From assembly GCA_011390755.1 (NCBI GenBank), contig JAABRU010000008.1, forward strand, positions 1 through 64,000: a stretch of DNA of 64,000 bases, written 5' to 3'. The position numbers and the translations under genes are program-made. The stretch comes from Desulfobacteraceae bacterium. GTDB taxonomy: Bacteria > Desulfobacterota > Desulfobacteria > Desulfobacterales > Desulfococcaceae. Position 1 is the stretch's first letter; every line of letters begins with the position of its first letter. Below are positions 1 to 64,000 of this stretch, one piece after another. A model generated the notes under the pieces. That model was not told the origin of the DNA, made no database searches, and saw nothing but the letters and a program-made list of their open reading frames with translations.

Positions 1-240
1 CTCCGCCCCGTAACGCATTTTTCCGGGGCTCCGCCCCGTACACAGTATGAGGCGGAGCCTCACCTCCGGCGTTACGGGGCTCCGCCCCGTAACGCATTTT
101 TCCGGGGCTCCGCCCCGTACACAGTATGAGGCGGAGTCTCACCTCCGGTGTTACGGGGCTCTGCTCCGTAACGAGTCCGGGTTGAAACTTTCATGCTTTG
201 TTGTGAGTCATAGCTCATGGCGGTTTATCAGAAGATGCAT
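1..240. repeat. Intergenic repeat cluster, family H copy 1
   Basis: The first 240 bases hold no convincing gene. They are built from GC-rich palindromic units (CGGGGCTCCGCCCCG, seen several times) and the phrase GAGGCGGAGCCTCACCTCCGG. A stretch containing TTTCATGC, GTGAGTCA and CTCATGGC follows. The same phrases recur at about 6870-7060, 20171-20690 and 31160-31380. The short ORF at 47-418 is made of the repeat and is not a credible gene. Confidence 0.75.
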
Positions 241-275
241 TGTATATTCAGCATTAAACCTTAAAACAATTATTT

Positions 276-1982
276 ATGATGAAAGATATGAATTTTTCAC
301 AGGCCAGGACCTATCTGAAAAATATGCCCGTTTCTGTCAGTCGTTTTCAGATTATTTCCCATCTCCGTTCAGCAGCAGATCTGCAGGGCACGGAATCATT
401 CCAGCGAAAAGCTGCTGAAGAACTGCTGGAAGAAACCCGACCCGAAAATGCGGTTCCGGAAGTATACCGGGAATACCGCCCCATTGTCAGAGACGGCATC
501 CGTTTTCTCTTTTCCCGCCTGTCACCGGAACGGCTTTTTGCTATTATTGCAAATCAGCTTCTCATGAAAACCGGAAGCAGTACGCAGGAACGTCTGATCA
601 CACTGGCAAAAGAAATTCCCACCCTGCATAAACTGGGGCAAATCATTGCCCGCAACCGGAATACCGATCCCCAATGCAGAAAATGGCTGATTCAGCTGGA
701 AAACGGTCTGTATGGAACAGATGCTGCCGCTCTCCGGAAAGAAATCCGGAAAGAAATGGATAATTATCTGCATCCATATGAGATCAGAACAGATGCGGAA
801 ATTCTTTCGGAAGCCAGTGTCGGAAGTGTGATGGGGTTTGGGTGGACTGCCCCCCATACGGGGACAGCATCACGGGGTGTATTTAAAATCATCCGTCCGG
901 GGGTGCGGGAACATCTGACGGAAGAATTCCGTATTCTGGATGATTTGGCCCGATTTTTTCACCGGAACCGGGAAAAATATTCCCTGAAAAATTTCAAATT
1001 CATCGAAACATTTGCCGATATCCGGGATGCCCTGCAGGAAGAAATCAATCTGCGGGGGGAGCAGGAACATCTGCGCGAGGCCGCAGACTTTTACAAAAAA
1101 AACAAAAATGTACGGATTCCCCGTCTGCTGCCTTTTTCCACAGAAAATATAACGGTCATGGAATTTATGGAGGGGGAAAAAATCACGGATATCCCCATGC
1201 CGCCGCCTGTGCGCAGACAATGTGCCCGGATTCTTTTTGAAACCCTTATCTGGCAGCCGCTTTTTTCCCCGGAAGAAGCTCCTCTCTTTCACGGAGATCC
1301 CCATGCCGGAAATATTTACGGATGCAGGGATGCAAAGGGAAATCCCTCTGTGGTGCTGCTGGACTGGAGTCTGTGCGGCAGACTTTCCAAATCCCGACGA
1401 TTGAAAATGGTACGGCTTATCATCGGTATTCTGATGGAAAATGAGGATATAATTTTCCAGGCCCTTATACAGCTTTCCCGGGAAGCAGGGGAATTCCGGC
1501 AGGAGAGCCGGGTAAAAGGCATTGTCCGGGATATTCTGCGCAGCAGGGAATACGCCGATTGCCGTTTTATGGAAAAAGCCTTTTATTTTATTGACAGAGC
1601 AGCCATCCGGGGTATCCGTTTCCCCAAAAATCTGCTGCTTTTCCGCAAAAGTTTTTTTACCATAGACGGCGTTCTCCGCAGCGTTGATCCGGATTTCAGC
1701 ATGGATGCCTGCGTATTCCGTCTGATGGAAAACATGATGCTGGAAGAACTGCCCGGCAGATGGATGGGCATAATGATGCCGAGGGTGGATCGTGCTGAAA
1801 ATTACCGGAGTCTGTTATCCAACAAAGATTTGCAATTATTTGCCTTTCAGTTTCTCATGGAATACATGCGCAGGGGAATGGGCAGTTTTTCCGGACTGAC
1901 GGGGGCATATTTCTTTCCGGCAGTGACGGGAATTCTGCCTGGTAATATCAATACCGTTTCCTTAGGGAATTCGGCAAAATAA
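276..1982 (+). CDS. ABC1/AarF/UbiB family atypical kinase-like protein
   Basis: This is a 568-residue UbiB/ABC1 (AarF) family protein. The family are atypical protein-kinase-like ATPases linked to quinone biosynthesis or lipid metabolism. Visible family marks are KLGQ at about residues 119-122 (the KxGQ motif), VFKIIRPG at 202-209 with a candidate ATP-binding lysine, the catalytic-loop-like HGDPHAGN at 339-346, and LDW at 362-364 where kinases have DFG. The usual alanine-rich nucleotide loop reads EASVGSVMGFGW, so it is divergent. The C-terminus has only weakly hydrophobic segments. The start is uncertain: ATG codons at 276, 279 and 288 lie close together with no strong ribosome site. It stands alone between repeats and no quinone gene is adjacent. 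The family call is firm; the substrate is unknown. Confidence 0.85.
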   Translation: MMKDMNFSQARTYLKNMPVSVSRFQIISHLRSAADLQGTESFQRKAAEELLEETRPENAVPEVYREYRPIVRDGIRFLFSRLSPERLFAIIANQLLMKTGSSTQERLITLAKEIPTLHKLGQIIARNRNTDPQCRKWLIQLENGLYGTDAAALRKEIRKEMDNYLHPYEIRTDAEILSEASVGSVMGFGWTAPHTGTASRGVFKIIRPGVREHLTEEFRILDDLARFFHRNREKYSLKNFKFIETFADIRDALQEEINLRGEQEHLREAADFYKKNKNVRIPRLLPFSTENITVMEFMEGEKITDIPMPPPVRRQCARILFETLIWQPLFSPEEAPLFHGDPHAGNIYGCRDAKGNPSVVLLDWSLCGRLSKSRRLKMVRLIIGILMENEDIIFQALIQLSREAGEFRQESRVKGIVRDILRSREYADCRFMEKAFYFIDRAAIRGIRFPKNLLLFRKSFFTIDGVLRSVDPDFSMDACVFRLMENMMLEELPGRWMGIMMPRVDRAENYRSLLSNKDLQLFAFQFLMEYMRRGMGSFSGLTGAYFFPAVTGILPGNINTVSLGNSAK

Positions 1983-2086
1983 TCTGGTCAAAGCAGGTCG
2001 GGCCCGCGTACTTCGGCTTCGCTCAGTAACCGCAGCGTAACCCGGCATTCATAAGGTTCCCCTCTTTCAGGGGACAATGCTACTGA

Positions 2087-2228
2087 CTTAGGCGATTTCC
2101 AAATAGAATGTAGCGCTTCCGCAGGAGTCTTAAACGGAAAGTCTGTAACCGGACTGCCGTCTGCCAGACACTGCCGGACTTTCAGTCCGGCACTCCTCCG
2201 GTACATTTTTTTCAGGAAATCACCTTAG
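2087..2228. repeat. MITE-like element, family D copy 1
   Basis: An approximately 142-bp non-coding element is bounded by imperfect terminal inverted repeats, CTTAGGCGATTTCC on the left and GGAAATCACCTTAG on the right. Inside is the palindromic phrase GGACTTTCAGTCCGGCACTCC. A closely similar element lies at 33298-33440. An inverted copy is at 40758-40960 and a fragment at about 57094-57140. No ORF spans it, so mobility would need a transposase supplied in trans. Confidence 0.75.
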
Positions 2229-2320
2229 AGCCTATCCGGAAACCTCTGAAACCGATTTTTGAAACCGGTGAAAACAGAGGTTCAGAAAATAACCGGAAGA
2301 CAGGTTTTCGGATCGGCTCT
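2228..2320. repeat. MITE-like element, family G copy 1
   Basis: A 93-bp element runs from GAGCCTATCCGGAAACCT to AGGTTTTCGGATCGGCTC, which are near-perfect inverted repeats. It directly abuts the family D element on its left. A second copy with the same core (GGAAGACAGGTTTTCGGA) sits just after the fadD stop codon at 40651-40735. It contains no gene. Confidence 0.7.
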
Positions 2321-2495
2321 TAAGGTGCAGGGGTGTATTGCATACGCCTTTCTGCCGGTGGCCGGGGCCTATGCAATACGCCTTTCTGCCGGTGGCCGGG
2401 GCCTATGCAATACGCCCCTAGGGAAAAATATTCCTTAGGTCAGCAGCATTGCCCGCGGGGGGAGGGGAATTTTGGATCAGGGGATTTGACCCACT
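2321..2495. repeat. Family A repeat, expanded and left-truncated copy
   Basis: This stretch contains the family A core (ATTGCATACGCC and its inverted form ATGCAATACGCC). A roughly 35-bp unit, CTTTCTGCCGGTGGCCGGGG plus flanks, is tandemly duplicated. It ends with the family A right terminus GGATTTGACCCACTGCC. The matching left terminus GTGGGTCAAATC is missing, and a family G element occupies that position. It completes the gene-free interval 1983-2515. Confidence 0.65.
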
Positions 2496-2515
2496 GCCAA
2501 TATTTTTTAATGCCA

Positions 2516-3676
2516 TCAGGCTGTTGCCTGCACAAAACGGATCACATCCTGCATTTCTTCGGGTGTCTGGGAATTGATGATATAGGCATAATTACCGCAT
2601 GAAGCGCAGAAACCCGCTTCAACAGGCCCGTGAAATACAATCAGATAACCGTATTTCTGCATAATATCCCGATGGGAATACATATAATTTTTGCTGAGTT
2701 TCCGGCCGATATAACCGCAGTGATAGGGCCGGGAGCAGGAAAAGGGAAAATGATTGTGCAGCAGAATTTCGGCCCAGCCGCGGTACACATCTATATTATT
2801 CGCATAATTGAACATATCTGTGGTAAATCCGCCGGGAGGCCCTGTATTCACTTCCAGCCCCACAATTTTATTTTCCGGGGTCCGGAAAAATTCAATATGG
2901 AAAAACTGTTCCCGGATATCAAATGCCCTGACAGTACTCCGACCGGCTTTTTCCAGATCTTCAGGAATTTCCCGCAGGGAATAATATGAAAAATCTTTGT
3001 TTTCTTTCAGGGTTTCCATAATGCCCTGGCTGTAAACATGAACTGTGTGAAAAACAATGCCGCCTTCCCGGTCCGTGAGACCGTCAAAAGAACAAAGCTG
3101 CCCTTGCGTACAGGCCTCCATATAATACCGCATAGAAGGCATAACCCGCAGAAATTTTTCCATTTCCGGATCAGTGTTAAAACGGAAGGTGGCGGCAGCG
3201 CCGGGTCCCCGATCCGGTTTGAAAATCACAGGATAACCTGTATCCCGTACAAAATTTTTTGCAGATTCAGCGTTTTTCAGCACTTTGCCTTTGGCAACCG
3301 CAACCCCCGCTTTCTGAAAAAGTTTTTTCATTTCGGATTTCCGGTTAAAACGCGCCAATCGGTGTATTTTAATTCCGGGAATATTAAAATCCGTCCGGAG
3401 GCGGGCTTCGCTTTCCGACAGGTATTCATTATGGGAGGTCACCCTGTCCAGACGGCCATAGGCATGGATAAAATAACCGCAGGTTCGCAGTAACTGTTCA
3501 TAATCCGCCATATTTTCCACCCGGTAATATTCTGTCAGGGCTTCTTTGAGTTCCTGCCGAAAATTATCATAATGCATCTCCCCGATTCCCAGTACATTTC
3601 CTCCGGCCTGATACAGCCGAAGGCAGAAAAGATAGTAAGCCGGATGGGAATCAGGAGATAAATACACGATATTCAT
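2516..3676 (-). CDS. ATP-grasp domain protein
   Basis: A 386-residue protein with an ATP-grasp layout like the carbamoyl-phosphate synthase and D-Ala-D-Ala ligase superfamily. The N-terminus MNIVYLSPDSHPAYY starts a pre-ATP-grasp Rossmann-like region. The central part has VAKGKVL, YPVIFKPDRGPGAAATF (glycine-rich nucleotide loop) and IEFFRTPENKIVGLEVNTGPPGGFT, which resembles the metal-binding E-x-N end of the fold. Such enzymes join a carboxylate, activated as acyl phosphate, to an amine or thiol. A well-placed AAGGA precedes the ATG at 3676. It is a single gene with repeats downstream and a divergent neighbour upstream. The superfamily call is good; the substrate cannot be read from context. 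Confidence 0.8.
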   Translation of the reverse strand: MNIVYLSPDSHPAYYLFCLRLYQAGGNVLGIGEMHYDNFRQELKEALTEYYRVENMADYEQLLRTCGYFIHAYGRLDRVTSHNEYLSESEARLRTDFNIPGIKIHRLARFNRKSEMKKLFQKAGVAVAKGKVLKNAESAKNFVRDTGYPVIFKPDRGPGAAATFRFNTDPEMEKFLRVMPSMRYYMEACTQGQLCSFDGLTDREGGIVFHTVHVYSQGIMETLKENKDFSYYSLREIPEDLEKAGRSTVRAFDIREQFFHIEFFRTPENKIVGLEVNTGPPGGFTTDMFNYANNIDVYRGWAEILLHNHFPFSCSRPYHCGYIGRKLSKNYMYSHRDIMQKYGYLIVFHGPVEAGFCASCGNYAYIINSQTPEEMQDVIRFVQATA

Positions 3677-3838
3677 GATGAATTCCTTTCAAAAACTATA
3701 AATCTTGTCATGTTTCCCTGTTCATGTTAATTATCACAAAAATTTGTTTTCTTCCATCAAAGACTTGAAAAGTGGAGAGCGGAAGGAAAATGCACGGCAG
3801 GATTGCCGGAAGAAACCTAATGTAAGAAAAGGATATTT

Positions 3839-4906
3839 ATGATGAAAAATGTATTTCAGCCCGGAGGATGCCCGACCCTGATCGGCAGTCTGCCCCTGGG
3901 CGATCACCAGAAGGCGGCCGCCATGGTGCAGCAGTATGTGCCGGAACTTCCCGTATGGATTCAACTGCCCATTTATCCGGAAGAAGGAATGATCTTTCAG
4001 TATATGCCCGGACTTCCGGGACTGACCGTAAACGAGGAACGCTCGTATCTGCATACCTCCCATGAAAATTTTTCAGATAATCTGCTGTCTTTTTACGATG
4101 AATATATGGCTGTGATTCAGGGAGAAAAAGATATAAACGAATCCCGCTTTGTGCTGAAAGCAGATACCGCCAGGGGGTTTTTTGCTCTGCTGGAAAAACT
4201 TGCGGAAAGCAGTCACCGCCCCCTTGCCCTGAAAGGTCAGGTTACCGGCCCTCTGACATTTGCCACTGCCGTAAAAGACCAGGCAGGCCGTTCGGTTTTT
4301 TATGATGAGCAGATTCGGGATGCAGCGGTAAAACTTTTGGCACTGAAAGCCGTATGGCAGGTAAAGCAGCTTTCTGTTTTCGGAGTTCCGGTCATTATTT
4401 TCCTGGATGAACCCGCACTGGCGGGCTTCGGTTCATCGGAATTTATCAGCATTTCAAGGGAGGATGTGAAAAATGCAATCAATGAAGTTATTGAAAGCGT
4501 TCATTCCGAAGGCGGTCTGGCGGGGGTGCATGTCTGTGCCAATACCGAATGGGATTTGCTCACGGATACGGATGTGGATATTATCAACTTTGATGCCTAT
4601 TCCTATTTTGACCGTTTTATCCTCTATGCCGATGCCATCCGGGCCTTTCTGAAAAAGGGAAATATCATTGCCTGGGGCATTGTACCCACCGGTAATCCGG
4701 CAGATATTGAAAAAGAAAGCCCCGAATCTCTGGCGGCCAAATGGGAAGAACAGATGCAGCAGCTGACGGCGCTGGGATTTGACCGGGCGGAGATTCTGAA
4801 GCAGTCTCTGATTACACCGAGCTGCGGAGCGGGTTCTCTCAGTCCCGAACTTGCCGAGAGGGTGCTGTTTCTTACAAAGGAAGTATCCGCGATTATCAGA
4901 AAATAA
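3839..4906 (+). CDS. MetE-like (cobalamin-independent methionine synthase C-terminal type) zinc protein
   Basis: A 355-residue protein of the UROD/MetE-like superfamily. It corresponds to the C-terminal barrel of MetE only, so it is far shorter than full MetE (about 750 residues). Candidate zinc ligands are HVC at residues 231-233, an Asp/Glu pair in FLDEPALAGFG near 190, and the cysteine in ITPSCGAGSL near 329. These match the His-x-Cys, Glu and Cys pattern of thiol-activating methyltransferases. The N-terminal TLIGSLP resembles the start of archaeal MetE-like proteins. The start is the ATG at 3839 or the one at 3842, after AAGGAT. Probable role: methyl transfer to a thiol, possibly in a corrinoid-dependent route. 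The acceptor and donor are unknown. Confidence 0.8.
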   Translation: MMKNVFQPGGCPTLIGSLPLGDHQKAAAMVQQYVPELPVWIQLPIYPEEGMIFQYMPGLPGLTVNEERSYLHTSHENFSDNLLSFYDEYMAVIQGEKDINESRFVLKADTARGFFALLEKLAESSHRPLALKGQVTGPLTFATAVKDQAGRSVFYDEQIRDAAVKLLALKAVWQVKQLSVFGVPVIIFLDEPALAGFGSSEFISISREDVKNAINEVIESVHSEGGLAGVHVCANTEWDLLTDTDVDIINFDAYSYFDRFILYADAIRAFLKKGNIIAWGIVPTGNPADIEKESPESLAAKWEEQMQQLTALGFDRAEILKQSLITPSCGAGSLSPELAERVLFLTKEVSAIIRK

Positions 4907-5008
4907 CAGACAAAACTCCGGACATGAACTCTTATTCGGGCAGACAATCCGCATTTCTGCCGCATACAGCTCATTTCCGGAGATGAAGCAGAAAAAGGAA
5001 AAAAATAT

Positions 5009-5854
5009 ATGACAGAAAAGACAGCATTCAGCGGTGCCGGCCGTTATGTTCTGGACGAAGAACTGGCAGCCATTGTCAATATTTCCATGTCCCTGGAAAT
5101 GCCTCTTTTATTAAAAGGGGAACCCGGAACCGGCAAAACCATGCTGGCCCATGCCATTGCCGAAAGTCTGAAAATGCCCCTGATTGTACTGAATGTCAAA
5201 TCCAGCATGAAACTGGTGGATGCCCTGTATCAGTATGATACCCTGACCCGTCTGAATGACAGCCGTTTCGGGGATTCCTCCAGGGATGTCAGTAATATTG
5301 AAGAATATATCAGAATGGGAAAAATCGGGCAGGCATTTGTTTCGGATATCAGGACGGTTCTGCTCATTGATGAAATAGATAAGGCCGATACCGATTTTCA
5401 GGATGATATGCTGGATGTACTGGATCAGATGGAGTTTGATATTATTGAAACGGATAAAAGTATCCGCGCCAGGCACCGGCCGGTGATCATCATTACCTCC
5501 AATGCCAAAAAAGATCTCTCCGATCCTTTTCTGGGGCGCTGCAATTTTCACCACATTGCATTTCCGGATCCCAAGATGATGCGGAAAATTATCCATGTGC
5601 ATTTTCCGACCCTGGATGAGGATCTGCTGGAAAGCGCGGTGCAAAGTTTTTATATCCTGCGGGATTTGGATGCAGTCGAGAAGAAACCGGCGACGCGGGA
5701 ACTCATCAACTGGCTCCGTGCCCTGAATGCCGATCCGGATTTCAGTCCCAAAAAACTCCGCAAAGGTGAAATTCCCTTTCTGGGGGTTTTATTCAAAAAA
5801 AGCGGTGATTATCAGCGGGCCGCCGGATTTTTGAACCGGCGGAAGCGATTCTGA
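5009..5854 (+). CDS. MoxR-type AAA+ ATPase
   Basis: A 281-residue AAA+ ATPase of the MoxR branch. It has Walker A GEPGTGKT (about 37-44), Walker B LLIDEID (about 118-124), an arginine-containing GRCNFHHIAFPDP segment, and a sensor-like ITSNAKKDLSDPFLGRC. MoxR ATPases act as chaperones that help insert metal centres or assemble complexes, usually with a von Willebrand A partner. No VWA gene follows here. The next gene is convergent on the other strand. AAGGAAA precedes the ATG at 5009. The family is firm; the client is unknown. Confidence 0.88.
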   Translation: MTEKTAFSGAGRYVLDEELAAIVNISMSLEMPLLLKGEPGTGKTMLAHAIAESLKMPLIVLNVKSSMKLVDALYQYDTLTRLNDSRFGDSSRDVSNIEEYIRMGKIGQAFVSDIRTVLLIDEIDKADTDFQDDMLDVLDQMEFDIIETDKSIRARHRPVIIITSNAKKDLSDPFLGRCNFHHIAFPDPKMMRKIIHVHFPTLDEDLLESAVQSFYILRDLDAVEKKPATRELINWLRALNADPDFSPKKLRKGEIPFLGVLFKKSGDYQRAAGFLNRRKRF

Positions 5855-6071
5855 TGCCGACAGGGAATATGTGCCGGAATCTCTGAAAAACAGAAATATA
5901 CTGATCCGGTTTTGGTTTTTCCAAAAACGGAGTCAAAATCTAATAAGCTGTCCGCCGGACAGTTGCGCTTGACACTTGCAGCAAATTTCGTGCCCGGAAA
6001 AACCTAAATTGAATCAGTATACAGCACCGGATGCGGGAAAAAGGAATTCCGACTGTTCCAAATCCGCATGG

Positions 6072-6740
6072 TCAGCGGGAAAGCATGGCCCGCATCATAT
6101 CTCCTGCATTTTCAGCATGGTCTGCAATAGATCCCAGAATTTCGCTCAGACGGATCAGGTGAAATACCGTCACCGGGTCCTTTTCCATCTGGAAAATTTT
6201 CCGTTTGACCGCATCCTCGACTTTATCGGCCGCATCCTCCTGTTCCCGGAGATTCCGGATAATATCCTTGACAGCAACCCGGTGTTTATCCGAATAATTT
6301 TTAAAATAGGTCTGCGCTTCCGTTACCATCCGGCTCAGTTCATCCACCGGATCAATGACCGAATCAATGAGCAGAAAAAAATCTTTATGATATTTTTCCG
6401 GAATGCCGGGCTCCTCCCGGTAGGAAATCCAGTCCAGGGCATCTTCCAGGGCATCCAGCACACTGTCCTGTTCTCTCAGATAACGGAAGAGCTGGAATTT
6501 ATCCACCGGCATCAGGGTTCCGACAGGAAGATGCCCACGGATACGGCGTTTGACGGCATCCGCCTCACTTTCCATGCGGATAACTTCTGCCCGCAGGTTT
6601 TCAAATGATTGGCAGTTATGCACCATATGGCATTCAATGGCATGTTGAAATACCCAGGCGCATTCTTTTACTTTTTCCGCATGTTCCTGTAAACCGTTAA
6701 AGGGAGAAGTTACAAATAATGACAAAAGCGGAATTCGCAT
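6072..6740 (-). CDS. DUF47 (PhoU-like) phosphate transport accessory protein
   Basis: An all-helical DUF47 family protein of about 222 residues, related to PhoU, usually encoded beside Pit-type phosphate transporters and thought to modulate them. I place the start at the second Met of the track ORF (MRIPLLSLF, 6740) because GGAGG lies 7 bases upstream there. Typical features are the repeated acidic-helical stretch with ESEADAVKRRIRGHLP and SVLDALEDALDWI. It lies downstream of pit on the same strand. About 300 bases of repeat DNA now separate the two genes, so cotranscription may be weakened. Confidence 0.9.
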   Translation of the reverse strand: MRIPLLSLFVTSPFNGLQEHAEKVKECAWVFQHAIECHMVHNCQSFENLRAEVIRMESEADAVKRRIRGHLPVGTLMPVDKFQLFRYLREQDSVLDALEDALDWISYREEPGIPEKYHKDFFLLIDSVIDPVDELSRMVTEAQTYFKNYSDKHRVAVKDIIRNLREQEDAADKVEDAVKRKIFQMEKDPVTVFHLIRLSEILGSIADHAENAGDMMRAMLSR

Positions 6741-6869
6741 CTGATACCTCCGTATTATCACTCGGCATGGTAAATGCCGTATTTCTTATAATCCAACACA
6801 GGTTGCCAACTATAAACCTGAGCAGCTGATTTTTCGTTCCGCCAACTTTCGGGTATACTGTATAAATAT

Positions 6870-7060
6870 GAAAGTCCCCTGCAGAGACACACGGTGTGCG
6901 TCTCTGCGGTGTATTCTCATGCTTCGCTGTGGGGCAGGGCTCATGGCCGTTTATATGAAAGTGTCTGCGAAAAACCGGCCTCCGCCTTAATTTTCGCACT
7001 CCGCGCATCTTTCATGCTTCGCTGTGAGTCAGGGCTCATGGCAGTTTATATGACAAGCTG
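6870..7060. repeat. Family H repeat, copy 2, between pit and its DUF47 partner
   Basis: This stretch carries two units of the family H phrase: CATGCTTCGCTGTG, GGCTCATGGC and GTTTATATGA. Between them lies GCGAAAAACCGGCCTCCGCC with TTTTCGCACTCCGCGCA. Before it is a short inverted stretch, AGAGACACACGGTGTGCGTCTCT. The pit stop codon lies inside the right edge of the repeat, so the element touches the 3' end of pit. Confidence 0.7.
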
Positions 7061-8272
7061 TAATATTTTAAAAATAATCATGCTGGTCAATGCCGCGGCC
7101 GGAACGGTCAGCACCCAGTACAGCACAATCTGCAGTACGATTTTGAAATTAACGGCTTCCAGGCCGTGGGCAAGACCCACCCCCATTACACCGCCCACAG
7201 CCGCATGGGTGGTGGAAACCGGCAGACCGAGTTTTGATGCAATCAGCACGGTGGTGGCAGCCGCAAAATCCACTGAAAATCCGCGGGTATTGGTCAGTGT
7301 GGTAATTTTGGTACCCAGTGTTTCCATTACCCGGTGTCCGGCCATGGCAATGCCGCAGGCAATGCCGACACCGCCGAAAAGAAGGAGAAAGAGGGGAACC
7401 GGAACCTGGGCCTCCACACTTCCGGTTTTCACCAGAAAGTAAATAACTGCCAAAGGGCCGATAGCATTGGCCACATCATTGGCTCCCTGGGCAAGGGCAA
7501 CATAGCAGGAAGTGCCGATCTGTATGCGTCTGAAAATTTCCTCCACGCCGTTTTCCTGTTTTTTTTTAATATAATACTTTATTATCATAGAAAAAAACAT
7601 CCCCAGCAGCGCGGCGGTCAGCAATGCCGCAGCCAGTGCGCTTTGAACACTGATGGAAAGTTCTTTGCCCAGAGGTGTTTTAAACAGAAAGGATAAAACA
7701 ACAACAAAAACAGACAGCCCGATAAAAAAAGGCGAAAGTTTCATTGCCCGGCCAAAAGCATCCCGTTTTGCAAGGATGAATTTTACAATTATTTTGAACA
7801 TGAAAAAGGCAATGATAAGACTGAAAAAGGGGGAAATGATCCAGCTCATCACCACAGCCCCCAGTTTTCCCCAGTTAATGACCGAAAAACCGCCGGCCAT
7901 AATACCGAAACCGATCATGGCCCCCACAATGGAATGGGTTGTGGATACGGGCAGGGATTTCCAGGTTGCAAAGGAAACCCACAGGGCAGAGGCCAGCAGC
8001 GCGGCCAATGCACCGAGCAGTGTCAGGTGGGGATCGCTGAGGATATGGGTGGAAACAATCCCTTTCCGGATGGTGTTGGTAACATGGGAGCCGATAAAGG
8101 TGGCCCCCAGTACATTGAGAATGCCTGCAATAAATATGGCCTGACGCACGGTAATGGCCTTGGCCCCGACAGCAGAAGCCATGGAGTTGGCCACATCATT
8201 GGCCCCGATATTCCAGGACATATAAAATCCGAAAATATAGCCGATAATCAGTACAGAGTTGTATTCAAACAT
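7046..8272 (-). CDS. pit: Inorganic phosphate transporter, PiT (PHO4) family
   Basis: A 408-residue polytopic inner-membrane protein. The two family signature repeats are GANDVANSMASAVG near the N-terminus and GANDVANAIGPLA in the second half, each followed by LPVSTTH-type motifs (SLPVSTTHSIVG and GLPVSTTHAAVGG). About ten hydrophobic segments are visible. PiT carriers take up phosphate, usually as a metal-phosphate complex, with a cation gradient. The start MFEYNSVLIIGYIF follows AAAGGAAAATA. The DUF47 gene downstream is its usual partner. Confidence 0.93.
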   Translation of the reverse strand: MFEYNSVLIIGYIFGFYMSWNIGANDVANSMASAVGAKAITVRQAIFIAGILNVLGATFIGSHVTNTIRKGIVSTHILSDPHLTLLGALAALLASALWVSFATWKSLPVSTTHSIVGAMIGFGIMAGGFSVINWGKLGAVVMSWIISPFFSLIIAFFMFKIIVKFILAKRDAFGRAMKLSPFFIGLSVFVVVLSFLFKTPLGKELSISVQSALAAALLTAALLGMFFSMIIKYYIKKKQENGVEEIFRRIQIGTSCYVALAQGANDVANAIGPLAVIYFLVKTGSVEAQVPVPLFLLLFGGVGIACGIAMAGHRVMETLGTKITTLTNTRGFSVDFAAATTVLIASKLGLPVSTTHAAVGGVMGVGLAHGLEAVNFKIVLQIVLYWVLTVPAAALTSMIIFKILQLVI

Positions 8273-8339
8273 TATTTTCCTTTATGCATCCGGTTTCCGA
8301 ATTATATCTTTCGGTGGCGGGCCGAAAAGGCTGATTCTC

Positions 8340-8405
8340 CTGCCGGGGCGTATTGCATACGCCCCGGCAGTCATACATCTGATTCATCAACCCGTTTGAC
8401 CCACT
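8340..8405. repeat. Family A repeat, right-end fragment
   Basis: A hairpin core, GCCGGGGCGTATTGCATACG followed by CCCCGGC, ends in the family A right terminus GTTTGACCCACTGCC. The left terminus is not recognisable. It fills the gap between pit and yraN, where nothing else is seen. Confidence 0.6.
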
Positions 8406-8531
8406 GCCATATCTTTCTTTATCCACGGGGAATAATCCTGCTGTCTGCCGGAATCCGGGGAAGGAGATGCAGAGGCTTCCATCTGTATTTCCAGCACTTT
8501 CCCGCATGGAAAGCCGGATGAAAAAAGCCGT

Positions 8532-8903
8532 TCAGGGGCAGACCAGAGCAAATGCATTTTTCAGAATTTCAATTCTGGGATTTTTTCCTGATGCAATCAG
8601 GGAAACAACATCAAACCTTGCGCTGCAGTGCATCTGACCGCTTGTTTTCATATACCAGAGCGCTGTTTTGGAAATTTTCTGCTGTTTCCGGTAATTGACA
8701 GCATATTTCGGATGTCCGAAACTGCCGGAACGCCGGGCTTTCACCTCGACAAAAACAAGTGTTTCCCCGTCTTTGGCAATAATATCTATTTCCCCTGTTT
8801 TTGTCCGGTAATTCTGCTTCACTATTTCATAGCCATGCTGCCGGAGCAGTTTTGCAGCCGCGTCCTCACTGCTTTGGCCGAATTGCCGCCGGTCATCTGA
8901 CAT
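8532..8903 (-). CDS. yraN: YraN/UPF0102 family endonuclease-like protein
   Basis: A 123-residue UPF0102 (YraN) protein with a Holliday-junction-resolvase-like nuclease fold. Signature segments are RAAKLLRQHGY-like AAAKLLRQHGYEIV, the acidic GEIDIIAKDG, and VFVEVKARRSGSFGHP. GEIDxI and VEVKAR supply the PD-(D/E)XK-like active-site residues. Its ATG at 8903 overlaps the rnhB end by 11 bases, so it is the last gene of the ffh-rpsP-trmD-rplS-rnhB operon. That arrangement is widespread. Its biological role is not established. Confidence 0.93.
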   Translation of the reverse strand: MSDDRRQFGQSSEDAAAKLLRQHGYEIVKQNYRTKTGEIDIIAKDGETLVFVEVKARRSGSFGHPKYAVNYRKQQKISKTALWYMKTSGQMHCSARFDVVSLIASGKNPRIEILKNAFALVCP

Positions 8904-9507
8904 ATTCTTTTACACCTTTGAAACTGCGGCGGTGAATGGGGCAGGGACCGAATGCGGCTATGGCTTTTTTATGGGCAGGGGTCGGATATCCTTTATGGCG
9001 GGAAAAACCGTAATCCGGGTATTTCTCATGATAATGCAGCATGATACGATCTCTTTCCACTTTGGCTATCACAGAGGCCGCTGCAACGGAAATACTTTTC
9101 GCATCGCCTTTAATCAGGGGCATCTGGGGGATAGGACAGGAGGGAATGCTGATTTTGCCGTCAACCAGCAGATAATCCGGTTGGGGGTCCAGTCTTTCCA
9201 CAGCCATTTTCATGGACTTCAGAGAAGCCTGCAGAATATTGATCCGATCAATTTCCCCAGCTTCAAGTACAGCGATTCCGATACTCACTGCATGATGCCG
9301 AATCACTTCATACACTTCTTCTCTTTTTTTGGGGCTCAGTTTTTTGGAATCTGTAATGCGGGGATCGCAAAAGGCGGGAGGTAAAAGGACAGCAGCAGAA
9401 ACAACCGGACCGGCCAGTGGCCCCCGACCGGCCTCATCTGTTCCTGCAATCAAAGAAAAACCTTTGTTCCTGGCCTGATTTTCAAATGTCCGCATAAAAA
9501 ACGGCAT
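8893..9507 (-). CDS. rnhB: Ribonuclease HII
   Basis: A 204-residue RNase HII that removes ribonucleotides from DNA and RNA primers. The active-site run AGTDEAGRGPLAGPVV carries the DE pair. Further acidic residues are in DSKKLSPKKRE, LLVDGK and SVIAKVERDR. The length is normal for the family. The upstream in-frame Met (MPFFMRTF) at 9507 leaves only 8 bases to the rplS stop; the Met at 9495 is an alternative start. It sits in the conserved rplS-rnhB-yraN order. Confidence 0.96.
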   Translation of the reverse strand: MPFFMRTFENQARNKGFSLIAGTDEAGRGPLAGPVVSAAVLLPPAFCDPRITDSKKLSPKKREEVYEVIRHHAVSIGIAVLEAGEIDRINILQASLKSMKMAVERLDPQPDYLLVDGKISIPSCPIPQMPLIKGDAKSISVAAASVIAKVERDRIMLHYHEKYPDYGFSRHKGYPTPAHKKAIAAFGPCPIHRRSFKGVKEYVR

Positions 9508-9515
9508 CTGTATTA

Positions 9516-9866
9516 TCAGTTCACAAATCTGCGTTCTTTGATACGTGCGGCTTTTCCGCGCAGATTCCGCAGATAGTAAATCTTGGAACGGCGGACCCGG
9601 CCTCTGGTCAGCACTTCGATTTTATCAATCACAGGCGAATGCAGCGGAAAGATACGTTCGACTCCCACACCGTAGGAAATTTTCCGCACAGTAAAAGAAG
9701 CATTGGCCATGCCTTTGCGTTTGCTGATGACGACCCCTTCAAATGCCTGAATACGTTCTTTTTCGCCTTCCTTGATTTTCACATGCACCCGGACCGTATC
9801 CCCCGGAATAAAATCGGGAATATCCAGACGCATCATTTCTCTTTCAATATCGGCAAGTGTTTTCAT
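9516..9866 (-). CDS. rplS: 50S ribosomal protein L19
   Basis: A 116-residue L19 with the family core [51 protein letters not shown] and a C-terminal [19 protein letters not shown]. It sits at the 30S-50S interface. A GGGGGAAAA ribosome site precedes the ATG. A gap of about 118 bases separates it from the upstream methyltransferase gene and may hold an internal promoter, though none is obvious. Confidence 0.98.
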
Positions 9867-9984
9867 TTGTTTTCCCCCTATTTAATTTGAAAATTTACAA
9901 CAGTTTTATTCATCATTTCCGGATCATTTTCCGGACAGGGAACCCCGCTTTCTGAAACTGCGGAAACCGGATGAGCCAAAATAT

Positions 9985-10620
9985 CTATACAATCTCCCGA
10001 TCCCCCAAAAGCCGGTCCAGAATAACAGAAACAGCCGATCTCACAGAAAGATGATTGTAATCGCTGTTTCCTTTGACCGGTTCCAGAATATGGTCTGCAG
10101 CAGAAATAAAATCTGATGAAATCCCCCATGCAGTGCCAAAAACCAGCAGGCAGGGCCTGTCATCCTGCAGTATTCTCCGAAATGCCGGAAAAGACAGACT
10201 GCCGGAATACGCTTTGGCAGAGGTGACAATCATGCGGGGTTCCTTCTTTCTCTCTTTCCGGATATCCGCCTGCACTTTTTCTATTGAATCGGCAATGCGG
10301 ACGGTTTCCAGAGCATCCCGTCTTGCCGGGTTGTACCGGCCTCCGCCCCCCTCTGTCCAGTGTAAAATCAGTTTTTTCACCAGCAGCTGCTGATCCTCCA
10401 AAGGGGTTACCACATAAAAGGAAGAGACAGCATAGGTTCTGGCGGCCCTTGCAATATCATGCAGATCCAGATTGGTCACAGCCGAAGCAATGGTTTCCCC
10501 TTTTTTATTGACAACCGGATAATGAATCAGTGCCAGGTACAGATTGCGGGAAGATGCGGATTTCAGGCCCATGTCTTTCGCATCATGTTTATCCGGCACA
10601 GTATCCGCTGATATATTCAT
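9985..10620 (-). CDS. SAM-dependent RNA methyltransferase (Methyltrn_RNA_4, SPOUT-like)
   Basis: A 211-residue protein of the family often encoded between trmD and rplS in Desulfobacterota and some other deep lineages. The N-terminal LYLALIHYPVVNKKGE is typical, as are GRYNPARRDALE, LVFGTAWGIS and the C-terminal YNHLSVRSAVSVILDRLLG. The last two look like the trefoil-knot SAM site of SPOUT enzymes. It overlaps trmD by 4 bases (ATGA), so translation is probably coupled. An RNA target is assumed from the family and the neighbourhood; the modified nucleotide is not known. About 20 N-terminal residues precede the conserved part, so a later start is possible. Confidence 0.88.
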   Translation of the reverse strand: MNISADTVPDKHDAKDMGLKSASSRNLYLALIHYPVVNKKGETIASAVTNLDLHDIARAARTYAVSSFYVVTPLEDQQLLVKKLILHWTEGGGGRYNPARRDALETVRIADSIEKVQADIRKERKKEPRMIVTSAKAYSGSLSFPAFRRILQDDRPCLLVFGTAWGISSDFISAADHILEPVKGNSDYNHLSVRSAVSVILDRLLGDREIV

Positions 10621-11387
10621 GATTGCGCTTCCCTTTCCTGAAAAGCTATCAGTTTTGCAATGTCATCCTGCCATTTTTTCAGAATCCGCACTTCTTCCCT
10701 GTGCAGTTTTCCGGTTTTCAGTAAATCCGGTCTTTTCAGAAAAGTCCTTATCAAAGAATCTTCCAGTCTCCAGCGTTCGATCTGCTGATGATTTCCGGAA
10801 AGCAGCACTTCCGGCACACTTTCCCCTTCAAAAATTCCCGGTCTTGTGAAATGCCCGTGTTCCAGCAGACCGCGGGAAAAAGAATCATTTTCGGCAGAGT
10901 TTTCGCATCCCAGCACACCCGGAATAAGGCGGCTGACCGCATCAATGACCACCATGACGGCCGGTTCCCCGCCGGTGAGAACATAGTCTCCGATGGATAA
11001 CTCCCCATCAGTAAAATTCCGGCAGATCCTTTCGTCAATGCCTTCATAACGGCCGCAGATAAAAATAATTTCTTTTTCTCCGGCCATCTCCCTGGCTACA
11101 GACTGGTCAAACTTTCTGCCCTGGGGTGTCATCAGTATTGTCTTTGCATCCGGGGCATTTTCTTTCACAGAACGGATGGCCGCTGCCAAAGGTTCGGGTT
11201 TTATGACCATGCCGCAGCCCCCCCCGTAAGGGCGGTCATCTGTTGTCCGGTGCCTGTCTTTGGCAAAATCGCGGATATTTACGGCAGATGCGGAAATATG
11301 CCCCTCTTCCAGGGCACGGCGGATAATACTGTTTTCCCAGAAAGAAGTAAAAATTTCAGGAAAAAGCGTAATAACGGTAAAGTGCAT
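10617..11387 (-). CDS. trmD: tRNA (guanine-37-N1)-methyltransferase
   Basis: A 256-residue TrmD, which methylates G37 of tRNAs to prevent frameshifting. The SPOUT core is visible in VITLFPEIF, RTTDDRPYGGGCGMVIKPEPL, ICGRYEGIDERI, SIGDYVLTGGEPAVMVVIDAVSRLIPGVLG and the linker HYTRP-like HFTRPGIFEGESVPEVLLSGNH. The length is standard. It follows rimM with 7 bases between them and overlaps the downstream methyltransferase gene by 4. Confidence 0.98.
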   Translation of the reverse strand: MHFTVITLFPEIFTSFWENSIIRRALEEGHISASAVNIRDFAKDRHRTTDDRPYGGGCGMVIKPEPLAAAIRSVKENAPDAKTILMTPQGRKFDQSVAREMAGEKEIIFICGRYEGIDERICRNFTDGELSIGDYVLTGGEPAVMVVIDAVSRLIPGVLGCENSAENDSFSRGLLEHGHFTRPGIFEGESVPEVLLSGNHQQIERWRLEDSLIRTFLKRPDLLKTGKLHREEVRILKKWQDDIAKLIAFQEREAQS

Positions 11388-11394
11388 TTTCTTT

Positions 11395-11913
11395 TCAGCC
11401 GACAGGCAGTCCTTCGGGCAGATCCACCCGCATAATCCCTGCTTCCGGATTAATTTCGGACACCACGGCCGCCAGTGCGGGAATCAGGGTTTCCTTTTTC
11501 CCATCTTTCACGACATACACGTCATTGCTGCCTGTAGAAATAATGGATTCCACTTTTCCCAGAAAATCTTCGTTTTTGTCATACACGGCAAGACCGATCA
11601 GGTCCGACCAGTAATAAGAGTCTGCCTCCGGAAGCGGGAGCCGGGATTTTTCAATGTACAGGCCGTAACCGATCATGCTTTCGGCACGGTTCCTGTCATT
11701 GATGCCTTCTATACGAAGGCGCAGTCCCTTGTTATAAGGAGTGATCTGCTCTACCGTATAAAAGCATCCTTCTTCTCCGCCTCTTTTCAGCCAGAGTTTC
11801 ATCCCGCTGCGGAAAATATCATCGGATTCCGCATAGGAACAGGCCTTCAGGTTTCCTCTGATGCCATGAACACCGACAATCCGGGCAATAAGAAGAAAAT
11901 TTTTGTCTGACAC
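11395..11913 (-). CDS. rimM: Ribosome maturation factor RimM
   Basis: A 172-residue RimM with the N-terminal ARIVGVHGIRGNLKACSYAES and the PRC-barrel part YYWSDLIGLAVYDKNEDFLGKVESIISTGSNDVYVV, ending in LIPALAAVVSEINPEAGIMRVDLPEGL. It assists maturation of the 30S head and binds S19. It lies 4 bases after the KH-protein gene and directly upstream of trmD, the classical rpsP-rimM-trmD-rplS order. Confidence 0.97.
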   Translation of the reverse strand: MSDKNFLLIARIVGVHGIRGNLKACSYAESDDIFRSGMKLWLKRGGEEGCFYTVEQITPYNKGLRLRIEGINDRNRAESMIGYGLYIEKSRLPLPEADSYYWSDLIGLAVYDKNEDFLGKVESIISTGSNDVYVVKDGKKETLIPALAAVVSEINPEAGIMRVDLPEGLPVG

Positions 11914-11917
11914 TGTA

Positions 11918-12148
11918 TTATTCCAGAATTTCCAGAACCGTCCGCTTTTTTACCTTGGCGGAAGCAGCACTCAGAATTGTACGCATGGCTCTTGCTGTCC
12001 GCCCCTGTTTCCCAATAACCTTTCCCAAATCCTCTTTTGCCACTTTCAGTTCCAGAACGGATGTCTGGTTTCCCTCTACTTCTTCAACACTTACCTGTTC
12101 AGGATTATCAACGAGTGCCTGGGCAATGTATTTTATCAGCTCTTTCAT
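11918..12148 (-). CDS. khpA: KH-domain RNA-binding protein (KhpA/YlqC family)
   Basis: A 76-residue single KH-domain protein. It has the GxxG-type loop in [34 protein letters not shown], which is the standard RNA-contact motif. In Gram-positive bacteria the homologue pairs with KhpB/Jag. Here it lies in the conserved slot between rpsP and rimM. A GGAGG is placed 5 to 9 bases before the ATG at 12148. Confidence 0.93.
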
Positions 12149-12194
12149 AGCTCCGCCTCCTTTTACGGTTGTTGAGAATCAGGGTCGGGATCAG

Positions 12195-12449
12195 CTAAGC
12201 CGGATTCGAAAAAACACCCTCTTTTTTCAGAATATTTTTCACGGTATCCGTTGGGACTGCGCCCTGATCCATCCAATATCTGACGCGTTCGTTTTTAATG
12301 CTTACCTCTGCCGGATCCGGAAGAGGATTATAAGTGCCGACGGTTTCCAGAAATCTTCCGTCTCTGGGGCTTTCACTGTTTGCGACAACGATACGGTAAA
12401 AAGGTCTTTTTTTTGCGCCGTGTCTGGCAAGTCTGATTTTAACTGGCAT
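12195..12449 (-). CDS. rpsP: 30S ribosomal protein S16
   Basis: An 84-residue S16. The family start is [24 protein letters not shown]. The rest includes [20 protein letters not shown] and [24 protein letters not shown]. The length is typical. It is the second gene of the ffh-led operon. Confidence 0.98.
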
Positions 12450-12476
12450 CTGTCTGTATTTTCCTCCGATACAATG

Positions 12477-13808
12477 TCAAAAGGGCAGCATTCCGCGGCC
12501 GAAACCGCGCATACCGCCTTTGTTCAGTTTTTTGATCATTTTCATGACCTGTGTATAATTTTTCAAAAGCCGGTTCACATCCTGCACTTTGGTTCCGCTG
12601 CCACCGGCAATCCGCTTGCGGCGGCTCCCATTGATAATATTATGATGGGAGCGTTCATAGGGTGTCATGGAATTAATAATGGCCTCAATGCGCACCAGCT
12701 CTTTTTCATCCACTTCAAGATTTTTCAGCTGTTTTACTTTGTTCATCCCCGGAATCATGCCGATCAGATCGCTCAGGGAACCCATTTTCCGGATCTGCAC
12801 CATCTGATCCCGGAAATCTTCCAAAGTAAACTGATTTTTCCGCAGTTTTTTTTCCAGTTCCGCGGCTTTTTCCTCATCCACAGCGTCCTGGGCTTTTTCA
12901 ATCAGGGAAAGTACATCTCCCATGCCCAGAATACCGGAGGCCATCCGATCCGGATGGAAGGCTTCCAGCTGGTTTGATTTTTCCCCCACCCCGATAAATT
13001 TTACAGGTTTACCGGTAACGGATTTGATGGAAAGTGCCGCACCGCCGCGGGCATCGCCGTCGGTTTTACTGAGAATAACCCCGCCCAGATCCAGTGTATC
13101 ATCAAATGTCTTGGCAATATTGACAGCGTCCTGCCCGGTCATGGCATCGGCCACCAGCAAAATATCCGAAGGCCGGACCTGATCCCGTATCCGCACCAGT
13201 TCCTGCATGAGTTCTTCATCCACATGCAGTCGTCCGGCCGTATCCAGCAGCAGGGTATTACATCCTTCTTTCTGAGCGGCTGTACGGGCCAGACGGCAGA
13301 TTTCCACCGGATCCATCCCGGTTTCGGAAGGGAAAACCGGAACATCGAGCTGCTGCCCCAGTTTTTTCAGCTGCTCTATGGCCGCGGGGCGGTATACATC
13401 GGCAGGCACCAGAAAGGGTTTTTCCCCTTTTTTCCGCAGATACACTGCCAGTTTTCCGGCAGTGGTTGTTTTTCCCGATCCCTGCAGACCGACCAGCATC
13501 AGGGAAACCGGTTTGGGCCCGGCAAGATTCAGTTCCTGATGCTCTGATCCCATGAGTCCGGTCAGCTCATCCCGGACAATTTTGACCACCTGCTGCCCGG
13601 GTGTCAGGCTTTTCATTACTTCCTGCCCCAGAGCCCGTTCTTTCACATCCCGGATAAACTGTTTTGCCACCCGGTAGTGAACGTCCGCCTCCAGCAGGGC
13701 CATCCGGACTTCCCGGAGACCTTCTTCAATATTTTTTTCGCTGAGCTTTCCGTGTCCTTTGAGTTTTTTGAACACGGAATCCAGTCTGCCGCTCAGATTA
13801 TCAAACAT
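12477..13808 (-). CDS. ffh: Signal recognition particle protein Ffh
   Basis: The SRP54-type GTPase that targets nascent inner-membrane proteins to FtsY. I start it at MFDNLSGRL (13808), three codons inside the track ORF, because that is the invariant family N-terminus; this gives 443 residues. The N domain is followed by the G domain with GLQGSGKTTTAGKLA (P-loop), PADVYRPAA, LLDTAGRLH and SKTDGDARGGAALS. The M domain includes MTPYERSHHNIINGSRRKRIAGGSGT and a C-terminus rich in Met, Lys and Gly. It opens the long ribosomal/tRNA operon, as in many bacteria. Confidence 0.97.
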   Translation of the reverse strand: MFDNLSGRLDSVFKKLKGHGKLSEKNIEEGLREVRMALLEADVHYRVAKQFIRDVKERALGQEVMKSLTPGQQVVKIVRDELTGLMGSEHQELNLAGPKPVSLMLVGLQGSGKTTTAGKLAVYLRKKGEKPFLVPADVYRPAAIEQLKKLGQQLDVPVFPSETGMDPVEICRLARTAAQKEGCNTLLLDTAGRLHVDEELMQELVRIRDQVRPSDILLVADAMTGQDAVNIAKTFDDTLDLGGVILSKTDGDARGGAALSIKSVTGKPVKFIGVGEKSNQLEAFHPDRMASGILGMGDVLSLIEKAQDAVDEEKAAELEKKLRKNQFTLEDFRDQMVQIRKMGSLSDLIGMIPGMNKVKQLKNLEVDEKELVRIEAIINSMTPYERSHHNIINGSRRKRIAGGSGTKVQDVNRLLKNYTQVMKMIKKLNKGGMRGFGRGMLPF

Positions 13809-14098
13809 ATTACACATCCTGTCATAAAAAACGAAATCTTAACATTCTAATTTGCAATGAATTGTATGTCAAGTAAAAAATAATTCCCTTAGGCCCCTCC
13901 TCCGACGGCACGGGTTCAGGGGCAAAAATTTTTCAGGGGCACTGACTGCCGGAAAGGGTGACTGACAGAATCATGCTTTTACACCGGATTATAACCTTCT
14001 GCGCGCTTCATCACAAGTAATATTTCTGATCCAGTCCATTTTTTTCTTGCCAGTCTGCCCCGAAGATGTATAAAATAATGTATATTGCCGTTTTCGGT

Positions 14099-14130
14099 AA
14101 TGACAATTATCAAAAATGACAATTATCAAA
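14099..14130. repeat. Exact 16-bp tandem duplication upstream of pilC
   Basis: AATGACAATTATCAAA occurs twice head to tail, ending 31 bases before the pilC ATG. It lies in the 350-base divergent region between ffh and pilC, where no other feature is clear. It could be a paired binding site for a regulator or a replication-slippage scar. The sequence does not decide between these. Confidence 0.55.
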
Positions 14131-14161
14131 TATCAGGCATCAGAAACCGGGGAGGAAAACA

Positions 14162-15370
14162 ATGAAGGAGTTTTTATATAAAGGAAAAAACAAAAGAGGG
14201 GTTCTTGTAAAAGGGATTATTGAAGCGAACAGTCTGGAATCCGCCAAAAACATGGTAAGCAAGAAAGGGCTTGTCAATCCCAAAGTCGGTCTAAAGCCCA
14301 AAGAACTGTACGAATATGTACCGGCTTTGGCCCCTTCGGTAACCAGCAAAGACGTTATTATCTTCTGCCGTCAGTTTTCCACCATGATTGATGCGGGGCT
14401 TCCCATTATCCAGTGTCTTGATCTGCTGGCTTCCCAGGCGGAAAACCCGACGTTTAAAATGATACTAAAGCAGGTCAAAGAGGATGTGGAAGGCGGCATG
14501 ACTCTGGCCGACGGTCTGAAAAGACATCCCAATGAATTTGATCCCCTGTTTGTAAATATGATTGCAGCGGGGGAGGCCGGCGGTATTCTGGATACCATTC
14601 TGCGCAGACTGTCTGAAAACCTCGAAAAAGCGGCAAAACTGAAAGCCAAGGTCAAAAGCGCCATGATGTATCCCACAATCACCATCTGCGTTGCCGTTGC
14701 CGTGGTCATGGTTATCATGGTTTTTGTTATCCCCGTATTTCAGAAAATGTTTGCGGAAATGGGGGCGGCCCTGCCCCAGCTGACGCAGATTGTTATCAAT
14801 ATCAGTGATTTTGTCAAAGCCAATGTGATTTATATGGGGATCGGGGCCGGGCTGCTCGGTTTTGCCTTTAAAAAATATTATGCCACGGGAAAAGGTCGCC
14901 GCACAGTAGATGCCTTTGCCCTGACCCTTCCGGTGATGGGGATGCTGATCCGGAAAATTGCCGTGGCCAAATTTACCCGGACCATGAGCACCATGCTGGC
15001 CAGCGGTGTTGCCATTATGGATGCTCTGGATATTGTGGCCAAAACTGCGGGCAATATGTCGGTGGAACTTGCCATTTATGATGTCCGTTCCGGTATTTCC
15101 GAAGGAAGAACCATGGCGGACCCTCTGCTGGAAAGCGGGGTTTTCCCGCCCATGGTCTGTTCCATGATCGCGGTGGGAGAACAGACAGGCGCTTTGGATT
15201 CCATGCTGGAAAAAATTGCGGATTTTTATGATGATGAAGTGGATGAGGCAGTAAACAATATGACGGAAATGATTGAACCGGCCATGATGTGTTTTCTGGG
15301 AGTTGTTGTCGGCGGACTGGTCATTGCCATGTACCTGCCCATTTTCTCAATGGCAGGCGGTGTCGGATAA
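14162..15370 (+). CDS. pilC: Type IV pilus inner-membrane platform protein PilC
   Basis: A 402-residue PilC/GspF platform protein that links the assembly ATPase to pilin polymerisation. Two T2SS-F domains are seen. The first begins near FCRQFSTMIDAGLPIIQCLDLLA and has DGLKRHPNEFDPLFVNMIAAGEAGG. The second repeats the pattern in KFTRTMSTMLASGVAIMDALDIVA and SGVFPPMVCSMIAVGEQTG. Three hydrophobic segments follow each domain in the usual way. A clear GGGGAGGAA precedes the ATG. pilB and pilT are not in the window. The next gene is pilS, a common pairing. Confidence 0.95.
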   Translation: MKEFLYKGKNKRGVLVKGIIEANSLESAKNMVSKKGLVNPKVGLKPKELYEYVPALAPSVTSKDVIIFCRQFSTMIDAGLPIIQCLDLLASQAENPTFKMILKQVKEDVEGGMTLADGLKRHPNEFDPLFVNMIAAGEAGGILDTILRRLSENLEKAAKLKAKVKSAMMYPTITICVAVAVVMVIMVFVIPVFQKMFAEMGAALPQLTQIVINISDFVKANVIYMGIGAGLLGFAFKKYYATGKGRRTVDAFALTLPVMGMLIRKIAVAKFTRTMSTMLASGVAIMDALDIVAKTAGNMSVELAIYDVRSGISEGRTMADPLLESGVFPPMVCSMIAVGEQTGALDSMLEKIADFYDDEVDEAVNNMTEMIEPAMMCFLGVVVGGLVIAMYLPIFSMAGGVG

Positions 15371-15396
15371 ATAAAAAAAGAAGTTTTCCGGCATAA

Positions 15397-15429
15397 AGAC
15401 TTCCGGAGTTTCCGAAACTCCGGAAGTCT
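15397..15429 (+). terminator. Perfect 15-bp hairpin between pilC and pilS
   Basis: AGACTTCCGGAGTTT and AAACTCCGGAAGTCT pair perfectly around a 3-base loop, 26 bases after the pilC stop. A short A-run follows rather than a T-run. It is therefore more likely a processing or attenuation structure than a strong intrinsic terminator, and it may lower pilS expression relative to pilC. Confidence 0.6.
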
Positions 15430-15467
15430 GTACGAAAAAAAATCCCCTGGAAAGAATCGCTTCATTC

Positions 15468-16766
15468 ATGAACCGGCGCACCGATACATACATTGATTTT
15501 TATCATAAGCTTAAGTGGCTGATGTTTTTCCGTGTGCTCTTTACCACTTTGCTGCTGGGATCAACCATTGTTCTGCAGATAGGCGACGATATCTCTCCCC
15601 TCAGCCGTCCCATGGTGGTTTTGTATGAACTGATTGCAGGTCTGTATTTCCTGTCATTTCTGTATTCCCTGATTATCCGCCGGATAAAAAAACTGCCACT
15701 CTTTGCCTATATGCAAATCAGCATTGATGCCTGCCTTGTCACCCTGATTATTTTTCTTACGGGCAGTTTTTCCAGTCTGTTTTCTTTTCTCTATCTGGTT
15801 GTCATTATTTATGCCAGTATGCTGCTTTTCCGCAAAGGCAGTATGGTAATGGCCGCCGTCTGCAGCATTCAGTACGGCATACTGGTGGATCTGGAGTATT
15901 ACGGTATCCTGACACCCTTCGGTATGGAAGATAATCTTCTGGCACAGAATTTTCCCTGGAGTTTTGTACTTTACAAAGTGCTCATTATTATGGTTGCCTG
16001 TTTTGCAGTGGCATTTCTGAGCGGTTTTCTGGCAGAACACGTCCGGGCAAAAGAAAAAGAACTTGTTGCCATGGAGGCCCGCGTCAAGCGGGTGGAAAAA
16101 ATGGCGGCCATCGGGGAAATCGGACCTCGACTGGCCCATGAAATCAAAAATCCGCTGGCCTCCCTGCGGGGTTCCGTACAGCTGTTACAGGAAAGCGGAA
16201 GCAGTGATCCCCTCCATGAAAAACTGATGCAGATTGTATTAAGAGAAGCCGACAGGCTGAATCTTCTGGTCGGGGATTTTCTGCTTTTTGCCAGACCGCC
16301 TGCCCCGAAATCCGGCAATATTGATCTGGGAAAACAGATGCATGAAATCCTCACGGTTTTCGAACAGGACAGAGAAAGATGCCGGGGAATCCGTATTTCC
16401 AGAGAAATCGAAGAAAATGTCCGTGCTGAAATGGATGCGGATCATCTGCGCCAGGTTTGCTGGAATCTGCTTCTGAATGCGGCCGAATCCATAGCAGGGG
16501 AAGGTTTCATTCATGTCAGTATGCACAGTATCCGGGAAAACAGGGAAAAATATGCGATTGTATGCATCCGGGATAACGGATGCGGTATTCCGTATGACAA
16601 AGTCCAGACGATTTTTGACCCTTTTGTCACAAGCAAAAAAAACGGAACCGGTCTGGGGCTTTCCATTGTGCACCGGATCATGGAATCGGGCAATAACCGT
16701 CTGGATGTGGAAAGCAAAGTCGGAGAAGGCACTGTTTTCACCCTCCGTTTCCGGCAGGTCCGATGA
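15468..16766 (+). CDS. pilS: PilS-type membrane sensor histidine kinase
   Basis: A 432-residue kinase with about six N-terminal membrane segments (residues 15-185) and no large periplasmic domain, as in PilS. The cytoplasmic part has the H-box RLAHEIKNPLASLRGS with H224 as the likely phosphorylation site, the N-box QVCWNLLLNAAESI, G1 DNGCGIP, the F-box FDPFVTSKK and G2 GTGLGLSI. PilS normally phosphorylates PilR, a sigma-54 activator of pilin genes, and is itself controlled by pilin in the membrane. No pilR follows here; the next genes are a small unknown and a channel. A candidate sigma-54 promoter lies before the pilin operon 5 kb away. Confidence 0.9.
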   Translation: MNRRTDTYIDFYHKLKWLMFFRVLFTTLLLGSTIVLQIGDDISPLSRPMVVLYELIAGLYFLSFLYSLIIRRIKKLPLFAYMQISIDACLVTLIIFLTGSFSSLFSFLYLVVIIYASMLLFRKGSMVMAAVCSIQYGILVDLEYYGILTPFGMEDNLLAQNFPWSFVLYKVLIIMVACFAVAFLSGFLAEHVRAKEKELVAMEARVKRVEKMAAIGEIGPRLAHEIKNPLASLRGSVQLLQESGSSDPLHEKLMQIVLREADRLNLLVGDFLLFARPPAPKSGNIDLGKQMHEILTVFEQDRERCRGIRISREIEENVRAEMDADHLRQVCWNLLLNAAESIAGEGFIHVSMHSIRENREKYAIVCIRDNGCGIPYDKVQTIFDPFVTSKKNGTGLGLSIVHRIMESGNNRLDVESKVGEGTVFTLRFRQVR

Positions 16767-16891
16767 AAAAAGATCGGCTTCCCTGAATTTCTTTGACTTT
16801 TCCGTTCATCTGCCCTATTCTGCATATCAGGGACAGGAGACGGGAAGGTTCTGCCGCACAGGCAGAAAAAACTTCAGAAAGGGGGTTTTTC

Positions 16892-17083
16892 ATGGAAAGA
16901 GAAGATATTATCCGGATTGTGGAAGGTCTGAAACTGATTGAGGAAGGTGTGGAAAAAATTCAGAGCGTCATGCGGGCCAAAAAAATCAAATCCTTAAAAG
17001 ATGTGGCCGCCGAACTTATTCCGGTTTTTCAGCAGGATGACAATTCCCTGAGTGATTCCGTTATCAGACATCTGAGTCATTGA
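16892..17083 (+). CDS. Small helical protein of unknown function
   Basis: A 63-residue ORF starting MEREDIIRIVEGLKLIEEG. The track ORF starts earlier, but AGAAAGGGGG lies 7 bases before this ATG, which supports it. The sequence is charged and predicted helical, with a hydrophobic heptad-like face (IIRIVEGLKLIEEGVEKIQSVM), suggesting a coiled coil or a dimerising peptide. It sits between pilS and a strong terminator, so it is probably the last gene of the pilC-pilS unit. I do not recognise the family. Confidence 0.6.
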   Translation: MEREDIIRIVEGLKLIEEGVEKIQSVMRAKKIKSLKDVAAELIPVFQQDDNSLSDSVIRHLSH

Positions 17084-17118
17084 TCCGGACGCGGGTATCC
17101 TAATCTGTCTGTATAAAC

Positions 17119-17153
17119 CCTGCCGGTTTTTTTATCATAAAAAAACCGGCAGG
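17119..17153 (+). terminator. Intrinsic terminator after the pilC-pilS unit
   Basis: CCTGCCGGTTTTTTT and AAAAAAACCGGCAGG form a perfect 15-bp stem with a 5-base loop, followed by TTCTTGTTTTTC. The A/T-rich base of the stem could work in both directions. It separates the small gene from the mechanosensitive channel gene. Confidence 0.85.
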
Positions 17154-17180
17154 TTCTTGTTTTTCATAAAACAGGAAGTC

Positions 17181-19829
17181 ATGACACCGAAATTCCCATC
17201 ATATATCCGTTTCTTATTTCTGCTCCCCCTCATCTTATTTCTTTTTACATATTCAGCGGCTGTTCAAGCCGCGGAAAACGGTGCTCCCGAACCGCCCCCT
17301 TCCCCCGCAGCAGCAGAAGAAAATGCCAGAATTTCAGCCGAATTTGAAAAAATCAGAACCTATGCGGAAACGGGACTGATATCCGAGAAAGAAAATATTT
17401 CCCGACTTCAGAATCAGCTGTCGGATATTGAGAAACTTGCCAAATCGGTTGAGAATGAGATGAATCTCTATGAGATTCAGCTGTCCAACCACTCCAATCT
17501 GCTGCTGCAGCCGGAAACCCGGATTGATGCCCTCATCAAAGCCCAGTCCCAGCACCATACCGCACTGAAAAAAACCCTGGAATATATTCATGACATGCAG
17601 GCCGGACTCGGTCTGATTACCCGTCAGCAGCAGCAGGCCGCGGATCAGTACACGCTGAATATGGGGCAGATGGCGGCACTGACAGAGGGAGTACCGCAGG
17701 AACTTCAGAACGGGGATCTGATAAAAGATCTGAAGTCGCTGACGGCCCTGATAGAGCAGAAACAGGATTTGCTGCAGCGTATCCGGAATCTGCATGAAAA
17801 AATGTCCGATCATTTGCTGAAAAACCGGAAGCATCTGACAGTTTTTTCCGGGAAAATTGAAAAAATTATTGCTGAAAAAAAGAAAAAATCCCTTTTTCTG
17901 CGGGAAAAGAATTCCATACACGCGCTGAATGCGGGAGAAATGAAAAAAGAATTTTTCGGCCTGCCCGGGCAGATCATGCAAGCCCTTTCCGACGCATACC
18001 GGCAGATGACTGCTTCCGGTTTTTTTCCCTTTATTGCCCCGCTGTTCCTTTTGCTGCTTTTTGAATTCATTCTTTTCCGTTTCCGTTTTTACTGCTATTC
18101 CTTTGCACAGCGGCATCATCTGGCGGATTATTATCCCTGGCGCAATTTTGTGCTGCTTTTTTTCTGTGAATCCCTTCCCCTGGGAGGCGCGGCCTTTTTT
18201 ACCGCGGTATATGCCCAGGTCAGAAATCTGAATACCTATCTTTCTGTGTTCAATATGATAATAGCGGTTCTTTATGTATGTTTATGGACCAGGTGGGGAC
18301 TGGATTTTCTGCGTTTATGGAATACGCTCCGGTCAAACAAAATTCCCGCGTCTTTGCAGCAGCATCTGAATCATCTGCTCAGACTCATCCGCTTTTTTAT
18401 GACAGTCATTATTCTGCTGATATGGGTCAACGGGTCCGAAAGCACTCTCCTGCTTCCCCTCCGCATATTTTTTTATCTGGTGCTTCTGATTTCCTGTCTG
18501 ACTTTCTGGCGGGAATACCGGAAACATTTTCCCCTGTCCGAAAGCAGAAATATCCGGAAATTCCTGGGGCACAGAATGACGGCAGGTCTTTCCTACAGCA
18601 TCCCCTTCGGCAGTATTTTTATGGAAATCGCGGGATTCGGCAATATGGCCAATTTCTGGTTTGCCTCCTGGTCCCTTACATCTGTGGGGCTGCTCTGGAC
18701 ATGGATTCTTTTTTATCTGCTGCGGGAATGGGGGGAAAAATTCAAGGACACAAGCCTGGTGACCTCCACGGAAAAAAAGAACAGGCGACCCCTGCAGTGG
18801 CTGGGTATTCAGTTCAGCTGGCTTTTGTGGATTCAGTTTCTTTTTTTCATCCTTTCCTTTGCCTGGCATCCTGATAAAACGGTGATTATCAGCAGTTATT
18901 TTGACTTTCTCCGTATGCCCCTGCCCGTTGCGAATTTTAACATCACGATTCTCGGAATTTTTTATACGGTGATTGCCCTTTTGATTACCCATGCGGCCGT
19001 GCGGATCTGGCGGATGCTGCTGGGAAAAAAAGTGCTGGTTCACAGCGGTTTTGATTCCGGTCTGAAAAACTCCATCATTGTTGTTTCCTCTTATCTCTTA
19101 TGGTTTATGGGGATTCTTGTCATATTAAATATTCTCGGTGTGGAGGGACAGTCCCTGGCCGTGGCTTTCGGCGGTCTCGGTATCGGGCTGGGTTTCGGGC
19201 TTCAGGCAATTTTCAATAATTTTATCAGCGGAATCATCATGCTGTTTGAGCGTCCCATTCAGGTGGGGGATGTGGTGGAGGTGAACAATATCTGGGGCGA
19301 GGTGAAAAAAATCAATGTGCGCTCAACAGTTGTCAAAACCTATGATTATGCAACGCTGATTATTCCCAATTCGGAAATGATCAGCAATCAGCTCACCAAC
19401 TGGACTTTTCAGGACAACCGCATCCGCCGCAATGTGTATGTAGGGGTGTCCTACAGCAGTAATGTGGAGCTGGTGCGGGATACACTGCTGGAGATCGTCC
19501 GGGCAATGCATACGGTTCTCAAATATCCTGCACCGGATGTTCTTTTCAAAGATTTCGGGGACAGCTCTCTGCTTTTCCATCTCCGTTATTATACGGATGT
19601 GGATGACGGACTGAGCACGGATTCTCTGGTGCGTTTTGAAATTATCCGTCTTTTCCGGGAAAGAAACATTGAAATTCCCTTTCCCCAGCGGGATCTGCAT
19701 CTGCGTTCCGCAGACAGTCCCCCGATAGGGAATGCGGCAAAAAATTTTCCGTCTGCCCGAAAGGCAGATGACAGTCCGGATTCCTCTCCGGATTTTTCCC
19801 AAATCCTGCCTGAAAAACCTGCCGGATAA
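17181..19829 (+). CDS. Large mechanosensitive ion channel, MscS/MscK-like
   Basis: An 882-residue MscS-superfamily channel. I start it at MTPKFPSYIRFLF (17181), which follows AGGAAGTC. It has a signal peptide ending near VQAAENG. Next is a periplasmic coiled-coil-rich region (about 40-270), then many membrane helices, then the MscS pore and beta domain: GGLGIGLGFGLQAIFNNFISG, FERPIQVGDVVEV and RSTVVKTYDYATLIIPNSEM. This layout matches MscK/YbdG-type large channels that relieve osmotic stress. The C-terminal 50 residues are Ser/Pro/Asp-rich and probably disordered. It sits just past a terminator, so it has its own promoter or depends on read-through. Confidence 0.92.
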   Translation: MTPKFPSYIRFLFLLPLILFLFTYSAAVQAAENGAPEPPPSPAAAEENARISAEFEKIRTYAETGLISEKENISRLQNQLSDIEKLAKSVENEMNLYEIQLSNHSNLLLQPETRIDALIKAQSQHHTALKKTLEYIHDMQAGLGLITRQQQQAADQYTLNMGQMAALTEGVPQELQNGDLIKDLKSLTALIEQKQDLLQRIRNLHEKMSDHLLKNRKHLTVFSGKIEKIIAEKKKKSLFLREKNSIHALNAGEMKKEFFGLPGQIMQALSDAYRQMTASGFFPFIAPLFLLLLFEFILFRFRFYCYSFAQRHHLADYYPWRNFVLLFFCESLPLGGAAFFTAVYAQVRNLNTYLSVFNMIIAVLYVCLWTRWGLDFLRLWNTLRSNKIPASLQQHLNHLLRLIRFFMTVIILLIWVNGSESTLLLPLRIFFYLVLLISCLTFWREYRKHFPLSESRNIRKFLGHRMTAGLSYSIPFGSIFMEIAGFGNMANFWFASWSLTSVGLLWTWILFYLLREWGEKFKDTSLVTSTEKKNRRPLQWLGIQFSWLLWIQFLFFILSFAWHPDKTVIISSYFDFLRMPLPVANFNITILGIFYTVIALLITHAAVRIWRMLLGKKVLVHSGFDSGLKNSIIVVSSYLLWFMGILVILNILGVEGQSLAVAFGGLGIGLGFGLQAIFNNFISGIIMLFERPIQVGDVVEVNNIWGEVKKINVRSTVVKTYDYATLIIPNSEMISNQLTNWTFQDNRIRRNVYVGVSYSSNVELVRDTLLEIVRAMHTVLKYPAPDVLFKDFGDSSLLFHLRYYTDVDDGLSTDSLVRFEIIRLFRERNIEIPFPQRDLHLRSADSPPIGNAAKNFPSARKADDSPDSSPDFSQILPEKPAG

Positions 19830-19940
19830 TTTTGCGGATATGCGGGTTTCTCCTGTAAATTTTTTTAAATGTTTACATATGTTCACTTAGTTTTCGATAG
19901 TTTTTTATCGTGTCTGATGGTTTAATAAAGCACAATATAC

Positions 19941-20066
19941 TCAGCAGATCGAAAAATTTCCGGAGGAGTGCAAAAATTGTATTTTTGCATGGGGCAGCCG
20001 GGAACTGCTGCCGTGCAGCAATATAATTTTGCACTCCGGGACATTCGTAAAACCGTATCTGCTGAT
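19941..20066. repeat. MITE-like element, family B copy 1
   Basis: A 126-bp element bounded by TCAGCAGATCGAAAA on the left and TATCTGCTGA on the right. Internal inverted phrases are GGAGTGCAAAAATTGTATTT and ATAATTTTGCACTCCGG. Related copies are at 32585-32872, 59994-60138 and 56793-56959. No credible gene lies inside. Confidence 0.7.
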
Positions 20067-20170
20067 ACTGTGTTAAGTTTTTCTGTTATGGGAAATGATG
20101 ACAGGGAGGACTGCCATCCGCCCTTACAGCGATTCCCTGGTTGTGTTATTCATAATAAAGGGCCATGATA

Positions 20171-20690
20171 TGCAGTCACAGCGAAGCATGAAAGCTGCGC
20201 GGAGTGCGAAAATTAAGGCGGAGGCCGGTTTTTCGCAGGCACTTTCATATAAACACTCATGACCGTGGGGTCACAACGAAGCATGAAAATACACCGTAGA
20301 GACGCACGGTGTGCGTCTCCGCAGAAGACGCACGCCGCAGAGAGACGCACGCCGTGCGTCTCTACAGGGACTTTCATGTAAACGGTCATGAGTCATGACT
20401 CACAGCGAAGCATGAAAGCTGCGCGGAGTGCGAAAATGAAGGCGGAGGCCGGTTTTTCGCAGACACTTTCATACAAACGTCCATGAGTTATGACTCACAA
20501 CGAAACATGAAAGGTTGGGTTAGCGAAGCGTAACCCAACAATATCAAGTATTTGTGTCGGGTTACGCTTCGCTGACCCGACCTGCGGTGAAAGACTTCCA
20601 TGTAAACGGTCATGATCGCCGGGTCACAACGAAGCATGAAAGTTTCAACCTGTTCCCGGGCTCCGGCAGTGTGTGAGGCTGCGGAGGTTT
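20171..20690. repeat. Family H repeat cluster, copy 3 (expanded)
   Basis: About 520 bases carry at least three units of the family H phrase in inverted orientation (AGCGAAGCATGAAAG, GCGCGGAGTGCGAAAAT, GGCGGAGGCCGGTTTTTCGC). Between them are the palindromic stretch ACGCACGGTGTGCGTCTC and a unit GTTAGCGAAGCGTAACCCAAC with its inverted partner GGGTTACGCTTCGCTGACCC. No gene is supported. The remaining gene-free DNA up to 21574 is AT-rich with no recognised feature except the promoter below. Confidence 0.7.
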
Positions 20691-21511
20691 GCGAAAATTA
20701 AGGCCGAAGAGCCGAATTTTTTTCAGATAAAATAATGCTTGGCATAAAATTTGCAAAATATTTTGGCAGGAATTGCTTTTGGATTCTGCTGTATTTTTTC
20801 CGGAGGTCTGCGGCAAAGGGGCGTTTTGTTTTTTTTTGATAAATCCCATGCACTGATATGGCAGAAACACAGGGGCACGGGGCCTCTGTATCACCGGGGA
20901 TGCGGGATTTTTACAGGCTTCTGCAATAAAAAAAATCAGACTGCTTATGCAGCAGCAGGATTTTGCGGCATTTTTTCACCTAATTTGGGGATTTTGGGGG
21001 CAGAGTGATTGAAAAAGCTGAAAAATGCTGTATATTTATATGATAAGTGCATTGATAAAATATCTGCCCCCTGTTTTCCTGCTGAGATCAGATTCTGCTT
21101 TCCTGTCCGGCTATGATATCATAATATATATCCTTCCTCCTGCGCGGTTTTTCTCAACAGTATGATGATATTCAGAATACAGGAACACCGGGGTCTTTGG
21201 GCAGATGGTGTATATTGCCCGGAAATTTTTTTCTTATCCCGACATGTGTAAATACAGATAAATTTTACAGTTTTTTCAGATTGTTGAATTTTATGTTTTT
21301 ATAATGACAAAAATTGTCACAATATTTGCAAAAAATGTTATGTTAAAACCGGATCGCAGGCAGATAACTGTGTGATATAAAAAATAAAATATTTTGAAAA
21401 AATGATGGCGGAAGCCAAAATAATAATCTGAAATAATAATATAATCTGTATTTTTGCCTGTCAGGCATACCAATTATACAAAAAGTTAATCCGGCATTAA
21501 ATGCAGCATAG

Positions 21512-21528
21512 GGGAATAATTCTTGCAT
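21512..21528 (+). promoter_or_regulatory. Candidate sigma-54 promoter of the minor pilin operon
   Basis: GGGGAATAATTCTTGCA has GG and GC separated by exactly 10 bases and ends in the consensus -12 block TTGCA. The -24 block is weaker (GGGAAT against TGGCAC). It lies 47 bases before the first pilin ATG, leaving room for a transcript start near 21539 and the CTAAGGAG ribosome site. Pilin genes controlled by PilS/PilR use sigma-54, and pilS is in this window. Motif only; unproven. Confidence 0.5.
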
Positions 21529-21574
21529 ATGCTTATACTGTCCGGATGTAACCCAAACGCTAAGGAGTAAAAAA

Positions 21575-22195
21575 ATGGAGAAAGCCTTTTCAGGATTCAA
21601 TCCCAAATCAAAAGGGTTCACTTTGCTGGAACTGATGGTTATTGTTGCGATTGTCGGCCTCATGGCTTCCATGGCCTTCAGTTATTATACAGGAACCCCC
21701 AGGGAGCGTATGCGGAGTGCATCCAGGGATGTGGTGTCCCTGATGCTTTCTGCAAAGGTCAATGCCAGAAAAAGCGGCAAAATCTGGTATGTGCAGTTTG
21801 ACACAGGCAGTCCCGGAAAATTTACTCTCTATGAAAGTGATGGTAACAATATTGATCCCGCAAATGATACTCCGCATAGCACAGTTGAACTCTCCAAATA
21901 TACGGGCGTTACCTTCGGTTCCGGGCATGGAAAAGACACCGCAAAGAAAACATACACCAAAATGGATGACGAGACCGTGGATATTCTCTATGATCCGGGA
22001 CCGGACAGCATAGATGACGGCATAACCGTATCGGACAACCGCTTTGTTTTTGATCCGGAGGGTCTGGCCAATACAGCTTCACTGGGTGCGGTTTATCTGA
22101 AAATAGGGAACGGGGATACAATGGTGGTGGAGCGCATGACCGCGGCCGGATTGATAAAAACCCGGCAGAATTTTGACGGTAACTGGAAAGAATAA
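21575..22195 (+). CDS. Type IV pilus minor pilin, FimT/FimU (GspH) type
   Basis: A 206-residue prepilin. The class III leader ends in KSKGFTLLELMVIVAIVGLMASMAF, with cleavage expected between G and F by PilD and the conserved Glu at mature position 5. The rest matches GspH/FimT-type pseudopilins (ARKSGKIWYVQFD and a repeated beta-strand region). Minor pilins prime fibre assembly and carry PilY1 to the tip. It is the first gene of the operon, with CTAAGGAG upstream, and 21 bases separate it from pilV. Confidence 0.88.
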   Translation: MEKAFSGFNPKSKGFTLLELMVIVAIVGLMASMAFSYYTGTPRERMRSASRDVVSLMLSAKVNARKSGKIWYVQFDTGSPGKFTLYESDGNNIDPANDTPHSTVELSKYTGVTFGSGHGKDTAKKTYTKMDDETVDILYDPGPDSIDDGITVSDNRFVFDPEGLANTASLGAVYLKIGNGDTMVVERMTAAGLIKTRQNFDGNWKE

Positions 22196-22216
22196 TAAAA
22201 ACAGGGGGATAAAGAT

Positions 22217-22639
22217 ATGGAAAACAGCATAGTCACAAAAAAGACAAAAGACAGAGACCAGAGCGGTTTTTCACTTATTGAAGTGATGATAGCGATGGTC
22301 ATTGTCAGTTTCGGTGTTTTGGGGACAGGTCTGATGCAGCTTACGGCAATCAAAGGCAATGCTTTCAGTATGAATGTTACCGAAGCCAATGCCCTGATTG
22401 CCAATAAGATTGAGGATTATAAGGGAAAGGCCCGGACAGATGACTTTGATGCAATCAAATCCGAGGCGGAAAAAGAGGTGAAGATGCATTCGGACGATCC
22501 CACAGTGTATAAACTCAGGACTGTTGTGCAGGATAATACACCCGAAAATGATTTGAAAACCGTTACTGTGGAAGTAAAATGGCAGAACAAAGGTGTGCAT
22601 TCCATCGCATGTCAGACAATTATTTCACAAGGAGACTAG
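22217..22639 (+). CDS. pilV: Type IV pilus minor pilin PilV-like
   Basis: A 140-residue prepilin with leader RDQSGFSLIEVMIAMVIVSFGVLGTGLMQ, processed at G-F with Glu5. The phrase VSFGVLGTGLMQLTAIKGN is typical of PilV. The C-terminal part is a short beta domain ending KGVHSIACQTIISQ. Its stop lies 2 bases before the pilW ATG, so the two are tightly coupled. Confidence 0.88.
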   Translation: MENSIVTKKTKDRDQSGFSLIEVMIAMVIVSFGVLGTGLMQLTAIKGNAFSMNVTEANALIANKIEDYKGKARTDDFDAIKSEAEKEVKMHSDDPTVYKLRTVVQDNTPENDLKTVTVEVKWQNKGVHSIACQTIISQGD

Positions 22640-22641
22640 AA

Positions 22642-23805
22642 ATGACACATTATTTAAAAAATAACAAATCCGGTTTTACCATGATCGAACTGCTGGTTTC
22701 CCTTGCCATTTTTTCCGTTGTCATTGTCGGCATGGTGGAGGTGTTCGGCAGCAGTTTCCGATCCTATGCGGTGCAGGGGGATCTGGTGGATTTACAGCAG
22801 AATCTGCGCATTGCCAAATCCATGATTGAACGGGATCTGCGCATGACAGGGAGCCAGGTCTCAGATAATTTTAACATGATGGGAAAAGAAGAAGTTATCC
22901 CTATTACTTTTGCCAACGGAGGTACAGGGAGTTCGGATAAACTGACAATTGAGTATATTGACTGGGCAGAAGGCTGCGGGACAAACACATCTTCCCTGCA
23001 GTCCTGTGACAGCCTGCCCATGCTGCTTCTGGCAGATAAATTTCTTGCTACCAGTTCCACCAATTTTTCCATTGCCGACAATGATGATGACGACAACACC
23101 AACCTTGCTGTGGAAGGATGGGATGAGGGATGTTTTTGCGGAGGGACGGAGTATGAAAGTCCCAAATTCGGTTTTATGGCGCTGATTATTGATGCAGAAG
23201 ATTCCAATAAAACCGGGACCTTTGTGGTTACGGGTGTAACACCGCATAAAAAAGACAGCACGGTGGCAAACGGCCCCAATGCCAAATTTGATCTGAATCA
23301 AAACGGATCAATTGACTCAGGTGAAACATTTGACAACAAGCTGGTAAATGATTTCAGTGAAAACAGCACCATCCGTTTCTTCCATCCCGAATTTGCAAAG
23401 GCCGCCACTTATGAACTCACCAAAGAAGGCGCGCTGCTGCGCAACGATGTTCCCATTGCCGAAAATGTGGAAGACCTGCAGTTTGCCTTCTGCGGCGATT
23501 TTGATGAAGACGGAACCGCCGACTGCCCGGCAGATACCACAAAAGGAGAATGGATTTACAAAGACAGTCAGTTGGAATCTAAAACCGATGATGACGGCAA
23601 TACGTATATGGATCTGAGTGATGATAACAAAGAAAATGTAAGATTTATCCATATCAGTATTCTTGGAAAAACCGAAAATACCCATGGAGAAAAAATATCC
23701 GGCAAACGCCCCGCCCTGGGAGACCATCCCGGAAGCAGCAGCGAAGATCATTACCGCAGGCGGCTGATACAGTCAACCATTCAGTTGCGCAATATTGCAT
23801 TATAA
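22642..23805 (+). CDS. pilW: Type IV pilus minor pilin PilW-like
   Basis: A 387-residue prepilin. I start it at MTHYLKNNKSGFTMIELLVSLAIF (22642), after AAGGAGACTAGAA; the longer track ORF overlaps pilV. The leader has the G-F cleavage site and Glu5. PilW conserves QQNLRIAKSMIERDLRMTG, found here near residue 50. The globular part is rich in Asp, Ser and Cys, with clusters such as DNDDDDN that may bind calcium. It ends in YRRRLIQSTIQLRNIAL, the usual PilW tail. Confidence 0.88.
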   Translation: MTHYLKNNKSGFTMIELLVSLAIFSVVIVGMVEVFGSSFRSYAVQGDLVDLQQNLRIAKSMIERDLRMTGSQVSDNFNMMGKEEVIPITFANGGTGSSDKLTIEYIDWAEGCGTNTSSLQSCDSLPMLLLADKFLATSSTNFSIADNDDDDNTNLAVEGWDEGCFCGGTEYESPKFGFMALIIDAEDSNKTGTFVVTGVTPHKKDSTVANGPNAKFDLNQNGSIDSGETFDNKLVNDFSENSTIRFFHPEFAKAATYELTKEGALLRNDVPIAENVEDLQFAFCGDFDEDGTADCPADTTKGEWIYKDSQLESKTDDDGNTYMDLSDDNKENVRFIHISILGKTENTHGEKISGKRPALGDHPGSSSEDHYRRRLIQSTIQLRNIAL

Positions 23806-23824
23806 TGCGGCAAGGAGGATTGAA

Positions 23825-24475
23825 ATGATGAAGATATACAGCAATGGTATAAAAAATGAAAAAGGGGCGGCCATTCTTGCCACAATGATTACACTGATGG
23901 CCCTGACAGTCATCGGTATTGCAGCCACCCGCATGACTTCTTTTGAAAACGCAGACAGCGGAACCCAGAAAAGAAAACAGTCGGCCTTTTATGCGGCCGA
24001 GGCCGGGCTGGAACACGGAAAAGCCGTACTGAATAAAATTCTGGAAACACAAACCAAATTTGAGGGATGGGATTTTATCCTGGATGGAAAAACAACAGTG
24101 GACGGTTCCACATTGGCCAAGGCGAAAGGGACGGATTTTACAGACGGCGTGCCCCTGCTTTCCGATGTTTCCTTTTTTAACGGGAAATATACCTACAATG
24201 TAAGAATATGGAACAACGAAGAAGACAACGGTGGTGCCGAAGACGACACAGACAACACGGTTACCATGCGCTCCCAGGCCGAAGGGAAAAACGGTGAATT
24301 TGCCGCCGTGGAAATTTCCCTGGGAGCCGGAATGGGCGACGGCAGAACCCGGATTGCCGAAGAAAATATTGCACAGAAGCACGGCGGACCCATGAAACAG
24401 GGCAGCAGCAATGATGCGGAAGCCGTAGTAACCCAACAGATTGACGGTACTGCAAATTATCAGCTGAACGGCTGA
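23825..24475 (+). CDS. pilX: Type IV pilus minor pilin PilX-like
   Basis: A 216-residue PilX-like protein. I start it at MMKIYSNGIKNEKGAAI (23825), 6 bases after AAGGAGG; the track ORF begins upstream. The N-terminal EKGAAILATMITLMALTVIGIAA is the hydrophobic helix with a G-A prepilin site, and AFYAAEAGLEHGKAVL is the conserved PilX N-domain. This class lacks Glu5 in the usual form, as other PilX-like proteins do. It lies immediately upstream of pilY1. Confidence 0.87.
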   Translation: MMKIYSNGIKNEKGAAILATMITLMALTVIGIAATRMTSFENADSGTQKRKQSAFYAAEAGLEHGKAVLNKILETQTKFEGWDFILDGKTTVDGSTLAKAKGTDFTDGVPLLSDVSFFNGKYTYNVRIWNNEEDNGGAEDDTDNTVTMRSQAEGKNGEFAAVEISLGAGMGDGRTRIAEENIAQKHGGPMKQGSSNDAEAVVTQQIDGTANYQLNG

Positions 24476-24548
24476 TTCAGGTGATTTCCCTTGCAGTTTT
24501 TATGCGGACCATTTTTCAGAAAAATAAATTATATTGAAGGAGGAGATT

Positions 24549-27500
24549 ATGAAAAAGAATCATATGCGGTCGTGCAGAACCCTGTGCGGCATGTCGCTTT
24601 TGTTTTTTATTCTGATGACAGCCGGGGGCGCATGGGCCGGAACCGAAATTACCGGCTGTGCCAATAATGCAAAAAAACAGTATAACGGCTATTTTGATCC
24701 CGGAGATTTTGAATTTGACGATGTGCAGCCCGGGGAAAGCAATAAAGGGCTGAACCTGCTTACGGGCAAAGATGCCATTAACCCCAACAGTATCATCATT
24801 CCCAAGGAGCAGGAAGTATTTGCCACCTACTTCTTTGAAGGAGCCGGTTATCAGTCTGACTTCGGATGGTTTCTTTACAGCGATGCCGTGGATAACAATG
24901 AAACCCCGGAAGATAAAAGTGACGACACCTTCATCGGATGGGATGCCCTGCTGAAAAAAGATAAGGATTTAAGGGCGGCAGGCAAAGACGGGGTTCTGCA
25001 TCCCATATTTATTAAAATCAATGATGATAAAAAAGATTCCACCTGGGAATCGGATAACAATTCAAAAGGGGTATTTGATAAGGCATCATATGGCACCGGC
25101 GGGGATTTTCCCGTGGACAATGAGGCCAAAATTGCAGACATCTCACAATACAACGACGGTTCGGATATTCCTTTTCTTGTCAATAATGACGGTGTTGTAA
25201 CCCCCCTGGATATGAAAAAATCTTTGGGAAACGGTGCAAGATTTGCCCCTGACACGGAAATTGTTTTCTTTCTGGCCGCCAACCACCGCTGGGATGCAAC
25301 AGGAAAAGCCAGCAGCACATTTTTCACCAAAACCGACTGGAACCCGGATCATCAGGTAATGAAGTGGAAATTCAGACTGTACAGAGAAAACTGTGCGAAT
25401 AATGACAACAGATGTGCTGAAATTTTTGAATGTTTTGACGATGCACGGGATATGGACTGTTTTGATGACTGCGCTAATGATGATATGGACTGTATAAAGG
25501 GCTGTTATAAAGATGATGCTGTGGCGGCCTGTAAATCTGCTATCAAAACATGTTTTGAAACAGACGGCTGCGATTTTAAACCCTGGTATATTACAAGTAA
25601 TAGAATGGTTCCCGAGGACAAGGAAATCGCTGCTTCTGCAACCGATCCCGGATGGCTGGACTTTGATCGTACAGATTACACATATAAGTCGGGCAAAAGC
25701 GTATCGCATTCCATCAGAAACAAAAATCACAGTAAATATCCGGGCCTTGTTTACGATCTTCAGTTGGAGGAAGTAAAATTTGATCCCATGGATCCCCCAA
25801 GTCCGCTGGTCGGGCCGGCAAAATTTAACCGGCGCTTCAAGCTGGGGGTGTCCGGCGGGGAATCCTGGAAAACAGATAACGGCTGGCTGGCTTCGGATGC
25901 TGTAAACCGTATGAATAATATCTTCGGTGTTTTTCTGGATGCAGATGATACCAGGATTATCAACTTTACCAACGGAGAAAAATATCCCCACGTCATTGTC
26001 GGCGCGCCCAAAGATGATCCCACCCAATGGGTGCTGGGATGGGATGACCAGCCCGGAACCGGCTGGACAGACCAGGATTTTAATGACATGGTTTTCCGTA
26101 TTGAACTGGAAGTTATGGGTGTGGCCAAACTCAAAGAAACCAAGGCCATTGTCCCCCCCGAAACCCTGACCGGCGAACAGCCCAATTATACGGCCGTATC
26201 CGTCCGGGTAAAAGATTTCATGCCCGATGACTGCGGTTACGGAGCCACCAAAATTGATTATTATGTTGCCTTAGACGGCGGAGTAAATGACGATTCCTGG
26301 ATCAAAGTGGAATGGGACGCGGTGTATGAATATAATCCCAATAACGAAAGAGTGGGAAATAAAATTGAAAACTGGGAAACCGGAAATCCCGAATACACCT
26401 TCCGGGAAGGCCGGGTGGATTTGGCGGATATGGGGGTCACCGGCAATCAGCTGGTATGGAAGGCCGAAATGAGCAGTAAAAATGAAACCTGCGTTCCTGC
26501 CATCATAGATGTGGAAATTGAAGGGGATGTGGCCATCAATGCCTATTTCTCCCGTTCATCCCCCACAGTACGCACCAATGTGGTCTATTCCGGAACCTAT
26601 GAAACCCCGGATTCTTCCTGGGAAGACAAATATATGCGGGGCCATGTGGTGGCCACCCGGATATATGATCCGGCCGATCCGGGAGAAAGAGATGAACATG
26701 GAAATGCGGGGGAATCCAAAACAGACAGAAGTTATCTCTGGGATGCCGGGGTGCAGTTGAACGCGCAGGAACCTTCGGCACGGAAAATTTATTATCCCGA
26801 TATAAGCTATCATATCGTAACAGATGAAGATGCCGGAAAAGTAACATTTACCAGCACCCAGACATATGAAGGGGAAAAACTGGACAACACCGTCATACAG
26901 GCCGGTTCTGTCATTATCACGGACGGCAACGAGGTGTTTACCGACAGCCACACCAATCAGTTGGTCGGGGATAAAGGCGGCAGCGGGTGGATTAACCGCT
27001 TTACCGGGGATTTTAAACTGACTTTCGGCGAAGAGTCCACGCCCGGAAATGAAGTGAGGGCATCTTACAAATATTACGAAATGAAACAGGCCCTCAAGAG
27101 TTTTGACACCACCAATGTCAATACAACGATGCTGAACCTGACAAATGAATATATCATTACCGACAGCGGAAAAATATATACAGACGATCTGGACGGTGAC
27201 GGGGCTTTTGATGTGACCAAGGATAAAAATTTTCTGGTCAACTGGACCCTCGGTTATAAAGACGGAAGCAGCACAAAAAAACCCTGGATACTGGGAGCCG
27301 TGGATCATTCCACCCCGGCCCTGGCCCATGCCCCCGGCAAGGCCGCCTGGTATGATAATCTGGATGATACGGAGAAAACTGCATATCAGAAGTTTATGAA
27401 AGACAATATCAACCGTCTTTCCCTGCTGCTGGTCGGGTCCAGGGACGGTATGCTCCATGCCTTTAATGCCGGGCATTTCCGCTGGTACAGTGATACGGAT

Positions 27501-28817
27501 GATGTTACAAAGGACGAAAGCGGTAATAACCCGAAAACCCCCTTTCAGGAATACAGAGGATATTTTGAATGGGACGGTGATTCGGATCTGGCCAATAAAG
27601 ATCATACTTACGGAAACGGAAATGAAGAATGGGCCTTTATTCCGGCCAATCTGCTGCCCCGTCTGAAAAACAATTTCAGAAAATCCGGCAGTCAGGCATA
27701 TGTGGACGCTTCCCCCGCGGTGGTGGATGTGTATGTCGGCGGTGCATGGAAGAGCCTGGTGCTCAGCGCGCTGGGCAACGGCGGGGATACCATTTTCTGT
27801 CTGGATATTACCTCCCCCCTGTCACCGAAATTCATGTGGGAATTCCAGGATCCGGATCTCTACCGAAGCAAATCCTCCCCGGCCGTGGCACAGGTGGGCA
27901 AAGTACTGCTCAACGGTGCATCCAAATGGGTCACATTTTTCGTATCGGGCGCACCGACCATGTGCTCAAACGATGCCGACGATGAATACTGCTATCCTTC
28001 TGTGTTTATGATTGATATGGCAGACGGTCGGGTGATCAAAAGAATCTTCCTGAATTCCGAATCCGAAGGAATGGGCGGTGTGCCCAGCGGACAGCCGGCC
28101 ATAATGGATTTGGACGGCAACGGATTTGCCGATGCCATGTATGTGGGAAGCAACAAAGGATTTATGTATAAAATCACCCTGCCGGATGAATCCGGTTCTG
28201 TGGCCGATATTGATGACTGTGCAATAAACGACAAAGTGCTGCCCATCTATGCATCCCCGGCCATAGTGAAAAACGAAGACAAGACAGTGGATATTTTCTT
28301 CGGCACCAGTGACAATCCCTATGAAAACGGAGATATGCCGCCGAATACCATCTACAGTTTTTATGTTTACAAAGACAAAGCCGCAAAAGGAACATGCGCG
28401 AAGGCCGAAGAGATATGGAAGCTGGATATGCCCGCGGGTCACCGCATCTTTGCCTCGGCCTTTGCCGCAGCCGGAAAAGTATATTTCGGAACATCCACCC
28501 AGGATACCGAAGATCCCTGCAGTCCTTCCCAGGCAAGCGGTGAAGGAGAGAAAAAAGGTCGGCTCTATATGCTGGATGTGGGCAGTAAAACCAAAGATTA
28601 TGTGGAAGTGGGTAATATCCGAAGCACTCCCATGGTGGATGACGGGCATCTCTATTATAAAACCATGGACGGAGACGCTTCCGGCGCCGAAGGCGATCTG
28701 AACTCCATCGGAGATGGTATTTATAATGACAAACCCTCAGAACTGGAAATTGGCGGTTCACTTTCCCCGCAGGTGCAATGGTGGAGAGAGGTTACTAAAA
28801 AAGCAGATTTGGAATAA
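24549..28817 (+). CDS. pilY1: PilY1-like pilus tip adhesin with DUF4114-like segment
   Basis: A 1422-residue secreted protein. I start it at MKKNHMRSC (24549), after GGAGGAGATT. A signal peptide ends near GGAWAGTEI. The N-terminal half has a DUF4114-like motif (GWDDQPGTGWTDQDFNDMVFRIELE, near residue 500) and Cys-rich clusters around residues 280-345. The C-terminal half is the PilY1 beta-propeller, with LLLVGSRDGMLHAFNAG, WAFIPANLLPRL, SPAVVDVYVGGAWK, FMWEFQDPDL and the calcium-loop-like MDLDGNGFADAMYVG. PilY1 sits at the pilus tip and controls extension, adhesion and surface sensing. It is the last gene of the operon, followed by a strong terminator. The ligand is unknown. Confidence 0.9.
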   Translation: MKKNHMRSCRTLCGMSLLFFILMTAGGAWAGTEITGCANNAKKQYNGYFDPGDFEFDDVQPGESNKGLNLLTGKDAINPNSIIIPKEQEVFATYFFEGAGYQSDFGWFLYSDAVDNNETPEDKSDDTFIGWDALLKKDKDLRAAGKDGVLHPIFIKINDDKKDSTWESDNNSKGVFDKASYGTGGDFPVDNEAKIADISQYNDGSDIPFLVNNDGVVTPLDMKKSLGNGARFAPDTEIVFFLAANHRWDATGKASSTFFTKTDWNPDHQVMKWKFRLYRENCANNDNRCAEIFECFDDARDMDCFDDCANDDMDCIKGCYKDDAVAACKSAIKTCFETDGCDFKPWYITSNRMVPEDKEIAASATDPGWLDFDRTDYTYKSGKSVSHSIRNKNHSKYPGLVYDLQLEEVKFDPMDPPSPLVGPAKFNRRFKLGVSGGESWKTDNGWLASDAVNRMNNIFGVFLDADDTRIINFTNGEKYPHVIVGAPKDDPTQWVLGWDDQPGTGWTDQDFNDMVFRIELEVMGVAKLKETKAIVPPETLTGEQPNYTAVSVRVKDFMPDDCGYGATKIDYYVALDGGVNDDSWIKVEWDAVYEYNPNNERVGNKIENWETGNPEYTFREGRVDLADMGVTGNQLVWKAEMSSKNETCVPAIIDVEIEGDVAINAYFSRSSPTVRTNVVYSGTYETPDSSWEDKYMRGHVVATRIYDPADPGERDEHGNAGESKTDRSYLWDAGVQLNAQEPSARKIYYPDISYHIVTDEDAGKVTFTSTQTYEGEKLDNTVIQAGSVIITDGNEVFTDSHTNQLVGDKGGSGWINRFTGDFKLTFGEESTPGNEVRASYKYYEMKQALKSFDTTNVNTTMLNLTNEYIITDSGKIYTDDLDGDGAFDVTKDKNFLVNWTLGYKDGSSTKKPWILGAVDHSTPALAHAPGKAAWYDNLDDTEKTAYQKFMKDNINRLSLLLVGSRDGMLHAFNAGHFRWYSDTDDVTKDESGNNPKTPFQEYRGYFEWDGDSDLANKDHTYGNGNEEWAFIPANLLPRLKNNFRKSGSQAYVDASPAVVDVYVGGAWKSLVLSALGNGGDTIFCLDITSPLSPKFMWEFQDPDLYRSKSSPAVAQVGKVLLNGASKWVTFFVSGAPTMCSNDADDEYCYPSVFMIDMADGRVIKRIFLNSESEGMGGVPSGQPAIMDLDGNGFADAMYVGSNKGFMYKITLPDESGSVADIDDCAINDKVLPIYASPAIVKNEDKTVDIFFGTSDNPYENGDMPPNTIYSFYVYKDKAAKGTCAKAEEIWKLDMPAGHRIFASAFAAAGKVYFGTSTQDTEDPCSPSQASGEGEKKGRLYMLDVGSKTKDYVEVGNIRSTPMVDDGHLYYKTMDGDASGAEGDLNSIGDGIYNDKPSELEIGGSLSPQVQWWREVTKKADLE

Positions 28818-28867
28818 GAAATAAGGCTGCTTTGGGGCTTATCGCCTAAGGCATCTGTCGGAAAAAT

Positions 28868-28911
28868 AAAAATCTCCGTATCGGGAATCATCACCCGATA
28901 CGGAGATTTTT
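28868..28911 (+). terminator. Intrinsic terminator of the pilin-pilY1 operon
   Basis: AAAAATCTCCGTATCGGG and CCCGATACGGAGATTTTT form a perfect 18-bp stem around an 8-base loop, and the T-run continues for nine T. It lies 50 bases after the pilY1 stop. The rest of the 250-base gap up to 29071 shows only repeat-like fragments. Confidence 0.92.
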
Positions 28912-29071
28912 TTTTGCAGCCGGGGAAGGATACATTTTACAGGTGCGTCAGGGCTGTTACCTGATGCACCGCCTCAATACCATTAAGTTAAGGGCGGAGG
29001 AGTCCCGAACTGAAAATTTGGGACAGTGAAATGATGGGGAAAATCCGGCCAGAATTCCGTTTCACTTCCGG

Positions 29072-29494
29072 TCATTGAGCCTGCCGAAATGCGGCACTCC
29101 AAAATCTTGTTAAAAGAAAACGATAAATAAGTTCATCAATAAAATCCTTACCGGAAGGTTCAAGGAAATTTTCAATTAAATTTTTTATTGCTTCTGTTTT
29201 ATCATCTTCGTTTAAATGATTTGAAGCCTTATCAGATATACCGGCAGCGGTGATAAGGGATGAGCGTATTTCAGAAATATGTAATAACTGTGATGGTTTT
29301 TTCGTTCTTCTGCTTATAGATTTCAGAACTTTCGCTTCTTCAGCATAAGAGGTTGCCTTTCTGTTTTTTTCCAAAACCAGTGCAACGAAACCGGCACGGG
29401 TCTGTTCGTAGGGTGTTACCAAAGAGTCTGCTGAATTGAGATGATTTTTATAATTCAGGTTTTTCAATTGGGTTTTCTCCAGATGTAAACACAT
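29072..29494 (-). pseudogene. Truncated type II restriction endonuclease (TdeIII-like), N-terminal part
   Basis: A 140-residue ORF whose ATG overlaps the end of the methyltransferase gene by 31 bases, the usual spacing of a restriction-modification pair. The sequence (LVTPYEQTRAGFVALVLEKNRKAT, SGKDFIDELIYRFLLTR) resembles from memory the N-terminus of TdeIII-family endonucleases; a search is needed to confirm that. It then stops abruptly after FLLTR with an unrelated FWSAAFRQAQ. The missing C-terminal part should hold the catalytic core, so the enzyme is probably dead. Base composition is more AT-rich than the flanking genes, suggesting horizontal origin. Confidence 0.6.
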
Positions 29495-30370
29495 TTTCTT
29501 AATATTTCAAGACCATGTACACCCATTTGCTGACTGCTGTTTCCTTTACCGTTTGGCAGTACCAGTATATTTTCAATATTAAAACCAATACTTTCAGCAA
29601 TTTTTGACAAAATTAAATCTACTGAAATACTTGCTCCTGCATATCGTACATTGTCATTTACCATAAAAATTATTCCACCTTTTTTTAACAATCTGAAACA
29701 GTCCTGTATTACACAGACCATTTCATAAAAATATCCCTTAACCATTCTGGGTATACCGTTATTATTAAATTCTTTAACAGATTTTTTATATTCAAGATAT
29801 TCCAGAATTGATTGCAATAATTCATTTTCTCCACATGATTTAATTGCCGCATCCCAATTTTTGTTATAGTTTAGAAGATTTTTTTCACGATTTTCAACAG
29901 TGCAGCTTAACATTTTCTGGCGTAAATCTGTAAGTCCCTGTTCATTAATCCCCTAACATGGCATGTTCAAGAGCATATGTTCTCGTGTAGTCGTAACGGT
30001 TACAGTAAGGCGGAGATGTAATTATAGCCTGATATTTTAAATTTTGAAGTTTTGGTAATATGTTAAAACATGAATCAGAATATAATATAATATTTTTATA
30101 GTTGATATTTTTGCAGACTGTGTTTGAAAAAAGATCGAGTTGAATATTTGCATTGCTTACGTCATTAATTATTTCGTCAAGTTTTGAGATTATTGCCTCA
30201 TCGAATGTATAAATTTTGCCTTTGTCAAATGTGTTTTGTCCTTTTCTTCTTCCGGAGCGATAATCCCAGCGAAGAAATTGTCCGTCTTTTCTGGTATAGC
30301 TTATAGATTCTAAAATGCATAGTAATGCAAAGAATAAAATACCACTGATATTTTTATTTTCTTCATTTGA
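29464..30370 (-). pseudogene. Frameshifted, 5'-truncated DNA methyltransferase
   Basis: Two track ORFs form one gene. The first part has RWDYRSGRRKGQ and the catalytic TSPPYCNRYDYTRTYALEH of an amino-DNA methyltransferase (SPPY type), then stops after AMLGD. Deleting one G from the GGGG run at 29950-29953 gives AMLGINEQGLTDLRQKM and runs straight into the second part (MLSCTVENREKN, GGIIFMVNDNVRYAG, GVHGLEILRKCVYIW). The N-terminal region with the other SAM motifs is missing: upstream of about 30370 the sequence becomes the group II intron ORF on the other strand. It paired with the restriction gene downstream. AT-rich relative to its neighbours. Confidence 0.8.
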
Positions 30371-31169
30371 TAGAAGAATTTCCTGAAAAAAGAGGACTGA
30401 CGTTATCAGGTGAGAAAACAAAAATCAGCCACATAAACGGCGGATTTGATTTTCTTGGATTCAACATACGAAAATACAAAGGAACGCTGTTGACAAAACC
30501 GTCAAAATCAGGCATTGCATCAATAAAAGAGAAAATCAGGGAAACCGTAAAAACCAATAAAACAGTTAAAACTCAGGCCCTGATAAAAAAACTTAACCCT
30601 GTAATAAGGGGCCGGGGAAATTACTTCCGGCACTCAGCCGGTAAAAGGACTTTCACCGGTATTGACCATGCAGTATTTGAAATGACGTGGAAACGGGCAA
30701 AACGGAGACATCCCGGAAAATCTCCTAAATGGATTAAATCCAAATATTTTCAGCAGGAGAAAAACAGGAACCGGGTATTCAAAGAAAAAAGAAACAGACA
30801 TTCATTATTTAAAATGGATTCTATCCCTGTTCGGCGACACATAAAGGTTAAAGGGGAGGCGAACCCCTGTGACCCGGAATGGTACGAATATTTTACAGAA
30901 CGTGCCATGAAACTCCGAAAGCAAAACATCAGAACAGGACAGGATATTCTGTGGACAGAACAAAAAAGGCATCTGTCCGGCATGTCAGACCGAACCCGAC
31001 AAAGGGGAGGAATGGCACACACACCACCTGAAACCAGAAAGTAAAGGGGGGTAGGGACAGCCTGGAAAATCCTGTTCTGCTGCACTCCGTATGCCGCAGA
31101 CAGGTTCATGCAAACCCGAATACAGGATATTTATTGCCGGATGCTTCCCGGCATCTTATCAGGGCCTGA
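30367..31169 (+). pseudogene. Group II intron reverse transcriptase/maturase, 5'-truncated and frameshifted
   Basis: The fragment starts within the reverse transcriptase, after the lost YADD region (GLTLSGEKTKISHINGGFDFLGFNIR). It continues through the maturase domain (RGRGNYFRHSAGKRTF, FEMTWKRAKRRHPGKSPKWI, DPEWYEYFTERA). The track ORF then leaves frame. Removing one A from the run near 30962 restores ICPACQTEPDKGEEWHTHHLKPESKGG, an HNH endonuclease motif. Removing one G from the run near 31045 then restores DSLENPVLLHSVCRRQVHANP, the rest of the HNH fold. The element therefore has a lost 5' half and two single-base expansions. No clear domain V RNA was found after it. Confidence 0.82.
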
Positions 31170-31380
31170 GTCGTATGAGGCGGAGCCTCACCTCCGGTGT
31201 TACGGGGCGGAGCCCCGTAACGGGTCCGGGGAGAGATTTTCATGCTTCGCTGTGACCGTCAGTCATGGCCCTTTATATGAAAGTGTCTGCGAAAAACCGG
31301 CCCTTCGGCCTTATTTTTCGCACTCCGCGCAGCCTTCATGTTTCGCTGTGAGTCACGTCTCATGACCGTTTATATAAAAA
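31160..31380. repeat. Family H repeat, copy 4
   Basis: This has GAGGCGGAGCCTCACCTCCGG, the palindrome TACGGGGCGGAGCCCCGTAA, and two TTCATG-CTTCGCTGTGA phrases around GCGAAAAACCGGCCCTTCGG. The order matches copy 1 (1-240) joined to copy 2 (6870-7060), so this looks like the most complete version of the repeat. It lies between the intron remnant and the peptidase gene. Confidence 0.7.
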
Positions 31381-31477
31381 TGGTGAATGGTATCATCAGA
31401 TTCGGATGATCAGGAAAAGTAAATTTCTCGTATGCTTCAGGTATCTGCATCTGCAGCATACATTCAGGAGAAAAATC

Positions 31478-32314
31478 ATGGACATGGAAACCCTGCGTTT
31501 CAGTTATGAAAGTCATCTGTTCCGGGCCATTGTAGCCCGCTTCGGACCGGTTCCGCTGGTAAATCATGATCATTCCAAGCAGCTTCTGAGTGCCCGTCGC
31601 CGGGATCTGCTGGGAGATGCGGTGCGCGTTACCGAAGACCTGCTGCCGGAGGTTCATACAATCTGGCAGGATTGTCTGAATAAACTGGAAGGGGGATTGC
31701 AGGGAGAACTTTTTGTCCGGCAGAGTCCCGAATACAATGCCAGTGTTTTTGCCCATGAAAAACGATTTGATATTCTTATCCATTCGGCACTGCTCAATGA
31801 TTTTTCCTTTGATGAACTCCGCTTTGTCTTCGGTCATGAGCTGGGGCATGTGGTGTTTCAGCATTCGCAGTTTCCTGTGCGGGATCTCTATCCTTTGGTC
31901 AAAGACCGGGACCCCGAAGGCAGTGTGATGCTGCTGCGCTGGTCCCAGGCCGCGGAAGTTTCGGCAGACCGTATCGGCATGTTGTGCTGCGGGCAGCTGG
32001 GAGCGGCAGCCACGGCCCTGTTCCGCACGGCCAGTGGTCTGAGCGGAATGGATGAAAACCGGGCACTCCGCGCCTTCCGGAATCAGTACAGCGAACTGGA
32101 AGTCCAACTGCGTTCTGCCGCAGACCGGGCCGCCTGGGTGCGCACCCACCCCATGATTCCCATCCGTTTCAAAGCCATTGAACTGGCAGCCCTGGATCTC
32201 ATTGCCCTGGGAAAAGGAAGCGGCGGTTTCAGCGCAAAAGGATTTCAGCGCATTGATCAGCAGATTTCCGCCACCCTCGAGTCTCTGGAATTCCGGCCCC
32301 ATTTTCCCCATTAG
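31478..32314 (+). CDS. M48-type zinc metallopeptidase-like protein
   Basis: A 278-residue protein. I start it at MDMETLRFSYESHLF (31478), after AGGAGAAAAATC. The zinc motif HELGH is in FVFGHELGHVVFQHSQFP (near residue 125). A downstream EVSADRIGMLCCG supplies the third ligand (ExxxD type), as in M48/Ste24-like peptidases. No membrane segments or signal peptide are visible, so it is probably cytoplasmic. It is monocistronic between repeats, so context gives no substrate. Confidence 0.85.
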   Translation: MDMETLRFSYESHLFRAIVARFGPVPLVNHDHSKQLLSARRRDLLGDAVRVTEDLLPEVHTIWQDCLNKLEGGLQGELFVRQSPEYNASVFAHEKRFDILIHSALLNDFSFDELRFVFGHELGHVVFQHSQFPVRDLYPLVKDRDPEGSVMLLRWSQAAEVSADRIGMLCCGQLGAAATALFRTASGLSGMDENRALRAFRNQYSELEVQLRSAADRAAWVRTHPMIPIRFKAIELAALDLIALGKGSGGFSAKGFQRIDQQISATLESLEFRPHFPH

Positions 32315-32584
32315 TTTAGTGGACGCACCGCTCTGCATATTCAGGGCCGGTCTTCGCGGGTGATGAGTGCGAAAGCCTGGCGGAGCGGTCTTTCCCTGCA
32401 TTCCTTCGGAGCACGGGCGAAAAATAAATTTCGCACTCCTTTCTCAAAGACTATGTTATACTCACCACTGCCATAATTTGCGTATCTTATTTACCACGAA
32501 AGACACGAACCACACGAAAATTTTGTGTGGTTCGTAGTTTCAGAATATGGCGGTGTGCAGTATACATTACAGAATAAACAGTTT

Positions 32585-32872
32585 CAGTAGTTCGAAAAGT
32601 TTCCCCCGGATACAGTTTTACGGCTGTCCCGGAGTGCAAAAATTGTATTTTGCACCACCGCATCTCCCGGTTGCCCCATGCAAAAATACAATTTTTGCAC
32701 TCCTCCGGATACGGTTTTACGGCTGTCCCGGAGTGCAAAAACTGTATTTCTGCACCGCAGCATCTCCCGGTTGCCCCATGCAAAAATTGTATTTTGCACC
32801 ACCGCATCTCCCGGTTGCCCCATGCAAAAATACAATTTTTGCACTCCTCCGGAAACTTTTCGATCTACTGAG
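32585..32872. repeat. MITE-like element, family B copy 2, internally expanded
   Basis: Bounded by AGTAGTTCGAAAAGTTTCC and GGAAACTTTTCGATCTACT. The inside repeats the hairpin phrase GGAGTGCAAAAA, CATCTCCCGGTTGCCCCATG and ACAATTTTTGCACTCC at least twice, so this copy is about twice the length of the 59994 copy. It probably arose by recombination between two copies or by nested insertion. The track ORFs here are translated repeat. Confidence 0.75.
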
Positions 32873-33189
32873 TTTATATTCTCTCTTTTTCCATCCTTCA
32901 CAAAGACGGGAAAAGGAGATTTGAGTTCAGTATTCAACTATGGTATGCAGAAAATATCCTACCCAAAAGAGGTGTGATGACGAATACACAGAATTTTTCT
33001 GAAAATTGGAAAAGTCTTTATCCTTTGTCAGTATCGGCATTTCATATATTTCGGAAACAGCGCAGATCAGAAAGTCTGTATTTGAACCCTGAACTCCCTT
33101 TTTCCGGTTTTTATTGTAAAATGCCGCAGCACATTCATATATTTCCGTCTGTAAGGCCATATCCGGAAAATGCGAAAGATGGTTCTTTC

Positions 33190-33297
33190 GGCACTCAGCA
33201 AAAAATAACTGCCCCGTTTCATCTGATTGGGGGACGGAATGCACAGTTTCTGTTTATCCGCAGAATATTTCCGGAGGATTTATTTCTTACCGGGTCC
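33190..33297. mobile_element. MITE-like element, family F copy 1, inside vapC
   Basis: Ends are GGCACTCAGCAAAAAATAA and TTATTTCTTACCGGGTCC, which are inverted versions of one another with mismatches. They match the termini of the element at 33950-34064. It interrupts vapC and lies directly against the family D element on its right, so one insertion probably followed the other at the same spot. Confidence 0.65.
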
Positions 33298-33440
33298 CTT
33301 AGGTGATTTCCGAACATGAATGTACCGTCTCTGAAGGAGTCACAGACGGAAAGTCCGGAAGCGGACTGTCATCTGCCGGACACTGCCAAACTTTCAGTTC
33401 GGCACTCCTCCGGTATTATCTTTTTCAGAAATCGCCTTAA
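33298..33440. mobile_element. MITE-like element, family D copy 2, inside vapC
   Basis: A 143-bp element from CTTAGGTGATTTCC to GAAATCGCCTTAA, with the same internal phrases as copy 1 (GACGGAAAGTC, TTCGGCACTCCTCCGGT). The vapC reading frame enters its right end and is read as KAISEKDNTGG before a stop. That marks the exact point where host coding sequence ends. Confidence 0.75.
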
Positions 33441-33614
33441 ACAGCCTGAACTGTTTTTCAGATCGGACACCGGAGAGAATTTCCTGGCGGATCGGACCGA
33501 TCATCTGTACCCGGACTTCCCGGATGAGTTCCCGCAGCTCACGGACATAGGGATCATCAACGAAAGCCTTCCTCCGAAGAGCAGGAGACCATACACATGT
33601 ATCTGCGATCACCT

Positions 33615-33815
33615 TCATGAACGGTTCCGTTGTGTTTTATCGTCATAATCGGCATCAAAATCAATTTTTCCGAACAGATCAATTACTTTCATCTGTTTCC
33701 GTCGCCGGATATATTCTGTAAGTGCTTCCCGGACTGCTGCTGTTTTATTTTTATGATTTCCGATCTGTTTTGCCTGCTCAATTAACTCATTTTCAATAGC
33801 GAGATTTACGGACAT
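33615..33815 (-). CDS. vapB: VapB-type antitoxin
   Basis: A 66-residue antitoxin starting MSVNLAIENELIEQAKQIG. An AGGAGGTGCCCC ribosome site supports this start over the longer track ORF. The N-terminal ribbon-helix-helix-like region is followed by KTAAVREALTEYIRRRKQMKVIDLFGKIDFDADYD, the toxin-binding tail of PF09957-type VapB. Its stop overlaps the vapC start by 4 bases. With vapC broken it is an orphan remnant that may still bind its own promoter. Confidence 0.85.
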   Translation of the reverse strand: MSVNLAIENELIEQAKQIGNHKNKTAAVREALTEYIRRRKQMKVIDLFGKIDFDADYDDKTQRNRS

Positions 33816-33890
33816 GGGGCACCTCCTTTTTATATCTGATTTTACACTGCTGTTTACGGAATCAAGGAGAAAAAATATGCGGAAATAAAA

Positions 33891-33922
33891 AACCGGCTGC
33901 TCCGCAGGGGGAACAACCGGTT
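33891..33922 (-). terminator. Candidate terminator for the etf operon
   Basis: On the minus strand AACCGG-T-TGTTCC pairs with GGAGCA-G-CCGGTT (one G-T pair and one internal mismatch), followed by TTTTAT. It lies about 140 bases past the etfA stop. The family F element between them was probably inserted between gene and terminator. Confidence 0.7.
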
Positions 33923-33949
33923 CAAAAAGACAAAAAACTGTCAGGAACT

Positions 33950-34064
33950 TAGGTACTCGGCAAAAAATAAACCCTCTGAAACTGTCCGGCAGAAACATGC
34001 CAAACCTTTGTTTCGTCTCTGCTGACGGGGCGAACCGGGGGAATTATCTTTTTCTGAGTACCTT
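33950..34064. mobile_element. MITE-like element, family F copy 2, at the etfA stop codon
   Basis: About 115 bp, from AGGTACTCGGCAAAAAATAA to TTATCTTTTTCTGAGTACCT, clear inverted termini of 20 bases with four mismatches. The etfA TAA stop overlaps the last bases of the element, so it lies exactly at the gene's end. No ORF inside. Confidence 0.72.
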
Positions 34065-35022
34065 ATCCCTCGACGGCCTCGGTCAGTTCGGGCAGAAATT
34101 CCAGGATGTCGGCCACGATGCCCACGTCGGCCAGTTGGAAAATGGGGGATTTGGGGTTTTTGTTGATGGCCACGATAAAGGGGGCACCTTTGATGCCGCC
34201 CATGTGCTGGAAGGAGCCGCTGATACCGCAGGCCAGATAGACCTTGGGGCTGACGGTCTGACCGGAGGTTCCCACCTGGCGGGATTTTTCCAGCCATTTG
34301 GCATCCACAATGGGCCGGGAGCAGGAAACATCGGCTCCCATGGCTTTGGCCAGTTCTTCCACAATTTCCAGGTTGTCCTGATCTTCAATACCGCGACCCA
34401 CGGAAACCAGCACTTCGGATTTGGTGATGTCCACATCTCCGACTTCGGCTTCCACCACTTCCAGAAAACGTCTTTTGCTGCCCAGGTCGCCCGCATCACC
34501 GGATTTATCCGTTACACTTCCGCCTGCGCCTTTGCTTTCATCGGGCTGGAAGGCCCCTCCCCGGATGGTAATAACGGCTCCGCCGGAAATATCCGCATTC
34601 ACATGGGTGCTGACCATACCGCTGTATTCCTGGCGGATGAGTTTCAGATTGTTTCCGTCCGTCCCTTCAACACCCACCACATCGGCAACATAGGCCGTGT
34701 CCAGTTTTACGGAAAGGCCGGGTCCCAGATCCATGCCGAAGGTATTGTGGGGAAGCAGGATAACCGCGCCTTTGGGAAGAATATTCACCAGGGCTTTGCG
34801 AACCACTTCCGCGTTGGGATAGGCCAGATCTGCACTGTCTATTTTCCAGACTTCTTTGTAGGAGGCAGCCGCTTCTGTGCAGACTGCGTCAATGCCGGAA
34901 CCGCATACAATGGCGGTTACGGAAGCCGAAGGATCAATCGCCTGTGCGGCCACGGCCAGTTCCAGGGCAGAATCGTCCGCCACTCCGTCTTTATGAATGA
35001 TATATGCAAAAATCTGAGCCAT
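34063..35022 (-). CDS. etfA: Electron transfer flavoprotein, alpha subunit
   Basis: A 319-residue ETF alpha. The C-terminal FAD-binding region has SVGRGIEDQDNLEIVEELAKAMGADVSCSRP, RQVGTSGQTVSPKVYLACGISGSFQHMGGI and IVAINKNPKSPIFQLADVGIVAD, the full family signature. The alpha/beta pair accepts electrons from acyl-CoA dehydrogenases. Its ATG shares one base with the etfB stop. The beta subunit and a membrane Fe-S oxidoreductase lie upstream, so the electrons probably go to the quinone pool. Confidence 0.97.
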   Translation of the reverse strand: MAQIFAYIIHKDGVADDSALELAVAAQAIDPSASVTAIVCGSGIDAVCTEAAASYKEVWKIDSADLAYPNAEVVRKALVNILPKGAVILLPHNTFGMDLGPGLSVKLDTAYVADVVGVEGTDGNNLKLIRQEYSGMVSTHVNADISGGAVITIRGGAFQPDESKGAGGSVTDKSGDAGDLGSKRRFLEVVEAEVGDVDITKSEVLVSVGRGIEDQDNLEIVEELAKAMGADVSCSRPIVDAKWLEKSRQVGTSGQTVSPKVYLACGISGSFQHMGGIKGAPFIVAINKNPKSPIFQLADVGIVADILEFLPELTEAVEG

Positions 35023-35813
35023 TATTTCAACCCTCCTTTGGCTTTGAGCATTTCAATGAGTTTCTCAATGATTTCCTCGGTGCTGCCTTCCAGAATCTCG
35101 GCCCCCTCACCCATATCAGGCACAAAATAATCCAGGCGTTTCACTTTTGCGGCGGCCTCGCCCACAGATGCGGCATCAATGCTCAGATCGCCTGCGCCGT
35201 GAACCGGAATATCAAGGGAGGCCACTTTGCGGATACCGCGGATACCCACATAGCGGGGTTCATTGATACCGGTCTGGATGGAAAGCACACAGGGCAGGTC
35301 TATTTCGTTCATCTCCTGGTTGCCGCCTTCGATTTCCCGGCCCACTTTGATTTTGCTGTCATCAAGAACTTCAATTTTGTTTACCAGGGAAGCGTAGGGC
35401 ATATCCAGCATGGCCGCCAGCATACCGCCGACCTGTGCCGCTCCGCCGTCAGCCTGGGCACCGGTCATGATCAGATCGTAACTGCCTTTTTCAATTTCGG
35501 CTTTCAGGATGGTGGCCAGTCCTTTTCCGTCGGAACCTTCAAACGCGTCGTCGGAAAGCAGGATGCCCTCATCCGCGCCCATTGCCATTTCTCTTCTCAG
35601 AATTTCTTCGGATTCATCATCGCCCACTGTGATAACGGTGACTTTCCCGCCGACTTTGTCCCGAATCTGAATGGCCTCTTCCACAGCATAGTTGTCCCAT
35701 TCATTGACAGAGTAAACCAGATCATCGCGTTCGATATCCGATCCGCTGCTGTTGACTTCAATTTCATTTTCAGAGGTGTCGGGAACCCTCTTCACACATA
35801 CCAGAATGTTCAT
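35022..35813 (-). CDS. etfB: Electron transfer flavoprotein, beta subunit
   Basis: A 263-residue ETF beta. I start it at MNILVCVKRVPDTSE (35813), after GGAGGGAAAT; the track ORF adds 17 residues that do not fit the family. AMP/FAD-site segments are DLVYSVNEWDNYAVEEAI, ITVGDDESEEILRREMAMGADEGILL, and MTGAQADGGAAQVGGMLA. It directly precedes etfA. The 84 bases between it and the Fe-S gene contain a small repeat of AACATTTAT-type sequence. Confidence 0.96.
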   Translation of the reverse strand: MNILVCVKRVPDTSENEIEVNSSGSDIERDDLVYSVNEWDNYAVEEAIQIRDKVGGKVTVITVGDDESEEILRREMAMGADEGILLSDDAFEGSDGKGLATILKAEIEKGSYDLIMTGAQADGGAAQVGGMLAAMLDMPYASLVNKIEVLDDSKIKVGREIEGGNQEMNEIDLPCVLSIQTGINEPRYVGIRGIRKVASLDIPVHGAGDLSIDAASVGEAAAKVKRLDYFVPDMGEGAEILEGSTEEIIEKLIEMLKAKGGLK

Positions 35814-35897
35814 ATTTCCCTCCAATTTTAAATGTTGAATGTTTAATGCTGAATCCTTTGCCATTCAACAGTAAACATTTATCATTAAACATTATTT

Positions 35898-37961
35898 TTA
35901 CAGATGTCTCTGAATCAGTTCCACCAGGTCAATGGCTTCCATCTCTCCTTCCAGTCCGCTGGTTTTGATGGCATCTTCCATGTTGACCATGCAGAAGGGG
36001 CAGGTCGTGACAATGACATTTGCCCCGGCTTCTTTGGCCATTTCCACCCGGAGCTGGCCCATGCGCTGTTCCTCCACAGGTTCGTAAAAAAGCATCAGAC
36101 CGCCGCCGCCGCAGCAGAAGGAGCGGTCACGGGATTTTGTCATTTCCACACGCTTCATGCCGGGGATGGCATCCAGCACGTCTCTGGGAATATCGTACAT
36201 GCCGTTGTGCCGTCCCAGATAACAGGGATCATGGTAGGTATAGACTTTGCCGTTTCCGTCCCCGCTTTTCAGACTGATTTTGCCGGATTTCACGGCTTCG
36301 GCAATATATTCGCTGATATGATAGACCGGGGGCAGATTTTTATAATCCTTTTTTAGGGCATTATAGGTATGGGGATCGGCTGTCACAATGCGTTTGGCAC
36401 CGGATTCTTTTATATTTTCGGTATTTTCCTCTTTCAGGGTCTGGAAGAGCATTTCCTCTCCGAAACGGCGTACCTCATGCCCGCTGTCTTTTTCCAGTTT
36501 ACCGAGGACTGCGAAATCCGTACCCGCGGCGGTCAGCACTTTGGCCGCGGATTTGGTGATTTCCTGGATCCGGTCGTCATAGGAGGAAATACTGTCCACA
36601 AAGAACAGTGTTTCGGCGGTATCACCTTTTTCCACCAGTTTGACACTGCATTCTTTTTTAAATTCCTTATCCGCTGCCCATGCACTGCGTTTCTTTTCCA
36701 TTTTTCCCCAGGGATTGCCGCGTTTTTCCAGTGCGCTCAGGGGTTTCTGCAAAGACTGGGGCACATTTCCCTCATCCACCATACCCCGGCGGATATCTAC
36801 CATTTTATCAATATATTCAATGGTGAGCGGGCACTCTTCCTCACAAGCGCCGCAGGTGGTGCAGGACCAGATTTCATCTTCCGTATAAATACCGCCAATG
36901 AGGGGTTCCTCTGCTTTGAAATTCCCTTTCAGGGGATAATGGCTGAATGCGTAATCCCTTGCTTTTATGGTGATAAAGCGGGGGGAGAGAGGACGGCCGA
37001 CGGCATTGGCCGGGCACTGGTCCGAACAGCGCCCGCAGTCTGCGCAGGAATAAAAATCCAGCATATGCTTCCAGGTGAAATCTTCAAATTTTTTCACTCC
37101 GAAAGATTCCAGATCGTCCAGCTGATCGTCTTCCACACCCCATTTGACGGGTTTAACTGTACCCTTGTCCAGTTTCATGAACCAGACATTGAATATGGAG
37201 GTAATAACATGGAAATGTTTTCCCAAGGGCAAAAAGCAGAGGAAGGAAAAGAAAATCAGGTCATGGATGTAATAACAGACCACATGGAGAACCTGCAGGG
37301 TTTTCAGGGAAACCGGAGACAAAGATACCCTGAATATCCAGGCCAGGCTCAGAGGAGCCAGACATTCGGCATGAACACCTTTCTGAACAGCAGCGGCCGC
37401 CAGGCTGGCTTCAAAAAGACTTTCGGAAATAATCAGACCGCAGATCATGCAGAGAACAAAAACAGCCTCACTGGTATGGTCTTTGCCGTATTTTTCGGGC
37501 ACGGCATAGCGTTTGGGTTTTACCACGATTCTGCGGTATGCAGCGATGACACATGCCACCAGTACCACTGTGGCCGCATAGTCTTTCAGAATATTATAGA
37601 TATGCCCCAGACTGCCGCCGAAACCCGGCATGACAAAATCTTCGGAAATTCCGATAATCACCAGGGAGGCCGAACGGACAGAGAGAATAATAAAACCGGC
37701 AAAAAGCATAATATGCACAATACCGGCGGTGCGGTAACGGGGATGTTTCCACTGGGCCAGCCAGTATTTCAGCAGGCGGTATGCCCGCTCCCGGATACGG
37801 TTAAAACGGAAATCCGGATTGGCAAATGCCAGGGGGGCGACTCTTTTGGCCATAATATAGGTAAAGAGTGCAACTCCGATTACCGGGATCAGAACAGAAA
37901 AAATGACGGTCGGAATGCCAAGAAGTGAAGCCTTGGCAGGAGAGATCAAAGCAGGTTCCAT
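35898..37961 (-). CDS. Membrane Fe-S oxidoreductase (ETF-quinone type, heterodisulfide reductase-related)
   Basis: A 687-residue fusion. The N-terminal about 260 residues form five or six membrane helices like the gamma subunit of nitrate reductase, with histidines (HIMLFAG, HVVCYYIHD) placed to bind haem b. A double 4Fe-4S ferredoxin region follows, with CADCGRCSDQCP (about 306-317) and CTTCGACEEECP (about 367-378). Two CCG domains come next, with DPCYLGRHNG and SFCCGGGGLM. In Desulfobacterota such proteins are encoded beside etfAB and are thought to pass ETF electrons to menaquinone in beta-oxidation. It opens the operon, and a FadR-like palindrome lies 57 bases upstream of its ATG. Confidence 0.92.
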   Translation of the reverse strand: MEPALISPAKASLLGIPTVIFSVLIPVIGVALFTYIMAKRVAPLAFANPDFRFNRIRERAYRLLKYWLAQWKHPRYRTAGIVHIMLFAGFIILSVRSASLVIIGISEDFVMPGFGGSLGHIYNILKDYAATVVLVACVIAAYRRIVVKPKRYAVPEKYGKDHTSEAVFVLCMICGLIISESLFEASLAAAAVQKGVHAECLAPLSLAWIFRVSLSPVSLKTLQVLHVVCYYIHDLIFFSFLCFLPLGKHFHVITSIFNVWFMKLDKGTVKPVKWGVEDDQLDDLESFGVKKFEDFTWKHMLDFYSCADCGRCSDQCPANAVGRPLSPRFITIKARDYAFSHYPLKGNFKAEEPLIGGIYTEDEIWSCTTCGACEEECPLTIEYIDKMVDIRRGMVDEGNVPQSLQKPLSALEKRGNPWGKMEKKRSAWAADKEFKKECSVKLVEKGDTAETLFFVDSISSYDDRIQEITKSAAKVLTAAGTDFAVLGKLEKDSGHEVRRFGEEMLFQTLKEENTENIKESGAKRIVTADPHTYNALKKDYKNLPPVYHISEYIAEAVKSGKISLKSGDGNGKVYTYHDPCYLGRHNGMYDIPRDVLDAIPGMKRVEMTKSRDRSFCCGGGGLMLFYEPVEEQRMGQLRVEMAKEAGANVIVTTCPFCMVNMEDAIKTSGLEGEMEAIDLVELIQRHL

Positions 37962-38017
37962 ATTCTTACCTTTTGTCTCCTTTCATGTTAATGCATTTAA
38001 AGTTTATAAAAGGGAAA

Positions 38018-38035
38018 TGAATGAGTATTCATTCA
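38018..38035. promoter_or_regulatory. FadR-like (TetR family) operator upstream of the Fe-S/etf operon
   Basis: TGAATGAGTATTCATTCA fits the TGAATGANTANTCATTCA consensus known for TetR-type FadR regulators of fatty-acid degradation. The palindrome extends to 24 bases (38015-38038). It lies 57 bases before the Fe-S oxidoreductase ATG, a position suited to repression. Acyl-CoA would be the expected inducer. No tetR gene is in the window. Confidence 0.72.
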
Positions 38036-38424
38036 TTTCTTTACACGCTGCTTTTTCCCCTGTCAAGGGAAAAATTGATTTTCTGATATATCTTTCCGTA
38101 CTGCGCGGGATTCTGCATTCTCCGCGCTGCCGTTTTTCCGCTTCCGGAAACAGATAAAGTGTTTTGAAACCTGTCGCAAAACCGGCTGCCGCCGAATCAC
38201 CCTGCCTCCCGGTCTTTTGCATACACTGCCGCAGTGCTTAAGATAATTATTTTGGACAGGCCGGGGGGAAATGCAGTGAATCCCGGCATCCTGAATCTGT
38301 TGGACTTTGTACCTCACTCCAACCTGCATGAAACCCAAAATCCATTTTCTTAAACACTGTATATTTCTCCTGAGAAAAAATATTTTACAGATCACGAAAA
38401 AAAAGATTGACAATTACATCTGAA

Positions 38425-38442
38425 TAAATGAATATTCATTCA
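38425..38442. promoter_or_regulatory. Second FadR-like operator in the same intergenic region
   Basis: TAAATGAATATTCATTCA matches the same consensus with one mismatch and has a 14-bp perfect core. It is about 505 bases before fadD and 460 before the Fe-S gene, in DNA with no credible ORF. It could serve a distal promoter of fadD, DNA looping with the first site, or an unseen small transcript. Confidence 0.6.
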
Positions 38443-38604
38443 TTTTAATACAGCCGTCAGAAATCAGATATTTTTAGGATATACGATTGTTTTTATTTGT
38501 TTAATACCTGCTGCACTGTGGACAGTCTGTCATGAAAATAAATTCATACATCCCTGCGCCCTTTATGCCAGTATCTCTCCGTATATCCCTGATGAAAAAG
38601 AGGG

Positions 38605-38725
38605 TGGTGGGTCAAATCAGTTGATTTTTTCTGTAAGGGCCTATTGCATACGCCCCGAAGCCGCTCATTACGGGCCTATGCCCCTGCAGTCAGATATTTA
38701 ATGCATCAGCCTTTTTGACCCACTG
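38605..38725. repeat. MITE-like element, family A copy 2
   Basis: About 120 bp with left end GGTGGGTCAAATCAGTTGAT and right end ATCAGCCTTTTTGACCCACT. The interior carries ATTGCATACGCCCCG and GGGCCTATGCCCCTGCAG. It lies between the second FadR-like palindrome and fadD, so it may have pushed them apart. Confidence 0.75.
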
Positions 38726-38819
38726 ACAAAAAGAGAAGGCGGAAAAACACTGTGTTTTGGCTAAAATTTTATTTTTCCATAAAAATATAAACGCGTCACA
38801 AAGAAACAGTCTCTTATCC

Positions 38820-38835
38820 GAGCGAGCGCTCAATC
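38820..38835. promoter_or_regulatory. Possible second TetR-type palindrome upstream of fadD
   Basis: GAGCGAGCGCTCAATC has a perfect GAGCGCTC centre and matching outer GA/TC. It lies about 112 bases before the fadD ATG. The spacing and form resemble TetR-family operators, but it differs from the FadR-like sites nearby. Weak on its own. Confidence 0.35.
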
Positions 38836-38947
38836 ATGCGTTATCATATGTCCTGTTTCTTTGTCAAGTATTTTATAGGACCCCGAAGATGAATCGGGGA
38901 AATCCTTATTGCCGGGAAATAAAAACATTTCAAAGGAGGAACGGTTT

Positions 38948-40648
38948 ATGGACAAACCCGCATATCAGGACAAACCCTGGCTGCAGCAGTATGAAAAAGA
39001 GGTGAAACCCGCATTGGATTATGAAGAAAAATGCCTGCCGGATTTTCTGAAACAATCCGCGGAAAAGTATCCGGACACAGATGCATTGATTTTTCAGGGG
39101 TACCGGCTCACATATAAAGAGCTTCAGGACATGACCGACCGTTTTGCAGCGTGTCTGCATGATTTCGGTATCCGCAAAGGGGACAGGGTGGCCATTCTTC
39201 TGCCCAACCTGATTCCCTGCGTGGCGGCCTACTATGCGGCTATGAAAATCGGTGCGGTGACGGTGATGAACAATCCCCTGTATTCGGACCGGGAGCTGAA
39301 TCACCAGTTCAATGATTCGGAGGCAAAAGTGCTGATTACCCTGGATTTGCTGGGAAACCGCATGATAGATCTGCGGCCCAAAACCAAAATCCGCCAGATT
39401 GTGTATACTTCCATCGGAGATTATCTGCCTTTTCCCAAAAACCTGCTTTTCCCTTTTGTGGGGAAAAAGAAAAAACTGGCCGCGGATGTGAAATCCGCAG
39501 AAAATGTATACAAATGGAAGGATATGATTGCCAAATATCCGCCGCAGGTGCCGGAAACAGATATTTCTTTTGAAGATACGGCCATGTTTCAGTACACCGG
39601 CGGCACGACCGGTGTGTCCAAAGGCGTGATACTCACCCATGCCAACCTGAGCAGGCAGGTGCAGCAACTCGCTGGATGGTTTCCCGAATTCAGTTCCGAG
39701 AGAGAAATCCTGCTGGGTGCCCTGCCTTTTTTCCATGTATTCGGCCTTTCCACGGCCATGAATCTTTCCATATACATGGGATGGACCGATATTCTCATCC
39801 CCAAACCCCAACCGGAGCAGCTGCTGGAGGCCATTGCCAAATTCCGGCCCACTTTCGCGCCCCTGGTTCCCACCATGTATATCGGCCTGCTGAACCATCC
39901 GGATATTCAGAAAACCGATATCCGATCCATCAAAGGCTGTTTCTCCGGCAGCGCGCCCCTGCCTGTTGAGGTTATCCGGGATTTTGAAAACAAAACCGGG
40001 GCTGTCATTGTGGAAGGCTACGGGCTGACGGAAACCACACCCGTTACCCATGTCAATCCCTTTAATAAGGACAAACGGAAAATCGGCAGTATCGGTCTTC
40101 CCATTGCCGACACCGAATGCCGCATTGTCAGTCTGGAAGACGGGGAAAGCGACATGCCTTTGGGCGGGGAGGGTGAACTGCTGATCCGGGGGCCCCAGGT
40201 GATGAAAGGCTATTGGAATATGCCGGGGGAAACCGATGCGGTGCTGACCAAAGAGGGATGGCTGCATACGGGTGATATTGCCAAAATGGATGAGGAGGGA
40301 TATTTCTATATTGTGGACAGAAAAAAAGACCTGATAATTTCCGGCGGGTATAATGTGTATCCCCGCGATATTGACGAGGTCTTTTTTGAACATCCCAAAG
40401 TGCTGGAAGCCTGTTCCGTGGGCATTCCCCATCCGCACCGGGGGGAGGCCGTAAAGGTTTTCGTGGTACTCAAAGAAGGGGTAAAGGCAGACGCGGAAGA
40501 ACTGATGCAATACTGTCAGGGCAAACTGGCCAAATACAAATGGCCCACGGAAATCGAATTCCGGGATGAGCTGCCCAAGACCAATGTGGGGAAAATCCTT
40601 CGCAAAGATCTGCGGGAAGAGGAACTGGCAAAACGCAAATCAGAATAA
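38948..40648 (+). CDS. fadD: Long-chain fatty acid-CoA ligase
   Basis: A 566-residue acyl-CoA synthetase of the ANL superfamily. I start it at MDKPAYQDKPWL (38948), 7 bases after AAAGGAGGA. The AMP-binding loop is FQYTGGTTGVSKGVILTH. Later motifs are VEGYGLTETTPVTH, GWLHTGDIAKMDEEGYFYIVDRKKDLIISGGYNVYP and the C-terminal catalytic lysine region PKTNVGKILRKDLRE. It activates fatty acids for beta-oxidation and fits functionally with the divergent Fe-S/etf operon. A family G element sits 3 bases after its stop. Confidence 0.94.
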   Translation: MDKPAYQDKPWLQQYEKEVKPALDYEEKCLPDFLKQSAEKYPDTDALIFQGYRLTYKELQDMTDRFAACLHDFGIRKGDRVAILLPNLIPCVAAYYAAMKIGAVTVMNNPLYSDRELNHQFNDSEAKVLITLDLLGNRMIDLRPKTKIRQIVYTSIGDYLPFPKNLLFPFVGKKKKLAADVKSAENVYKWKDMIAKYPPQVPETDISFEDTAMFQYTGGTTGVSKGVILTHANLSRQVQQLAGWFPEFSSEREILLGALPFFHVFGLSTAMNLSIYMGWTDILIPKPQPEQLLEAIAKFRPTFAPLVPTMYIGLLNHPDIQKTDIRSIKGCFSGSAPLPVEVIRDFENKTGAVIVEGYGLTETTPVTHVNPFNKDKRKIGSIGLPIADTECRIVSLEDGESDMPLGGEGELLIRGPQVMKGYWNMPGETDAVLTKEGWLHTGDIAKMDEEGYFYIVDRKKDLIISGGYNVYPRDIDEVFFEHPKVLEACSVGIPHPHRGEAVKVFVVLKEGVKADAEELMQYCQGKLAKYKWPTEIEFRDELPKTNVGKILRKDLREEELAKRKSE

Positions 40649-40650
40649 AC

Positions 40651-40735
40651 GACTATCGGAAAACCTCCGAAACCGGTTTTGGGAAACGGTGAAAACAGGG
40701 GCAGAATACCGGAAGACAGGTTTTCGGACAGGTGC
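40651..40735. repeat. MITE-like element, family G copy 2
   Basis: An 85-bp copy with GACTATCGGAAAACCTCCGA on the left and GACAGGTTTTCGGACAGGTG on the right, starting 3 bases after the fadD stop. It may form the 3' hairpin of the fadD transcript. Confidence 0.65.
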
Positions 40736-40757
40736 TGAGGGGGCCGCAGGGACAGAT

Positions 40758-40960
40758 TTCAGGTGATTTCCTGAAAAAAATGTACCATAACCGAGTGCCA
40801 AACGGAAAGTCCGGCAGTGTCTGACAGCGGACAGACTCTCACCGGCTTTCCGTCTGTGCTTCCTTCAGAAAGCGGTACTCAATGTCATTGACTTAAGCAG
40901 AATATTCCCCTCCCCCGGTGGGAGGGGAGTCTTAATCAATGACATTGAAGCGGTACTTAT
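40758..40960. repeat. MITE-like element, family D copy 3, inverted, containing a family C insertion
   Basis: The left end AGGTGATTTCCTGAAAAAAA matches the reverse complement of family D copies 1 and 2, and the shared interior includes GGAAAGTCCGGCAGTGTCTG. Near its far end it is interrupted by the family C element at 40880-40947. A 10-bp host direct repeat flanks that insert. The outer end then meets a family E element. Confidence 0.68.
40880..40947. mobile_element. MITE-like element, family C copy 1, with 10-bp target duplication
   Basis: A 68-bp near-perfect hairpin, CAATGTCATTGA...CTTAAG to CTTAATCAATGACATTG. It is flanked by the exact direct repeat AAGCGGTACT (40870-40879 and 40948-40957), a 10-bp target-site duplication. 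The host sequence, after removing one repeat, resembles the corresponding part of family D. Confidence 0.82.
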
Positions 40961-41050
40961 ACCAATCCCGATAAATAACCTTCCATACAAAAGTCCGGCA
41001 AATGCTCATTTACTAAGGAATCCGATGGCAGATTATTAAATGGGATTGGT
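40961..41050. repeat. MITE-like element, family E
   Basis: A 90-bp element with inverted ends ACCAATCCCGATAAATAA and TTATTAAATGGGATTGGT, preceded by AT and followed by AT, so a TA-type target is possible. Only one copy is in the window. No gene inside. Confidence 0.65.
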
Positions 41051-41089
41051 ATTACACCAATTTTTAAATCCGTACCCCTCTGACTCCTT

Positions 41090-41165
41090 ACAGGGCACAT
41101 TGCATACGCCCGGCATGAGCGGCTTCGGGGCCGTATGCGATACGCCCCTGCAGGAGTGACTTAAC
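41090..41165. repeat. Family A core fragment
   Basis: The core phrases GGGCACATTGCATACGCC and GTATGCGATACGCCCCTGCAG are present, but both terminal inverted repeats are degraded (the right one reads TGACTTAACCCGTC). It completes the 590-base gene-free region after fadD. Confidence 0.5.
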
Positions 41166-41236
41166 CCGTCATTCAAAACCTGACAGAGCAGTAGTACATT
41201 CATATTTTAAAAATGCCCTGTGCTGCCCCCCCTGTT

Positions 41237-41758
41237 TCATGATTTCCGCGATGCAAACATATGAATCAGAATGCCCAGCAGGATAAAAATGATGCCGGGA
41301 ATGATAAAAGGAACCGCGCTGCCTCTTTTTTTCTCCACTGTCATCAGAAAGGATTTACAGGGGGGGGCTGAGCATTCCAGCGAAAAATCCAGATAATATG
41401 TTCCTTTGTCCAGCAGAATTTTATAATCATAAGCGTCTTTTTTTTCCGACCATCCTCCTTCCGAATCATAACCGGTTTCTGCCCAGAGTTCATCCCCGAA
41501 ACCGAAAAGCGGTTTTTTGTTTTTATCCAGCACCTCTCCGGAGATATGACTCCAGTGTCCGTAGGGCACACTTTGCCGTATGCCGATTTTATATACACTT
41601 CTGTCTTCACTGACCTCCAGAGGACCGAAAAGGGGTGCATCGGGCGGAAGGGATTTCATAACTGTGTCCCCGTCCGGAAAAGCCAGAAATCCCGCACTGA
41701 TCAGACAGAGAATACCGAAAAAAAGTAAAGCGTTTCCTATTTTTCTTCCTCTGCTCAT
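41237..41758 (-). CDS. Hypothetical membrane-anchored protein with two terminal helices
   Basis: A 173-residue protein with one hydrophobic helix at each end (NALLFFGILCLISAGFLAF near 10-28; FIIPGIIFILLGILIHMFA at the C-terminus). Between them is an exported beta-rich region of about 120 residues containing two cysteines in SLECSAPPCKSF, perhaps a disulfide. Such two-TM proteins often present a periplasmic domain. I do not recognise the family. It is on the same strand as the two genes upstream (DUF350 and a small Gly-rich protein), separated from them by a family C element. Confidence 0.6.
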   Translation of the reverse strand: MSRGRKIGNALLFFGILCLISAGFLAFPDGDTVMKSLPPDAPLFGPLEVSEDRSVYKIGIRQSVPYGHWSHISGEVLDKNKKPLFGFGDELWAETGYDSEGGWSEKKDAYDYKILLDKGTYYLDFSLECSAPPCKSFLMTVEKKRGSAVPFIIPGIIFILLGILIHMFASRKS

Positions 41759-41784
41759 AATATCCTCATTTCATATAATAATTT

Positions 41785-41910
41785 CAATGCCGTTTCCTTA
41801 AGCAGAAAATCCCTCCGGAGGGAAGGGGAAACATGCTCTGTTATCAGTTGATTTTTCCACCCTCCCCCTGCCCCTCCCTGAGGGAGGGGAGTCTTAAGGA
41901 AACGGCATTG
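41785..41910. mobile_element. MITE-like element, family C copy 2, with exact 10-bp target duplication
   Basis: A 126-bp element bounded by CAATGCCGTTTCCTTAAG and CTTAAGGAAACGGCATTG, which are perfect 18-bp inverted repeats. It is flanked on both sides by ATAATAATTT (41775-41784 and 41911-41920), a 10-bp target-site duplication. The interior is GC-rich with CCCTCCGGAGGG and CCCCTCCCTGAGGGAGGGGAG hairpins. It is the clearest mobile element in the window. Confidence 0.9.
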
Positions 41911-41923
41911 ATAATAATTTGAA

Positions 41924-42163
41924 TTACTTGCCTGCTCCCGGGCCGCCGCCGGTACGGGAGGGGCCGTATGCACTGCCGCTTCTGACACTGGATGCACCGT
42001 AATATTTTGGGCCTCCGAAATACAGGCCGGAAGGGGCATAGGCGCGGCCGCCGATGTATCCGGCATAGCCCCATCCCCTGAAACTGAGGAACATCATACA
42101 TGCGTATGCAATGGCAAGAATTAGCAGAATTCCGATGACAATGCTTCCTTTCTGATTTTGCAT
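41924..42163 (-). CDS. Small glycine/tyrosine-rich single-pass membrane protein
   Basis: A 79-residue protein. A hydrophobic N-terminal helix (SIVIGILLILAIAYACMMFLSF) is followed by a Gly-, Tyr- and Ser-rich tail (GGRAYAPSGLYFGGPKYYG, TGGGPGAGK). The tail looks disordered and exported. AAGGAGAAAAAAG precedes the ATG. It lies 31 bases downstream of the DUF350 gene, so cotranscription is likely. Unknown family; the ORF in the other frame over the same DNA is a shadow. Confidence 0.62.
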   Translation of the reverse strand: MQNQKGSIVIGILLILAIAYACMMFLSFRGWGYAGYIGGRAYAPSGLYFGGPKYYGASSVRSGSAYGPSRTGGGPGAGK

Positions 42164-42194
42164 TGCTTTTTTCTCCTTTCCGATCCGCGATATT

Positions 42195-43040
42195 TTATCC
42201 CAGGGTAAAATGCAGAATTACGGCAAAACTGATCATCACGGTAATCTCCAGCAGGGCCGCCCCCATGTTCTGATCTGTCTGAATTTCATGGTTCAGGGGA
42301 GAACCGGGGATGATGATTTTATCAAAAAAATAGCGGATGGCCGGCAGAAGGATAAAAATCAGCAGGGAATCCGCTGCAAATACATACAGATTATAGGACC
42401 AGCTGACAAAACTGCCGGAGGCCCCTTTCATCAGAATAATGCCGATGGCAATCATGGCCCCGCCGAAGGCCACACCGGCGGCCACATTATCTTTTTCAAT
42501 TTCATCATGAATATTAAAAGGTGTCATCCGGTCATAAAGCCAGGTGAAGACAATCAGGGCTATCTGCCCCAGAAAATAAAATGCCAGTGCCGTGTGCGGG
42601 CCCCCGCCCTGGCCATGCACCGCTCCGGCAATAATCATACCCGAAGCCATATAGGAACCGAACTGCACGGCCCCGGTTCCCGCGTTTCTGTCTTCAATAA
42701 TTTCTTTTACATTGGAAAAGCGGTAAAGAATCAGTTTGTCATTGATGACATGGGACAGATTGAGCAGGGCAATCCCCATCAGGGAATATCCGCCGACACT
42801 GAGGATATCCTGATAAATCCCCCTGGAAGGCCCCAGATAGGCCCCGATAAAAATGGCACTTACTGCCCCGAAATAACCGGCCACACTGACGGCCAGGGCC
42901 ACATTGTCTTTGGCAGTCAGCTCTTCGTCCAGTTTGTAGGGGGTCAGCATATCATTGACGATTTTGGAAAACAGCAGCACAAACACAAACAGTATCATCA
43001 GACTGCCGCCGTGCAGAATCTGATATGACATATTTTCCAT
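42195..43040 (-). CDS. DUF350 family membrane protein
   Basis: A 281-residue polytopic protein with about eight hydrophobic segments in two related halves (LTAKDNVALAVSVAGYFGAVSAIFIGA and IEKDNVAAGVAFGGAMIAIGIILM), as expected for duplicated DUF350 domains. DUF350 proteins are of unknown function and often occur with envelope-stress or polyamine-related genes. It is first in a minus-strand group with the Gly-rich protein. Divergent from the alpha-2-macroglobulin gene, with a family A element between. Confidence 0.85.
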   Translation of the reverse strand: MENMSYQILHGGSLMILFVFVLLFSKIVNDMLTPYKLDEELTAKDNVALAVSVAGYFGAVSAIFIGAYLGPSRGIYQDILSVGGYSLMGIALLNLSHVINDKLILYRFSNVKEIIEDRNAGTGAVQFGSYMASGMIIAGAVHGQGGGPHTALAFYFLGQIALIVFTWLYDRMTPFNIHDEIEKDNVAAGVAFGGAMIAIGIILMKGASGSFVSWSYNLYVFAADSLLIFILLPAIRYFFDKIIIPGSPLNHEIQTDQNMGAALLEITVMISFAVILHFTLG

Positions 43041-43223
43041 CCGGCATTCCCTTCTTTATCTATTTTGTTTTGTTATAAAAATATTCCGGCCCCATCCGCA
43101 GATTTTCATTTGCCCTTTTTTATAAATATTATTTTTTTATTGATTTTTCAATATATTTTTTTTATTGATATTTTCAGTATATTTTTTATAACAGTTCCTC
43201 ACACAGAAATCTTTCCGGCTGGG

Positions 43224-43357
43224 TAGTGGGTCAAATCCGTTGATGCCCCAGGTTTCCTGTCGCAGGGACGTATTGCATACGCCCGCCGGGGAGCGGCTCT
43301 CATCCGGGCGTATGCAGTACGCCCTTACAGGGGGGAATCAGCGGATTTGACCCACTA
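43224..43357. mobile_element. MITE-like element, family A copy 1 (best copy)
   Basis: A 134-bp element with ends TAGTGGGTCAAATCCGTTGA and TCAGCGGATTTGACCCACTA, matching in 20 of 21 positions. The core has GTATTGCATACGCCCG and CGGGCGTATGCAGTACGCCC. It sits about 160 bases before the alpha-2-macroglobulin start and about 180 after the DUF350 start. The flanks carry an imperfect 10-base repeat (TTTCCGGCTG and TCTCCGGCTG) that may be a decayed target duplication. Confidence 0.8.
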
Positions 43358-43518
43358 TCTCCGGCTGAATGCAAAACTTATGCAAATCATTTCAGGAATC
43401 CTTGAGTATCCCGGCATATCCTGCTATAGATTTACAGAAAATACATTTCACGGTTCAGTTTCCGGTTCTTTTATCCCCGTTTTTTTATCCAATGACCTGC
43501 AAAAAACAGGAGCGCACC

Positions 43519-46500
43519 ATGTTTCACAAAATTCTTCTTCTTCTTTTCTTATCTTTTCTGGCAATTCAGCTGATGAGGGTTTCCGAATCCCGCGCACAGC
43601 AGAATAAAACGGATGACCCCGTGCAGCAGAAAGCAGAGAAAGCATTTAAAGACGGCAATTTCAATGATGCCCTTTCCCTGTTTGAAAAACTCTGTACATC
43701 TCCGGATACGGATCCCCGGCAGGTGGGGAATGATCTGAATATGGCCGTTGCCTGTCTGGCCCGCCTGAACCGGGTGGATGAGGTGGATGATTTCCGGGAA
43801 AAGGTGATCGCTATTCACAAAGAGAACTGGCGGCTGCTCTATGCGGCTGCAAAGAGTTACCTGGATTTTCATCATTACGGTTTTATAATCGGGGGAGAGT
43901 TCAAACGGGGCGGACACCGGGGCGGCGGAAAATATGTCAATGCCTTTGAAAGGGACCGGGGAAGGGCTTTGCAGCTTATGGAAGATGCCCGGAAACTCCT
44001 GCTTTATGCGGCTGCGGAAAATGACGGGGAGAGAGCGGAACGCGCGGATTTCTATCTGGCCTGTGCGGATGTGCTGCTGCGGAACCGGGGATACAACTGT
44101 GCTTGGCAGTTGCAGTATCTCACGGATCTGAAAACACTGCCCGACTATACTGAAGACAATTATTATGACTGCGGACAGACCCGCGGCGCGCCTGTGGATC
44201 CGGAGGGCAATCCCATATATTACTCCATGCCGGAATCCTGGGAAGCCGCGGAAAATGACGGGGAACGCTGGCGCTGGCTGCTCATGCGGGCCATTGATGC
44301 GGATGCGGGATATACCAATACGGTCATGCAGCGTTTTGCCGGATTTCTTCACGAGCAGTTCGGTGTGCAGACCATGCAGAGCGGCATTTCCCCCTACCGT
44401 TTTGAAGCCCCGGAAGATAGCGGTACGGGGAAAAAAGAGGAAAGCGGCACCTATGCCCTGCACACACTGGGGGAAAATGAGACCATCGCCAGGCTGGCCA
44501 CGGGAATTAAACGCTTTCAACTGCCCGATGAATTCAATTTCATCCGCATTTACCGGGATACGGGCAGCAATCAGTCCCTGGCGCAGATTTTTGAAAACCG
44601 CCGCCAGTATGCCAAAGCTGCACAATTCTGGCAGCAGGTCGGAAATTCCGACAAAGTAAAACAGATTACCGCCAACTGGGGCGCATTTGAACCGCTCATG
44701 ACCCAGCCCGCGGGAAAAGGGGCCACCGTGGATTACCGCTTCCGCAACGGTTCCCGCGTGCGTTTTGCCGCCTATCCGCTGAAAATCGAAACCCTGCTCA
44801 AAGACATCAAAGATTATATCCGCTCCAATCCCCGGAATGCGGAATGGTATAAGGAAAATCCCGACAGTATCGGGTACCGCATTGTAGGGGAAGATGAGGA
44901 ACGCTATGTGGACCGGCAGATTGCGGAATGGTCTCTGGATCTGCGCCCCCGCACCGGGCATTTTGACAAACGCATTACCGTAACCACACCCCTGCAGGAA
45001 GCCGGAGCCTATCTGCTCAAGGCCCGCATGGAAGACGGCAATATCAGCCGCATTATCATCTGGATAGACAATACGGCCATTGTCCGCAAGAATCTGGATC
45101 AGGGCATTCTCTGGTATGTGGCCGATGCGGTGAGCGGAAAACCCGTGGAAAAAGCCAATGTGGAATTTTTCGGATACCGCCGGGACTGGCAGAACAAGGT
45201 GACGGGGAATCATACGGAGATTTCCGATTTTGCCGAATACACGGATAAAAACGGTCAGATTATCTTCAGTGAATCCGGCAAAGACCAATCGAATCACCTG
45301 CAGAACAATATGAACTGGCTGGCCATTGCCACCCATCCGGACGGACGGCTGGCCTATACGGGATTCGCTTCTGTCTGGTATGCCCGGCATTATGACCAGG
45401 AATATCATGAAAACAAGGTTTTTACCATTACCGACCGTCCGGTTTACCGTCCGGGCCAGGCTGTCAAATTCAAATTATGGGTGCGGAAGGCCCAGTATGA
45501 ACGGGAGGATATTTCGGATTTTGCAGGCAGCAGTTTTCCCCTGTATCTGAGCAATCCCCAGGGGGAAAAAATATGGGAAAAGACACTGAAAGCAGATGAA
45601 TGGGGGGGGATTTCCGCGGAATATGCCCTGCCCGAAGATGCAGCGCTGGGGGTTTATCAGATATTCATTCCCGGACACGGGGGGGGACATTTCCGGGTGG
45701 AGGAATACAAAAAACCGGAGTTTGAAGTCACTGTGGAAGGCCCGGAAGAGGCCGTGCGCCTGGGAGATACGGTAAAGGCAAAGATCACGGCCCGATATTA
45801 TTTCGGTGCGCCCGTCACCCATGCAAAGGTGAAATACAAAGTGCTGCGCCATACGCAGGATACCCAGTGGTATCCGCCCGGCCCCTGGGACTGGCTTTAC
45901 GGTGCGGGATATGCCTGGCTGGCCTATGACGCGCCCTGGTATCCGGGATGGCGGGAATGGGGCTGCCGCCGTCCCCTGCCCTGGTGGTGGCATCGGTCTT
46001 CTCCCCCGCCCGAACTGCTCATGGACAATGAGGCGGAAATCGGCCCGGACGGAAGCGTGGAGATTTCCATTGATACGGCTCTGGCAAAGGAACTGCACGG
46101 GGATACGGATCACCGTTATGAAATCACCGCGGAAGTCACAGACCTTTCCCGGCGTACCATTGCGGGAAAAGGCAGTGTCACGGCCGCGCGCAGTCCTTTC
46201 AAAGTCCATGTATGGACCGACCGGGGATATTTTCGCAGCGGGGATACGGTTCATGCCTCATTTTCCGCCAGAACGCCCGAAGGCAGCGAGGTGGAAGGAG
46301 AATCCCTTGTCCGCCTTTACCGGATTTCCTATGAAAATGAAAAACCCGTGGAAACCGAAATGCAGGAATGGAACATCGCAAAAGGGGAAAAACGGGAATT
46401 ACAGATCACCGCGGCCGCGGCCGGTCAGTACCGCCTTTCCTGCACCGTCACGGACGGGAAAGGGCAGCAGATGGAAGGGGGCTATCTTTTTACGGTGCGG

Positions 46501-49500
46501 GGCGAAGGCTTTGACGGAAAGGATTTCCGTTTCAACGCGCTGGAACTGATTCCGGACAAAAGCGAATACGCGCCCGGAGAAAAAGTGCGACTCATGATAA
46601 ATACGGACCGGCCCGGCTCCACTGTGCTTCTTTTTATCCGCCCGGCCAACGGGGTCTATCTGCCGCCCCGCATCATCCGCATGACAGGCAAAAGTGCGGT
46701 GGAAGAAATCGAAGTGATGAAAAAGGACATGCCCAATTTCTTCATTGAGGCCCTGACGGTGGCAGGCGGCAAGGTACACAGCGAAGCCAGGGAAATTGCG
46801 GTTCCGCCGCAGAAACGGGTGCTGCATGTGGAAGTCCTGCCCTCTTCGGAACGCTATAAACCGGGGGAAAAAGCGGAAATCAAAATAAAAATCACCGATC
46901 ACAGGGGCGAACCCTTCCGGGGTTCCACCGTGCTGACGGTTTATGACAAGGCTGTGGAATATATTTCCGGCGGTTCCAATGTGCCGGAGATCAAAGCCTT
47001 TTTCTGGAAATGGCGCAGACATCACAGTCCCGTGACCGAAAGCAGTCTGGGCCGGGTCTTTCAGAATCTCTATAAAGAAAAAGAGATTCCCATGCAGAAC
47101 CTGGGCATTTTCGGGCATTCCGTGGCTGATGAGGATGTGGAAACCTGGGGAAACGGCAGATTGGATAAAAATCAGCGCATGAAATCCGCCCCCAGAGGTA
47201 TGATCGGGGCGGCCATGCCCGCACCTTCTGCCGCTCCCATGCCGGAAGCCGCAGCCGATATGGCTTTTTCCGCGAAAGAGGAAAAATCCCGTGAATCGGC
47301 TCCCGCAGAAGCCGAAGCTGCGCCGGAAATGGCCGAACCGCTCATCCGCACACAGTTTGCGGACACGGCCTTCTGGGCGGATTCCGTGACCACGGATAAA
47401 AAAGGCATGGCAAAAATCACCTTCACCATGCCGGAAAACCTTTCGGGCTGGAAAATCCGCACCTGGGCCATGGGACACGGAACCGCAGTGGGAGAGGGTA
47501 CAGCCGAAACCGTGACCGCCAAAGACCTGATGGTGCGGCTGCAGGCCCCCCGTTTTTTTGTGCAGAAGGATGAAGTGGTACTGTCCGCCAATATCCACAA
47601 TTACCTGGAAAATCCCAAAGAAGTAAAAGCCCTTATGGAACTGGACGGCCCCTGTCTCAGCCTTATGGGGGAGAAAAACCGGACCGTTACAGTTGAACCC
47701 AACGGCGAAATCCGGGTGGACTGGCGGGTGTCCGTGCTGGAGGAAGGCGAGGCTGTGGTACGCATGAAAGCCCTTACAGATGAGGAATCCGATGCAATGG
47801 AAATGCGTTTCCCGGTCTATGTCCACGGCATGGACAAGATGATTCCCTTCTGCGGTGTTATCCGGCCCGAACAGCAAAATGCCGTGATTACAATGGAAGT
47901 GCCGGAACAGCGGAGACAGGAATCCGCGCGGCTGGAAATCCGTTATTCCCCCACCCTGGCCGGGGCAATGGTGGACGCGCTGCCCTATCTGAGCGATTAT
48001 CCCTACGGATGCACCGAACAGACCCTGAACCGCTTTGTCCCCACGGTCATCACCCTGAATGTGCTGAAAAAAATGGGGCTGAATCTCAAAGATATTCAGG
48101 AAAAACAGAGCAACCTCAACGCGCAGGAAATCGGTGATGATAAGCAGAGAGCCGCGCAGTGGAAAAGATTCCCCCGGAATCCCGTATTTGACGAAAGCGA
48201 AGTCATGAACATGGTCAAAAGCGGTGTGCAGCGCCTGACGAATATGCAGTTATCCGATGGCGGATGGGGATGGTTTTCCGGATGGGGGGAACATTCTTAC
48301 CCCCATACCACGGCGGTGGTCGTCCACGGATTGCAGATGGCAGAGAAAAACGGCGCGGCCGTGGTTCCCTCTGTCCTTCAGGAAGGCATTCACTGGTTGA
48401 AAAATTTTCAGGAAGATCAGGTACAACGCCTCATCAACGGACGTAAAGAAGGGAAAAAGAAAGACCCCTGGAAAGCCCATGCGGACAATATGGATGCCTT
48501 CATCTATATGGTGCTGGCCGATGCGGGACAGGAAAAGGGGGAAATGCGGGAATTTCTCTATGAGGACCGGAACCATGTCTCTGTTTACGGAAAAGCCATG
48601 TTTGCCCTGGCCCTGCATCAGCAGGGGCATAAGGACAGGGTGGATATGCTCATGCAGAATATTTCCCAGTATCTGGTGCAGGATGAGGAAAACCAGACGG
48701 CTTACCTCAATCTGGGCAATGATGGATACTGGTGGTACTGGTACGGCAGCGAAACCGAAGCCCATGCCTATTACCTCAAACTCCTGAGCCGGGTGGAACC
48801 CCAGGGAGAAACAGCTTCCCGGCTGGTCAAATACCTGCTCAACAACCGCAAAAATTCCACCTACTGGAATTCCACACGGGACACGGCCCTGTGCATTGAA
48901 GCCTTTGCCGACTATCTGGAAGCCACAGATGAGGGAAAACCGGATATGACCGTGGAAATCCTGGTGGACGGAAAAGTGAAAAAGAGTGTCCGCATTACAG
49001 CGGAAAACCTGTTCTCATTCGACAATCAGTTGCTCATCACCGGCGATGCGGTGACAACAGGGGAACATAAGGTGGAACTGCGCCGCAAAGGCAAAGGGCC
49101 GCTGTATTTCAACGCGTATCTCAGTTATTTCACCCTGGAGGATTATATCACCAAAGCCGGGATGGAAATCAAAGTGGAGCGGCAGTATTACCGACTCCGG
49201 AAAATGGAAAAAAGCGTGAAAGTGGCCGGTGCAAGGGGGCAGGCTTTGGATCAGAAAGTGGAAAAATACGAACGCATCCCTTTGGGAAACCTGGCCCTGC
49301 TGAAAAGCGGGGATCTGGTGGAAGTGGAACTGCTGATCGAAAGCAAGAATGATTACGAATACATCATCTTTGAAGACATGAAAGCCGCAGGATTTGAGCC
49401 GGTGGAAGTCCGCAGCGGATACACGGACAATGCCATGCGGGCCTATACGGAATTCCGGGATGAAAAAGTGGCCTTCTTCGTCCGCTCCCTGGCAAGGGGA

Positions 49501-49635
49501 AAACACAGCATGGCCTACCGGCTGAGAGCGGAAATCCCCGGAAAATTCAGCGCACTGCCCGCCAGAGGATACGCCATGTACGCACCCGAACTGCGGGGGA
49601 ATTCCGATGAGATAAAGTTGCGGATTGAGGATTGA
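43519..49635 (+). CDS. Bacterial alpha-2-macroglobulin with thioester motif
   Basis: A 2038-residue secreted protein. I start it at MFHKILLLLFLSFLAIQL (43519), after CAGGAGC; the track ORF adds 50 implausible residues. The signal peptide ends near SRAQQ with no lipobox cysteine. Helical repeat-like sequence follows (about 30-350), then the MG domains including TDRPVYRPGQAVKFKLWVR. Then comes an Ala/Pro/Met-rich stretch near residues 1215-1275 that looks like the protease bait region. After it are SGWKIRTWAMGHGT, YPYGCTEQTLNRF (Cys1498, the CxEQ thioester site) and MQLSDGGWGWFSGWG. The protein should trap attacking proteases, as in E. coli YfhM. No pbpC gene is adjacent, unlike the usual arrangement. 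Confidence 0.92.
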   Translation: MFHKILLLLFLSFLAIQLMRVSESRAQQNKTDDPVQQKAEKAFKDGNFNDALSLFEKLCTSPDTDPRQVGNDLNMAVACLARLNRVDEVDDFREKVIAIHKENWRLLYAAAKSYLDFHHYGFIIGGEFKRGGHRGGGKYVNAFERDRGRALQLMEDARKLLLYAAAENDGERAERADFYLACADVLLRNRGYNCAWQLQYLTDLKTLPDYTEDNYYDCGQTRGAPVDPEGNPIYYSMPESWEAAENDGERWRWLLMRAIDADAGYTNTVMQRFAGFLHEQFGVQTMQSGISPYRFEAPEDSGTGKKEESGTYALHTLGENETIARLATGIKRFQLPDEFNFIRIYRDTGSNQSLAQIFENRRQYAKAAQFWQQVGNSDKVKQITANWGAFEPLMTQPAGKGATVDYRFRNGSRVRFAAYPLKIETLLKDIKDYIRSNPRNAEWYKENPDSIGYRIVGEDEERYVDRQIAEWSLDLRPRTGHFDKRITVTTPLQEAGAYLLKARMEDGNISRIIIWIDNTAIVRKNLDQGILWYVADAVSGKPVEKANVEFFGYRRDWQNKVTGNHTEISDFAEYTDKNGQIIFSESGKDQSNHLQNNMNWLAIATHPDGRLAYTGFASVWYARHYDQEYHENKVFTITDRPVYRPGQAVKFKLWVRKAQYEREDISDFAGSSFPLYLSNPQGEKIWEKTLKADEWGGISAEYALPEDAALGVYQIFIPGHGGGHFRVEEYKKPEFEVTVEGPEEAVRLGDTVKAKITARYYFGAPVTHAKVKYKVLRHTQDTQWYPPGPWDWLYGAGYAWLAYDAPWYPGWREWGCRRPLPWWWHRSSPPPELLMDNEAEIGPDGSVEISIDTALAKELHGDTDHRYEITAEVTDLSRRTIAGKGSVTAARSPFKVHVWTDRGYFRSGDTVHASFSARTPEGSEVEGESLVRLYRISYENEKPVETEMQEWNIAKGEKRELQITAAAAGQYRLSCTVTDGKGQQMEGGYLFTVRGEGFDGKDFRFNALELIPDKSEYAPGEKVRLMINTDRPGSTVLLFIRPANGVYLPPRIIRMTGKSAVEEIEVMKKDMPNFFIEALTVAGGKVHSEAREIAVPPQKRVLHVEVLPSSERYKPGEKAEIKIKITDHRGEPFRGSTVLTVYDKAVEYISGGSNVPEIKAFFWKWRRHHSPVTESSLGRVFQNLYKEKEIPMQNLGIFGHSVADEDVETWGNGRLDKNQRMKSAPRGMIGAAMPAPSAAPMPEAAADMAFSAKEEKSRESAPAEAEAAPEMAEPLIRTQFADTAFWADSVTTDKKGMAKITFTMPENLSGWKIRTWAMGHGTAVGEGTAETVTAKDLMVRLQAPRFFVQKDEVVLSANIHNYLENPKEVKALMELDGPCLSLMGEKNRTVTVEPNGEIRVDWRVSVLEEGEAVVRMKALTDEESDAMEMRFPVYVHGMDKMIPFCGVIRPEQQNAVITMEVPEQRRQESARLEIRYSPTLAGAMVDALPYLSDYPYGCTEQTLNRFVPTVITLNVLKKMGLNLKDIQEKQSNLNAQEIGDDKQRAAQWKRFPRNPVFDESEVMNMVKSGVQRLTNMQLSDGGWGWFSGWGEHSYPHTTAVVVHGLQMAEKNGAAVVPSVLQEGIHWLKNFQEDQVQRLINGRKEGKKKDPWKAHADNMDAFIYMVLADAGQEKGEMREFLYEDRNHVSVYGKAMFALALHQQGHKDRVDMLMQNISQYLVQDEENQTAYLNLGNDGYWWYWYGSETEAHAYYLKLLSRVEPQGETASRLVKYLLNNRKNSTYWNSTRDTALCIEAFADYLEATDEGKPDMTVEILVDGKVKKSVRITAENLFSFDNQLLITGDAVTTGEHKVELRRKGKGPLYFNAYLSYFTLEDYITKAGMEIKVERQYYRLRKMEKSVKVAGARGQALDQKVEKYERIPLGNLALLKSGDLVEVELLIESKNDYEYIIFEDMKAAGFEPVEVRSGYTDNAMRAYTEFRDEKVAFFVRSLARGKHSMAYRLRAEIPGKFSALPARGYAMYAPELRGNSDEIKLRIED

Positions 49636-49649
49636 CCATATTGAAAATA

Positions 49650-49825
49650 GGGTAGTGGGTCAAATCCGTTGATCCGGAATCCGAAATTTGAACGGGTTCC
49701 CAAGCTCCGGCTTGGGAACCCGTGTCCCGGAAGCTCCGGCTTCCCGGAACAGGGCAAGCGTGAGCCTGCCCTCCCTGCGTTCCCAGGCAGGAGCCTGGGA
49801 ACGAGGTAAAATTACAGATTATCAT
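49650..49825. repeat. Family A left-end fragment and two hairpin repeats
   Basis: GTAGTGGGTCAAATCCGTTG marks a family A left end. Then come GGGTTCCCAAGCTCCGGCTTGGGAACCC and CGTTCCCAGGCAGGAGCCTGGGAACG, two hairpins of a family seen again at 51800-51825. They fill the space between the alpha-2-macroglobulin stop and higA; no gene is seen. Confidence 0.55.
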
Positions 49826-49841
49826 TAAATAAAGGTGAAAT

Positions 49842-50141
49842 ATGACAGAAGAAAAAATCCCTCCCATTCATCCCGGAGAAACCCTTTGGGGAGAATTTTT
49901 GGAACCTATGGGAATAAGTCTGAGCCAGACTGCAAAATCATTAAGTGTGCAGGAATCGCTTATCAATGATATTGTACAGTGTAAAAAATCTGTTACAGCA
50001 GATATTGCCCTCCGTCTTGGAAGATACTTTGGAATGTCTCCCCAATTCTGGATGGGATTGCAGAACCATTATGATTTGGCAATTGCTGAAGATGAATTGG
50101 AAAATCGGTTTGAGCAGGAAGTAGAGCTTTATGCAGCCTGA
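49842..50141 (+). CDS. higA: HigA-family antitoxin, orphan
   Basis: A 99-residue helix-turn-helix antitoxin with the family start IPPIHPGETLWGEFLEPMGISLSQTAKSL and SVQESLINDIVQCKKSVTADIALRLGRYFGMSPQFWMGLQNHYDL, the full XRE domain. HigA normally sits downstream of the toxin higB. The 206 bases upstream hold repeats and no ORF, so the toxin is absent. It may repress its own promoter or counter a HigB elsewhere. Confidence 0.9.
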   Translation: MTEEKIPPIHPGETLWGEFLEPMGISLSQTAKSLSVQESLINDIVQCKKSVTADIALRLGRYFGMSPQFWMGLQNHYDLAIAEDELENRFEQEVELYAA

Positions 50142-50180
50142 CTACAATAAAACTGATACCGCTCAATCGGAAGTGTAACA

Positions 50181-51209
50181 ATGTCTGATATTTCAAAACC
50201 CCATGACAGATTTTTCAGGGAAACATTTTCTCATCCTGATGTGAGCAGTGATTTTCTGAACAATTATCTTCCGCCGGAAGTTGTCAGACATATTGATACC
50301 AAATCCATTGAACTGATAAAGGATTCATTTATTGACAATGAACTCCGGGAGCATTTTTCAGATATTCTCTGCAAGGTTCGTCTTTTTAGCGGAGGCTATG
50401 CATATGTTTACACTCTTTTTGAACATAAAAGCTGGCCCGATTCCCTGGTAGCATTTCAGCTTTTACGGTATATGACCAGGATATGGGAGCAGGATTTCAG
50501 AAACTATGAGGCTGAAAAAAAGAAGAAAAGGAAAAAAGGAGACAGAAAAAAATCAGACCCGTTCCGTCCTGTTCTGATTATCCCCGTTGTCATTTATCAC
50601 GGACAGCAAAAATGGAATATCTCTGAAAAATTTAGTACATTATTTGACTGTGCCCCTGAACTGGAATTTGGTATCCCTGATTTCAGTTATATCCTTTGTG
50701 ATCTTTCCCGGTATGAGGATCATGAAATCAGGGGAATGCTTATGCTGAAAATCGGTCTGCTGGTTATGAAATATATTTTCAGGGAAGATTTAACAAACCG
50801 ATTACCGAAAATTTTAAGCCTTTTTCAAGAATTAATGAATCAGACCACCGGGGTGGAATATCTGAAAACAGTGCTTACTTATCTTGCAGGGGCAACAGAT
50901 AGAGTAAGTGAGGAAGAACTGAGCAGGGCGCTTGCATCAGCCCTGAATCCAGAAGGAGGTGAGCTTATGGCTACACTGGCGGAAAAATGGATTAAGGAAG
51001 GGGAAAAGAAAGGGGAAAAGAAAGGGGAAAAAAAAGGTTTGCTGGAAAGTATAGCGGTCAATCTTGAATGCAAGTTCGGAAAGGATGGTTTGAAACTTTT
51101 GCCTGAAATTAAGAAAATTCATGATGCTGGAATACTTTTGACAATCCAAAGAAGGCTGTGGACAGCAGATACTCCCGATGATTTGCTGAAAACTTATAAG
51201 AATATTTGA
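50181..51209 (+). CDS. Rpn-family recombination-promoting nuclease/putative transposase (PD-(D/E)XK)
   Basis: A 342-residue protein of the Rpn/PDDEXK_10 group: KPHDRFFRETFSHPDVSSDFLNNYLP, DNELREHFSDILCKVRLFSGGYAYVYTLFEHKSWPDSLVAFQLLRYMTRIWEQ with the acidic-Lys nuclease core (FEHKS), and FRPVLIIPVVIYHG. A linker of three tandem GEKK units (12-base DNA repeat) precedes an EKKGLLESIAVNLECKFG tail. In E. coli, Rpn proteins cleave DNA and raise recombination. It overlaps no neighbour but follows higA by 39 bases. A shortened duplicate of the tail is encoded immediately after. Confidence 0.85.
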   Translation: MSDISKPHDRFFRETFSHPDVSSDFLNNYLPPEVVRHIDTKSIELIKDSFIDNELREHFSDILCKVRLFSGGYAYVYTLFEHKSWPDSLVAFQLLRYMTRIWEQDFRNYEAEKKKKRKKGDRKKSDPFRPVLIIPVVIYHGQQKWNISEKFSTLFDCAPELEFGIPDFSYILCDLSRYEDHEIRGMLMLKIGLLVMKYIFREDLTNRLPKILSLFQELMNQTTGVEYLKTVLTYLAGATDRVSEEELSRALASALNPEGGELMATLAEKWIKEGEKKGEKKGEKKGLLESIAVNLECKFGKDGLKLLPEIKKIHDAGILLTIQRRLWTADTPDDLLKTYKNI

Positions 51210-51270
51210 GAGTCTCTCCAGATTTAAGTGAAATTTATCTTATCAAAAGCAAAAAAAGGTAAATGAGCTT

Positions 51271-51588
51271 ATGGCTACACTGGCGGCAAAATGGATTGAG
51301 AAAGGGGAAAAGAAAGCTTTGCTGAAAAGTATAGAAACTGGTCTTGAATGCAAGTTTGGAAAGGATGCTCTGAAACTTTTATCTGAAGTTAAGAAAATTA
51401 ATGATCCTGAAGTACTTTTAGCAATTTGCAGAAAGTTGTGGGAAACGGATAATCCTGATGAATTACAGAAAGCTTTAAATGAAAATATCCAGGGCAATTG
51501 CATTAAAAAAATCAAGAAATCAAAATTTTTAAGAGATAATCGTTATCCCATCCTGCTCTCAGACGTTTGGCTTTTATACCAACATTAA
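51271..51588 (+). pseudogene. Duplicated tail fragment of the Rpn-family gene
   Basis: The 105-residue ORF MATLAAKWIEKGEKKALLKSIETGLECKFGKDALKLLS matches the C-terminal part of the preceding gene (MATLAEKWIKEGEKK, LECKFGKDGLKLLP) at most positions. It lacks the nuclease domain. It is probably a remnant of a tandem duplication; the last 30 residues are unrelated and may be out of the original frame. Confidence 0.7.
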
Positions 51589-51617
51589 GTTCTTTTTCCT
51601 GTTTTAACAAATTAAGT

Positions 51618-51695
51618 CAGTAGGGTGGGCAGAAGCGAAGCGCTGCCCACCGCATGTGCAGGCGGTGGGCACGGAAAAGCATGTGCCCACCCTAC
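51618..51695. repeat. GC-rich repeat, family I, copy 1
   Basis: TCAGTAGGGTGGGCAGAAGC to ATGTGCCCACCCTACT, a 78-bp unit with inverted ends and a CGAAGCGCTGCCCACCGCATG core. A second copy at 52040-52118 is almost identical and a half copy lies at 51830-51872. It makes up most of the gene-free DNA from 51589 to 51886. Confidence 0.75.
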
Positions 51696-51886
51696 TGAAC
51701 TGGCAAGCCCCGCCGAAGTGCCAAACTGTAAGTTTGGCACTCCAACGAAGCGTTTCCCGCTTTTGAGTCAGTCCGGGACGCGGGAGCGTCCAAAACTGCG
51801 TTCCCACGCTGGAGCGTGGGAACGATCAATGTGCAGGCGGTGGGCACGGAAAAGCATGTGCCCACCCTACATCTGCATAATCGTGT

Positions 51887-52037
51887 TCAGACACCCACCC
51901 GCGCAAGAATAGCCCTGATGACTGCTCCGCTGTTGTAGTCAACTGCCATTTCTATCAGCTTTTCTTCATCCCGTTCACCGTTCAGAATGGCTTCAATGGA
52001 CGCAACAAAATTGGGAACTTGTCCACGCCAGCTTTCA
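51887..52037 (-). pseudogene. C-terminal remnant of a second CHAT-TPR protein
   Basis: Translated on the minus strand, this gives GQVPNFVASIEAIL, NGERDEEKLIEMAVDYNS and AVIRAILARVGV followed by a stop. It parallels the C-terminus of the neighbouring 1278-residue protein (AGERDEEKLIEDLDYTDG and IIIRAILERLGV). It breaks off at a family I repeat. The downstream DNA of both genes is also shared (ACATCTG.ATAATCGTGTTC). A tandem paralogue was therefore once here and is now lost. Confidence 0.78.
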
Positions 52038-52039
52038 AG

Positions 52040-52118
52040 TCAGTAGGGTGGGCAGAAGCGAAGCGCTGCCCACCGCATGTGCAGGCGGTGGGCACGGAAA
52101 AGCATGTGCCCACCCTAC
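52040..52118. repeat. GC-rich repeat, family I, copy 2
   Basis: A near-identical second copy of the 78-bp unit at 51618. It lies between the CHAT-TPR gene end and the paralogue remnant, at the point where the remnant's coding similarity stops. It may have provided homology for the deletion. Confidence 0.75.
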
Positions 52119-52134
52119 ATCTGAATAATCGTGT

Positions 52135-55100
52135 TCAAACACCCAACCGCTCAAGAATGGCCCGGATGATGATTCCGTCTGTGTAATCCAAATCCTCAAT
52201 CAGCTTTTCCTCATCCCGTTCTCCTGCCCATATTTTCCGGATGGGTTCGGCGAGCATAAAACCGGCCTGCTGTAATTGCTCAAACGCTGCTTCCACCTGC
52301 TGCCGTGCTTCCTCATCCCCCCCACATGCCCCCGCCACCATTTCAATGACAGGTTTGAACTGCTCCAGAATCCGCCCCACCTGATGCTGTGTTCCCATGA
52401 AATTTTCCTGCGCCTCCCGCGACAATCGCCGGTATTCACGGGCCTGTTCGCTTTGTTCCTGTTTTTCGGCAATTTCGGCGAGAACGGTGTAGGTTTTCCA
52501 GATTTCTGCTGCGCCGGGGTCAAGGGTTATGTCAATTGCCAATGCCTGCTCGGCCAGTTGCCGCGCTTCGGCCAAACGAGCTACAGATAGCCGGGTGGGG
52601 TCGTTTTGGAGCAGGTCGGCGAGGTTGCTGGCGGCTCTGGATTCTCTTATCCGATCTCCGACCTTTCGGCTGCCTTCCATTGCCCGGCGATACCATGTTT
52701 CGGCTTCGGCCATGCGTCCGGCATTTTGCATCGTAGCTGCCAAATTGGAATAGGTTGCTGCGGCTCCGGCCAGGTTGCCCAGGCTTTCACTCAGGCGGGC
52801 GGATTCCCGGTATGCGCTTTCGGCTGCGTCCCATTGTCTGGCTCTGATATACAACATGCCCAACTGGAGCTGCGCTGTGGCTTCCAGTGCCGGTTCCTTG
52901 AGGCTGCGGAAGGTTTTCAGGGCCTCCTGATAGCGTTTTTCGGCTTCTGCGAGATTGCCTTCCTGCATGGCAAGGGTTCCGATTTGGAATTGCAGAGCAG
53001 CAACAGAACGGTCATCGTTTAATTTTGTCACTATTTCCAATGCCGCCTCATACGCAGCCCGCGCTCCGGCAAAGTCGCCCATATCTGTCAGCGCGGTCGC
53101 CAGATCACTTTGCAGCACACCGGTCTGTCGGCGCACACCATCGCTTTGTTCCAGTTTTTCACCCAGGACGATTCCTTCGCGGTATATGTTTACGGCCTCG
53201 CCCGTGCGACCGGAATCTCTCAGGCAGCGGCCCAGTCTGAGCAGAGTAAGGCTTTGTTCGTGGCTTGGTTCATCCCCCATTGTTTTGAGGATATTCCGGA
53301 ACAGATCCTCGGCTTCGCTGTGGCGACCGGCATTGTACAGTGCCTCTCCTTTGCCGGACTGGGCCAGAAACCAGGCTCTGCTTCCGGGTGCGGCTGCTTT
53401 TTCTGCCCGTTGGTTGAGGTCGTCCCGGTCACGGAGCAGGCCGAAATAGTTGAGGAACAGGTTGACATTATCAACGAAATCCACTGCATTTTCTTCCCCG
53501 GCTGCCAATGCGGCTTTTACGGCAAAGAGCAGGTTGGGGAGTTCGTTCATAGCCACAGAGCGGGAGCCGCCTGTATTTTTGGCAAACGGTTCATAGAGTT
53601 TGCGGGACAGGCGGTAATACGCGGCACGGTGACGCGCGGACAGGCTGTTTTTTTCCGGTTCCGGCAGCCGTTCCCACAGGGCCGGGGCCAAAGCCGGGTG
53701 GAATTTCAGGTACAGAGCGCTTACGCCGGGCAGTCGTTCCGCCCGGATCAGCCCGGAGTTTTCCAAAGCCTGCCGCAGTTGCGGCCATGTGGTGAGTAGC
53801 GTAACCTCCAGCAGCACATCCTCCATCGCTCCCCCATGAAACACCCCCAGCCCCGGCAGCCATTTGCGGGCTTCGGGGGACAGGCGTTCGAGGGAAAGAT
53901 GCAGAGACACGCGCAGGTTTCTGTGCGGTGTATCATCCGGGGCCTCGGCCAGCAGGTTTTCCAGGCGTTCGCCCAGTTCTGCGGTTTTGCGGTTTTTCAA
54001 CTGATACGCCAGCAGGGATACAGACAGGGGATGGAAATCCACTTTTTTGAACAATTCCAGCAGCCCGTGGCGTTTTGGCAGAGTGATATGCGCTGAGGGC
54101 CGGGGCGACAGTTCCCACAGGGCAGCGAAATAAGACAGGGCATCCTGTTCGGACAGTCCGGAAAGGGGCAGGTACTGATGCTCCCGTGTGCCTGCCGGGG
54201 AATATTCGGGATGCTCCAGAAGATTCTGCCTTGTGGTGATAAGCACCCGTGTCTGACCGGCACGGGACCAGCGCGCAGCCGCGTCCAGCAGCGCGGTCTG
54301 GCGGTTTTCCTTTTCATCCCGCAGGCTTTCCAGATTGTCCAGAATCAGCAGCGCGGGCAGGGTTTTCAAAACCTCTTCGGCTTCTGCGGCATTTGCAAGG
54401 CTCTTTTCCAAAGCCGCGGAAAGGGAACTGACCGCAAAGGAAAGCGGATCAACCCCCTGAAACGCGGAAAAATCCACAAAACAGCATCTGCGGAACATGC
54501 CGGAGCGCAGCAGCCACCGCCCGGTTTCGGCAGCCAGTGCGGTTTTGCCCTGTCCCCCGAATCCGGTCACGCTGATGCGCCGGGTTCCGGATACAAAGGC
54601 CCGTTCCGCAAACCACAGTTCCCATGCCCGGCCCTGAAACCCGTGTTCACAGGGTTTCGGAAGCCCCGACCCCCCATCACAGGGGCGAACCTTGTGTTCG
54701 CCCCGGTCTTCCGCCCTCAGCAGGGAAATATCCGCACCGCCCTGGTACAGGGCAGGCAGAAACCAGTCATACAGGCGCAGGGTGAAAACATCCTGCTCTC
54801 CCCTGCGCCGCTGCCCCCGTTCCGGATTTCTGTACAGATGCTGCCGGGCCTCATCCAAAGCCGCTCCCACGCCCGTATGATCGCCCAGCCGCGCATAAAA
54901 CTCACCGAAAAGCCGCCGGGTGGTTTCCACCAGCACGGTATGACTCATGGCAATCACGCAGGGCAGACCGACCTGGGTAAGCCGGGCCGCGACACCGTTG
55001 ATGGCCTTTGTTTTCCCGGTCTCTTCCTCACTGCCTGCCTGCTTCTGCTGCCCCAGGGCCGCGGACTGGCACGCGGACAGCACAGTGAGGGACACTTTCT

Positions 55101-55971
55101 GATTCGTGAGCATTTCCCCCAGGGTTTCCGCGGTAATCAGGGCTTCTTCGCCTTTGTCATCCTCAAACAGCAGGTACCCGGTATCGGGTTTCAGGGCATT
55201 GCCCGCGTTACGGGTGGCCGCGGCCGGATCGCTTTTCACGGCTTTGCGGATCATGGCCCCCTGTGTATCAAACACGCCGTGGCCGTCAAAATGCAGAATA
55301 TCCACAGCCGCCTTGCCCCGGTGTTCCGGCCCCTGGCATCTGAGCCGCCGGGTCAGGTTGTCCAATGTGGCCGGGCGCAGAAATTCCACTGTCACACGGC
55401 CCGGCGCGTTCTCATCCAGGGCATCCATGACCGCGCGGGCATCGGCACGGGGATCAAGAAAACCGGCCCCGGCCGGACGGCTGACCACAAAAAGCAGATG
55501 CAACCGGTCTTTGGGTTCCGGAATGAATTTACGGCCCGTGCCGCCCGCGCCCGTAAGACGGCGGCGCACGGCAATATGGGGATATTCATGCACCAGATGT
55601 TTTCCGTCCTTGCAGAGCAGTTCCCAGGGCAGGGACAGCACGGCAGGAGAGGCCGCATCTATGGTAATGAGTCCGCCCGCGTTATCCAGTCCGTCATAAA
55701 ATTTCCAGAACAGGCGTTTGGCATGGTCATTTCCCAATGCGGCCTGAAACAGGGCCTCTCCCCAGGTTTTGAAATTTTCCACAATGCGCCCGGCTTTTCC
55801 ATCATCCAGGTCAGCCGTCCACTGCGTACCATACACCTCCAGATACCAGCGGATGTCATCCCGGTCTGTTTCCGTTATGGGATTCACAAAATCCAGAGCG
55901 GCGCGTTCCCCGGCAAATTCGGCCATCACCTGTTTTTCATTGGGAAAAGAAATAATCAGTTCGGCAGTCAT
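52135..55971 (-). CDS. CHAT protease-STAND ATPase-TPR protein
   Basis: A 1278-residue multidomain protein. An N-terminal segment (1-100) precedes a CHAT caspase-like domain. Candidate catalytic residues are H231 in LHFDGHGVF and C301 in VLSACQSAAL. A STAND/NB-ARC-type ATPase follows, with P-loop GFGGQGKTALAAE (470-477), Walker B LLILDN near 541 and sensor RVLITTRQN near 575. From about 860 to 1210 are eight or so TPR-like repeats (AEAEKRYQEALKTF, AEAETWYRRAMEG). This order (protease-ATPase-repeat sensor) resembles NLR-like proteins that act as signal-triggered proteases in conflict or cell death. The target is unknown. AAGGATGG precedes the ATG. Codon use is GC-richer than the nearby Rpn genes. 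Confidence 0.88.
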   Translation of the reverse strand: MTAELIISFPNEKQVMAEFAGERAALDFVNPITETDRDDIRWYLEVYGTQWTADLDDGKAGRIVENFKTWGEALFQAALGNDHAKRLFWKFYDGLDNAGGLITIDAASPAVLSLPWELLCKDGKHLVHEYPHIAVRRRLTGAGGTGRKFIPEPKDRLHLLFVVSRPAGAGFLDPRADARAVMDALDENAPGRVTVEFLRPATLDNLTRRLRCQGPEHRGKAAVDILHFDGHGVFDTQGAMIRKAVKSDPAAATRNAGNALKPDTGYLLFEDDKGEEALITAETLGEMLTNQKVSLTVLSACQSAALGQQKQAGSEEETGKTKAINGVAARLTQVGLPCVIAMSHTVLVETTRRLFGEFYARLGDHTGVGAALDEARQHLYRNPERGQRRRGEQDVFTLRLYDWFLPALYQGGADISLLRAEDRGEHKVRPCDGGSGLPKPCEHGFQGRAWELWFAERAFVSGTRRISVTGFGGQGKTALAAETGRWLLRSGMFRRCCFVDFSAFQGVDPLSFAVSSLSAALEKSLANAAEAEEVLKTLPALLILDNLESLRDEKENRQTALLDAAARWSRAGQTRVLITTRQNLLEHPEYSPAGTREHQYLPLSGLSEQDALSYFAALWELSPRPSAHITLPKRHGLLELFKKVDFHPLSVSLLAYQLKNRKTAELGERLENLLAEAPDDTPHRNLRVSLHLSLERLSPEARKWLPGLGVFHGGAMEDVLLEVTLLTTWPQLRQALENSGLIRAERLPGVSALYLKFHPALAPALWERLPEPEKNSLSARHRAAYYRLSRKLYEPFAKNTGGSRSVAMNELPNLLFAVKAALAAGEENAVDFVDNVNLFLNYFGLLRDRDDLNQRAEKAAAPGSRAWFLAQSGKGEALYNAGRHSEAEDLFRNILKTMGDEPSHEQSLTLLRLGRCLRDSGRTGEAVNIYREGIVLGEKLEQSDGVRRQTGVLQSDLATALTDMGDFAGARAAYEAALEIVTKLNDDRSVAALQFQIGTLAMQEGNLAEAEKRYQEALKTFRSLKEPALEATAQLQLGMLYIRARQWDAAESAYRESARLSESLGNLAGAAATYSNLAATMQNAGRMAEAETWYRRAMEGSRKVGDRIRESRAASNLADLLQNDPTRLSVARLAEARQLAEQALAIDITLDPGAAEIWKTYTVLAEIAEKQEQSEQAREYRRLSREAQENFMGTQHQVGRILEQFKPVIEMVAGACGGDEEARQQVEAAFEQLQQAGFMLAEPIRKIWAGERDEEKLIEDLDYTDGIIIRAILERLGV

Positions 55972-55992
55972 TTATCACCATCCTTTGCAACC

Positions 55993-56289
55993 CGTTCCCA
56001 CGCAGAGCGTCAATGGCGTTACGTTAAGGGACAAGGTAAACCCCGTAGGGGTGTAAGATAATAGCCCGGCAATTTATTGCCGGGATCGGAATTATTATGA
56101 AAATCAGTCCCGTAGGGACGGCAGAAAAGACGGACGTGATTCTTCCGTCCCTACGGGACTCTGAAATGTTTTCTCTGTGATTCCCGGCAGTAAACTACCG
56201 GGCTATTCTCTTTCTGTCCCTACGGGACAGGGTTGTGTAAATCTGCTTTTTCCTTTTAACGTAATGCCATTGATGTTCTGCGTGGGAAC
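55993..56289. repeat. Nested element between the CHAT gene and its small neighbour: hairpin repeat split by family C copy 3
   Basis: The outer arms GTTCCCACGCAGA and TCTGCGTGGGAAC form one hairpin of the GTTCCCACGC family. Its loop is split by a 262-bp family C element (56011-56272) with ends CAATGGCGTTACGTTAAG and CTTTTTCCTTTTAACGTAATGCCATTG. Inside that are GTAGGGACGG repeats and a CCCGGCAATTTATTGCCGGG hairpin. The gap between the two genes therefore consists entirely of mobile or repeat DNA. Confidence 0.72.
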
Positions 56290-56302
56290 AAGAGAAGATA
56301 AC

Positions 56303-56758
56303 TCACATTTTCTTACTGTCAGCATCCGCTTTGGCTTCCATGCAGAAGGCTTTCACACCCAGATGGATTACCACCACCCCGCAGGACAGGGCCAGCACCT
56401 GAACCGCGTTCCCGGAAAATCCCATCGCCACCAGAATGGCCGCAAACTGTTTCAGAACCTTTTCATTGGAAAGATCGCCCCATTTCTTCCACTGCTGATT
56501 CAGCACACCGCCCTCTTTGCATACATCATCATGCGCGGCCTTTCGGAATTTCTGCCAGAAAGAATCGGGCGACTGCCCGGCCTCCGTAACCGCCTTTTCA
56601 ATAACCTGGGATTCCTTTTCCGGAACCGGCATAGGCATTGATTCATGGCCCTGGCGAATCCATTTTGTCTGTACAGCATCACCGCCCGCGGCCAGTTCAG
56701 CCAGCCGGGCATCCATTTCACGGGATAAACGGTCAATCTCTTCAGGGGAAAATGTCAT
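56303..56758 (-). CDS. Small protein with hydrophobic C-terminus, upstream of the CHAT gene
   Basis: A 151-residue protein starting MTFSPEEIDRLSREMDARL, with GGAGG 7 bases before the ATG. Residues 1-100 are charged and helical, with one Trp-rich patch (FWQKFRKAAHDDVCKEGG, QQWKKWGDL). Residues 104-138 (FAAILVAMGFSG, VLALSCGVVVIHLGVKAF) are hydrophobic, enough for one or two membrane helices, before a charged tail. I do not recognise the family. It lies on the same strand as the CHAT-ATPase-TPR gene and 331 bases upstream of it, with only repeats between. A partner or protease-released effector role is speculation. Confidence 0.62.
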   Translation of the reverse strand: MTFSPEEIDRLSREMDARLAELAAGGDAVQTKWIRQGHESMPMPVPEKESQVIEKAVTEAGQSPDSFWQKFRKAAHDDVCKEGGVLNQQWKKWGDLSNEKVLKQFAAILVAMGFSGNAVQVLALSCGVVVIHLGVKAFCMEAKADADSKKM

Positions 56759-56792
56759 TATCGGACCTCCGGATTTTATAGGGTTTCTATAG

Positions 56793-56959
56793 TCAGCAGA
56801 TCGAAAACTTCCTGAATTCCCCCTCTCCCCGGGCGGGAGAGGGCAGGGGTGAGGGGGATAAACGGCTGATTTTTCACCCTCCCTGCCCCTCCCTCAGGGG
56901 AGGGGAGTCTGAAAGCAGAAGCATTGCCGGCCGGAAACAGAATTTTTTCGATCTGCTGA
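56793..56959. repeat. MITE-like element, family B copy 4, with internal family C-like insert
   Basis: The ends TCAGCAGATCGAAAACTT and TTTTTTCGATCTGCTGA are family B termini. Most of the interior is replaced by CCCCTCTCCCCGGGCGGGAG and CCCTCCCTCAGGGGAGGGGAG, the GC-rich hairpins of family C. It lies just upstream of the 56303-56758 gene start and may carry or separate its promoter. Confidence 0.65.
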
Positions 56960-57093
56960 CAGTGTTTTTATAGCATTTAAGGTTGCTGAACCGGTAAAAA
57001 GTCATTTTTCCGGAATTCAGTCTTAGTAAAAACAGTATGTTAAGCTGCTGAAATCCCCGTATTCCGAACTTTTTACATATTCATCAAAGTTAT

Positions 57094-57140
57094 TTCCTGA
57101 AAAAAAATACCAGAGGAGTGCCAACTGAAAGTGCGGAACA
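57094..57140. repeat. Family D end fragment
   Basis: TTATTTCCTGAAAAAAAATACC and GGAGTGCCAACTGAAAGTGCGG resemble the inverted left end of family D copies. The rest of the element is missing. It sits just beyond the 3' end of pqiC. Confidence 0.5.
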
Positions 57141-57149
57141 CAACCTGAC

Positions 57150-57755
57150 CTACCGTCTGCGGGCAGAAATCTCCCCGGCAATTTCCCTGCTGAAACGCAG
57201 CAGCAGACGGCTTTGGGCCGCAACTATATCCGTATACTCCCCACCGGCAACCTTTTCCTGCAAAAAAGATTTTTTCAGAACCGTCCCCCCTTTTGTATCT
57301 GTCAGCGCCCAGGTCAGAGCCAGCACGGCTTTTCCCCCGACGTTTGCGTCAAACCGCTGCAGCTTGAGACGCAGACAGTACCGGGGGGCCGAAAAATCCC
57401 GCCAGGGATAAGACAGCACCTGATCCGAATGCAGCAGCACCGCCAGGTTTTCTGCCAGTACCCGCAGAAAATCATCGGACAGACTGCCTCCCCAGCGGTG
57501 GAATTCAGCCAGATGCAGGCGGTTTTCCCCTGAGCGGGTGACAATCTGGGAACGATCCAGCATCCTGGGAATTTCCAGAGGGCCGATACCCAGAGAAATT
57601 TTTTCCCCGCTGTTTTTCTGTGAAAATGCTGCCCCGTCTCCGGCCAGGGAAGTCAGGGTATAGAACTGCACCGGGGGAGCATTTCCCAGACAGGATGCAA
57701 GGAAAAGGGGCAGGCAGAAAATCAGTCCGTATTTTTTATATATTTTTACTTTCAT
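57150..57755 (-). CDS. pqiC: PqiC-like outer-membrane lipoprotein (ABC-type transport auxiliary)
   Basis: A 201-residue lipoprotein with a signal ending FLASCLGNAPPVQFYTL, the lipobox LASC. The family conserved SLGIGPLEIPRMLDRSQIVTRSGENRLHLAEFHRWGGSL follows. PqiC sits on the outer membrane and links with PqiB, which forms a tunnel for lipid movement. Its ATG overlaps the pqiB stop (ATGA). The final residues ISARRR lie close to a family D fragment, so the extreme C-terminus may have been changed. Confidence 0.9.
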   Translation of the reverse strand: MKVKIYKKYGLIFCLPLFLASCLGNAPPVQFYTLTSLAGDGAAFSQKNSGEKISLGIGPLEIPRMLDRSQIVTRSGENRLHLAEFHRWGGSLSDDFLRVLAENLAVLLHSDQVLSYPWRDFSAPRYCLRLKLQRFDANVGGKAVLALTWALTDTKGGTVLKKSFLQEKVAGGEYTDIVAAQSRLLLRFSREIAGEISARRR

Positions 57756-59482
57756 TGATTTTTATCCTTTCCGTACAGCAGGGCTTCGGGATGCCGTTCC
57801 AGGTAATCGGCCACCAAGCGCACCGCGCGGGCAGCATCAGCCAGTTCCGTCATCATACGTTTCATATCCGCATACAGAACAGAATCTTTGTTTACTATAT
57901 TTCCCACATCTGTCAATGCCGAATGCAACTGCGGGGTCACCTTGCGATCCACCTGTTTCAGTGTATGCTCCAGATGACCAAGGCTTTTATCCAGACTGAT
58001 CGCTGCCTTTTTCACTTCCGGACTCAGCTCCCTATTGATCTGCACTGCAAACTGCTTCAGTTCTTCCAAAGACTGATCCAGGGCTGCCAGGGACCTTTTC
58101 AGTTCCCCGGAATTTACCGCTTCATTTGCCCCCCGGACAAATTCACCCAAATCCTTTCCAATCTGTTCCAGGGGAAACCGCTCTATCTTGCCAAGCAGAT
58201 GGGTCAGACTGCTGGTCACTTCATCCAAAGGGGCGGGGATAGTGGGAAAAAGCGGATACCTTCCCTCCCACCGGATACTCCGGTCGGGAATATTTTTATA
58301 AAAATCCAGGGAGATAAGCAACTGGCCGGTAATCAGGTTTCCGCTGCGGAGCTGGGCGCGCAGTCCTTTTGCCACCATATCATCAATGATTTTCTGTCTG
58401 CTGCTGTCCGCGGGGATGCTGCCGGTATAAGTGATCCGATCTGTTTCGATCTCCGTCAGTACCGGAATGCGGATTTCCTGACTGTCATAATTAAATTCCA
58501 GACTCACATCCACGACCTGCCCGATACGGATTCCTTTCAGTTCCACGGGCGCGCCTGCGGTCAGCCCCCGCACCGAACCGTCAAACTGCATGAGCCATTT
58601 TTCTTTTTTGGCATATTTTTTTTCCGATGCATTTTCAAGGGTTTCATAAAGCGGAAAAACATCATTTTTTTCGGCCTCCCCTCCCGGTTCCAGATTCACA
58701 GGGGTGTCAAATGCAATACCGCCGAGCATTATGGTCATAAAAGATTCGGTATTGACTTTGATACCGTTGGCATCCATCACAAAATCCAGTCCTCCGGCAT
58801 TCCAGAAACGGGTATTTTTTTTTACTCTTTTATGATGGGGATCCCGGATAAATATTTTGATATTTACGGCCCTGCCCTCTTCATCCAGGTAATATGCCAC
58901 CACCTGCCCGACTTCGATTTGCCGGTAATAGACCGGAGAGCCGATGTCCAGGGAGGCCAGGCGGGGAGCCTGTAACAGAAAATGGGCACCGGGCAGATCC
59001 TCTGTCACAATGGGCGGGGTTTCCAGTCCTTTGAAATGTTTTTGCAACTTTCCGGGCCTGCCCGGATCAATGCCGATATAGGCCCCGGAAAAAAGGGTGC
59101 TGAGTCCCGACACCTCTCCGGCGGCCACGCGGGCGCGCACCACCCAGAAACGGGTATTTTCCGACAGCATACGTTCGGCATCTTTTACAAATTCCGCTGT
59201 TACCTCCACACCGGACAAATCGTCATCAAAGCGGATTTTTTCCACCCTGCCGATTTCCACATCTTTGTATTTGATTTTTGTTTTTCCGGCTTCCAGACCG
59301 TCCGCACTTTGAAAAGATATGGTCACTGCCGGTCCCTGCTCTGAAACACTTTTCCACACCAGCCAGACACCGATGATAACTGCCACAATCGGCACAAACC
59401 AGACAAGGGAAATACTGTTCTTCTTTTTTTCCACAACTGCTTCCGGTATGGTATCGGAAATATCCGTCTGTTTTTCAGTCAT
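57752..59482 (-). CDS. pqiB: Intermembrane transport protein PqiB (three MCE domains)
   Basis: A 576-residue protein with one N-terminal membrane helix (ISLVWFVPIVAVIIGVWLV) and three MCE domains: FQSADGLEAGKTKIKYKDVEIGRV (about 55-80), ASLDIGSPVYYRQIEVGQVVAYYL (about 175-200) and SVRGLTAGAPVELKGIRIGQVVDV (about 300-325). The C-terminal helical region ends in a coiled coil. It forms a hexameric tube across the periplasm. In E. coli pqiA, an inner-membrane partner, is upstream; here the upstream DNA holds only repeats, so pqiA is absent or elsewhere. Confidence 0.93.
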   Translation of the reverse strand: MTEKQTDISDTIPEAVVEKKKNSISLVWFVPIVAVIIGVWLVWKSVSEQGPAVTISFQSADGLEAGKTKIKYKDVEIGRVEKIRFDDDLSGVEVTAEFVKDAERMLSENTRFWVVRARVAAGEVSGLSTLFSGAYIGIDPGRPGKLQKHFKGLETPPIVTEDLPGAHFLLQAPRLASLDIGSPVYYRQIEVGQVVAYYLDEEGRAVNIKIFIRDPHHKRVKKNTRFWNAGGLDFVMDANGIKVNTESFMTIMLGGIAFDTPVNLEPGGEAEKNDVFPLYETLENASEKKYAKKEKWLMQFDGSVRGLTAGAPVELKGIRIGQVVDVSLEFNYDSQEIRIPVLTEIETDRITYTGSIPADSSRQKIIDDMVAKGLRAQLRSGNLITGQLLISLDFYKNIPDRSIRWEGRYPLFPTIPAPLDEVTSSLTHLLGKIERFPLEQIGKDLGEFVRGANEAVNSGELKRSLAALDQSLEELKQFAVQINRELSPEVKKAAISLDKSLGHLEHTLKQVDRKVTPQLHSALTDVGNIVNKDSVLYADMKRMMTELADAARAVRLVADYLERHPEALLYGKDKNQ

Positions 59483-59514
59483 TGTTTATCCTATGTGATT
59501 CATATGTTTCGCAG

Positions 59515-59715
59515 ACACCAGACCAGCCACAAATTGCACAAATTGCACGAATTACGGTTTGTACGATTCGTGCAGATTCGTGTCATTCGTGGCTGGCATC
59601 AGGACAATCCGCAGCATTACGCAGAAAATGAAATATTGCAGTCACAAATTGCAAAGATTGCACGAATCAGGGTTTGTACGATTCGTGCAGATTCGTGTCA
59701 TTCGTGGCTGATCAG
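59515..59715. repeat. Direct repeat pair upstream of pqiB
   Basis: A 60-70-bp unit occurs twice, each with TTTGTACGATTCGTGCAGATTCGTGTCATTCGTGGCTG, separated by about 50 bases. The first copy begins CCAGCCAC and ends GTGGCTGG, so the unit has short inverted ends. It is part of an 874-base gene-free region between pqiB and yhaN. A promoter for pqiB could be inside, but none stands out. Confidence 0.6.
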
Positions 59716-59993
59716 GAATTTTTTAAAATTATATCAGGCAGCTTCCATTTTTTTGTCAGAAAATCTGTATTTGCCCAGTACAAGAATTGCATCATGAACC
59801 AGGGCATTTTGACCTGCAATATGAACCGGGGATTGATTTTCAGAATGGATAATATAACGGTTTAATAATGAATCCTCAAAAAATCAGCCCCCCTGTCCGG
59901 GAAAAGCCTGTGGTGCATAAGCAATTAAAAACACATGATTTATGCCAAATAACACAGGATATGAATTCCGGATTTTTTGCGGGAGCATCAGTA

Positions 59994-60138
59994 TCAGTGG
60001 ATCGAAAAGTTTCCCCCGGATACGGTTTTACGGCTGTCCCGGAGTGCGGAAACTGTATTTCTGCACCGCCGCATCTCCCGGTTACCCCATGCAAAAATAC
60101 AATTTTTGCACTCCTCCGGAAACGTTTCGATCTGCTGA
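59994..60138. repeat. MITE-like element, family B copy 3 (simple form)
   Basis: A 145-bp element with ends TCAGTGGATCGAAAAGTTTCC and AACGTTTCGATCTGCTGA. The interior is CGGAGTGCGGAAACTGTATTT, CATCTCCCGGTTACCCCATG and ACAATTTTTGCACTCCTCCGG. It is the basic unit of the expanded copy at 32585. Beyond it up to 60356 are a GTAGGGACGA repeat and a CGCCCGGAAATTTATTTCCG-type hairpin. Confidence 0.75.
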
Positions 60139-60356
60139 GTATTACTGTCAATGGATATTGCAGACAATTGCAGTGCATATGATCAGTTTCAAATGACTTC
60201 GCAGAACATTTGACACAGAAACACGGATGCTTTATTTCATCCGGAATCATGTTTAGGGACACGGAAAAAATAAAAAATCCCGTAGGGACGACACATACCG
60301 CCCGGAAATTTATTTCCGGGCGGGCGGCGGGATAATTATTTTTTTTTCCGAATCCC

Positions 60357-63300
60357 TTATTTCAGATGATGTATAAACAGTACATTTCCGTCCAGATGTT
60401 TTTCTGCCAGTTCCAGCAGATGGCGGTGGTGGGTAAAGAAGATAACCTGAGTTTTCAGGGAGAGTCCGGCCAGTACTTCCAGAGTGGCCATTGCCCTTTC
60501 ATCGTCAAACTGTATGAGAATATCATCCGCGATAAAGGGCAGCGGTTCATTTTTTTCCATCCGGATTTCCAGCGCGGCCAGGCGCAGGGCCAGGTAAAGC
60601 TGATCTGCCGTGCCTTCACTCATGCCCTCCACCGCTACACTTTCCTGCCCCCCGGGGCGCAGACCCGCCAGCACCGCCTCGTTTTTATCATTGAATTCCG
60701 TGCGCAGTCCTGCAAAAGATCCCAGGGTCATGCGGGAAAACAGCTCTGCGGAGCGTTTGAGAATCGGGCCCTGGTTCTTTTCCCGGTAACGTTCTATGGC
60801 GTGGCTGAGAATCCGAAAAGCCAGCCGTATCCGCACATAATGCTCGGCATCCCTTTCAATACCGGCCAGGATGCTTTGTCCGTATTCGGCCAGTTCCGCT
60901 GCCTTTGCATCCCCGTCCTTTCTGTTCAGTTCATTTTTCTCCTTACCTATACTTTGATCCAGTCGGGATTTTTCCGCATCCAGCTCCCTGATTTCTTCCG
61001 TCAGCTGCCCGATGCGCGGGGGGATGCTGTCCGGATCAATGCTTCTGGCATCCCGGACAAAGTCTTCAACAGCCATCCCCGCGCTCAGTTTTTCCAACTG
61101 CACCCTGCTTTCTTCCAGACTTTTTTCCACCTGCCGCCGTTTTTCCGATGCTTCTTCCGCCGCGGGCAGCTGTGCATAATCTTCACATCCCGCGGTTTCG
61201 CACATGCTGCGGAGCAGGGCATGGACGCGGTTTTTTTCCTCTCCGGCCTTCTGCAGCCGTTCTTCTTCCCGGAGGATCTGTTTTTTTAATCCCTGTTCTT
61301 CGCTGCGGACTTCCAGGGCGCGGTTCAGGCGTTCACTGAGCTCGGAAACAGCCTGCTCCGGGGGCATATTTTCCAGATCCGGGGCCGTCCGGGAAAGAAG
61401 TGCCGCCACATTTTCATCAAAAGATTCCGTATCCCGCGCAATCACCCGGATACGCTGTTCCAGCATTCCGGCCTCTTTGATTTTGGCAAAAAGACTTTGC
61501 AGATCTTCGAGCATGGCCTGTGCCTGTGCCGGTTCCGCATGGGCATCCAGTCCCAGGGGCAGAAGGGCCCCGGCCCAGTCCTGCCGCCACTGCGCCCACT
61601 GCTCTTCCAGATGTTCCACGCTCCGACGGGTTTCGGCCAGTTCGGATTCTTTTTCACTGTGTTCCGCGAGCAGTTTTTCCTGCTGACGCTCTTTGGTTTC
61701 CAAATGCTCCGCTATCTGCAAGGCATGTCGGATAAGAAGGGAAAGACTTTCTGTTTCATCCGCGCTTTCTCCGATTTTTTCCAGTCCCCTGTGCAATTCT
61801 TTCCGGCAGTTTTCCACCAGGGCAGCCAGCTGTACGGCAGCCTCTTTCTGCATACGCAGTTCGCGCAGCTGTGCAGCCAGACTGCTCTGCTTCTGCATCC
61901 AGGCCCGCATTTCCCTGGGTGTCAGGGGAGAAATGCCGCTTTCTTTCCACAGTTCTTTCCATTCCTGCTGAAGACAGGTCAGCTCTTCTTCCGCTTTTTG
62001 ATTTTTTTCCTGCAAATCACACAGCCGGGCTTTTTCTTTCTCCAAATCGGCCAGCAGTCCGGCTTTTCGGGCTACCCGGTCGGCTTCGCGGCGGAGGCGG
62101 TCTCCGGTTTCATCAGCACTGCGCACCTGTTTTTCATAGGCATCTGTTTCTTCCGGTTCCGGCAGGCGGTCCGCGCCTTTTTCCAGATTCCCGCGAATCT
62201 TTTCCCAGATACTGTCCCGGGTTTCCCTGGCAATCCGCAGATCTTTTTCGGTGGGTACTTCTCCGCCCAGCTGCAGTTCCTGTATCAGGGATTCATTTTC
62301 AGCGATTTTTCCCTGTGCTGCCTCCCCCTCTTTCCGCAACCGGAAAAGATGATCTTCGGCTGCTTTCAGACGGTTTTCAAAAATATCCGTACTTTCAGGC
62401 AGGGGAAGGGGCAGCATTTCCAGTTCTTCGGCCCTTCCCTGCCACAGGGGCAGCTTTTTCAGGCTTTTCTCCGCTTCCTTTTCCGCTTTGCGGATTTCTT
62501 CTTCAAGGGATGCCAAACGGCTTTCGGAATCTCCGTGTGCGCGGACATCTTCAATGATTTCCCGGAGCAAAACCGTATTATATACCTTTTCTTCTTCCGG
62601 GGGAGAATCCGCATACTCCTGATGTAGCCGCCTTTTGATCCGCTCCAGATTTCCTTTCCGTTTTTCCAGTTCTTCTGCAATATGCTCCCCGCGGGTTTTC
62701 AGTTTTTCATAAACAAGTCCCATTTCCCGTATGCGGATCACATCTTTTTTTTCCGGCCGCAGAGCCTCGGCCTCTTCCAGTGTCATATCTTTCCGCAGAT
62801 TCCGAAGAATCTCATGGGCATCGGAAAGCACATCACTGTGTTTCGGTTCCAACTGCCCGCGTTCTCTGACAATTTTGCGCACATTTCCCGTTTGCTGGTT
62901 CAGTGCATGGATGGCGACGGCCTGAGCGATGATGTCTTCGGGGACAGAGAGTGTTTCCAGCGTTCCGAGCAGTTCCGCCAGATGTGCCTGTGCCTGCGTT
63001 TCGGCATTCTCTGCCATGCGGAGATCTGCAAATGCCCTGTAGCGTTTTTGGGCAAAATCTTCGGGCAGCAGCAGGGCATGAGCCAGATCGCGGTACGCAT
63101 CCATCAGTTCCGCCCGCCGGGAAATAACGGGAAGTGCTTCGGCAAAGCGTTCCAGACGGTTTCTTTCCCGCATTTTTTCTGCCAGTGCGGTTTCACATTT
63201 TTCTTTTTCTTTTTCTGCTTTCACACGGGCTTTGTAATGCAGATCCCATTCCTGTGCGGAAAGCTGTACTTCCCGGATACGTTTCTGTGTCTTCCGGAAT

Positions 63301-63866
63301 TCGCTGATGCCTTCATTGATCCGGGGTTTCTGCCCCGCGGGTTTGAACAGACTGTCGGCTTCCGCCTGTAAATCGCTCTGCACAGTGCGGAAACCGGAAA
63401 TCCCGGACCCGGCAGAGAAAAGAATCTGCCCGATATTTCCGCCGCCCCGGATAATCTCCTCCCCGCCCTGCACCAAAGCAGGATGGTCAATACCGAACAT
63501 AAGGGTAAAGAGATTTTCATCAGCCCCGCCCAGAAAAGACAGCAAAAGAGCCTCATCCAGCGGTTTCTCATCTTCCGCATCCCGGAGCGTGTTGGCCCGG
63601 CCTTTCCGTCGGATAAAAGACAGTGTGCTGCCGTCTTTTTTCTGTAATGTACCGCCAATACGCATTTTGCCGTAAGGATGGATAAAATCATCGGAGCTGC
63701 GGGCCGGAATGCCGAAAAGCATCTGCCGCAAAGCCCGGAGTGCAGAACTTTTTCCGGCTTCATTGGGGCCGTAGATAATATGCAGTCCCTCTTTGCCTGC
63801 ATCCGGCTGCAGTACCCTGTCACTGAAAGGCCCGAAAGCCCTGAGGTCCAAACGGAGGATTTTCAT
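60357..63866 (-). CDS. YhaN-like SbcC/Rad50-type AAA ATPase
   Basis: A 1169-residue protein with N-terminal KILRLDLRAFGPFSDRV and Walker A YGPNEAGKSSALRALRQMLFG (about 32-41). A very long Glu/Lys/Arg-rich coiled coil follows. The C-terminal half of the ATPase has the signature GMSEGTADQLYLALRLAALEIRM, Walker B FIADDILIQFDDERAM and VIFFTHHRHLLELAEKH. This is the layout of YhaN, an SMC/Rad50-like ATPase usually encoded after the metallophosphoesterase yhaO as an SbcCD-like pair. No yhaO lies in the 134 bases before the window end. Whether it lies beyond cannot be seen. Confidence 0.9.
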   Translation of the reverse strand: MKILRLDLRAFGPFSDRVLQPDAGKEGLHIIYGPNEAGKSSALRALRQMLFGIPARSSDDFIHPYGKMRIGGTLQKKDGSTLSFIRRKGRANTLRDAEDEKPLDEALLLSFLGGADENLFTLMFGIDHPALVQGGEEIIRGGGNIGQILFSAGSGISGFRTVQSDLQAEADSLFKPAGQKPRINEGISEFRKTQKRIREVQLSAQEWDLHYKARVKAEKEKEKCETALAEKMRERNRLERFAEALPVISRRAELMDAYRDLAHALLLPEDFAQKRYRAFADLRMAENAETQAQAHLAELLGTLETLSVPEDIIAQAVAIHALNQQTGNVRKIVRERGQLEPKHSDVLSDAHEILRNLRKDMTLEEAEALRPEKKDVIRIREMGLVYEKLKTRGEHIAEELEKRKGNLERIKRRLHQEYADSPPEEEKVYNTVLLREIIEDVRAHGDSESRLASLEEEIRKAEKEAEKSLKKLPLWQGRAEELEMLPLPLPESTDIFENRLKAAEDHLFRLRKEGEAAQGKIAENESLIQELQLGGEVPTEKDLRIARETRDSIWEKIRGNLEKGADRLPEPEETDAYEKQVRSADETGDRLRREADRVARKAGLLADLEKEKARLCDLQEKNQKAEEELTCLQQEWKELWKESGISPLTPREMRAWMQKQSSLAAQLRELRMQKEAAVQLAALVENCRKELHRGLEKIGESADETESLSLLIRHALQIAEHLETKERQQEKLLAEHSEKESELAETRRSVEHLEEQWAQWRQDWAGALLPLGLDAHAEPAQAQAMLEDLQSLFAKIKEAGMLEQRIRVIARDTESFDENVAALLSRTAPDLENMPPEQAVSELSERLNRALEVRSEEQGLKKQILREEERLQKAGEEKNRVHALLRSMCETAGCEDYAQLPAAEEASEKRRQVEKSLEESRVQLEKLSAGMAVEDFVRDARSIDPDSIPPRIGQLTEEIRELDAEKSRLDQSIGKEKNELNRKDGDAKAAELAEYGQSILAGIERDAEHYVRIRLAFRILSHAIERYREKNQGPILKRSAELFSRMTLGSFAGLRTEFNDKNEAVLAGLRPGGQESVAVEGMSEGTADQLYLALRLAALEIRMEKNEPLPFIADDILIQFDDERAMATLEVLAGLSLKTQVIFFTHHRHLLELAEKHLDGNVLFIHHLK

Positions 63867-64000
63867 ATTTTTTCTTTCATCTGTCTGTTTTTATGGCAGA
63901 GGATCAAATCGCCTGATTTTTTTGTAAGGGCGTTCTGTGTAATGTAACATCCCCTTTGAAAAAAAATCCGGAGATGAAAAACGGAACCACAGATTCACAC
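63867..64000. other. Window end, no gene seen
   Basis: The final 134 bases contain a possible family A fragment (GGATCAAATCGCCTGA and TGTAAGGGCGTT) upstream of the yhaN start. No ORF begins here and no conserved part of yhaO is present. Confidence 0.5.

Follow-up and report, generated by a model that had tools for sequence, protein, structure and literature searches.

What is the short palindromic sequence wedged between two genes of this Desulfobacteraceae genome, and what could have moved it there? In the window – by which we mean the whole stretch of 64,000 nucleotides analysed here – the body of the element spans positions 41785–41910 (126 bp) and is bounded by perfect 18-bp inverted ends, the left one (41785–41802, + strand) being CAATGCCGTTTCCTTAAG, which we refer to as class C, and the right one (41893–41910, − strand) its exact complement, CTTAAGGAAACGGCATTG. 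The same 10 bp, ATAATAATTT, with TA at positions 5–6, lie on both sides, at 41775–41784 on the left and at 41911–41920 on the right (neither copy being assigned a strand). An earlier note on this DNA had described perfect ends with an exact 10-bp target duplication, and direct reading bears this out, at 18/18 and 10/10 positions, respectively. Between the ends we find an interior of the type termed I2 (41803–41892, also unstranded), a G/C-rich double hairpin with a GGGAGGGTGGAAAAATC core on the − strand. The element contains neither an open reading frame (ORF) of its own nor a transposase gene, it folds into a single extended hairpin (−70.7 kcal/mol, z −7.3), and an Rfam search of its region returned no match.

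The position is intergenic, between two co-oriented − strand ORFs. On the right, 3 bp separate the duplication from the stop codon of a Gly-rich ORF of 79 codons (41924–42163) – immediately downstream of the Gly-rich gene, just where the earlier note had put it – and on the left, the ORF at 41237–41758 has its start codon (41758) 16 bp away, the element lying upstream of it; a Pfam search of both flanking proteins gave no match. In this neighbourhood (41237–49635), the small Gly-rich ORF and a DUF350 membrane protein adjoin a large alpha-2-macroglobulin-like protein.

Class C copies in the host genome

The 18-mer end recurs within the window itself, with six matches at up to three mismatches, two of them exact, compared with 0.08 in shuffled sequence; a lone class C-like end, CAATACCGTTTCCTTAGG, is found at 1949–1966. 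Across the host draft genome (6.9 Mb in 379 contigs, 91% complete), the same tolerance yields 431 matches (215 + 216), as opposed to 20 (13 + 7) for a reversed control pattern, and at no more than one mismatch there are 160 class C ends versus one in the control. The full element matches 97 places, with identity from 98% downwards. Other genomic copies with the same ends, which the earlier note had proposed to look for, are thus plentiful.

The copies also carry the duplication. Among 61 paired copies, the 10-bp repeat is exact in 22, matches at 9/10 positions in 11 and at 8/10 in six, while shuffling flanks among the copies gives 0.39, 0.47 and 1.12, respectively. Of the 45 clean class C pairs in a 1.27-Mb sample, 28 are flanked by 10-bp repeats that differ at no more than one position – as the earlier note's reading requires of further copies – and each of the other lengths from 7 to 14 occurs at most once. 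The target has a purine or A at its left edge, T at its right edge and TA at its centre (25/28). This census covers selected regions, and loci with these ends are over-represented in the sample, so that the proportions of classes in it are not unbiased; pair finding allowed up to 3–4 mismatches per end, and some pairs are old or nested copies.

Other repeats are present as well. Palindromic families unrelated to these ends lie in the window at 1–235, 20146–20641, 31173–31380, 32602–32856 and 60012–60123, and a further repeat, about 130 bp long and with termini resembling TGTCCTG...CAGGACACTA, has at least five copies elsewhere in the genome (L115 at 3874, L244 at 7120, L284 at 1257, L307 at 2891 and L311 at 1888).

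Candidate IS4-family partners in relatives

The earlier note had suggested searching for an autonomous counterpart, an element that has these ends and a transposase gene; such elements were found in relatives, not in the draft genome of the host. There, a search with the IS4 family model found no transposase above the cut-off. Of the five PF01609 matches in this genome, one (L060, contig C310) adjoins a class C end but sits between its own AGAAGCTGTTTT ends, and the other four (L061–L064) have no good class C ends nearby; none was retained as a partner. The first of these (L060 1192–1992, G000:C310) is a nested insertion of a transposase with AGAAGCTGTTTT ends beside a class C copy, and by eye this transposase looks IS5-like. 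The missing IS4 transposase may belong to a multi-copy insertion sequence that was lost or collapsed in the draft; alternatively, the family may survive here as a relic.

A scan of public genomes located the exact class C end in Desulfobacterota, Bacteroidota, KSB1 and others, and in several of these genomes class C mini-elements are flanked by exact 10-bp duplications. Two complete IS4-family elements with class C ends, one of 1467 bp encoding 413 aa (L104) and one of 1563 bp encoding 440 aa (L073), come from another Deltaproteobacterium and from KSB1; the two proteins score above the cut-off of NCBIfam NF033592 (IS4 family transposase) and also match PF01609. A further relative (G004) is a complete genome from the same family as the host, with a chromosome of 6,610,564 bp, putatively that of Desulfonema ishimotonii Tokyo 01, for which a chromosome has been published (PMC6390638). 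It carries insertion sequences of 1470 bp (L211, L212, L219 and L223) with class C ends and exact 10-bp duplications, encoding an IS4-family transposase above the NF033592 cut-off, which in L223 lies at 362–1657, together with about 20 mini-elements of 124 bp with class C ends. Nineteen of the latter were read: 18 are identical, one has a single change, and 17 have exact 10-bp duplications. TA stands at the target centre in 15/17 of these mini-elements and in 4/4 insertion sequences.

These partners agree with the IS4 subgroup as defined by De Palmenaer et al. 2008 (PMC2266710), with ends of the form -AATR--------WTW----, duplications of 10–13 bp and a length of 1400–1650 bp. The end CAATGCCGTTTCCTTAAG fits this pattern, the 10-bp duplications of class C and of class T (described below) fall within the range, and the cognate elements in relatives fit in size, in ends and in the YREK motif, which is present in the transposases of class C, T-like and N elements, all of which exceed the NF033592 cut-off; the window element differs in having no transposase. 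On the sequence evidence, it is very probably a miniature inverted-repeat transposable element (MITE) that depends for its movement, in trans, on a transposase of the IS4 family, IS4 subgroup, which supports the view, already taken in the earlier note, of a mini-element mobilised by a transposase that duplicates 10 bp.

Could the sequence instead be a non-mobile intergenic hairpin repeat, similar to REP/BIME sequences or a terminator, with a 10-bp flanking repeat by coincidence? The strong fold, the location between co-oriented ORFs and copies numbering in the hundreds would all suit such an origin. Yet most paired copies have the duplication where chance would give it to fewer than one, nearly identical copies occupy about 20 sites in one relative, and the ends are common to insertion sequences; we regard this explanation as highly improbable, and as the sole one it is refuted by the exact target duplications. 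A host function acquired by the element after insertion is possible. To our knowledge, REPINs and REP elements have not been described as leaving target duplications. They resemble the present family as abundant intergenic hairpins moved in trans, but depend on REP-associated tyrosine transposases (PMC3116915).

End classes and their interiors

Beyond what the earlier note had described, class C turned out not to stand alone: IS4-type ends fall into at least four classes, and these have interiors in common. In the host genome, class G (CAATGCTGYTGMCTTAAG) has 215 matches and class T (CAATGTCAYTGACKTAAG) 242, in addition to the 160 of class C, with controls of 0–1 for all three, and class N (CAATGSCATTAAGTTAAG) has several copies. 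All have CAAT on the outside and TTAAG on the inside (in some T copies, GTAAG), the differences lying mainly in the central 8 bp. Class T, like class C, is associated with a 10-bp duplication. Class G mainly has one of 11 bp, though in fewer copies (8/27 with at most one mismatch), and its targets are C-run/G-run palindromes, the hairpins of other mini-elements among them. Duplication length and target track the ends and not the interior.

Class T is represented in the window by a second mini-element, 0.84 kb from the first (40880–40947, 68 bp, unstranded), with ends CAATGTCATTGACTTAAG – the right one being one base short – and an interior of type I1, flanked by an exact 10-bp duplication, AAGCGGTACT, at 40870–40879 and 40948–40957. 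Two degenerate class G ends, 377 bp apart and without duplication, lie at 2075–2451.

Relatives supply candidate transposases for further classes. IS4-family transposases lie there between near-T ends, CAATGTCATTAACTTAAG, accompanied by exact 10-bp duplications, and between N ends, CAATGCCATTAAGTTAAG, with an 11-bp duplication containing one mismatch; for class G, whose ends are present in 11 genomes, no cognate transposase was found.

Three interiors recur: I1, a short hairpin whose outer arms resemble those of I2; I2, of about 90–112 bp; and I3, of about 88 bp. Clean pairs with the same end on both sides enclose I1, I2 and I3 in 15, 20 and nine cases for class C, in two, seven and 14 for class G, and in 17, eight and three for class T, and I3 additionally occurs inside N ends and, in G004, inside C ends. 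At least three related interiors are found inside two to four IS4-type end classes. Alignments across classes far exceed those of dinucleotide shuffles, both for I3 (C–G, 88 versus at most 28; C–N, 76 versus 25) and for I2 (C–G, 104 versus 36; C–T, 80 versus 39). As to a free-standing I3 hairpin without IS4 ends, 41 of the 72 core matches are end-less, nearly all of them chance or unrelated by inspection; genuine I3 copies nearly always lie inside IS4-type ends, class N included. The interiors found between class C ends in other genomes are quite different and often palindromic. Several other Desulfobacterota loci (L065, L083, L084, L085 and L086) have class C ends around GTAGGGGCGGGGTTTATCCCCGCCC- and CCCCCTTTGAAGGGGGATTAAGGGGG-type palindromes, which look like common environmental intergenic repeats.

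How did such combinations arise? Internal deletion is the usual origin of MITEs, and the identity of the mini-element ends with those of IS4 elements might suggest that the family is a simple derivative of one such element, with an interior left over from its parent. This is unlikely. In G004, insertion sequence and mini-element are alike on either side over the 18-bp end, with no subterminal likeness past it; the mini-element interiors are unrelated to the interior of IS4 insertion sequences; and one interior occurs in different end classes, just as different interiors occur within the same ends.

Alternatively, the end classes may have diverged by point mutation within one family that followed its transposase, with no exchange between elements. 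This is in keeping with the restriction of most differences to about eight central positions and with the tree of I3, in which the end classes form almost separate groups, but we consider it doubtful. In the tree of I2, class C ends crop up among the interiors of class G two or more times independently (with modest support), the C, T and N ends match those of existing IS4 elements exactly or nearly, and both ends would have to change together. The interior trees, built on about 90–110 columns and for the most part modestly supported, require no fewer than three changes of the end label for I3 and five for I2, far fewer than with shuffled labels, so exchange would have been repeated but not free. 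Finally, a duplication is found in only 1/16 elements with two different ends, compared with 63/101 with matching ends (Fisher p 2e-5), a lack that sits poorly with point mutation and is as expected if mixed-end elements are recombinants rather than products of transposition.

We lean, if only slightly, towards modular mini-transposons, in which a palindromic interior outlives the loss of its transposase by taking the ends of another IS4-type element and, as a passenger, is handed from one transposase to the next, each with its own target and duplication length, and in which mixed-end recombinants cannot transpose. The transposase would recognise the 18-bp ends, probably reading the outer CAAT and inner TTAAG throughout the subgroup and the central 8 bp in a class-specific manner. 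The element would then be excised and joined to a TA-centred target whose strands are cut 10 bp apart – cut-and-paste being what the family suggests – and gap repair would leave the 10-bp duplication. The interior, carried by at least four end classes, would be dispensable for recognition, a palindromic passenger. Ends would most likely be exchanged by recombination or gene conversion between copies with a common interior, a process predicted to pass through mixed-end intermediates that carry no duplication.

Known systems and wider meaning

The kind of element is itself known, while its modularity appears to be new for bacteria: in the open-licence papers searched, no bacterial case of a conserved interior with different ends was found. 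The text of the IS4 survey does not mention MITEs (PMC2266710), and a review of bacterial MITEs mentions neither IS4 nor chimeric MITEs (PMC10969869). The family shares with the MITEs of that review its short, non-coding nature, inverted ends, target duplications and many copies, but differs from them in that one interior is common to several transposase-specific end classes. The closest parallel to such a combination comes from the coral CMITEs (PMC2872659), whose interior, of unknown origin, is more conserved between families than the ends, with cross-mobilisation suggested; those elements are of piggyBac type in an animal, whereas here we have IS4-type elements in bacteria, whose duplication length and target track the end class. 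The hupL MITE of Ca. Thiomargarita nelsonii (PMC4853749), with 10-bp direct repeats, 19-bp inverted ends and matches on 260 contigs, was assigned to a PD-(D/E)XK transposase, no parental insertion sequence having been found. Going by its description, it resembles the window family in its 10-bp repeats, similar end length and many copies, so that an IS4 origin might be considered for it, as a lead only.

The findings connect intergenic hairpins, very abundant in sulfate-reducing bacteria and in other phyla, with one specific group of transposases. With both its insertion sequence and nearly identical mini-elements, G004 looks recently active, which makes the system amenable to testing. Transposase specificity may be encoded, in readable form, in the central 8 bp of the ends, for which target and duplication length would serve as separate read-outs, and the family as a whole offers a natural experiment in how non-autonomous elements outlive their transposase.
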